Shown here: positions 1 to 32,723 of the stretch, piece after piece
Numbering within the stretch: the first letter of the stretch is position 1
How the letters are laid out: every line of letters starts with the position of its first letter
From: Cytophagales bacterium
Lineage (GTDB): Bacteria; Bacteroidota; Bacteroidia; Cytophagales; Thermoflexibacteraceae
DNA length: 32,723 bases
Reading direction: 5' to 3'
Assembly (NCBI GenBank): GCA_947457925.1
Contig: CANGYA010000021.1
Coordinates: 1-32,723 of the forward strand
Translations under genes and position numbers: made by a program
Notes under the pieces: generated by a model
Seen by the model: the letters and a program-made list of their open reading frames with translations, nothing else
The model's database searches: none
What the model was told of the DNA's origin: nothing

Positions 1-65
1 CTCCAAATTAGCAAATTCAATCTAAATCAAAAGCAAAATCTACAACTTTGCTCCAAAAATAAACG

Positions 66-103
66 CAAAAAAAGATGATACCTTTAGGGTATCATCTTTT
101 TGC
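66..103. terminator. Bidirectional hairpin terminator
   Basis: A 14-bp perfect inverted repeat (69-82 and 88-101) with a 5-nt loop is flanked by A and T runs on both sides, so it could stop transcripts from either strand. It lies directly downstream of the minus-strand barrel gene that ends at 126. Its arm (AAGATGATACC) resembles, but is not identical to, the AAGATG-type palindromes seen elsewhere in the window. Confidence 0.75.
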
Positions 104-125
104 ATATCATAAAAGCACTATTGGA

Positions 126-884
126 TTATTTACCACCGATAGGGAAACCTAAACCAACTTGTACGCTGAACTGACGGCTTCTCCAAGTTTCATTACCAAT
201 CAATATATTAGAGTTGTCTGTAGGGGTTGCTTTAGAAAAAATATCAATCATATTTTTGTTTCTAATATCAGACAAGCCATGACGGTAACGAGCATCAATA
301 GTCAATACGGCAAAACGCAAGTTGAAATCAACACCTGCACCAACCAAAACACCAAAATCTAATGGTTGCAACGCATCATCTACTTGTATTTTGTCTTGGA
401 ATGGTGTAGCACCATTTAAACCTGAAAATCTAAATGTATTGTGAGGATTGATAGTGAATGATGGACCTACAAAGAAATAAGGCTCATAAACAGACAATAC
501 AGGTATTTTGCATTGCAACACAGGGTTTAACTGCACATTGTACGACATGAAGTCACCACTGCTCATTGTTGTACCACTGTGAAAACGCATATTTGCTGCA
601 CCAGCTTGTGAGAAAGCTGCCTCAAATGCTACAGCTACCCAGTCATTGAAACTGTATTTTACAAAAGCTCCAGCTTGGATGCCCGGAATAAAATTAGTAG
701 TTTCTGTACTGTTGTTAATTACAAATCTGCTTGCATTTACGCCAGCTCTTAGTCCTACCATTAATTTGCTTTTGGTGCTGTCAGACTTTGCGGCTGTGTC
801 TTGTGCAGACGCAGTATTTAATCCTAACGTGCAGATAGCAGCCAAAGCTACCAATAAGCTGAAAGTTTTAAGGATTTTTTTCAT
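126..884 (-). CDS. PorT-like outer-membrane beta-barrel protein
   Basis: 252 aa. The protein has a Sec signal peptide (residues 1-28, MKKILKT, hydrophobic core, cleavage near ASA-Q). The rest is built of alternating hydrophobic/polar strands with the pattern of small outer-membrane barrels (family often annotated 'porin family' or 'PorT family'), such as GLRAGVNAS near the mature N-terminus and FSVQVGLGFP near the end. An upstream in-frame TTG/ATG would add 32 residues before the signal peptide; I chose the ATG at 884 because the signal peptide begins there and a -7 box lies upstream at 927-934. The substrate and role cannot be read from sequence. It stands alone, with a terminator hairpin just after the stop. 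Confidence 0.85.
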   Translation of the reverse strand: MKKILKTFSLLVALAAICTLGLNTASAQDTAAKSDSTKSKLMVGLRAGVNASRFVINNSTETTNFIPGIQAGAFVKYSFNDWVAVAFEAAFSQAGAANMRFHSGTTMSSGDFMSYNVQLNPVLQCKIPVLSVYEPYFFVGPSFTINPHNTFRFSGLNGATPFQDKIQVDDALQPLDFGVLVGAGVDFNLRFAVLTIDARYRHGLSDIRNKNMIDIFSKATPTDNSNILIGNETWRSRQFSVQVGLGFPIGGK

Positions 885-926
885 GGATTGTAAGTGTTTT
901 CTAAGTTTATTAATTGAATCTAAACA

Positions 927-961
927 CAAATTTAGGTATTCAAACGAAAATAAAAAACAAA
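927..961 (-). promoter_or_regulatory. Bacteroidota-type promoter for the 126-884 barrel gene
   Basis: On the minus strand TAAATTTG (927-934) matches the Bacteroidota -7 consensus TAnnTTTG, and TTTG lies 23 nt upstream at 958-961 as a -33 element. The leader to the ATG at 884 is about 40 nt. A second TATATTTG lies further upstream (1011-1018, minus) and could be an alternative start. Confidence 0.55.
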
Positions 962-1138
962 TGCTGTATAAAAACAGCAATTTCGCCTCTTAGCTCGTTA
1001 GGGTTTGGGGCAAATATAACTACTTTTCTGAACTGTAAAAACCTTTGCCACAAAATTTTAGTTTTTAGGCGTTTTTTTACCTCAAATTGTTGCCTTTTTG
1101 GGTAATATCGTCAATAAATGTATTAAAAAGTAATAGAC

Positions 1139-1561
1139 ATGGAAATTAACATGAATACGCCAGCGTTGCTGTTCCCTACGGTGTCGCTAATTTTGTTAGC
1201 CTATACCAATAGATTTTTGGCTATTGCCAATTTGGTCAGAAACCTACATTCTCAATACGAAAAAAACCACAACGAAAAAGTATTGGTACAAATCAATAAT
1301 TTGCGGAGGCGGTTAGAAATGATACGGTATATGCAAGGTTTCGGGGTGTCTAGTTTATTTACGGCTATCGTCTGTATGTTTTTCTTGTATATGGGGTGGC
1401 AGTACATTGCCAATGCTATTTTCGGTATCAGTTTATTGTTATTGATGCTGTCTTTAAGTTTTTCTTTGCGAGAAATTTTGGTGTCTATCAATGCCCTCAA
1501 TATTTTGTTAAGTGATATGGACAAAGAAATTCATGAACAAAAACACAAACAACAATCATGA
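1139..1561 (+). CDS. DUF2721 family membrane protein
   Basis: 140 aa. It matches the DUF2721 pattern: an N-terminal membrane segment containing TPALLFPTVSLILLAYTNRF, then a charged region with NLVRNLHSQYE and the linker RRRLEMIRYMQ, then two further helices at about residues 70-110 and a charged C-terminus. The family is a small integral inner-membrane protein of unknown function. A second possible start is Met5. It is a single gene between two outer-membrane barrel genes, with no obvious operon partner. Confidence 0.8.
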   Translation: MEINMNTPALLFPTVSLILLAYTNRFLAIANLVRNLHSQYEKNHNEKVLVQINNLRRRLEMIRYMQGFGVSSLFTAIVCMFFLYMGWQYIANAIFGISLLLLMLSLSFSLREILVSINALNILLSDMDKEIHEQKHKQQS

Positions 1562-1680
1562 GAAGTTTTTAGTAGGTGCTGTAACATTTGTAATATATTT
1601 TCTTAGTATCTCGTTAGTAATCTAATAATTTTTCGGATATTAACATAGTAAATTAACAATCAATTCCTTATTTTATTTTT

Positions 1681-2403
1681 ATGACCAACAAATTTTTAGG
1701 AGCTTTCATAGCTCTTTTCTTATCGTTAGTATTTCAGGCACAAGCCCAAAAATTTGGGATTGGTGTAAAAGGTGGGTTAAATTTTGCCACTTCATCGGGC
1801 AATTCAACCTTTGGGCTTTCAAGCACAAGTCTTTCTGCCTCTGCCCTTACAAGTAATTTCACAGGTTTTAATGGTGGTATCTATGCCATCATTCCTTTTG
1901 GTGCATTGATGGGCTTACAAGTAGAGGCAAACTATATGCAGCAAGGTTACAAAGCCACAGGCACTTCTGCCAACAACCTTAGCATCTCTTTTGACGAAAC
2001 TCGTACCCTGAACTACTACCAAGTACCTCTATTAGCTCGGTTGTCTTTTGGTACAGACCTTATTAAAGTGTGGGGCAATGCAGGTTTGTACGGTGCTTTC
2101 TTGTCAAGTGCCTCCTTGAAAAGTTCGGTTACTGTGGCAGGCGGTATCACAGGGGCTGCTTCTACTACTGCCTTCGAACAAGACGTAACTAAAAACATCA
2201 AAGGCTTTGACTTTGGTGGTGTGCTTGGGGCTGGCGTTGGTTATGGTGTAGGCAGAGGCTATATTACCTTAGATGCTCGTTATAATTATGGTTTCATGGA
2301 AATTCACGATTCACAAATCAACCTGAATACTTTGTATAACAATAGTGCTTCTGGACAAAACAGAGTGATTACAGTGAGTTTGGGTTATTTATTTACTTTC
2401 TAA
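1681..2403 (+). CDS. PorT-like outer-membrane beta-barrel protein
   Basis: 240 aa with a signal peptide of about 22 residues (MTNKFLGAFIALFLSLVFQA, cleavage near AQA-Q). It has glycine/aromatic beta-strand repeats (FGIGVKGGLNFAT, GLQVEANYMQQGY, ITLDARYNYG) and ends in Phe (GYLFTF), the usual BAM recognition signature for outer-membrane insertion. Ser/Thr-rich stretches at about residues 38-60 and 140-160 are likely external loops. It resembles the barrel at 126-884 in layout but is not a close copy. Its function is unknown. Confidence 0.85.
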   Translation: MTNKFLGAFIALFLSLVFQAQAQKFGIGVKGGLNFATSSGNSTFGLSSTSLSASALTSNFTGFNGGIYAIIPFGALMGLQVEANYMQQGYKATGTSANNLSISFDETRTLNYYQVPLLARLSFGTDLIKVWGNAGLYGAFLSSASLKSSVTVAGGITGAASTTAFEQDVTKNIKGFDFGGVLGAGVGYGVGRGYITLDARYNYGFMEIHDSQINLNTLYNNSASGQNRVITVSLGYLFTF

Positions 2404-2421
2404 GTTTTTATCTCACCCCAA

Positions 2422-2449
2422 CCCCTCTTTAAATGGAGAGGGGAATTTT
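2422..2449 (+). terminator. GC-rich hairpin and T-run downstream of the barrel gene
   Basis: CCCCTCT (2422-2428) pairs with AGAGGGG (2437-2443) and is followed by AATTTTTT. It is part of the CCCTC/GAGGG palindromic repeat family found at 4113, 5219, 13545, 24110, 25583, 28737 and 28818, so it may be both a dispersed repeat and a functional terminator. Confidence 0.6.
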
Positions 2450-2506
2450 TTGCCGTCTTTTAACATTCTTTGTTACTTATTTCTTACCTTACTTCACTAA
2501 CATTCT

Positions 2507-2514
2507 TACTTTTG
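2507..2514 (+). promoter_or_regulatory. -7 box upstream of porX
   Basis: TACTTTTG matches TAnnTTTG and sits 26 nt before the porX ATG. No convincing -33 TTTG is seen at the usual spacing. Confidence 0.4.
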
Positions 2515-2539
2515 TAGCCATCACTAAAACCTCTCACGT

Positions 2540-4099
2540 ATGCAAACCTACCAAATTTTATGGGCAGATGACGAAATAGAGTTATTGAAACCCCACATCT
2601 TATTTTTAGAAAAAAAAGGTTATCAAATTACCCCTGTGAATAGTGGCTCTGATGCCGTAGATAAATTTCAAGAAGATAACTATGATGCGGTCTTTTTAGA
2701 TGAAAATATGCCCGGTATGTCTGGCTTAGAAGTTTTGAACCAACTCAAAGCCCTGAAACCACATATTCCTGTGATTATGATTACTAAAAGTGAAGAAGAA
2801 CACATTATGGAGGAGGCTATTGGGGCAAAAATTGCAGATTATTTAATCAAACCCCTGAACCCCAACCAAATATTATTGTCTGTCAAAAAAATTTTAGATG
2901 GGAAAAGATTAGTCAATGAAAAAACGAATCAACAGTACCAACAAGATTTTAGAAATATCAGTATGGCATTTGGCGAAGTCCTCAACCATTCAGACTGGGT
3001 AGATGTATATAAAAAATTGATATACTGGGAGTTAGAAATAGAAAAGACAGGTAGCAAGGATATGTATGAAGTCTTGGAAATGCAAAAAGCAGAGGCAAAC
3101 GGCAATTTCGCAAGTTTTATTAGAGATAATTATGAATATTGGTTGAACAACCCAGACGCAGACAAGCCGATTTTATCACATCAATTATTGCGAAAAAATG
3201 TCTTTCCGTTATTGAGTGATGTGCCTTTGTTTTTGATTGTGATAGATAATTTGCGGTATGACCAATGGAAAATTTTAGAACCTATCATTGCCGAATTTTT
3301 TAATATAGAAGAAGAATCTGCCTATTATTCTATTCTGCCAACCACTACAGCGTATGCCCGCAACAGTTTGTTTGCAGGTATGATGCCCTTAGACATAGAA
3401 AAATATTCGCCTGAATATTGGGTGGGAGATGATGAGGAAGGTTTGAAAAATAATTTTGAAAAAGAATTATTGCAGAAAAATTTGGTCAAAAATAAATACC
3501 AAAACCTGAAAATGTCTTACCACAAAATTATTCACAACCAACAAGGCAAAAATTTATTAGATTCTTTCAAAAATCTATTGCACAACCAACTGAATGCCAT
3601 TGTCTATAACTTTGTGGATATGCTCTCTCATGCACGCACAGATACCGAAATGATACGAGAGTTAGCCCCAGACGAGGCGGCGTACAGGTCTTTAACAAAA
3701 TCTTGGTTTCTACATTCGCCATTAATGGAACTGTTGAAAAAAATAGCTGCCACTACGCCTAAATGTATGGTCGTGATTACGACAGACCACGGCACCATAC
3801 GCACCAAAGAACCCTACAAGATTATTGGCGACAGAAACACCAACACCAATTTGAGGTATAAGCAAGGCAAAAACTTGGATTATGACAAAAAGCACGTTTT
3901 AGTAGCAAAAAGACCAGAGTCTTTTATGTTACCCAAAACCAATGTTTCTACGTCTTATGTATTTGCTACACAAGATTCTTTCTTTGCGTACCCCAATAAC
4001 TACAACCATTATGTAAAGTATTACAAGGATACTTTCCAACATGGTGGTATTTCTTTGGAAGAGATGATTATACCATTTGTAATTTTAAATCCGAAATAA
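2540..4099 (+). CDS. porX: PorX, type IX secretion response regulator with PglZ domain
   Basis: 519 aa. Residues 1-120 form a CheY-like receiver: acidic pocket D10/D11, phospho-acceptor D54 in FLDENMPG, T82/K83 and K104 in YLIKPL. A helical linker follows (about 120-225), then a PglZ/alkaline-phosphatase-superfamily domain (about 225-519) with VIDNLRYDQW (metal-type D236), LPTTTAYARNSLFAG (likely nucleophile Thr about 268-270), VDMLSHARTD and TTDHGT. This architecture and length are those of PorX, which in Porphyromonas and Flavobacterium controls type IX secretion genes with the kinase PorY. The PglZ part of PorX homologues is a zinc-dependent phosphodiesterase acting on cyclic oligonucleotides. 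No porY or T9SS structural gene lies in this window. Confidence 0.93.
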   Translation: MQTYQILWADDEIELLKPHILFLEKKGYQITPVNSGSDAVDKFQEDNYDAVFLDENMPGMSGLEVLNQLKALKPHIPVIMITKSEEEHIMEEAIGAKIADYLIKPLNPNQILLSVKKILDGKRLVNEKTNQQYQQDFRNISMAFGEVLNHSDWVDVYKKLIYWELEIEKTGSKDMYEVLEMQKAEANGNFASFIRDNYEYWLNNPDADKPILSHQLLRKNVFPLLSDVPLFLIVIDNLRYDQWKILEPIIAEFFNIEEESAYYSILPTTTAYARNSLFAGMMPLDIEKYSPEYWVGDDEEGLKNNFEKELLQKNLVKNKYQNLKMSYHKIIHNQQGKNLLDSFKNLLHNQLNAIVYNFVDMLSHARTDTEMIRELAPDEAAYRSLTKSWFLHSPLMELLKKIAATTPKCMVVITTDHGTIRTKEPYKIIGDRNTNTNLRYKQGKNLDYDKKHVLVAKRPESFMLPKTNVSTSYVFATQDSFFAYPNNYNHYVKYYKDTFQHGGISLEEMIIPFVILNPK

Positions 4100-4112
4100 A
4101 ACTATAAAAAAA

Positions 4113-4133
4113 CCCTCTCCACAACGGAGAGGG
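4113..4133. terminator. Palindromic repeat/terminator between convergent genes
   Basis: CCCTCTCC and GGAGAGGG form an 8-bp perfect stem with a 5-nt loop (ACAAC), flanked by A-runs. It sits between porX (+) and the lipoprotein gene (-) and belongs to the GC-rich CCCTC-family repeats. Confidence 0.65.
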
Positions 4134-4159
4134 AAAAGTTGAAAGAAGTTATTATGTAA

Positions 4160-4705
4160 TTATTGTATGACCAAAGGAAATTCTACATCTACATCTGTTT
4201 CTCCATTATTTACCGTAGAAGTAGCTGTTTTAATACCTACCAAATGTTTTAAAACCACTCGCAACTTACCTGTGCTGGCAGCACCTGTGGCGTGTTCAGA
4301 CTGTAGCCCCAAGTTAAAACCTTTTGAGTCTTTATCCATGTATTTGTGGGTTAGGTTTGCAGTAGTTACCACATAAAATACTTGATGTTCATTGGCTTCA
4401 GTTAATATTTCTGGTGTAATATTGACTGATGGCGTTTTAGATTCATCTAAAAATTCAGTCATTACACTATAAGTTGTATTTGCTTTTAGGTTCACATTAG
4501 AAATTTCAGGGGCTTTCCCACCTGCTCCGTCTGTATCTCTCCAAGTCGCCACTATTTTTTCTGTGATATTTGCCTTATTGGTATAAGTCAAACGTACAGT
4601 GGTGATTAGCTCACTGTCATTGTGCTTATGGTCGTGGTCGTGGTCATCTTTTTTACAAGCTACTGCTGCAAAGGCTAAAGCTGCTACTACGAATAATTTT
4701 TTCAT
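4160..4705 (-). CDS. His/Asp-rich lipoprotein, probable metal-related surface or periplasmic protein
   Basis: 181 aa. Residues 1-18 form a lipoprotein signal (MKKLFVVAALAFAAVAC) with the acylated Cys in AAVAC. This is followed at once by KKDDHDHDHKH, a cluster of His and Asp typical of zinc or copper binding. The rest is a beta-rich domain with ELITTVRLTYTN, WRDTDGAGG, NANEHQVFYVV-like strands and FPLVIQ at the end. This resembles the Bacteroidota group often labelled 'type 1 periplasmic binding fold superfamily protein', commonly found beside TonB receptors. I chose the ATG at 4705 over the longer frame because the signal peptide starts there. The promoter is overlaid by two palindromes (4721-4764), so metal-dependent repression is likely by inference. 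Confidence 0.7.
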   Translation of the reverse strand: MKKLFVVAALAFAAVACKKDDHDHDHKHNDSELITTVRLTYTNKANITEKIVATWRDTDGAGGKAPEISNVNLKANTTYSVMTEFLDESKTPSVNITPEILTEANEHQVFYVVTTANLTHKYMDKDSKGFNLGLQSEHATGAASTGKLRVVLKHLVGIKTATSTVNNGETDVDVEFPLVIQ

Positions 4706-4720
4706 GGTGTTTTTGTGTTT

Positions 4721-4764
4721 TTGCAATATTGTTGCAAATATAGCTTTTTGCAACAATATTGCAA
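4721..4764 (-). promoter_or_regulatory. Twin palindromic operator overlapping a promoter (Fur/Zur-type candidate)
   Basis: Two 17-bp sites of the form TTGCAA-N5-TTGCAA lie at 4721-4737 and 4748-4764. They are mirror copies, giving a 20-bp perfect inverted repeat (4719-4738 and 4747-4766). On the minus strand the -7 box TATATTTG (4735-4742) lies between and partly inside the first site, and the second site covers the -33 region. A repressor bound here would block RNA polymerase. The His-rich lipoprotein immediately downstream suggests a metal-sensing Fur-family repressor, but that assignment is inference. Confidence 0.6.
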
Positions 4765-4904
4765 AATTTTGTGGATAAAAAGGTAGTTAGCACAGTGAAC
4801 TATCTTACCAGACGAAGTACAAAAAGCACTTCATTTTTTACAAGAAAAAAAGGCTTTTTTAGAAGAACTTTATGCTATTCAAAGCCAAACAAAGTTTGGT
4901 CTTA

Positions 4905-5032
4905 TACCAAGTTATAAGTAGTATTTAGTTCAATGCGTAAAGATGTCATCTTTTGTAAAAACAGCAAAATTGCAAGTTTCTACACTTGTAAAAAGATGAC
5001 ATCTTTGGACTGTATCTAATCTATAATTGGTA
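4905..5032. mobile_element. MITE family 1, copy 1 (128 bp, TACCAA ends, TTA duplication)
   Basis: The element starts TACCAAGTTATA and ends TATAATTGGTA. It is flanked by direct TTA repeats at 4902-4904 and 5033-5035. Inside are two inverted copies of a 15-bp near-palindrome built on AAAGATGTCATCTTT (4939-4953 and 4992-5006), so the RNA would fold into a long cruciform. It is about 75% or more identical to the copy at 15296-15425. It has no coding capacity and must be mobilised in trans. Confidence 0.8.
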
Positions 5033-5193
5033 TTACAACAACTGTTAAAAAAGCATGGGTATAGCGAAGAAAACCACCAACAAATAATAGAACTATTGAA
5101 GAAGAATGAGCAAAAAGAGTATATCAAGTATGCTATTTTTAGACAAAGAACAGAAGACTTGGCTATTTTAGCAGCAAAAAAGCCAGAAATAAT

Positions 5194-5271
5194 AGAGTTT
5201 ATGAATAACTCCTTTTTAGCCCTCCCTGTCGGGAGGGTTGGGGCTATAGCAAAAAATTATTCATAAACTCT
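5194..5271. mobile_element. MITE family 2, copy 1 (78 bp, AGAGTTTATGAATAA ends, AAT duplication)
   Basis: Perfect 15-bp terminal inverted repeats AGAGTTTATGAATAA / TTATTCATAAACTCT are flanked by direct AAT repeats at 5191-5193 and 5272-5274. The interior holds a GC-rich hairpin (CCCTCC CTGTC GGGAGG) of the kind found on its own elsewhere in the window. Related copies lie at 16172-16288, 28717-28786 and 28788-28886. Confidence 0.8.
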
Positions 5272-5521
5272 AATGGATATAATTCTTTGTTCTTCTGATA
5301 GTATAGAGAGTGCCTTTGCTCAACTCAAACAGAACATTAATTGGAGTGCCGAATCACCTCATTCGAGCAGACAAATGACAGTGTTTGTACTTACATTGGC
5401 TAGTATTGGCAGTGCTTATTCGGAACAAGAAGCCAAAAAAGCCTTAGAAACAGTTAAGGAAAAAGACCTTAAAAACTACCGCCCCCAGTCCAACACAAAA
5501 ACTGGAGGACAAAAGGAGTGA

Positions 5522-5712
5522 ATCCTGAACAACCTACCCTTTAGGTTGCAAGGTTAATAATATAATTTTAAATATTTACAGGTGAAGTAATTATTAAAAA
5601 TATACAAAAAACTTACTTGTACATAATTTTAAATTAACCATGTACCCTAAAGGGTGCGATATTTTTTATATTACGCAACTTATGTTAATTAATAATTGTG
5701 CTTTAGCACTTA
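5522..5712. other. Intergenic stretch with repeat remnants
   Basis: No gene is seen. The stretch holds small palindromes around CCCTTTAGG (5535-5545) and TACCCTAAAGGGTGC (5643-5657). At 5671-5712 is a stretch similar to 25631-25676 (ACGCAACT, GTTAATTA, TAGCACTTA in the same order), probably one end of a dispersed repeat. Confidence 0.45.
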
Positions 5713-6426
5713 TTAGGTTTCGCTGCCATCACCTACAAATTTGTAACCTACACCCTTGACGGTACGAATATAATTGTCGCCTATTTTTTCACGCACCCTA
5801 CGTATATGCACATCTACGGTTCTTGCTAATACGTACACATCAGACCCCCAAATATTATGGAGTAATTCATCTCTGTTATATACCTTGTTGGGGTTTTGTG
5901 CCAAAAAAAACAGTAATTCAAATTCTTTTTTGGGCAAAGCTATTTCTTTTCCGCCTTTGGTCAGCGTATAACTGGTTCTGTCTATTACAAATTCATTGAT
6001 TGTTAAAACTTCTCCGCCATCTTCTGTGGTGGCTGCACGTTGGGCTTCACGTCTGAACAACCCATTGATACGGCTCATCAAGGCACGAGGTTTAATAGGT
6101 TTTGTCAAATAGTCGTCTGCACCTACATCAAAGGCAGCCACTTCGGAGTATTCCTCTGTGCGAGCTGTAAGAAAAATAATGTATGTATTCAACATTTCGG
6201 GCAGAGTACGCAGTTGCCTACACGCCTCCACACCGTCCATGACGGGCATCATAATATCCATCAAAATCAGTTCGGGCAAGAAAGATTTTGCTACATTCAG
6301 AGCTTTTTTGCCATCAGCAGCCGTTTTTACTTCATAGCCTTCTTTTTCTAAGTTATATTTTAGCATTTCTAAAATATCTGCCTCGTCATCTACTATCAAC
6401 ACTCTGTTTTTCTTCGTTGTATTCAT
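5713..6426 (-). CDS. OmpR/PhoB-family response regulator
   Basis: 237 aa. The receiver domain spans residues 6-122: acidic pair D13/D14, phospho-acceptor D57 in LILMDIMMP, T87 in FLTAR and K109 in YLTKPIKP. The winged-helix DNA-binding domain spans about 140-233, with LPKKEFELLFFLAQNP, the recognition helix RTVDVHIRRVREKIG and the wing IRTVKGVGYKF. It is a transcription factor activated by phosphorylation, of the PhoB/RprY type common in Bacteroidota. The ATG at 6426 was preferred to a TTG 9 nt upstream. No histidine kinase gene lies next to it, so its partner is encoded elsewhere. A -7-like TATTTTTG (6454-6461, minus) lies about 30 nt upstream. Confidence 0.9.
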   Translation of the reverse strand: MNTTKKNRVLIVDDEADILEMLKYNLEKEGYEVKTAADGKKALNVAKSFLPELILMDIMMPVMDGVEACRQLRTLPEMLNTYIIFLTARTEEYSEVAAFDVGADDYLTKPIKPRALMSRINGLFRREAQRAATTEDGGEVLTINEFVIDRTSYTLTKGGKEIALPKKEFELLFFLAQNPNKVYNRDELLHNIWGSDVYVLARTVDVHIRRVREKIGDNYIRTVKGVGYKFVGDGSET

Positions 6427-6578
6427 TGTCCACAATGCAGGTTAATCAGTCCCCAAAAATACACTTTGTAAATGGAATATAGTATTACATAGTCGTTAAA
6501 TCCAAGTGAACTTATAAGCAAAAAAAGTAGAAAATGTCAAACATTCTCTACTTTCTGTACTAAGCTAAGATAGCTGAA

Positions 6579-7199
6579 TTATTTTTTACGACCACCACTC
6601 AAAGAAAAACCAACGCCTACATGGAAACGCAATGTTCTGTTGTAGTTTGCAGGTAAACCTTCTCTTTCTGTGGCGAATGTAGTTGTAAAGCCGTGCATAT
6701 AACGAGCATCAAAGAACATAGAAATATTCCCATTTTTAGTTAAGTCTTTGTTGAAGCCTACACCAATGATACCCGCAAATTCAAATTTTGCAGGAGCAGA
6801 CCCAGGTGAGTACATTTTATCATTTTCTAACAAAAAGTTAAAGCTTGGGCCTATCATTACTTTTGGTCTGATAGTCGTGTATTTACGTAAGAAGAAATAT
6901 TCGAAACGAACTGGTACTTCTGCATAAGCAATACGAGTAGCAGTATTACCAGCACCTTGCCAATATCTTTCCGCATGGAATGCCTCGACACCAAAGCCGT
7001 ACTCTTCGCCTTTTTCGATAGCAAAATATACACCCATATTAGAACCTAATACTGGTGAAGAAGACAGATTATCTACGTTAAGACCACCTTTTACACCGAT
7101 TGTTGGATGCCATTGAGCAAAGGCATTACCAGAGAATAAAAAAAACAGGGAGGCTGCAAACAATAATTTCCCCGTTACTTTTGCTAAGTTTGCTTTCAT
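6579..7199 (-). CDS. Small outer-membrane beta-barrel protein
   Basis: 206 aa. A Sec signal peptide covers residues 1-28 (cleavage near AFA-Q). Beta-strand patterns follow: TIGVKGGLNVDNL, GFGVEAFHAERY, VPVRFEYFFLRKY, KVMIGPSFNFLLEN, GIIGVGFNKDL and a final FHVGVGFSLSGG. It has the same general PorT-like fold and N-terminal GVKGGLN motif as the barrels at 126, 1681 and 29453, but the sequences are clearly divergent. Its function is not known. The final RKK after the last strand is unusual for a barrel that normally ends in an aromatic residue. Confidence 0.8.
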   Translation of the reverse strand: MKANLAKVTGKLLFAASLFFLFSGNAFAQWHPTIGVKGGLNVDNLSSSPVLGSNMGVYFAIEKGEEYGFGVEAFHAERYWQGAGNTATRIAYAEVPVRFEYFFLRKYTTIRPKVMIGPSFNFLLENDKMYSPGSAPAKFEFAGIIGVGFNKDLTKNGNISMFFDARYMHGFTTTFATEREGLPANYNRTLRFHVGVGFSLSGGRKK

Positions 7200-7275
7200 A
7201 CTTTTTGAGTTATTTTGGGTTTATGTAAGGGTTTCTATTACAATAACATAACTGCAAAGGTATGAAAAAAATATA

Positions 7276-7283
7276 TACTTTTG
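7276..7283 (+). promoter_or_regulatory. -7 box upstream of the GT4 gene
   Basis: TACTTTTG matches TAnnTTTG. It lies 70 nt upstream of the glycosyltransferase ATG and between it and the divergent barrel gene. Confidence 0.4.
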
Positions 7284-7353
7284 CAGTCTCGAGAACAAAA
7301 ATAAAGTTTTAATTCTAAATACCTCAAACAATTTTCAATTTTTTTCGCCAAAA

Positions 7354-8466
7354 ATGCCTAATTTACAAGAAAAGACCATCAATTTTATTTATCTCAATGC
7401 TTTTAGTGGCATGGGCGGAATAGAAAAATTCAATAGGGCTTTTATAGAAAGCCTACTTTGTTGCACTTCAAAATGCCACTTTTATTCATTTTATGATAAA
7501 AAAATTCCTTTGAGCCACACTACAATCAGCTTTAAGCAATTTTCGAGCAAATTCGTAGGTGTTTTACAAAGCCTTTCAGCTATTTTTCAAACAGACATCA
7601 CAATTATAGGACATTTGAATTTAGCCATAATTGGTATGCTCGCAAAATTGCTGTTTCCCAAAAAACGAGTGATTTTTATTGTGCATGGCATAGAGATATG
7701 GCAGGAGGTTTCTTGGCTAAAAAAAATGGCGGTTAAACACGCTGATAAAATTTTGGCGGTGAGTGAATACTCTAAAAATCAATTAGTTAGTATATATGGT
7801 ATTAGTCCAGAGAAAGTAAGTGTTTTTCCGAATACACTTGCACCAGACTTTCAGCTTTCACAAAATTTTGAGAAGCCTAACTATCTTTTAGAAAGATACC
7901 AATTAGCCCCAACTACAAAGATTTTATTCACATTAGCTCGGCTGTCTTTTACCGAACAATACAAAGGGTATGATACTATTATTACGGCACTGCCTATGTT
8001 GCTGACTCTATTTCCTACATTGCATTATATCATAGCAGGGAAATATGACGAACAAGAATTAGTAAGATTACAACAATTAACCCAACTACATCATGTTGAA
8101 AAGTATGTAACTTTTACGGGCTTTGTCCCTGACGCAGAAGTACAAGACCATTATTTGTTAGCAGATGCTTTTGTCATGCCCAGTAAAGGTGAGGGTTTTG
8201 GGATTGTGTTTATAGAGGCAATGGCGTATGGCGTACCAGCTTTGGCGGGGAATGTAGATGGAAGTAGAGATGCCTTGTTACAAGGGAAGATAGGTAAATT
8301 AGTAAATCCTGATGACATACATAGCATAGTAACAGGCATTGAAGAACTTTTGTTACAGCCTTTAGACAAAGACAAAAAAATAGCCTTACAACAAACTATT
8401 CTACAACATTTTGGATTTAATACATTTATAGAAAGAACTCAAAACTTTTTAACTACCTTAGACTAA
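7354..8466 (+). CDS. GT4-family glycosyltransferase
   Basis: 370 aa. GT-B fold glycosyltransferase of the family 4 type. The N-terminal half holds NAFSGMGGIEKFN (the Gly-rich acceptor-side loop), VIFIVHGIEIW and ILAVSEYSKNQLV. The C-terminal donor-binding half holds LFTLARLSF, HYIIAGKYDEQELV, VTFTGFVPDAEV, and GEGFGIVFIEAMAYGVPALA at about residues 280-298, the E-x7-E signature that contacts the nucleotide sugar. It probably acts at the inner face of the membrane in polysaccharide or glycolipid synthesis. The acceptor is unknown. Its stop is 10 bp before ruvC, so the two are probably cotranscribed. Confidence 0.85.
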   Translation: MPNLQEKTINFIYLNAFSGMGGIEKFNRAFIESLLCCTSKCHFYSFYDKKIPLSHTTISFKQFSSKFVGVLQSLSAIFQTDITIIGHLNLAIIGMLAKLLFPKKRVIFIVHGIEIWQEVSWLKKMAVKHADKILAVSEYSKNQLVSIYGISPEKVSVFPNTLAPDFQLSQNFEKPNYLLERYQLAPTTKILFTLARLSFTEQYKGYDTIITALPMLLTLFPTLHYIIAGKYDEQELVRLQQLTQLHHVEKYVTFTGFVPDAEVQDHYLLADAFVMPSKGEGFGIVFIEAMAYGVPALAGNVDGSRDALLQGKIGKLVNPDDIHSIVTGIEELLLQPLDKDKKIALQQTILQHFGFNTFIERTQNFLTTLD

Positions 8467-8476
8467 AAAATTATTC

Positions 8477-9034
8477 ATGGCTATTAAAGAAAAAATTATT
8501 TTAGGTTTAGACCCCGGTACAGTAGTGATGGGTTATGCGGTGATTCAGGCTGTAGGGGCAGACCTGAAAATTTTACAATATGGGGTCATTCACCTGAACA
8601 AATATGACGACCATTATTTACGGCTAAAGAAAATTTTTGAACGGGTAGAAAGCATCATTACAGAATACTCTCCAGACGAGGTAGCCTTAGAAGCTCCTTT
8701 TTATGGGCAAAACGTCCAAGCTATGCTCAAATTAGGCAGGGCGCAGGGCGTAGCCATGATGGCAGCTCTAAGCAAACAGATTCCTATTACAGAGTACGCC
8801 CCAAAAAAAGTGAAACAGGCAGTAACAGGCAATGGCAATGCAGCCAAAGAACAAGTAGCAGCAATGCTAATGAAGCAATTTAAACTAACAGAATTGCCTG
8901 AATTTTTAGATGCTACAGATGCCTTAGCCGTAGCCATTTGCCATTATTATCACTCAAAAAATGCAACAGGAACAGGCGGAACTAAAAAAAGTTGGAAATC
9001 TTTTGTAGTAGAAAATCCTAATAGAGTAAAATAA
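8477..9034 (+). CDS. ruvC: Crossover junction endodeoxyribonuclease RuvC
   Basis: 185 aa, the usual RuvC length. It resolves Holliday junctions with RuvAB. The four catalytic acids are all visible: D12 in LGLDPGT, E72 in ALEAPFYG, and D145 and D148 in FLDATDALAVAICHYY. The motif KLGRAQGVAM (85-94) and the DNA-binding YAPKKVKQAVTGNG (107-120) are standard. It lies just behind the glycosyltransferase gene, an unrelated neighbour. No ruvA or ruvB is in the window. Confidence 0.96.
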   Translation: MAIKEKIILGLDPGTVVMGYAVIQAVGADLKILQYGVIHLNKYDDHYLRLKKIFERVESIITEYSPDEVALEAPFYGQNVQAMLKLGRAQGVAMMAALSKQIPITEYAPKKVKQAVTGNGNAAKEQVAAMLMKQFKLTELPEFLDATDALAVAICHYYHSKNATGTGGTKKSWKSFVVENPNRVK

Positions 9035-9073
9035 GTTGTATTTTTCACGCAAGTTTACCATTTTGTTATATTA

Positions 9074-9116
9074 AATCGTAATAAATGAGGCGTATATGAC
9101 TTCATTTATTGTGATT
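9074..9116 (+). terminator. Hairpin between ruvC and the dehydrogenase gene
   Basis: Inverted repeat of 15-nt arms (9074-9088 and 9102-9116) with two internal mismatches and a 13-nt loop. The core stem is AATAAATGA/TCATTTATT. It lacks a clean T-run, so it may be a weak terminator or just a structured leader. Confidence 0.4.
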
Positions 9117-9204
9117 TATGCCAACTTTTTGGCTTTATTAGCTCTGTAGTAATTTCCATATTTACTACTCATTCATTTTTCATTACTATCTAACATTTTA
9201 TATA

Positions 9205-10455
9205 ATGGATAAAATTTGTGTAATTGGCTTAGGATATGTAGGTTTACCTTTAGCGGCAGAGTTTGGTAAACAATACGAGGTAATTGGTTTTGATATAAAA
9301 CAAGAACGTATAGACCAATTACGTAATGCTATTGATACAACTTTGGAGCTGACTTCAGAGGAATTGAGAGCCTCCAAAAACCTTCAATTTACCACACAAA
9401 TCACTGATATTCAGGCTGCAAATGTTTTTATTATTACTGTACCCACACCCATAGACCAATATAAAAAGCCCGACCTTACCCCTTTACGCAAAGCAAGTGA
9501 AACTGTAGGTAAAGTGTTAAAAAAGGGAGATATTGTGATTTATGAATCTACGGTGTATCCGGGTTGTACCGAAGAGGACTGTGTACCTATTTTGGAAAAA
9601 CTAAGTGGCTTGCGTTATAACAAAGACTTTTTTTGTGGATACTCGCCAGAAAGAATCAATCCGGGTGATAAGCAACACACAATTACACGCATCAAAAAAG
9701 TGGTGAGTGGAAGTACCCCCGAAGTAGCCAAAAAAGTACAGGCTTTGTATGCTTCTATTATCCCTGCGGGTACACATTTAGCCTCGTCTATTAGAGTAGC
9801 AGAAGCCTCAAAAGCTATTGAGAATGCACAAAGAGATATTAACATCGCCTTTGTCAATGAACTATCATTGATTTTTGACCGCATGGGCATAGACACTAAT
9901 GAAGTATTGGAAGCTGCGGGAACAAAATGGAATTTTCTGCCCTTTAAGCCGGGCTTGGTAGGTGGGCATTGTATAGGGGTCGACCCTTATTACTTGACAC
10001 ACAAGGCAGAAAGTTTGGGCTACCACCCCGAAGTAATTTTGGCGGGCAGACGTATCAATGACAATATGGGCGTATTTATTGCCAATAAATTTGTAAAATT
10101 GATGTTGAATAAAGGACATCATTTGCCAAATGCCCAAGTGCTAATTTTGGGGATTACCTTCAAAGAAAACTGCCCAGATATTCGTAACTCAAGAGTAATA
10201 GATATTATTAATGAGTTAAAAGACTTTAATACGCAGGTAGATGTGTATGACCCTTGGGCAGATACGGAAGAAGTGCATCACGAATACCAAATCTCTTTGA
10301 TTCCTGAAATTACGAAACAGTATGACGGAATTATATTAGCCGTCAAACATGACAAATTCAAAGAGTTAATCATAGAAAAATACAAAAAAACAAATACTGT
10401 GGTTTATGACATCAAAGCCTTTTGGGATAAAAACCAAGTAGATGGCAGATTGTAA
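9205..10455 (+). CDS. tviB: Nucleotide-sugar 6-dehydrogenase, TviB/WbpO type
   Basis: 416 aa. Member of the UDP-glucose/GDP-mannose dehydrogenase family. An N-terminal NAD-binding Rossmann fold ([14 protein letters not shown], 4-17; FDIK binding the ribose) is followed by [35 protein letters not shown] and the central helix [20 protein letters not shown]. The active-site Cys lies in [17 protein letters not shown]. The C-terminal sugar-binding domain has [15 protein letters not shown] and VYDPWAD. The pattern, especially SPERINPGD and YLTHKAE, is that of UDP-N-acetylhexosamine dehydrogenases (TviB, WbpO) that make uronic acids for surface polysaccharide. UDP-GalNAc or UDP-GlcNAc as substrate is inferred. 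The stop codon overlaps a strong terminator. Confidence 0.85.
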
Positions 10456-10499
10456 AATTGAACTCTCCAAATGATAAAATTATTGGAGAGTTCAATTTT
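10454..10499. terminator. Strong bidirectional terminator
   Basis: Perfect 17-bp inverted repeat (10454-10470 and 10483-10499) with a 12-nt loop; the arms begin with AAAA and end with TTTT. It separates the convergent dehydrogenase and BtuG-like genes and overlaps the dehydrogenase stop codon. Confidence 0.85.
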
Positions 10500-10505
10500 A
10501 ATATT

Positions 10506-11561
10506 TTATTTAAACACAAAACCATTAGGAGCTATGCCCACAGCCATAGAGTCTAATAAAGTACCTTGTGCATTGAACCTGAATACTTTGCCTGCACTTG
10601 CGTAGTTCATAGCATCTGCGGTGTAAATAGTGCCGTCTGTGTCTATACCCAAACCATAAAATGCCGTATGTCTGCGGCTCACCAAAGGCGTAGTAGGCAA
10701 TGACGTTGCCGTAATGTCCATAGCAAATACGCTGCCCGCTGCCCTGTAATACAACTTATTGCCTTGCGGATTGATACTCAAATAACCAGCCCCTTGCGAA
10801 GTAAAGTTAAAAGTAGTTTGTTGGGTAGGTGTATTGGGGTTGAAACGCACCAATTTGGCATTGGTAGGCGTACCTGCCCAAGACGGCGTACCACCACAAA
10901 GCACCCAAATATTACCTGTAGCATCTTGCACAATGCCATTTGGTCTGTCGCCTACCACTACATTCGTTTCTAATGTATTGTTAGATGGGTTAATAATAGC
11001 TATATTGTTATCATTAGAATTTAAGACATATAATTTGTTGTTACTTGCTTTCAAAATATCATCTGGCAAGTTCCCCAACGGAATACTGTCTTTTTGAGCA
11101 GGATTATCCAAATTGAAAATAGCTAGTTGCCCTTTTCTGCCAAAACCTATCCATTCGGTTACATACCCTTTGTTGCCCACTACTGCCATGTAACGAGGCA
11201 AACGCAATTTGGTAATAGGTGCAGCCACAGATTTTAAGGTATTCGCATCTGCAACTTCTATTTTATTACTGTTGTTCACAACCAAATACGCCTTATTATT
11301 GGCAATGGTCATAGATTGGAACACATCACCCAAAGGTCTATTGGCGTTTTCTAAAGCAAAAATATCATTTGTTAGGGTTTTTGTGCTGCGATTATAGAAA
11401 CTCAAAGAACCTGTAGGGCTGCCAAATTTGCCTTCGTTCAAAATGAATACGCCAGACGAGTAAGCCCCTGTAGGCGTAGGTGTTTCGTTGTTGCTGCTGC
11501 AACTTGCCAAAGAAAAGCCTAAAGTCAATAGGCTTGCTGCGGTAAATAAATTGATTTTCAT
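10506..11561 (-). CDS. DUF5074 beta-propeller lipoprotein, BtuG-like cobalamin-binding protein
   Basis: 351 aa. Lipoprotein signal with the acylated Cys in SLASCSSNN (residue 21). About seven beta-propeller blades follow, with YncE-like repeats such as KAYLVVNNSNKIEVAD, KGYVTEWIG, KLYVLNSNDNNIAIIN, GDRPNGIVQDATGNIWVLC and GTIYTADAMNY. In Bacteroides the DUF5074/YncE-like propeller BtuG is a surface lipoprotein that captures B12 and caps BtuB. Here the gene lies right behind a TonB receptor that has a cobalamin riboswitch, so the same role is likely. A 61-bp palindromic repeat fills most of the 107-bp gap to the receptor gene. Confidence 0.8.
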   Translation of the reverse strand: MKINLFTAASLLTLGFSLASCSSNNETPTPTGAYSSGVFILNEGKFGSPTGSLSFYNRSTKTLTNDIFALENANRPLGDVFQSMTIANNKAYLVVNNSNKIEVADANTLKSVAAPITKLRLPRYMAVVGNKGYVTEWIGFGRKGQLAIFNLDNPAQKDSIPLGNLPDDILKASNNKLYVLNSNDNNIAIINPSNNTLETNVVVGDRPNGIVQDATGNIWVLCGGTPSWAGTPTNAKLVRFNPNTPTQQTTFNFTSQGAGYLSINPQGNKLYYRAAGSVFAMDITATSLPTTPLVSRRHTAFYGLGIDTDGTIYTADAMNYASAGKVFRFNAQGTLLDSMAVGIAPNGFVFK

Positions 11562-11598
11562 GGTAGTTGGAATTAAAAATATAAGAGTTGCACTTTTC

Positions 11599-11659
11599 CT
11601 GTAGAACGGACTTTAGTCCGTTTCTCAGTTGCACAAACGGACTAAAGTCCGTTCTACAG
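11599..11659. repeat. REPIN-like palindrome, family A, copy 1
   Basis: 25-bp perfect inverted arms (11599-11623 and 11635-11659) with an 11-nt loop. Each arm contains a smaller palindrome GGACTTTAGTCC, so the unit is two inverted small palindromes. It lies between the receptor and propeller genes and would fold in the mRNA. A second copy lies inside the riboswitch at 13840-13905. Confidence 0.85.
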
Positions 11660-11668
11660 TTTTGGGTT

Positions 11669-13711
11669 CTAAAAGCCCACCCTCACCGTAAAAGCATAAT
11701 TGCGATAAGGCATAGCCCGAAACTCTACGTTTTGGTAGGTCGTATCTAACAAGTTATTGATGCGGGCTTGTAGGGCAATGTATCCAAATTGGAAATTAAA
11801 TTGCTTGCTAACCAATAAGTTACAGAGTAGATAGGCATCTAAAGATTTGCTATTGTCCAATAAATAGTACCTTTTGCCTGTGTAGGTGAAACTACTGTGC
11901 AATGTCCAATTTTTGAAAGAGGCAGTCCAGTTTGCTCCGCCTGCGTGCAGAGGCACATACGAAAGTTGTTTGTTTGCTTGCTCCGCAAAGTTAGATTGTG
12001 TCTGAACAGACTGCGTATATTGGTAAAAAATGCTGCTCGACAATGCCCATTTGCCCACTTTGTAGGCATGATTAATCGAAAATTCGATGCCCTTGTTGTT
12101 CACTTGTGCCAAATTTTCAGGTCGCCAAATCCCTGTTCCCGCCTGCGGTGTCCACCTAATAAAATTGTCTATCAAACTGTAATACCCTGTAATTTCGGCA
12201 TTGAGGCGGTGGTTTTCGTTCCAGAGGTAAGTGTATTGCAAGCCTATTTCACTACTGTAGCCTTTTTCTGTCAATAAATTAGGGTTGCCACTGTTTACCC
12301 AAAATCTTTCGTTCAGGGTAGGCACTCTGTAGTTAATAGCTGCATTGCCTTTGAGGGTAAGTTGTTGGCGATTTTGCCACAGCAAATGGTACGCCACACC
12401 CAAATTGGGGGCAAAAGCAGGTTGATAATCTTGGACAAGGGCGTAACGGAAATTTGTAGAAACTTGTAGTTTTTCCGTTGGCAAATATTTGAGCAAAGCA
12501 AAAACAGCACTTCGCCATTGCTTTTTGGTGTCTGTGCCGTAGCCGTCCACATCTGCCAAAAAATACTGCACTTCTCCGCCCAACTGCATCGCCCATTTTT
12601 GCCCAAACTGCCTTGTGTGTTCTACTTGCGTTTGGTACGTTTGGGCTTGCGTATTTGAGCCTTTGCGTTGGCTGTCGTCTGTATAAAACAAATAGTCGTT
12701 GAAAAACGCCAATTTTGCCGTTGTTTTATGTGTGGATTGGGGCAAATAATATTCCAACAACAAACGAGTGGTATTGTCCAACATCTTGGCATTTGTATTG
12801 GCAGACCCCATGCTGGGTTGTACTTGGCGGTAGCTGTCTGTATAAAAAGTTTTGAGTGCTAAAGAACTCAAATTGCGGAATTGGTACGCCAAATTTTGCG
12901 TAAAACCCCATTGGTGTACGGCTGCGTTTTGTTGGCGTACCGTAGGCGTGCCGTATTGTGCAAGGTCTTTGAACTCAAAATCATTGGTTTGGCTGTTCTG
13001 AAAAATGGTAGTTTGCGAAGCCAAATTTTTATGGTAAAAATGGTATTGCCCCGAAGTTTTATTTAAGCCAAAACTTCCTACTTCTTGTTGAATTTGTAGT
13101 AAGTTTTTTCTTCTAAAAACCGTAGGATTGTTCAACAACACCACACCACCCATAGCAGCCGTACCATAATTGGCACTTGCACCACCAGCCCGCAAACTCA
13201 CTTCGGTAGCTGCGAAAGTAGGCAAAATAGCCAAATCGGACTGCCCCAAAGTAGGCGAATTGACGTTCAGTCCGTTCCACAAAACTGCCGTATGTTCAGG
13301 ATTTGTTCCCCGAAAAGACACCGTAGCAATGCCACTCATGCCATACTGCCGTACATACAAAGGGGCGTATTGGTTGAGCAACTCACTCAAAGAGCCTTGT
13401 TGGAAACCTAAAATTTGTGGAGAAATGGTAAGCACCCGACACCCCGCAGCAAAATCTTGCGGTTTTGTCCCCAAAACCGTAACAGCCTGTAACTGTTGAA
13501 TTTGGAGGGAGTCGGGAGGGGGGACATTTAGACCCCACCCCCAGCCCCTCCCCAGTTGGGGAGGGGTGTTTGCTATGTTTAAATACTCTCCCATTTTGGG
13601 AGGGGTGGAATATACGCCTAACATTGAAGTTGCATAGGTAGTGTATCCACACGCAAAAGATGGCAGCAGGCTCATAGCCCCGCCAATAGCAAAAACTAGT
13701 CGTTTAGTCAT
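11669..13711 (-). CDS. btuB: TonB-dependent outer-membrane receptor, BtuB-like (cobalamin)
   Basis: 680 aa. N-terminal signal peptide (about 1-22, SLLPSFACG). The plug domain spans about residues 75-190, with LSELLNQYAPLYVRQYGMSG, ATVSFRGTNPEHTAVLWNG, NSPTLGQSDLAILP and RAGGASANYGTAAMGGVVLL. A 22-strand barrel follows with the typical LNERFWVNSGNPNLLTEKG region and a C-terminal Phe (TVRVGF). It imports a bulky substrate using TonB energy; B12 is indicated by the riboswitch upstream and the BtuG-like gene downstream. Residues about 34-65 (rich in Pro, Gly and Trp) are encoded by a GC-rich palindromic repeat inserted in frame between signal peptide and plug. The start at 13711 follows the riboswitch by about 50 nt. 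Confidence 0.88.
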   Translation of the reverse strand: MTKRLVFAIGGAMSLLPSFACGYTTYATSMLGVYSTPPKMGEYLNIANTPPQLGRGWGWGLNVPPPDSLQIQQLQAVTVLGTKPQDFAAGCRVLTISPQILGFQQGSLSELLNQYAPLYVRQYGMSGIATVSFRGTNPEHTAVLWNGLNVNSPTLGQSDLAILPTFAATEVSLRAGGASANYGTAAMGGVVLLNNPTVFRRKNLLQIQQEVGSFGLNKTSGQYHFYHKNLASQTTIFQNSQTNDFEFKDLAQYGTPTVRQQNAAVHQWGFTQNLAYQFRNLSSLALKTFYTDSYRQVQPSMGSANTNAKMLDNTTRLLLEYYLPQSTHKTTAKLAFFNDYLFYTDDSQRKGSNTQAQTYQTQVEHTRQFGQKWAMQLGGEVQYFLADVDGYGTDTKKQWRSAVFALLKYLPTEKLQVSTNFRYALVQDYQPAFAPNLGVAYHLLWQNRQQLTLKGNAAINYRVPTLNERFWVNSGNPNLLTEKGYSSEIGLQYTYLWNENHRLNAEITGYYSLIDNFIRWTPQAGTGIWRPENLAQVNNKGIEFSINHAYKVGKWALSSSIFYQYTQSVQTQSNFAEQANKQLSYVPLHAGGANWTASFKNWTLHSSFTYTGKRYYLLDNSKSLDAYLLCNLLVSKQFNFQFGYIALQARINNLLDTTYQNVEFRAMPYRNYAFTVRVGF
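13521..13606. repeat. GC-rich palindromic repeat inside the receptor reading frame
   Basis: CCCCTCCCCA (13545-13554) pairs perfectly with TGGGGAGGGG (13557-13566), and a second smaller stem of CTCCCA/TGGGAG type follows at about 13587-13605. The same GC-rich hairpin class occurs between genes elsewhere in the window. Here it is translated in frame as part of the TonB receptor, giving a PPxxGRGWGWG-type peptide. Confidence 0.75.
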
Positions 13712-13759
13712 AAAGAATCCTGCTTTTTCACCCGAAAGCTGCGGGATTTGTGCGTTGCA

Positions 13760-13968
13760 CGAGGCAGGTCTCCTGACTTACTTTGCCTACGCCTTCCCAT
13801 GCCCAACGGCACAGTGGCTTTGATGTAGGTTCGACCTTGCCTGTAGAACGGACTTTAGTCCGTTTAAAGTTCTGTATTTAAACGGACTAAAATCCGTTCT
13901 ACAGGTAAGGTAGTTTACAGTTGCGGGGACAGTTTGGGACTTACACCCAATTCCCTTTTAAACTTTGT
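13760..13968 (-). ncRNA. Cobalamin (B12) riboswitch
   Basis: Read on the minus strand, the conserved parts appear in order: AAAAGGGAA, GGTGTAAGTCCC, ACTGTCCCCGCAACTGTAA, then a variable arm, then AGCCACTG, GGGAAGG and the B12 box AAGTCAGGAGACCTGCC (13763-13779). These match the adenosylcobalamin-type aptamer closely. The btuB ATG is about 50 nt downstream; between them a short GCTTT/AAAGC hairpin sits just before the start, so control is probably at translation initiation (inference). The variable arm is unusually long because it holds a 66-bp palindromic repeat (13840-13905). Confidence 0.95.
13840..13905. repeat. REPIN-like palindrome, family A, copy 2 (within the riboswitch)
   Basis: 29-bp arms (13840-13868 and 13877-13905) with one mismatch and an 8-nt loop. 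The outer 25 bp match the copy at 11599-11659. It falls exactly between the ACTGTAA and AGCCACTG blocks of the riboswitch and stacks on a short natural stem (CCTT/AAGG), so it lengthens a peripheral arm without breaking the core. Confidence 0.88.
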
Positions 13969-14056
13969 TCGTGAAAAACAAAGTACCCAATGCGAGGGCA
14001 AAGGTAGAGTTTTATTGGTGAGAAATACAATGAATGATAAAAAAATTAGTTTGACT

Positions 14057-14089
14057 AAACCTATAAGGTTTCAAAAACCTTATAGGTTT
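14057..14089. terminator. Hairpin downstream of ftsX
   Basis: 15-bp perfect inverted repeat (14057-14071, 14075-14089) of the AAACCTATAAGGTTT type with a 3-nt loop. It lies just past the ftsX stop and upstream of the riboswitch promoter region. The T-run is on the plus-strand side, so on the minus strand it may be only a repeat. A related palindrome lies at 20986-21018. Confidence 0.55.
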
Positions 14090-14095
14090 GTTTTT

Positions 14096-14995
14096 TTAAT
14101 ACAATTCATCTAAAGACATACGCAAATACTTGTTCATAGCAAAGTAGGCACTCAAAAAACAAATTACAATACCGCCAATAATTAAGCTGCAAAAAACAGC
14201 TATGGTACTTACCACATCTTCTACTAATTTGAGTTCGGGGATTTGCAAATTGGCATAAATCAAGGCAATAGACAACAAGACACAAGCCAACATACCGCCA
14301 ACCAGTCCTTGTTTGATAGATTGCCCAAGAAAAGGCTTTTTGATGAATAAAGCTGTAGCTCCTACCAACTGCATACTACGAATCAAAAATCTTTGGGAAT
14401 ACAAAGCTAATCTGATGGCATTGCTAATTAGTATAGACACAATAAGAATAGAAATAAAGACCAACAAGGCTATCAAAGCCGTTAATTTCTCTATGTTTGC
14501 CTGAATTTGTTGGATAAATGTTTCTGTATAAACCACTTCGGCTACACCTTGTAAGGCTTTTAACTGTTCCTGAATTTCCTTCAATTTGTTAATAGGTTGG
14601 TAGGCAGGCAAAACTTTGAAAACATAAGAATCTTTTAAGGGATTTGTGCCTAACAACTGAATAAAATCTTCGCCTGTTTCTGCTATGAGTTGGCGGGCTG
14701 CTGCCTCTTTGGTAACGTATTCATATTGTACCTCACCATTTGCCGTAACTACAAAAGGCTGCTGTAGTAAAGTTTGGTGTAGTTGCAAACTGTCTGTAGG
14801 TGTGATGTCTTTGGCTACAAAAACTTGTATAGTAATGCTGTTTTCCAGAATATTGACCAACTGCCCCGCATACACCGCCAATAAACTGAAAACGCCAATG
14901 ATGAATAAAGAAACGGCAATAGTGCCTATCACAGTAAAATGATTACGGCTATAGCTGCCAAATCTGGACGGAGTGGCAAATTTTTTTTTAGCCAT
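14096..14995 (-). CDS. ftsX: Cell-division ABC transporter permease FtsX
   Basis: 299 aa. The layout is that of FtsX: a cytoplasmic N-terminus, a first membrane helix at about residues 22-45 (VIGTIAVSLFIIGVFSLLAV), a periplasmic domain (about 46-180) with SITIQVFVAKDITP, VTKEAAARQLIAETGEDF and LGTNPLKDSYVFKV, then three C-terminal helices starting at LIALLVFISILIVSILISNA. FtsEX couples ATP hydrolysis to activation of peptidoglycan hydrolases at the septum. FtsE is not in the window, which is common in Bacteroidota. The gene is read toward the B12 operon and is separated from it by a hairpin. Confidence 0.92.
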   Translation of the reverse strand: MAKKKFATPSRFGSYSRNHFTVIGTIAVSLFIIGVFSLLAVYAGQLVNILENSITIQVFVAKDITPTDSLQLHQTLLQQPFVVTANGEVQYEYVTKEAAARQLIAETGEDFIQLLGTNPLKDSYVFKVLPAYQPINKLKEIQEQLKALQGVAEVVYTETFIQQIQANIEKLTALIALLVFISILIVSILISNAIRLALYSQRFLIRSMQLVGATALFIKKPFLGQSIKQGLVGGMLACVLLSIALIYANLQIPELKLVEDVVSTIAVFCSLIIGGIVICFLSAYFAMNKYLRMSLDELY

Positions 14996-15292
14996 ACAAA
15001 AAAGTTGTTGTTGTTTGAGGCTGAAAATTTATCTAAAAAATTAGATAAGTACACCAATAAGCACCGTTTTTTCTTTCAAATCAACTAAAATGGTAATGTT
15101 GCGAAGCTAAAAATTGAATAGTAGTTTAATACCTTCATTTTAGTAAAAGTTATTGTGTAGGCAGTTGAATAATTACTTTATGGTGTTGCAATAGATTAGA
15201 ATATAACTATTTTTATATATTTTAAAAATAGTTAAAAAAAATAAAAATTGTTACATACACACAATTTAGCTCGTATCAAAAAAGAATTATTG
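14996..15292. other. AT-rich intergenic stretch
   Basis: No gene is seen. A 12-bp perfect hairpin (15204-15215 and 15223-15234, TAACTATTTTTA) lies in it. The start of ftsX is on one side and MITE family 1 copy 2 on the other. I found no clear -7 box. Confidence 0.4.
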
Positions 15293-15295
15293 TAA

Positions 15296-15425
15296 TACCA
15301 ATTATACTTAATAGATAGTTCAATGCGTAAAGATGTCATCTTTTGTAAAAACAACAGTAAACTTGCAAGGTTTCAGACTCGTAAAAAGATGACATCTTTG
15401 GACTGTATTTTATTTATAATTGGTA
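15296..15425. mobile_element. MITE family 1, copy 2 (130 bp, TAA duplication)
   Basis: It begins TACCAATTATA and ends TATAATTGGTA, with direct TAA repeats at 15293-15295 and 15426-15428. The interior has the same two inverted AAAGATGTCATCTTT-type palindromes as the copy at 4905-5032, and long stretches such as GTTCAATGCG and GGACTGTAT are identical. It ends 32 nt upstream of the lipoprotein ATG, so it may supply or alter that gene's leader. Confidence 0.82.
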
Positions 15426-15457
15426 TAAACTCATTAATAACTTAACAAATTACTTTG

Positions 15458-16168
15458 ATGAAAGTACAAACGTTTTTTTCATTATTAGCATTGACAAGTA
15501 TGCTGGCTTGTTCAGATAACATCAAGAACAATACCCTACCGCAAACCACTTTCCTTTATAACTTTGAGAGTGATATGGAGGGCTGGAAAGTTGCATATTC
15601 AGACTATCCTGTGGACTCTACACAGCACAGCATCTATGAATTGGACAAAAAACATACGTCTTTACCTACAAATCTAACACCGAATACCAAAGGTATTATG
15701 GTAACGGGACATAATCGTAGTGATGATTTATTTATGTACTTGAAACGCCAATTAATAGGCTTAAAGCCCAATCAAACCTATCAGTTTAGTTTTAAAGTAA
15801 CATTAGCTTCGCAGTATCCACTCAATTCGGTAGGTATTGGGGGCAGCCCGGGTGCGTCTGTGTATCTCAAAGGAGGGGCTAACCAAGAAGAACCTACCAA
15901 TAAAGTAGCTACCGATAATTTCCTAAGAAATACATGGGATATTGGCTCTCAGTCAAATGCTGGCAGCAATACTGTACTATTGGGAACTATTGGAATTGAC
16001 GGAGATGAAGTGGTATATAAACGTATTCAGCGTAGTAATACCGCAAAATTTACGGCAAAAACAGATGCAAATGGCAAAATTTGGGTATGTGTCGGTACAG
16101 ATTCAGGTTATGAAGGTAAAACTACACTGTATTATGACAGTATAGAAATTATAGCCCAAGAAATATAG
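15458..16168 (+). CDS. Secreted lipoprotein, possible carbohydrate-binding-like fold
   Basis: 236 aa. Lipoprotein signal MKVQTFFSLLALTSMLAC with acylated Cys18 in SMLAC. The mature part starts with a beta-rich module FLYNFESDMEGWKVAYSDYP, then LIGLKPNQTYQFSFKVTLAS, SVGIGGSPGASVYLKGG, and a C-terminal strand TTLYYDSIEII. A 'fragment damaged by a GW motif, then L-P-T-Y-F-F-V' order like this is typical of jelly-roll carbohydrate-binding-like domains, but no specific family is certain. The ATG at 15458 was preferred to a TTG one codon upstream. It is a single gene, with one miniature element before it and another starting 4 nt after its stop. Confidence 0.65.
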   Translation: MKVQTFFSLLALTSMLACSDNIKNNTLPQTTFLYNFESDMEGWKVAYSDYPVDSTQHSIYELDKKHTSLPTNLTPNTKGIMVTGHNRSDDLFMYLKRQLIGLKPNQTYQFSFKVTLASQYPLNSVGIGGSPGASVYLKGGANQEEPTNKVATDNFLRNTWDIGSQSNAGSNTVLLGTIGIDGDEVVYKRIQRSNTAKFTAKTDANGKIWVCVGTDSGYEGKTTLYYDSIEIIAQEI

Positions 16169-16171
16169 TAA

Positions 16172-16288
16172 AGTTTATGAATAATATTTTGATAGGATAA
16201 GTTTTACTTTACAAAACATTGATTACCAATGATTTGTAAATTTTAATACATTCCTACTAATGGCTGTTATACAAATTATTCATAAACT
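16172..16288. mobile_element. MITE family 2, copy 2 (117 bp)
   Basis: AGTTTATGAATAAT (16172-16185) and ATTATTCATAAACT (16275-16288) are perfect 14-bp inverted ends matching the family at 5194 and 28788. The interior is AT-rich and lacks the GC-rich hairpin of the other copies. It begins right behind the lipoprotein stop codon. Confidence 0.65.
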
Positions 16289-16346
16289 CCATTCTTAGAT
16301 TAGTTTTTAGCTACACACTTACAAGTTGCTTAATGATGGTGATATA

Positions 16347-16407
16347 GTTGTTTTCAAAGGTGATTACAATATTGATTGTTAATGTTGTAGTTGCCTTTGA
16401 AAACAAC
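16347..16407. repeat. Inverted repeat with long loop
   Basis: Perfect 14-bp arms GTTGTTTTCAAAGG / CCTTTGAAAACAAC (16347-16360, 16394-16407) with a 33-nt loop, between the MITE and the end of the type IIG gene. No T-run follows. It may terminate the type IIG transcript or be another dispersed repeat. Confidence 0.5.
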
Positions 16408-16456
16408 TTTATTCATACCGTTTGTAGTTACAAAAGATATGACAATAAATTAAGGT

Positions 16457-19400
16457 TTATTTCGCTGTAGCTTGCAAATATTGATACCAATGATTAGTTG
16501 CCAAATCCACAGTTGTCCCACCAAAATACAAGCAAAAAACAAGTTGATTGAGTTGCTCTTGCAGTGCTTGTTGCTTTTTATCGTCTATAACTATTTGATT
16601 TTTAAGCTCTTGTAAAGTAGTTGCACGTAAATTATTTTCTACAACAGTCTTTACAAGTGCTACATTTTGTAAAATAGGGCAGGCTGTTTGTTGTGTGCCA
16701 TGCCACAAAACTACCTGTGGTTTTTCGCCTGTTAGCACCGTAACTTTATCAAATTTCTGAACTAATACGCCCCGAAAATCTACAAAGTCTTTGAGTGAGG
16801 TTTGTTCTATTATGATTAATTTTTTCGACAAGCTAATAACTTCTTGCTTTAAAATTGTATTTTTTTCATTGAACAGAGGTACACGAATAAACTCTTTAAT
16901 AAAATTAATTTGTACTAATAAGTCTTTTTCCCCTTCTAACTTCAAAAGTTGTGCTATAATAATCCGATTTGTCGACGAGTTAAGTATAGCCCACAAATAC
17001 AATAATTCATCAGCATTTTCGCTGCCAATGCCACCCAAACGGTTATTAGCCCAAATAATTGGTTTTTGTGTAAAGTGAAACTGCTTAGGATTGCGAGTCG
17101 ACCAAACAATTTTATAGGTACTGTCTAACAAATGATAGCCCTGATTAGCTTGGCGTAATTTGATAGCCAAAGGACTTGTTCCACCTCTTTGGTTGGGTAC
17201 ATACCGTCCACTTTGTACTAAATCTATTTTTTTCTCATCTATTTTTGCAATTTCATAATATAATTCATTAGAAGAAAAGGTAGGCTGTGCCTCTTTTTCC
17301 ATAACCATATAGCCTCCATCAAAATAAAAACTGCTTTGAAACTGTTTTTGAGCTACCTGATGGTCATAATAACAAAGCATTTCTTGGCTATTATTGATAT
17401 ATTGTTGATAAAAAGCTAATCCAGAAGAACTTAGTTTTAAAAAATTCCAATTTTTTACATACAACAACAGTTCTTCTTGTGGTATCATAATTTTTTTAAC
17501 AGACTTATTACCTGCTTTAATATCATTGATACAATTTTCTATACTTTCATTCGTGTTTTCATGATAAAAAATAGCTACTTGGTGCGAATGATTTGGCGGT
17601 AAAATCTCTTTGCGTAGCACAATAATCAAGTTAGACGTAGCAACCGTATGATTTTGTTTCAAACCTCTATCTGTAAATAATTGGCTATTGATGATAACTA
17701 TTTTCTCTATAGTAGTGTATTTCGCCAAATGATAACGAATTACATCTAAATCTCCTGCTGTTAATAAAGTTTGTGGAATAATATAACATAATTTTCCTTT
17801 ATCTTTCAATAGTCCTAATCCTAATGCAATAAAAAAAGCATAGAGATTAGGATTAGGTCGGTAGCCTTTTGGCGAATGAGGAATACTGTGCAGATTGACA
17901 CCATAAACGTCATTGAGTTTTACTTTTTGTTGTTTCAAAAACTCAAAAAATAAAGTCCCACGACCCGAAGCCTGATTATACGAAATATATGGAGGATTAC
18001 CGACCACATAATCAAACCTGTATCTTTCTATATATGCTTGATTTTCAAGGCTTTGTTTGAGTTCTTTCAAATTGTCTTCATCTCTAATAAAACTTTTGTA
18101 GTGGAGATTGATACTACCAAAATCTAAGGCAAGCTGTCCTTTGGTTTTCACTACTTGTTTTTGTGTGTCGTACAAGGTATTACGCACAGCCGTATCCAAA
18201 AATTCGGCTACGCTATCTTTGGTTTTAAAAACTTTTATCTTTTTTTCTACTACATTGTTGTACTTTTCTGTAATAATAAAAGGTAATAACCGCATGATTA
18301 TCCCCATTTCTGCCAAATACAAAGGAAATTCGGCAACATCTAAACCGAATACATTTTCACAAACCAAATTTTCTATGTATTTACTTAGGGCTGCCCCTTT
18401 TAGATTTTGTAACTGTGTAGTCTTATCAATATTATTTTCTATACTTTCTACAATATTTCTTACAGCACTGTATAAAAAAGTACCACTCCCACAAGAAGGG
18501 TCTATCACAGAAATTTTATCTTGTAGGCTATTTTTGAGTAACTCTTTGTCTGTATAACCTATTTCTTCTAACATAAAATCTGTAACGGCAGGCGGTGTGA
18601 AATACTGTCCAAGATTTTCGTTGTAGAGTTGTTTTAGATAGTTTTCATAAATAAATCCAAATATTTCATTGCGTATATTAGCAAAAGAATATCTTTTTAT
18701 AAATACAAAAATATCTAACCAAGCCGTTACATCTGCTAATTCTTCGTGAGGCTGCATTAAAATAGTAGCTACCGTTTCATTGATGATACTTTGTTCATCT
18801 CTGAAAGGTTTATAAATATTTTTAGATACAATTTCGCTAATAGCTTTTGTAACTACTAATACGGCACTAAAAGAATATGTATTCAATCCTTTGGCTATGC
18901 GGTTAATGCGTTGTTGGTAATCTGCCGAAAAATCTCCGAAGTGGTTGTCTGCCAGTGTTTTATACAAAATAAATTGGATAAGATAGGCATACGTAATCTC
19001 GATAGAGTTTTTGTCGGCAACTTCCTCCGAAGTTTCTTTGGCGGTAGGCACAGCCAAAGGCAACAAATAGCCTTTGAGTTTGAGTTTGTTCCTAAAACTG
19101 TTGATAAGTGTGGTAATATCTGTAAAAAAGTTTTGTCTATACACCTCTACATTTAAGTCTTCGGCAGGTTGTTCTAATTGAAAAAACTGCAAATAATAGT
19201 TGAGAGGCTGCGTATATTCTTTCCAAAACTCTAAAAACAAGGCTGTTTCGTCTAATAATTGGGGCAAAGTAAAACTACGCACTACTTTTTTACCCACATA
19301 AAACCGCCATTCGTAGCCGTCTGTCAAAACACCTGTTTTCTTGTCCCATACCAGTTGGTACTGAAAAAGCTGCTTTTCGCCTGCCTCTATATTGCCCAGC

Positions 19401-19660
19401 CTTTCTATTTCCATAGGCACAACGATTTGATTATCAACAAAAATAATCACATCTGCTCGTTTCGACTTCTTGGCTTTTTCTTCTATAAATTCTTGTTGGC
19501 GTTGCTCGTCTGGCGTGTTAAGGTTGCCTTCTTTCAAGGCAAAAATACTGTTACATTGCAATACTTTTTTTACAAACAACTGCACACCACTCCCAATTTC
19601 TTGTTGGCGATAGGCGGTTTGTTCTTTTTCCCACAAATTGGTAAGGTCTTGTTTTTGCAT
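16457..19660 (-). CDS. Type IIG restriction-modification enzyme (fused nuclease, N6-adenine methylase and specificity domain)
   Basis: 1067 aa. The N-terminal nuclease module has the PD-(D/E)xK-like pattern RAD(70)VIIFVDNQIVVPME(84)IE(86). A helical linker follows, then the N6-adenine methylase: GQYFTPPAVTDFMLEE, motif I DPSCGSGTFLYSA (about 385-397), NVFGLDVAEFPLYLAEM, and motif IV NPPY at about residue 555. The C-terminal third (about 700-1067) resembles the TaqI/Eco57I-type target recognition region, with VQSGRYVPNQRGG and KPIIWANNRLGG. One protein would both cut and methylate DNA, with SAM as cofactor; the target sequence cannot be read. The start lies 17 bp after the MFS stop, so they are probably cotranscribed. 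All key motifs look intact. Confidence 0.85.
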   Translation of the reverse strand: MQKQDLTNLWEKEQTAYRQQEIGSGVQLFVKKVLQCNSIFALKEGNLNTPDEQRQQEFIEEKAKKSKRADVIIFVDNQIVVPMEIERLGNIEAGEKQLFQYQLVWDKKTGVLTDGYEWRFYVGKKVVRSFTLPQLLDETALFLEFWKEYTQPLNYYLQFFQLEQPAEDLNVEVYRQNFFTDITTLINSFRNKLKLKGYLLPLAVPTAKETSEEVADKNSIEITYAYLIQFILYKTLADNHFGDFSADYQQRINRIAKGLNTYSFSAVLVVTKAISEIVSKNIYKPFRDEQSIINETVATILMQPHEELADVTAWLDIFVFIKRYSFANIRNEIFGFIYENYLKQLYNENLGQYFTPPAVTDFMLEEIGYTDKELLKNSLQDKISVIDPSCGSGTFLYSAVRNIVESIENNIDKTTQLQNLKGAALSKYIENLVCENVFGLDVAEFPLYLAEMGIIMRLLPFIITEKYNNVVEKKIKVFKTKDSVAEFLDTAVRNTLYDTQKQVVKTKGQLALDFGSINLHYKSFIRDEDNLKELKQSLENQAYIERYRFDYVVGNPPYISYNQASGRGTLFFEFLKQQKVKLNDVYGVNLHSIPHSPKGYRPNPNLYAFFIALGLGLLKDKGKLCYIIPQTLLTAGDLDVIRYHLAKYTTIEKIVIINSQLFTDRGLKQNHTVATSNLIIVLRKEILPPNHSHQVAIFYHENTNESIENCINDIKAGNKSVKKIMIPQEELLLYVKNWNFLKLSSSGLAFYQQYINNSQEMLCYYDHQVAQKQFQSSFYFDGGYMVMEKEAQPTFSSNELYYEIAKIDEKKIDLVQSGRYVPNQRGGTSPLAIKLRQANQGYHLLDSTYKIVWSTRNPKQFHFTQKPIIWANNRLGGIGSENADELLYLWAILNSSTNRIIIAQLLKLEGEKDLLVQINFIKEFIRVPLFNEKNTILKQEVISLSKKLIIIEQTSLKDFVDFRGVLVQKFDKVTVLTGEKPQVVLWHGTQQTACPILQNVALVKTVVENNLRATTLQELKNQIVIDDKKQQALQEQLNQLVFCLYFGGTTVDLATNHWYQYLQATAK

Positions 19661-19677
19661 ACAACAAAAATATCAAT

Positions 19678-20928
19678 TTACTCTATTTTATTCAAATCTA
19701 ATTGTAACAGTTTTTTAGCTGCAAAAGCCGTAACAATGACGACCAAAATTGTCATGCAACCACCGAAAACTACCGAAGGCACAGTTCCCATTGCCCTTGC
19801 TGCCACTCCCGACTCAAAAGCCCCAATTTCGTTGGAAGAACCTATAAAAATATTGTTCACTGCTGACACTCTGCCTTTCATGTTTTCGGGGGTGAGAGTT
19901 TGCACCAATGTACTCCTAATAATTACACTTACACTGTCGAATGCCCCTGTCAAAAAGAGGAAAAATATAGACAAAAAGAAGTTGGTAGATAAAGCAAAAC
20001 CAACTGTAGCCACACCAAAACCTGCGACACACCACAACAGCATTTTCCCTGCATTGCGTCCTATGGGTTTATAAGCCAAAATAGTTGCTAAACTTACTGC
20101 ACCTACTGCGGGGGCTGCACGCAAAATTCCCAAACCTTCTGCCCCTACCTGCAAAATATCTTTGGCAAAAACAGGTAACAAAGCCACCGCACCGCCAAAC
20201 AACACTGCAAACAAATCTAAGGACAAAGCACTTAAAATTAACTGGTTGCGAAACACAAAACGCAAACCTTCTTTGATACGGCTACTCACAGGTTCGGCTT
20301 TGTTATGTGGAGGTAATGGTTTGGCAGCTATCATCAGCACACAACAAAATGCCACAACCACCAAACTACTTTGTACGATATACGTTTTTTCTAAACCAAC
20401 TTCTGCATACAAAAAACCAGCTATGGCGGGTCCCAACACAGATGCCGACTGCCAAACATTGCTACTCCATGTTACGGCATTTTTATAGATACTTTTTTCT
20501 ACAATTTGTCCTAAAAAACCAAAGACTGCGGGACCTACAAAACCCCTTGCAATACCTGTGAAAAACACCGTAATAAATACGCCCCACAACACAATATCTT
20601 TGGGCAGAGTCTGCATATTGGCAGCAAAAAACCACAAGGATACGCCACAAGCCAATAAAATGCTATAACAAGTTAAAATTATGGCTTTCCGATTCACAAT
20701 ATCTGCCAAATGCCCTGCGTATAAAGCTACACCAATGGCAGGAATAGCCTCAGCCAAACCAATTAAACCCAAATTGAGAGCATCTTGAGTAAGGTCATAC
20801 ACTTGCCACCCTACAATAACGGCTTCTATCTGAATAGCTAAAGTGATGATAAGGCGAAAAACTAAATAAAAACGAAACTCTGTATTGCGAAGGGCAACGT
20901 AAGGGTCATGCGGAGTAGTGCTTGTCAT
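19678..20928 (-). CDS. MFS exporter (EntS-like / MFS_3 type)
   Basis: 416 aa with about 10-12 predicted membrane helices. MFS signs include the loop GHLADIVNRKAIIL (helix 2-3, in place of GxLaDRxGRR) and the mid-protein repeat YKPIGRNAGKMLL. The N-terminal YVALRNTEFRFYLVFRLI and the stretch ALYAGHLADIVNRKA are typical of the EntS-like exporter subfamily, which often exports siderophores or small molecules. The substrate is unknown. It is the first gene of a minus-strand pair with the type IIG enzyme. Confidence 0.85.
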   Translation of the reverse strand: MTSTTPHDPYVALRNTEFRFYLVFRLIITLAIQIEAVIVGWQVYDLTQDALNLGLIGLAEAIPAIGVALYAGHLADIVNRKAIILTCYSILLACGVSLWFFAANMQTLPKDIVLWGVFITVFFTGIARGFVGPAVFGFLGQIVEKSIYKNAVTWSSNVWQSASVLGPAIAGFLYAEVGLEKTYIVQSSLVVVAFCCVLMIAAKPLPPHNKAEPVSSRIKEGLRFVFRNQLILSALSLDLFAVLFGGAVALLPVFAKDILQVGAEGLGILRAAPAVGAVSLATILAYKPIGRNAGKMLLWCVAGFGVATVGFALSTNFFLSIFFLFLTGAFDSVSVIIRSTLVQTLTPENMKGRVSAVNNIFIGSSNEIGAFESGVAARAMGTVPSVVFGGCMTILVVIVTAFAAKKLLQLDLNKIE

Positions 20929-20985
20929 AAGTCAAGACTGTTTGAGATTAAATGATTGTTTGCAAATTACGTGATACTAACGAAT

Positions 20986-21018
20986 AAACCCTAAAGATTT
21001 TAAAAATCCTTAGGGTTT
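20986..21018. terminator. Palindrome between the MFS and anti-sigma genes
   Basis: 16-bp arms AAACCCTAAAGATTTT-like (20986-21001 and 21003-21018) with one mismatch and a single-base centre. It lies just downstream of the anti-sigma/barrel gene on the minus strand and upstream of the MFS gene, so it can end the former transcript. It is similar in design to the palindromes at 14057 and 26993. Confidence 0.6.
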
Positions 21019-21044
21019 AGGGTGTTTAATTAAGTTGTAAAATA

Positions 21045-22436
21045 CTAGAATTTATATCTCAAACTGCTTCCCACATTGAACCAAGACGGCTGTGCTTGTA
21101 GTAAAGGAGTGTCATAAACCGAAGATAAAGATTGTCTGTAGCTGCTTTCTACAAATATTTGCACACGAGGCATTAGCTGATAACCTACTTGGAAACCTGT
21201 TATACCCGCAAAAGTAAGACTTTTGTGAGTACCAAAACTGACTGTATGCCCTTCATCTGACCTTGAATTAGTTACAGTATTGTTCAATAACATATCCGTT
21301 TGTACGCCAGCATGAACTCCTACGGTAAATTTGCCCAAATCTTTTTGGTAAAAAGCACTAATAGGTACACCTATTTGTTGGATAGTATTGCTAATCACTA
21401 TTTGACGTTTTGAGTTGGCAACAGACACAACCACAGCAAATATTTCTTTATTGAACTGAAATTGATTTTCTGTATAAAGCACACCGCCTTTTAAACCAAA
21501 ACCCTTCCATAATATTCTGCTAGCCTCTATACCTACACTAAAAGTTGTTCCTTTGAGTGGTGTAAGGTCATTAGCAAATGTATTTTGGTCGTAATTGAAA
21601 CCTTTATTGATAGGATTACTCAAATACGCATTCGGTACTGCACCATCTTGTACATTAGAGAAGTTGGGCGAATAAGTCCCATAAAATCCTTGTACTGCTA
21701 CCCAATTTTTTGGAGTGCTTGGGTTGCTGGCAACTTGTGGCGTTGTGCTGCTTGTTGCCACCTGAATAGGTGCTAAAATAGCTTCTCCTTTCAACTCTTT
21801 AAAAGGTAATGGTTGGAAAGGCAAAGGCACTAAAGTATTGAACGGCGTAGCCAAAGGCACTGTACTTATTTTTTCTTCTGTATTTACAGGGGCAACAATC
21901 AGATTGTTAGCTGTAGTTTTATGAGTAGTAGCAATAGCCCTATTTTTACTATTAGCTACAAAATTATTTTTATTACTTGGCGTTGTAGTGGCGTACTTTT
22001 TAGTTGAACCACTTTGTACTTTACTACTTTTATTGGTAGTAGTTGTACTTTCAATTTTTTGAGCATTGGTTTCAACAGTAGCTTGAACTACTTGCGAAGT
22101 AGTTGAGGCATTTGTAGCCTTTCCATTTGGTTCAACTACTGTTGAAACAATATGATTATTATTGGTGTTTTCAGCAATAGGCGTTGCCGTTGAAACATTG
22201 TTAGCTACTGACGCAGAAGAAGCCGAGTACGTAGGAGCAACAGGATTCCAAAGCAACAAGTAAGCAAAGAAAGATAATAACACCATCGCAGCCAAACCAC
22301 TTAACCACCACACAGCTAACCTGTAGCGTGGGGTTTCGTTTTGATTGAGGTCTTGCTCAATGTGTTCCCATACTTTATTAGAGGGAGTCAGTTCCGCCCC
22401 GTCAAAACTTTGGCGGAAGAACTCCTCAAACTCCAT
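21045..22436 (-). CDS. Candidate dual-membrane-spanning anti-sigma factor (anti-sigma N-terminus + outer-membrane barrel)
   Basis: 463 aa from the ATG at 22436 (an ATG at 22457 is also possible). Residues 1-40 are a short cytoplasmic segment (MEFEEFFRQSFDGAEL, NKVWEHIEQDL) like Bacteroidota anti-sigma N-termini. Residues 41-63 are one membrane helix (LAVWWLSGLAAMVLLSFFAY). Residues 64-243 are a Ser/Thr/Asn/Ala-rich low-complexity linker. Residues 244-463 are a beta-barrel of the PorT type (SVGIEASRILWKGFGLKGGV, FTVGVHAGVQTDML, IFVESSYRQS) ending in Phe (LRYKF). This order would place one end in the inner and the other in the outer membrane, as described for the Dma anti-sigma factors of Bacteroides. 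The start overlaps the sigma gene end by 11 nt, so translation is probably coupled. Confidence 0.72.
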   Translation of the reverse strand: MEFEEFFRQSFDGAELTPSNKVWEHIEQDLNQNETPRYRLAVWWLSGLAAMVLLSFFAYLLLWNPVAPTYSASSASVANNVSTATPIAENTNNNHIVSTVVEPNGKATNASTTSQVVQATVETNAQKIESTTTTNKSSKVQSGSTKKYATTTPSNKNNFVANSKNRAIATTHKTTANNLIVAPVNTEEKISTVPLATPFNTLVPLPFQPLPFKELKGEAILAPIQVATSSTTPQVASNPSTPKNWVAVQGFYGTYSPNFSNVQDGAVPNAYLSNPINKGFNYDQNTFANDLTPLKGTTFSVGIEASRILWKGFGLKGGVLYTENQFQFNKEIFAVVVSVANSKRQIVISNTIQQIGVPISAFYQKDLGKFTVGVHAGVQTDMLLNNTVTNSRSDEGHTVSFGTHKSLTFAGITGFQVGYQLMPRVQIFVESSYRQSLSSVYDTPLLQAQPSWFNVGSSLRYKF

Positions 22437-23019
22437 ATTGTGTTTTTTCTCTTTCATATAACATGGCTTCTTCTTTGGCAATCATATCTTGTAAAACTGC
22501 TCTGGCTCTGGCATACTGCGACTTAGAGGTATTTTCTGAAATATCCATCATCTCTGCAATTTCGGAGTGTTGATAACCCTCTATTGCATACAAATTGAAT
22601 ACCATCTGATACCTCGGTGCTAATTGTTGGATAAAGCCCAACAGTTGTTTAAAATTCAAATGGCTCAGTGTAAACTCGGCTACAGGTTCGTGGTCTGCGT
22701 GCATATTATCTATGTCATTCATCACACCTGCTTGGTCTAACTTCCGCCTATTGAATTTAATGGCTGTATTTACCACAATTCTACGTATCCAAGCAACTAA
22801 AGAGGCATCTGCATTTAAACTTTCTATGTTTTGAAAGACTTTTACAAAAGACTCTTGTAAAATGTCTTCCGCATCAAAAGTTGTGCGTGAATATCTCAAG
22901 GCTACTACATACATTTGTCGGTAAAACTGCTCATACAACTGTCGTTGTGCTTTGCGGTTTCCTTTGGAACATTCCTCAATTAGCTGTATTTCGTTGTAAT
23001 GTTCGTTGTTTATAGGCAT
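22426..23019 (-). CDS. ECF RNA polymerase sigma factor
   Basis: 197 aa. Sigma region 2 (about 25-95) has RQLYEQFYRQMYVVALRY, DAEDILQESFVKVFQNI and WIRRIVVNTAIKFNRR. Sigma region 4 (about 130-185) has LAPRYQMVFNLYAIEGYQHS, EIAEMMDISENTSKSQYARA and RAVLQDMI, a helix-turn-helix. No region 1.1 or 3 is present, which fits the ECF class. The overlapping downstream gene is the probable anti-sigma factor, so envelope stress is the likely signal. An ECF-like promoter upstream (23041-23070) suggests that it regulates itself. Confidence 0.93.
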   Translation of the reverse strand: MPINNEHYNEIQLIEECSKGNRKAQRQLYEQFYRQMYVVALRYSRTTFDAEDILQESFVKVFQNIESLNADASLVAWIRRIVVNTAIKFNRRKLDQAGVMNDIDNMHADHEPVAEFTLSHLNFKQLLGFIQQLAPRYQMVFNLYAIEGYQHSEIAEMMDISENTSKSQYARARAVLQDMIAKEEAMLYEREKTQYGV

Positions 23020-23040
23020 ATAGTTTTAGCCTTCTAAGAT

Positions 23041-23070
23041 TAAGACCCTATGAAACTTAAAATCGTTGCA
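23041..23070 (-). promoter_or_regulatory. Possible ECF-type autoregulated promoter
   Basis: Minus-strand TGCAACGATTTT (23059-23070) and GGGTCTTA (23041-23048) lie upstream of the sigma gene (start 23019). From memory the spacing and the TGCAAC/GTCTTA pair resemble promoters found before other Bacteroidota ECF genes, so self-activation is plausible but not proven. Confidence 0.4.
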
Positions 23071-23393
23071 AGCACCTACAAAAATATTTTGTAGTCAAAG
23101 CCCAATGATTGGGGGACGAATAGCAGCTAATAAAAATTTCACCAAATTATGCAATTTTTACATAAAAAGGCGAAACGAATTGACAGATAGCAATTATGAG
23201 TTCATAAAAGGAAAATGCACAAAAAATAATTGTGCGGTGCGACTTTGTGAGTAATAATAGGTTGTCGCATGACGTATTATTTTGCAAAAGTAGCTTTTAA
23301 AAAACAAATCACAAAGGAAACCCTATAAGTTTTAGTACAATTATTTTGTAAATTACCTTAATTAATTCTCTACTACTTTTTAACAACAAGTTT
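23071..23393. other. Intergenic stretch, no gene seen
   Basis: It lies between the divergent sigma and primase-like genes. At 23232-23285 an imperfect inverted repeat joins GTGCGACTTTGTGAGTAATAAT to ATTATTTTGC with GTCGCATGACGTATTATT between, and may be a structured or repeat element. The adjoining AT-rich part (23286-23393) probably holds the promoter of the downstream gene, but no clear -7 box is seen. Confidence 0.35.
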
Positions 23394-24077
23394 ATGAACT
23401 ACCAAATCATTAAAAACGAACAACAACTCAAAGACTTTATTGCGTGGTTGCCAGATTTGCAAAAAAATGAAACATATTATGTAAGCCTTTTTGCTCGTAA
23501 TAAATATAGTAAAAATACTGCTCACTTGAAAGCCGATAAAGCCCAACTTAAAAGGTTTACGTCTAATAAAGAGGCATTGTTTGACAAAATAAAACAGTTG
23601 GAATGTGAGTTGGGGGCATACAAACTACAAGACTTGCCCATACCCCAAGAGGCATTGGCAGTGTATATTACACCGAACCCCAGAGATATGCTAAAAGCTA
23701 CCAAAAATTCTTTGGTCAAATTTGCCCAACTTATCACACAAGATTATACAGGCTACAATCCACACCAAGAAGTACTGAGTGAATTGCAACAGGCTTGTTC
23801 CCGAAAAATCTATTTTGATTTAGATTTTGACAATGTAACTATCCAAGAAATGTTGCCACAAATTACGCCTTTTATTAATACGGACTGTCTGCATTTTTTA
23901 CAAACAAGAGGTGGCTTTCACTTATTAATAGAGTTGGGCAAATTGGCAAAATCGCATGAAAAAACATGGTATCAAAAACTAACGACTTTGCAAGGCTGTG
24001 ATGTAAGAGGCGACAACTTAATTCCTGTAGTGGGCTGCACACAAGGCGAATTTGTACCGCATTTTGTAAAAATTTAG
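23394..24077 (+). CDS. Orphan protein with primase-polymerase (AEP)-like catalytic motifs
   Basis: 227 aa, no signal peptide or membrane helix. The N-terminal half has RNKYSKNTAHLKADKAQLKR, RFTSNKEALFDKIKQLE, and EALAVYITPNPRDMLKAT. The C-terminal half has KIYFDLDFD (D142 and D144), QTRGGFHLLIE (H176) and GDNLIPVVGCTQGEFVPHFV (D203/D207). An acidic DxD, a GG-x-H on a strand, and a later Asp in that order and spacing is the pattern of archaeo-eukaryotic-type primase catalytic cores. I infer, and do not claim, a nucleotidyltransferase role. It stands alone, with no helicase next to it, and an IS element follows 52 bp after its stop. Confidence 0.5.
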   Translation: MNYQIIKNEQQLKDFIAWLPDLQKNETYYVSLFARNKYSKNTAHLKADKAQLKRFTSNKEALFDKIKQLECELGAYKLQDLPIPQEALAVYITPNPRDMLKATKNSLVKFAQLITQDYTGYNPHQEVLSELQQACSRKIYFDLDFDNVTIQEMLPQITPFINTDCLHFLQTRGGFHLLIELGKLAKSHEKTWYQKLTTLQGCDVRGDNLIPVVGCTQGEFVPHFVKI

Positions 24078-24080
24078 GGC

Positions 24081-24129
24081 TAATTCGTGTAAGTTGCGTA
24101 GATATTGCCCCACCCCAACCCCTCCCCAC
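24081..24129. repeat. Left half of a palindromic repeat split by the IS
   Basis: Left arm TAATTCGTGTAAGTTGCGTA (24081-24100) faces right arm TCTACGCAACTCACGTTAATTA-like sequence at 25629-25650. Between them, if the IS and one target copy are removed, is a GC-rich palindrome (CCCCACCCC to GGGGCGGGG). The IS4-type element therefore landed in an older miniature repeat. Confidence 0.6.
24122..24129 (+). repeat. Target-site duplication, left copy
   Basis: CTCCCCAC, identical to 25543-25550, directly outside the left inverted repeat of the IS. Confidence 0.85.
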
Positions 24130-25542
24130 CTAATCTTGTAGGGGTTTTGTGAGAGATTTTAATTTTATATATTTGCGAGTCTAACAGTACCGAAAAACCA
24201 TGTCAGAATTTCATAGCATCAGTAAATTTCGCCCCCAGTTAAAAAAAGTTTAGCCAAAGCCTATGACTTATCTTTGTCTAAGCCGAGTTTGTCATTTTCG
24301 GCTTGTATGGGTACTAGTTTTCGTCAAACTGTTGCAGGTATTTTTTCAAATCCTCAAATGACCACAGCACTTATGTTAGAAGGACATTTGGCAAGTACGT
24401 TGGCACGTGCTGCCTCGAGCAGTGGCAATTATTTGATAGTTGCCCAAGATACAACTTATTACAATTATAGTGGACACAAACAGATGGAAGGTTTGGGTGT
24501 AATACAAGGAAATATTAAAGGCATTATTCAGCATAATTGCTTGTTATTGAATGAATTAGGTCATCCGTTGGGTTTGTTAGACCAGCAATATTGGACACGA
24601 AAAGGTGGGAAAGATTTTTTGGGCAAAGAGAGTTTGAAGTGGACAAATGGCTTAAAAATGGTTAATAAGCACTTAGGAACAAGTTCAAAAAAAGTTGTTT
24701 TGGTGCAAGACCGTGAGGCAGATATTTTTGATTTTTTCAAAGCAGAACGCAGTGCTTCTGTGGAATTATTGGTACGTGTGTATCAACCCCGCCATTTGGA
24801 AGTTTTATCATCTGGAGTCCTTGCTAAATTAGATACAATTGGCGAACATTTAACTGATTTTGGCAACAAAGAGGTTGTTATTCAACGAAATAACAAGGAG
24901 GTTCAATTGACCTTAGCCTTGAAATCTGGTGCGGTAAATGTGCTTGCTGATGACAATATGCCTCCTACTACTGTTCAAACACAAGGTTTGTCTTTGGTCA
25001 TAGCTGAAGAAATTGCTGGTGTCGAGCTGCAAACAGGAATCAGTATTTTTAAGGAAGAAGAGAAGGCGGTTTGGTACTTACTGACAAGTTTAAATATTGA
25101 TAATCAAGAAGATGTAAATAGAGTAGTTCATTTTTATGCTCTTCGTTGGCGGATAGAGAGGTTACACTACACCCTCAAATCAGGTGCTTTGGCGGTAGAG
25201 AAATTGCAATTTGATGACCTTCATACTACCCTCAATGCGTTGAGTTTTTATTCGGTGGTAGCGTGGCAACTCTTGGCATTAACTTATTTTGTCAGAGAAG
25301 AACCTGATGCCCTTGCAACAACTTTTTTTGAGATAGATGAAATTGAGCTATTACAAAAAGAAACTAACAAGGTAATCAAAACAGTGAAAGAGGCAGTCTT
25401 AGCTTTGGTTAAAATAGTCGGCTTTGCCCCTTCCAAGAAACAGCCCTTGCCAGGTGTCAAAATATTGACCCAAGCTTTGGAAAGATTTTACTTTATGAAG
25501 TGTGGGGCGAGGGTAAGCAGAAAGAAACCCCTACAAGATTAG
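24130..25542 (+). mobile_element. IS4-family insertion sequence, 1413 bp
   Basis: Perfect 18-bp terminal inverted repeats (24130-24147 and 25525-25542; CTAATCTTGTAGGGGTTT) bounded by an 8-bp target duplication. The single transposase gene uses the last three bases of the right repeat as its stop codon (TAG at 25540). All ends being perfect suggests a recent insertion. Confidence 0.92.
24200..25542 (+). CDS. IS4-family transposase (frame shifts once at an A7 run)
   Basis: About 447 aa if the ATG at 24200 (MSEFHSISKFRPQLKK) is joined by a -1 shift at the A7 run (24241-24247) to the long frame (SLAKAYDLSLSKPSLSFS...). Without it the first frame stops at 24253, and the long frame has only a TTG start at 24274. 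The DDE catalytic residues are clear: D in AQDTTYYNY, D in LVQDREADIF, and E in YALRWRIERLHYTLKSG (the YREK-like signature). The length, motifs and 8-bp duplication fit the IS50/ISPepr1 side of IS4. The shift may be programmed, a mutation, or a sequencing error. Confidence 0.85.
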
Positions 25543-25650
25543 CTCCCCACAGGGAGGGAAATTTGTAAACCATTGATTGTCAAGCTCCCTCCCCTATGGG
25601 GGAGGGCTGGGGCGGGGGCATTTAGGACTCTACGCAACTCACGTTAATTA
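25543..25650. repeat. Target duplication (right copy) and right half of the split repeat
   Basis: 25543-25550 repeats CTCCCCAC. 25583-25620 holds a GC-rich palindrome (CTCCCTCCCC / GGGGGAGGG). 25629-25650 is the right arm of the repeat that starts at 24081. Confidence 0.6.
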
Positions 25651-25702
25651 TATAAACAATTATTTTTTAGCACTTAATCAACACAATCTTTACTATTTTC
25701 AA

Positions 25703-26974
25703 ATGGAAAAATCATTAGCTTTTGCCCTTGCACAAGACCAAACAGACGAGTTGGCGAGTTTCCGTTCTTTGTTTCATTTCCCCAAACACGCAGGCAAGCC
25801 TGTAGTGTATTTTTGTGGTAATTCATTGGGTTTACAGCCTATTACTGCCAAAGATGCCGTACTACAAGAGTTAGAAGATTGGGCAAATTTGGGCGTAGAA
25901 GGGCATTTTGCAGGGCGAAACCCTTGGCTGCATTACCACAAACTACTCACAGCCCCCACTGCCCGATTGGTTGGTGCAAAACCGCATGAAGTAGTTGTAA
26001 TGAATAATTTAACGGTCAATTTGCACTTGTTAATGGTGTCTTTTTACCGCCCAAACACTAAAAGATACAAAATTTTGATGGAAGGCGGTGCTTTTCCTTC
26101 AGACCAATATGCCGTAGAATCACAAGTAAAATTTCATGGTTTTGAGCCTGACAATGCTATTGTAGAACTTGTGCCACGAGCAGGTGAGCATACTCTACAC
26201 ACCAGCGACATTACCGCCAAAATTCACGAGTTAGGTGATACGTTGGCGTTGGTGCTGTTGGGTGGAGTGAACTATTACACAGGACAAGCCTTTGATATGC
26301 AGGCAATTACAGCAGCAGCCCATTCAGTTGGGGCAAAAGCAGGTTTTGATTTGGCACACGCCGCAGGCAATTTGTTGTTAGAACTGCACGATTGGAAAGT
26401 AGATTTTGCAACTTGGTGTAGTTACAAGTACCTCAATTCGGGGGCTGGCGGTACGTCTGGCGTGTTTGTGCATGAAAAATACGCACAAGACAATACGCTG
26501 CCACGTTTTGCGGGTTGGTGGGGACACAACGAACAAGAAAGATTTTTGATGAAAAAAGGTTTTCAACCCATGTACGGAGCAGAAGGTTGGCAGTTGAGCA
26601 ATGCCCAAATTTTGCCAATGGCAGTTCACAAAGCCTCTTTGGAAATTTTTGATAAGGCTACTTTACCCAAATTGCGGGCAAAAAGTTTACGTTTAACAGC
26701 CTTTACAGAGTTTTTGATAGAGGCTTTTAATGCAGAGCAAGAGCAAGTTAAAATCAATATCCTTACGCCACGCAACCCAACCGAAAGAGGTTGCCAACTA
26801 TCTTTGGTTTTTGACACAAAAGGTAAAGCAATTCACCAAGAACTCACCGCAGCAGGCATAGTGGCAGATTGGCGTGAACCAAATGTCATTCGCATTGCCC
26901 CTGTGCCTCTTTACAATAGTTTTGAAGATGTATGGCGGTTCTATGAGATTTTAAAAAATATTACGCTAAGTTAA
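25703..26974 (+). CDS. kynU: Kynureninase
   Basis: 423 aa. A PLP enzyme of the aspartate aminotransferase fold that cleaves kynurenine to anthranilate and alanine in tryptophan breakdown. Motifs are VYFCGNSLGLQP (near the N-terminus), HFAGRNPWLHYH, VVMNNLTVNLHLLM, FPSDQYAVESQ, AGFDLAHAAGN (Asp that holds the PLP ring nitrogen), and the Schiff-base lysine K242 in CSYKYLNSGAGG. GWWGHNEQERFLMKKGF and the C-terminal RGCQLSLVF complete the pattern. I chose the ATG at 25703 because the longer frame adds only repeat-derived residues. No other kynurenine-pathway gene lies nearby. Confidence 0.95.
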   Translation: MEKSLAFALAQDQTDELASFRSLFHFPKHAGKPVVYFCGNSLGLQPITAKDAVLQELEDWANLGVEGHFAGRNPWLHYHKLLTAPTARLVGAKPHEVVVMNNLTVNLHLLMVSFYRPNTKRYKILMEGGAFPSDQYAVESQVKFHGFEPDNAIVELVPRAGEHTLHTSDITAKIHELGDTLALVLLGGVNYYTGQAFDMQAITAAAHSVGAKAGFDLAHAAGNLLLELHDWKVDFATWCSYKYLNSGAGGTSGVFVHEKYAQDNTLPRFAGWWGHNEQERFLMKKGFQPMYGAEGWQLSNAQILPMAVHKASLEIFDKATLPKLRAKSLRLTAFTEFLIEAFNAEQEQVKINILTPRNPTERGCQLSLVFDTKGKAIHQELTAAGIVADWREPNVIRIAPVPLYNSFEDVWRFYEILKNITLS

Positions 26975-26992
26975 GATAGCAATAGCATTAAA

Positions 26993-27025
26993 AACTCTGC
27001 AAGGGCTTGAAGCCCTTGCAGAGTT
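26993..27025. terminator. Perfect palindrome between kynU and the divIVA-like gene
   Basis: 16-bp perfect arms AACTCTGCAAGGGCTT / AAGCCCTTGCAGAGTT around a single G (27009). It lies between convergent genes and can act in both directions. Confidence 0.7.
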
Positions 27026-27049
27026 CAAAAGTATTACTATCGAACTTTA

Positions 27050-27742
27050 TTATTCTCCCAAACTATCAAAAAAAGAGGCAGCCGTTGTTATAGTGGGCGT
27101 AGTAGCTGTTTTGGTTAATGGAATAGGCGTTGTTGTTTGTTGGCTAATGATTTGATTGTTTTTTTGCATCATTTCATTGGCTTTTTGTACTTCTTCTTTG
27201 TAGAAAACAGTGCGTTGTTGTGCCTCCAACAAACCAATTTTCACTTGTGTTTCTTGCACAAAAGACTTCATTTCATTGAGTAAAGTATTGCGTTGTTGTT
27301 CCAATAAAACATATTGTTCCTCCAAAGTTTTCAACTCTTTTCGCATTGTTGTTAGGGCAGTGTATGCCTTGTTATTTGCCTCATCAAGCATTTTTCGGGC
27401 TTGTAGCTGGGCTGAATCTATGATTTGACGAGCTTTCAGTTGGGCATCTTGCAGCGTAATTTCGGCTTGTTGGCGGGCTTGTTCTCTGGTTACTTGCCCT
27501 ACCGTATTGGCATCGTCAATAGCCTTTAAGAGCCTATCTTCTATTTCTCGTAACCTACTCAATTCTATTTTGGTTACACTTAGCTCTGTTTCAAGACGTT
27601 GTTTTTCAAAATTTTCGTCATTGATTTGTTGAGCCAAATTCTCTAAAAAGTTCTTTACGTCTTGAGTCGTAAAGCCCCCAAAAGTATTCTTGTTAAAATC
27701 ACGATACTTTTCACGTATGTATATAGGGTCTATCCGCACCAT
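27050..27742 (-). CDS. DivIVA-domain coiled-coil protein
   Basis: 230 aa. Residues 1-45 carry the DivIVA/GpsB signature: MVRIDPIYIREKYRDFNKNT, FGGFTTQDVKNFLENLAQQI. A long coiled coil follows (about 48-190, Glu/Gln/Lys/Leu heptads with REQARQQAEITLQDAQLKA), then a low-complexity Thr/Gln-rich tail. Members of this family organise cell division or polar growth at the membrane; in Bacteroidota their role is less defined. The ATG at 27742 marks the domain start; an ORF extension to 27823 would add unrelated residues. A REPIN-like repeat lies 43 nt upstream. Confidence 0.82.
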   Translation of the reverse strand: MVRIDPIYIREKYRDFNKNTFGGFTTQDVKNFLENLAQQINDENFEKQRLETELSVTKIELSRLREIEDRLLKAIDDANTVGQVTREQARQQAEITLQDAQLKARQIIDSAQLQARKMLDEANNKAYTALTTMRKELKTLEEQYVLLEQQRNTLLNEMKSFVQETQVKIGLLEAQQRTVFYKEEVQKANEMMQKNNQIISQQTTTPIPLTKTATTPTITTAASFFDSLGE

Positions 27743-27784
27743 AAAACTTCCAAAAATAAAGAAATAGTTTTGTTTGAGTAGGTC

Positions 27785-27853
27785 GTACATTCGCCTAAAG
27801 GCGAATGTTACATTTTTTAGCAATAAAAACTATTCGCCTGAAGGCGAATGTAC
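27785..27853. repeat. REPIN-like palindrome pair, family B
   Basis: Two small palindromes CATTCGCCTAAAGGCGAATG (27788-27807) and ATTCGCCTGAAGGCGAAT are arranged head to head, ending in GTACATTCGCC and GGCGAATGTAC, so the 69-bp unit is itself an inverted repeat. It lies in the leader of the divIVA-like gene. It has the same architecture as family A but a different sequence. No RAYT transposase was seen here. Confidence 0.75.
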
Positions 27854-27897
27854 TTTTTTAGTATAACTAAATTTAATGCAATTTAGTCGTAAAATAA

Positions 27898-28458
27898 TTA
27901 TATATCAAAAGATAGTTCACATCTTTCTTTCTTGAGTTTGGGCAATTCTCTGATAAGGTCTATGTTTTTAGTTTTGGCAGTAAAGTTCACTTCTGTTTGT
28001 AGTTTAAACTCTCTGCGTATCATAGCCTCTGTAAAACGGCGGACATCTTCCATATTTTCCAACAACAGACGTGGTACTTGGCGTAATCTGCCCAATTCGT
28101 CTTTGGCTACTAAATTAAAATAGGTGGTGTTGGTGTGTTTCAATACGCCTGTTTTGATGTTTTCTGCCTCTACTTTTACGCCTACGACCAGCGAAGTATT
28201 GCCAACATAATTTACCGAAGCCATTAAAGTTACAATTTCGCCAACTTCTATGGGGTGGAAAAATGAAACTTCATCTACCGACACTGTAACACAATAACCG
28301 CCTGTATGTTTGGCTGCACACGCCGTAGCAGCTTTGTCCATTAAAGACAACAAAATTCCGCCATGAATACGCCCTTCAAAATTGGAATAAGACGGAATCA
28401 TTAATTCTGTAATAATAGTTCTTGAATAGCTGACGGGCTTTGAGGGTAATTCTATCAT
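27898..28458 (-). CDS. Acyl-CoA thioesterase, hotdog fold
   Basis: 186 aa. The hotdog core is typical of the YciA/BACH group: TELMIPSYSNFEGRIHGGIL (the Asn-Phe-x-Gly-x-x-His-Gly-Gly signature), LLSLMDKAATACAAKHTGG, VTVSVDEVSFFHPIEVGEIV, LMASVNYVGNTSLVVGVKVE, TNTTYFNLVA. It hydrolyses acyl-CoA to free fatty acid and CoA. The C-terminal 50 residues (RRFTEAMIRREFKL to CELSFDI) are charged and helical. It follows the REPIN repeat and lies alone on the minus strand. Confidence 0.88.
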   Translation of the reverse strand: MIELPSKPVSYSRTIITELMIPSYSNFEGRIHGGILLSLMDKAATACAAKHTGGYCVTVSVDEVSFFHPIEVGEIVTLMASVNYVGNTSLVVGVKVEAENIKTGVLKHTNTTYFNLVAKDELGRLRQVPRLLLENMEDVRRFTEAMIRREFKLQTEVNFTAKTKNIDLIRELPKLKKERCELSFDI

Positions 28459-28522
28459 AAGTTGTTTGAGGGTTAAGGTTGAGATTAGAATTTACGATTT
28501 GTACTCACCTAAAAATAGTAGA

Positions 28523-28556
28523 AAAGATGCCATCTTTTTTCAAAGATGACATCTTT
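28523..28556. repeat. AAAGATG palindrome pair
   Basis: AAAGATGCCATCTTT (28523-28537) and AAAGATGACATCTTT (28542-28556) form a hairpin with one mismatch and a 4-nt loop. The same 15-bp core recurs inside MITE family 1 and in the palindrome at 32628-32700. Confidence 0.75.
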
Positions 28557-28696
28557 AAGCAATGCCATTTTTAGTTGCATATATCAAATATATGTATTTT
28601 ATACAAAAAGCCTATTTTATGGTCATTTTTTTTGCAAAAACAGCCTTAAAGATACGCAGCAATGGTTTTTTCAGTAGGAAATGCTACTAAAAACAC

Positions 28697-28704
28697 TATC
28701 TTTG
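28697..28704 (+). promoter_or_regulatory. -7 box upstream of the hldE-type gene
   Basis: TATCTTTG matches the TAnnTTTG consensus. It is separated from the ATG at 28908 by the two miniature repeats. Confidence 0.4.
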
Positions 28705-28716
28705 TTACTGTAGTTG

Positions 28717-28786
28717 ATGAATAATTCCATAAAAACCCTCTCCACTTGGAGAGGGCAGGGTGAGGTCATCATAAAAAATTATTCAT
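28717..28786. mobile_element. MITE family 2-like element, copy 3
   Basis: ATGAATAATT and AATTATTCAT (28717-28726, 28777-28786) bound a GC-rich hairpin (CCCTCTCC ACTT GGAGAGGG). It is shorter-ended than the family at 5194, and adjoins copy 4 with only one base between. Confidence 0.6.
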
Positions 28787-28787
28787 T

Positions 28788-28886
28788 AGAGTTTATGAAT
28801 AATTTTTTGGTATAGCCCCCCACCCAACCCTGCGAAACGTCGCACCGCCCACAGGGAGGGCTAAAAAGGAGCTATTCATAAACTCT
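28788..28886. mobile_element. MITE family 2, copy 4 (99 bp)
   Basis: Ends AGAGTTTATGAATAA and a TATTCATAAACTCT complement. Interior: GC-rich CCCCCCACCC / AGGGAGGGCT plus a TGCGA-TCGCA hairpin. It runs in the opposite orientation to the copy at 5194-5271. No exact 3-bp duplication was found at this copy. Confidence 0.65.
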
Positions 28887-28907
28887 ACTAATAAAAACAC
28901 AAAGACA

Positions 28908-29390
28908 ATGGCAGCTACTGCAACAAAAATATTTTCGCCACAAGACTTAGCCACGCAAATAAAGTTGTGGCGACAACAAAACCTACAAGTTGTATTTACT
29001 AATGGTTGTTTTGATATTTTGCACTTGGGACATATAGATTATTTAGAAAAAGCCCGACAATTAGGGGATAAATTGGTGGTAGGTTTGAATACAGATGCCT
29101 CTGTTCGCCAACTCAAAGGCGAAAGTCGTCCTATTAACAACGAATATGCACGTAGCCGTATGTTAGCAGCCTTAGAGTTTGTAGATGCGGTTACTTTTTT
29201 TGGAACGGCTACCCCTCTTGAATTAATACAATTATTATTGCCAAATATATTAGTTAAAGGCAGTGATTACACCGTAGAAAATATTGTAGGAGCAGATGTA
29301 GTAATAGCCAACGGAGGACAAGTAAAAACTATAGACTTGGTAGCTGGTTATTCGAGTACGGGCTTGGTGCAAAAAATGAAGGGGATATAA
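28908..29390 (+). CDS. hldE: D-glycero-beta-D-manno-heptose 1-phosphate adenylyltransferase (HldE C-terminal type)
   Basis: 160 aa. Nucleotidyltransferase of the HIGH superfamily: VFTNGCFDILHLGHIDYL, with H39 and H42 of the HxGH motif, VVGLNTDASVRQLKGESRP, and the late YSSTGLVQKM (equivalent to ISSTxIR). It makes ADP-heptose from heptose-1-phosphate for lipopolysaccharide core. Only the adenylyl part is present; the kinase half (rfaK/HldE N-terminus) is absent, which is usual in many Bacteroidota where the two are separate genes. It is also called rfaE2. Confidence 0.9.
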   Translation: MAATATKIFSPQDLATQIKLWRQQNLQVVFTNGCFDILHLGHIDYLEKARQLGDKLVVGLNTDASVRQLKGESRPINNEYARSRMLAALEFVDAVTFFGTATPLELIQLLLPNILVKGSDYTVENIVGADVVIANGGQVKTIDLVAGYSSTGLVQKMKGI

Positions 29391-29407
29391 AATAGCTAAC
29401 TATACTC

Positions 29408-29440
29408 AAAACTAACAGCTTTTGAAAGACTGTTAGTTTT
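29408..29440. terminator. Bidirectional terminator
   Basis: 11-bp perfect inverted repeat (29408-29418, 29430-29440; AAAACTAACAG) with an 11-nt loop, between the convergent heptose gene and the barrel gene. Confidence 0.75.
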
Positions 29441-29452
29441 ATAGTATCAACT

Positions 29453-30121
29453 TTATTTTTGTTTACCAAACCAAAAACTTGTATTTAACCAAAACATCTG
29501 AAAATTGGCGTGTGAGTCATAACGACCTTCTGAGTGCCAAGGGACATTTCCTAACAGATTTTTTACACCATAATTAAAACGTAAATCTGTAGAAATTTTC
29601 AACCAAGACAACACTGTTTTCTCGTAACCAATACCTATAATAGGCGAAACTTCATACTCTTTTTCTACATAATCTAAGATAGCATTTGCGCCACCTGCAT
29701 CATAGTCCAGCATTTTGTCTAAACGCAAACCACCTAAAACATAAAAATTTTTATACTTATCAAGTGGTTTATATTGCAATAATGAGGCTATACCTGCGTG
29801 TAGTGAAGTAGTAGATTCTCCAGCATTAAAACTTCTGATAAAAATATTTAGCGTATTTATGGTAGCTATTTTTGGTGTAAATTGGTAACGAGTTGTAAAA
29901 CCTAAGCTTAAATGAGGCTTGAAGCTAAAAGTACCCTCACTTACTTGCGGTAAAACCCAATTTTTATAATAGTTTAAGTAAGGTTTAGCCATAGGTGCAT
30001 CTTTGTAAGAAATAGCACTGAGGGTCATAGCAGCCTCAAAACCCATTGTAAATTTGGACTGTGCATAAGAAGTACACACTAATATACTAAGAAGTGAAAA
30101 TAAAAATAATAATTTTTTCAT
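29453..30121 (-). CDS. Outer-membrane beta-barrel protein
   Basis: 222 aa. Signal peptide MKKLLFLFSLLSILVCTSYA. Strand pattern TMGFEAAMTLSAI, HLSLGFTTRYQFTP, YVLGGLRLDKMLDYD, SPIIGIGYEKTVL, ISTDLRFNYGVKNL and a final MFWLNTSFWFG. It has a repeated aromatic/Gly pattern of an 8- to 12-strand barrel, and the two-part DLRFNYG/LDARYNYG motif is shared with the barrels at 1681 and 6579. Its role is unknown. It is preceded on the same strand by a 39-residue lipoprotein gene. Confidence 0.8.
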   Translation of the reverse strand: MKKLLFLFSLLSILVCTSYAQSKFTMGFEAAMTLSAISYKDAPMAKPYLNYYKNWVLPQVSEGTFSFKPHLSLGFTTRYQFTPKIATINTLNIFIRSFNAGESTTSLHAGIASLLQYKPLDKYKNFYVLGGLRLDKMLDYDAGGANAILDYVEKEYEVSPIIGIGYEKTVLSWLKISTDLRFNYGVKNLLGNVPWHSEGRYDSHANFQMFWLNTSFWFGKQK

Positions 30122-30245
30122 TATTAAATAAAAGTAAAAGATTCTATTTTACGATACAATATAAGCCTTTTAAGAATATAATATTAAATAATAGTATAAG
30201 ATATTTAAACAGTATTTAACATTTATTCTTAAAAGACTATTCAAA

Positions 30246-30365
30246 TTATGGGTTGTTAATGGTTAAATTCTCTGGATTTTCTGCATCTCCTGAAACAAAA
30301 GAACACGCATTAAAAAATGAAGCTAATAATAGCAAGTACAAGGGTTTTAATAAATTCGATTTCAT
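30246..30365 (-). CDS. Very small lipoprotein
   Basis: 39 aa. MKSNLLKPLYLLLLASFFNAC gives a Lys-rich n-region, a hydrophobic core and the lipobox FFNAC with Cys21. The mature part is only 19 residues (CSFVSGDAENPENLTINNP). It is not a random frame: the ATG, the signal and a clean TAA are all present, and it lies 124 bp upstream of the barrel gene on the same strand. It is divergent from the XRE gene. Its function is unknown; it may be processed or anchor to the membrane as a peptide. Confidence 0.6.
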   Translation of the reverse strand: MKSNLLKPLYLLLLASFFNACSFVSGDAENPENLTINNP

Positions 30366-30509
30366 TAAAGTAATTTGTTTAAAAAATATGTTTAAAATAT
30401 TTTGCAAAGGTCTTGTTTATTTTTTGTAAATTGTTGTTTTAAAAGAGTGAATAAATCTTTTAAAGACTTTTTAAATATTTTTACGGAATTTTATACTATT
30501 TTTATTATT

Positions 30510-30887
30510 ATGGAATTAGGAAAAAAAATAGCCAGTAATCTAACAAGGCTTCGAGAACTTAAAGGTTTGAGCCAAGAGAATATAGCTGATGAGTTAGGCA
30601 TGACTTTATCAGGTTATGGCAAAATAGAACGGCATGAAGTCGGATTAACAATAGACAAATTGGAGAAAATTGCTAATATTTTGCAAGTCCAACTTACTGA
30701 TATATTGGGGTTTGACGAGAAGTTCATTTTTAATAATAACGGCACACAACAAGCCCAAAGTGCCTATAGCTATTTTTATAGCCACCTACAAGAAAAAGAT
30801 TTTTATGAACAACAAATTTTGTCATTAAAAGAAGAAAATGCGTATTTGAAGAAAATTATAGATAACTTCATTATGCCTAAACAGTAA
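30510..30887 (+). CDS. XRE-family transcriptional regulator
   Basis: 125 aa from the ATG at 30510 (the longer frame to 30402 has no family support). An N-terminal XRE helix-turn-helix (residues 6-60) has IASNLTRLRELKGLSQENIA, ADELGMTLSGYGKIERHEVG and LTIDKLEKIANILQV. A linker follows, then a C-terminal coiled coil (about 88-120, LKEENAYLKKII). It is probably a dimeric DNA-binding regulator of a nearby gene. It is divergent from the small lipoprotein (30246-30365). Confidence 0.85.
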   Translation: MELGKKIASNLTRLRELKGLSQENIADELGMTLSGYGKIERHEVGLTIDKLEKIANILQVQLTDILGFDEKFIFNNNGTQQAQSAYSYFYSHLQEKDFYEQQILSLKEENAYLKKIIDNFIMPKQ

Positions 30888-31203
30888 AGTAAGATATTAA
30901 GATTGTAGAACGGAGAGTGCTAAATACCTCACCTATAACAGAGGAGTATGCTTTGACCGAACAGGGGGTCTTAAAAAACAGAAATAAAGTGTTTGAGAAA
31001 GACTAAACTCTCTCTACAATACATATATTGCGTTTGTGGCAAGGCTATTTTAGGTGATAGAATTGAACTTTTCTGCTCCCTATTGCTTAGGTGCTTTGTA
31101 GAGTAATAGTTTTATCAAAGCCTGCCTCACACAAATGCTTTTCCAAAAGCCTTATCTATCTTGAAAATCTTGTATCTTTGGGGCGAAACGAGTTTGTAAC
31201 AAT
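30888..31203. other. Intergenic stretch, no gene seen
   Basis: 316 bp. The short frames have stops and no recognisable motif. At 30904-30914 TGTAGAACGGA matches one arm of the family A repeat. TATCTTTG (31173-31180) is a -7 box about 24 nt before the trmB ATG. Neither strand shows a tRNA or a clear riboswitch. Confidence 0.5.
31173..31180 (+). promoter_or_regulatory. -7 box of trmB
   Basis: TATCTTTG fits TAnnTTTG, 23 nt before the ATG at 31204. No -33 TTTG at consensus distance is clear. Confidence 0.5.
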
Positions 31204-31905
31204 ATGGCACGTAATAAAACATTTAGATTTGAGCAAAACAAAACTGCTGATAACGTCATAGAGCCTAATAAACCTCTTTTTGAACAAATAAAAGGGAAAT
31301 GGCAAGAGTTGTTCTTTAAAAATAACAATCCGATTGTATTGGAGTTGGCGTGTGGACGTGGCGAATATACAGTAGGTTTAGCCAAAAATTTTCCCGACAA
31401 AAACTTTATTGGTATAGACATCAAAGGAGATAGATTGTGGAAGGGCAGCCAAAAAGCCATTGAAGAAAAGCTAACGAATGTGGCATTTTTACGAATACAT
31501 ATAGAAGAATTAGAAAATTATTTTGCCGTAGGTGAAGCCAGCGAAATTTGGATTATTCACCCAGACCCTCGTCCCAAAAAACGTGATGCCCGCCGCCGTT
31601 TGACAAGCCCACGTTTTTTGAGTATTTACAAGAATATTTTACATAATTTAGGTACTTTACGCCTCAAAACAGACAGCACCATTTTGTTTGATTATTCCTT
31701 AGAACTGTTCCAAAGTCCTTTGTTGCAGCCGATTGTCAAAGACTTGACCTATACGCATGACCTCTATCATTCGCCTTTGTTGGCAGAACATTGTGGCATA
31801 CAAACCAAATACGAAAAATTGGGCGTAGCCAAAGGGGATACTATCAAATACTTGCGTTTTCAGTTTGAGGTAAACTCTTGGGACAACGAAATGTATAAGG
31901 GATAA
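31204..31905 (+). CDS. trmB: tRNA (guanine-N7-)-methyltransferase TrmB
   Basis: 233 aa. Methylates G46 of tRNA using SAM. The SAM motif I is VLELACGRGEYTVGLA (about 45-60), with FIGIDIKGDRLWKGS after it, and the substrate-binding motif IHPDPRPKKRDARRRLTSPR (about 119-138), then YTHDLYHSPL. Length and motifs are those of the family. Its 3' end overlaps the convergent LEA-2 gene by 46 bp. Confidence 0.95.
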   Translation: MARNKTFRFEQNKTADNVIEPNKPLFEQIKGKWQELFFKNNNPIVLELACGRGEYTVGLAKNFPDKNFIGIDIKGDRLWKGSQKAIEEKLTNVAFLRIHIEELENYFAVGEASEIWIIHPDPRPKKRDARRRLTSPRFLSIYKNILHNLGTLRLKTDSTILFDYSLELFQSPLLQPIVKDLTYTHDLYHSPLLAEHCGIQTKYEKLGVAKGDTIKYLRFQFEVNSWDNEMYKG

Positions 31906-32456
31906 GGTATATTTGTGCCTGCCACCCGAAAACTTGGGCGTACTTTGATTTTTACTTGTGAAGGCGTATCACTTTGTTTCATCAAGTTTTTTATTAGGTT
32001 AAAAAATGCACCTGCCGACCCCGAATTAATGACTTTTCGGAGGTCTATAGTCACATTCACAGGCATAACAGCCGTAGCATTAGGCTGCACTTCTATCCGT
32101 TGGTTGAGAGAACCTTGTGTCATTTCATTGCCATCAAGGTACAAAATCCAATCTAATTTGTCTATAGCTGCCACATCATTATTCGGATTCCGAACTTCTA
32201 CATTTTGCGTAAATGACAAAGGAAATTCTCCGCCCTTGCCAAAGGCATTCATGACCGTACCCAAATCAATAAAATTAAGTTGGGAAATATCCTCTAAACT
32301 TTTGGGAAGGCGGACTCCAACTAAGGCAAAGTTCTCGATAGTAGTAGCTCTAAATTGACAGTTCGCAAATCTTTTTCCTTGCGAAATAGACTTACACTGC
32401 ACCAACAAAGCCAAAATGAGCAAGCAAATAAGGCTATCTTGAATTATTCTTTTCAT
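31860..32456 (-). CDS. LEA-2-like (LEA14) lipoprotein
   Basis: 198 aa. Lipoprotein signal with LVQC (acylated Cys21). The mature region has the LEA14/WHy type beta-sandwich pattern: IENFALVGVRLP, LSFTQNVEVRNPNNDVAAID, LDWILYLDGNEMTQGSL, QRIEVQPNATAVMPVNVTID and KIKVRPSFRV. Members of this family are thought to help under desiccation or stress, but the Bacteroidota members are untested. It is convergent with trmB (46-bp overlap). Confidence 0.78.
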   Translation of the reverse strand: MKRIIQDSLICLLILALLVQCKSISQGKRFANCQFRATTIENFALVGVRLPKSLEDISQLNFIDLGTVMNAFGKGGEFPLSFTQNVEVRNPNNDVAAIDKLDWILYLDGNEMTQGSLNQRIEVQPNATAVMPVNVTIDLRKVINSGSAGAFFNLIKNLMKQSDTPSQVKIKVRPSFRVAGTNIPYPLYISLSQEFTSN

Positions 32457-32627
32457 TTGAATAGGTTTTTAATAAACTTCATGCACAAATATACATAATC
32501 GTTAATGGATTAAAATAGGGTAGCATATAACAAGTAATATGATGGTACAAAAAAAGGTGTAATCTTTTGTAGTGTCGTGCTTTAAAAACTTATAGCAAAA
32601 CTAATTTCTTTCAGAGAAAAAAGTTGA

Positions 32628-32700
32628 TAGTATTCAAGAAGCTCTCTAAAGATGTCATCTTTTGAAAAGATGACATCTTTAGAGAGCTTCTTGAATACTA
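32628..32700. repeat. 73-bp perfect palindrome
   Basis: Arms 32628-32663 and 32665-32700 are exact reverse complements around a single G at 32664. It contains two inverted AAAGATGTCATCTTT cores, then AGAGAGCTTCTTGAATACTA. A 36-bp perfect arm cannot be explained as a terminator (no T-run), and long perfect palindromes are unstable, so it is probably a young repeat insertion. Confidence 0.9.
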
Positions 32701-32723
32701 AGTATAACAATTTACGGCACGAC

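Follow-up and report, generated by a model that had tools for sequence, protein, structure and literature searches.

The near-perfect palindrome at 13841–13904 is a REPIN, a pair of inverted GTAG-tagged REPs, and the modelled structure places it in the loop of an optional hairpin within the accessory region of a cobalamin riboswitch. Read from sequence and predicted structure, the probable history is that a RAYT mobilised the REPIN and that it was inserted into this loop; the switch most likely works, and the insert was probably tolerated and not selected. The window (the whole stretch of DNA analysed, 32,723 nucleotides) belongs to a draft Cytophagales genome of 329 contigs and 4.86 Mb.

The riboswitch was identified by a covariance-model search. 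It was a full-length match to RF00174 (model positions 1–189) and, at 82.8 bits, exceeded the gathering threshold of 31.5 bits. No second cobalamin riboswitch was detected in the genome. All RF00174 core blocks and the B12 box were present, and the full-length match confirmed the original prediction that the conserved blocks are complete on both sides of the palindrome. The RNA showed a much stronger fold than shuffled sequences (z −7.7). A long unaligned insert was located within the P6 accessory part of the match, a region described as highly variable in cobalamin riboswitches (PMC9600662). The riboswitch and the genes downstream of it were as follows.

13746–14005, minus strand: cobalamin riboswitch aptamer including the REPIN (RF00174, 82.8 bits, E 3.5e-19)
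11669–13711, minus strand: btuB-like TonB-dependent B12 receptor, the putatively regulated gene (PF07715; TIGR01779 with E 5e-28, under the TIGR01779 cut-off)
10506–11561, minus strand: DUF5074 beta-propeller lipoprotein, BtuG-like (PF16819; surface layer/YncE-family chains, e.g. 8okv and 8p97, E 7e-35)

The riboswitch is followed by the btuB-like and then the BtuG-like gene, a B12-related downstream context, and the btuB reading frame was open. Judged by sequence and model, the riboswitch most likely binds a corrinoid and regulates the btuB-like gene. It has the core blocks, the B12 box, the L5–L13 partners and the downstream btuB in common with the cobalamin (corrinoid) riboswitches of RF00174, but differs from them in an accessory linker that is extended with a mobile repeat.

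The arms of the palindrome (13834–13868 and 13877–13911) were 94% complementary. The following elements were distinguished within it, and a second copy was found nearby.

13841–13904, no strand: REPIN CTGTAG...CTACAG, inverted REPs with a 16-nt spacer; ends and REP halves common to 20 other short-form copies (55–70 nt)
13843–13864, plus strand: REP 1, GTAGAACGGACTTTAGTCCGTT, exact
13881–13902, minus strand: REP 2, GTAGAACGGATTTTAGTCCGTT, one mismatch, leading to a G-U pair in the transcribed strand
11599–11659, no strand: another REPIN of this family, separating btuB from the btuG-like gene

The mobile unit comprised 60 bp (13843–13902), or 64 bp if the conserved CT/AG is included (13841–13904), where a palindrome of 66 bp had been predicted. 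GTAG-AACGGACTTTAGTCCGTT was found at both ends of the REPIN, i.e. a GTAG tetranucleotide beside a short hairpin. Compared with the genome-wide consensus, the two REP halves had one mismatch in 44 nt.

Allowing up to three mismatches, the 22-nt REP half matched the genome at 120 forward and 120 reverse sites; a reversed control matched nowhere. We examined 36 doublets, 21 of which were of the short form (55–70 nt), the riboswitch REPIN included. The other 20 short-form REPINs had CT/AG ends and unrelated flanks. As the flanks were unrelated and the spacers variable, conservation of the doublet copies was limited to the REP ends. The majority of REP loci (28 of 30) were located outside ORFs of at least 120 aa. 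The same-genus genome G001 had 52 + 67 REP sites; a few family members had small numbers of them, and most of the sampled order had none.

In the source genome, at least two RAYT genes (NHVH...WQ...YTLQNP) had REPs of this family on both sides (C31:252–977 and C113:8909–9619), and a third such gene was located in genome G011. The former two reached 70.3 and 67.1 bits with NCBIfam NF047646, below the cut-off of 80, meaning that they are divergent members. The top structure match of the RAYT was PDB 4er8 (TnpArep; E 1.4e-5). These cognate RAYTs were missed by a Pfam transposase screen and were found by inspecting the DNA between REPs. Three Y1 transposases detected by Pfam were rejected as mobilisers of the REP, as none of them was flanked by it. 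The many REP sites and the RAYT genes flanked by REPs mark the element as a typical mobile repeat, as originally predicted. Its movement would be driven by RAYT.

The same arrangement is known from REPINs/BIMEs with RAYT (TnpA-REP): two inverted REPs, many mostly extragenic copies and RAYT genes that have these REPs on either side. The GTAG tag beside the hairpin is likewise the same as in the GTAG-type REPs of Di Nocera 2013 (PMC3733652). GTAG REPs in Bacteroidetes are not listed in that survey, and riboswitches are not mentioned.

Further repeats were observed. In long-form doublets (104–109 nt; loci L035, L047, L049, L050, L052 and similar), the same REP lay inside a further palindrome, AAGTTGCGTAGTACCT...AGGTACTACGCAACTT, perhaps forming a composite element. 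A separate Y1 transposase gene (L079, G000:C80:11200–15700) was flanked by CCCACGATT...AATCGTGGGCTAC. These repeats form a different GTAG REP family, which has a transposase of its own. The window also contained another palindromic family with AAAGATGTCATCTTT cores (4912–5046, 15282–15426 and 32621–32700, with a perfect 36-bp inverted repeat at 32628–32700). Long inverted copies (93–95%) with TTCATAAACTCTA motifs at 5190–5279 and 28780–28890 are probably a MITE-like element.

The linker between ACTGTAA and GCCACT was compared in 101 parsed Cytophagales riboswitches, including the one with the REPIN; parses of at least 99 nt (L025, L142, L153, L174 and L183) were excluded as regex misparses. 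The linker length was 96 nt here vs 13–58 nt in the other 100 riboswitches (median about 29). This variation in length agrees with the earlier assumption that the arm tolerates length change. The palindrome had also been placed exactly between ACTGTAA and GCCACTG. This was corrected: native linker of 10 and 22 nt (RNA sense) flanks the REPIN. Without the 64-nt REPIN, the linker measured 32 nt, and that of hairpin-less family members measured 30–34 nt. The joined flanks read ACUACCUUACGCAAGGUCGAACCUACAUCAAA and contained a 5-bp hairpin, ACCUU-ACGC-AAGGU, with a 4-nt loop. Hence, the short natural stem on which the repeat had been said to sit was recovered in the native linker. The hairpin is followed by CCUAC, which pairs with the GUAGG located after GGGAAGGC.

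13834–13840, minus strand: GCAAGGU (RNA sense), forms the short native stem by pairing with 13905–13911
13905–13911, minus strand: ACCUUAC (RNA sense), opposite strand of this stem, part of the joined-flank hairpin
13825–13829, minus strand: CCUAC, inner helix of the accessory region (5' strand), complementary to 13786–13790
13786–13790, minus strand: GUAGG, inner helix of the accessory region (3' strand), complementary to 13825–13829

An inner helix of at least 4 bp was present at the accessory position in 99 of the 101 riboswitches, and a local linker hairpin of at least 4 bp in 55. The optional hairpin holding the REPIN would be at the P8 position; this label derives from a second four-way junction reported in PMC11260477. 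A general targeting of small palindromes by this REPIN family was rejected: the mirrored flank complementarity of the 21 short copies did not exceed that of mixed pairs (permutation p 0.28).

Since relatives lack the hairpin, the palindrome is probably no inherited arm. From the linker lengths and the relatives, with one genome per species compared, we infer that the REPIN was inserted into the linker. It is improbable that the hairpin was instead inherited in the lineage, be it merely REP-like or an old REP that related genera share and that was refreshed by gene conversion. The linkers of G001 (58 nt) and G002 (55 nt) are also long and contain hairpins. However, the hairpin of G001, the nearest relative (same genus; BtuB 45–46% identical), was a different one of 30 nt; it was single-copy, and its likeness to the REP was at the chance level, so it was rejected as a decayed REP. 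The hairpin of G002 (same family) was REP-like at 16 of 22 positions, a value reached by 11 of 20,000 hairpin-preserving shuffles in a post hoc test, but it was single-copy as well. The remaining parsed family members had linkers of 30–34 nt with no substantial hairpin, and the close match of the REPIN halves to the genome-wide consensus also argues against inheritance. The hairpin in the linker of G041 was single-copy and was rejected as a repeat. A REPIN hairpin common to the homologous riboswitches was not found: where the original prediction had named one shared hairpin as the sign of an inherited arm, the other lineages had unrelated hairpins or none.

Repeats are typical sites of wrong joins in draft assemblies. 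In this 329-contig draft, the REPIN copy was flanked on both sides by halves of one riboswitch.

In the predicted fold, 28 bp were formed within the REPIN and no pairs between the insert and the rest, and the 55 pairs outside were unchanged when the flanks were joined; a secondary-structure prediction of this kind is blind to the kissing loop, the ligand and the cotranscriptional order. The kissing loop and the expression platform were located by sequence.

13924–13928, minus strand: L5 CCCCG, one half of the kissing loop; CCCG in 100 of 101 riboswitches
13722–13739, minus strand: P13/L13 hairpin GCUUU-CGGGUGAA-AAAGC, expression platform; TTTCGGG invariant in seven family members

The L5 consensus is UCCCG (PMC10653944). 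L5 CCCCG and the CGGG of the P13 loop were complementary by sequence. A downstream hairpin with CGGG in the loop was present in 75 of 101 riboswitches, and the P13 stem varied among relatives while TTTCGGG did not. The sequences of aptamer core and platform are intact. Together with the predicted fold, this supports a working switch, short of proof. An AGGA at 13718–13721, directly after P13 and 6 nt before the btuB ATG, is a possible Shine-Dalgarno sequence, and its placement would fit translational control of btuB. A GCAGG near the AGGA pairs with the B12-box CCUGC in the MFE fold.

The insertion can be pictured as follows. The RAYT system would mobilise the REPIN into the small loop of the optional P6-region hairpin, and the REPIN RNA would fold on itself into a 28-bp hairpin. 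By extending the arm outward from the B12 pocket, this hairpin would leave the aptamer core and the L5–L13 kissing loop able to form. The insertion would then be neutral or nearly so, and neutral tolerance is the best reading of sequence and model. The original prediction went further and held that the repeat was accepted because it folds by itself. An independent hairpin was indeed predicted, but as the cause of the acceptance, selection and chance are inseparable.

We consider it unlikely that the REPIN was co-opted, either by altering folding, B12 affinity or the ligand response, or by stabilising the btuB mRNA together with the second REPIN. REPINs flank btuB on both sides, and REP hairpins have been proposed as mRNA stabilisers (PMC3733652). 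However, a 4.9-Mb genome with roughly 100 REPINs should contain some that lie within a few kb of each other, and further pairs at a distance of 2–4 kb were seen. The sole mismatch, C to U, leaves a G-U pair in the transcribed strand, but for a single change of this kind the odds by chance are even. An inactivated riboswitch with btuB constitutively on or off is equally unlikely. The bit score of 82.8 is below that of most relatives, and cotranscriptional folding could be delayed or led astray by a hairpin of 64 nt. However, the core blocks are intact, as are the inner helix, L5 and P13/L13; no pairing of insert and core is predicted and the btuB frame is open.

A repeat in this arm was not confined to one genome. 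G027 belongs to a different family within the order, and the linker of a cobalamin riboswitch that precedes a TonB receptor there measured 91 nt. This linker held a palindromic repeat unrelated to the REPIN (AGACTTTAGACATTAG...), for which G027 had 62 matches, often as inverted pairs, and the P13 hairpin was also present. The two cases hint that regulatory RNAs can acquire arms from mobile repeats. Repeats at the same spot of the arm were found in two of roughly 85 riboswitches (59 genomes, only the longest inserts tested), a sample too small for a rate. This suggests that the accessory arm tolerates, and perhaps attracts, repeat insertions. A long insert in a cobalamin riboswitch of G021 (L188, G021:C2:60472–60751) was rejected as a repeat, as it had weak genome matches and was located in another loop, the apical loop of the terminal hairpin. 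The G001 genome had another long inverted repeat (GTCAAGGTCTTCGACCATTGCCAACGTA) in its btuB leader, between riboswitch and gene (L065), meaning that palindromic repeats enter the btuB leader elsewhere too.

No report of a mobile palindromic repeat within a riboswitch was found among the open-licence papers searched. The Rickettsia palindromic elements (RPE) in tmRNA and RNase P RNA (Ogata 2002, as cited in PMC2229807) are comparable: as described there, they are also mobile palindromes in conserved structured RNA and are thought to be possibly neutral. They differ in belonging to another repeat family and in residing in housekeeping RNA, whereas the RNA here is a ligand-sensing switch.

The gain of peripheral helices by structured regulatory RNAs is mostly unexplained, and in this case an added arm can be traced to its source, a REPIN whose transposase genes are still present in the genome. 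The REPIN and the repeat of G027 make arm gain by insertion directly testable, with natural riboswitches that have and lack the repeat. A tentative and rather doubtful extension is that mobile palindromic repeats land repeatedly in the accessory arm of Cytophagales cobalamin riboswitches, provide it with raw material and decay to ordinary lineage-specific hairpins. If this is true, the peripheral arms of riboswitches would partly be domesticated mobile elements.
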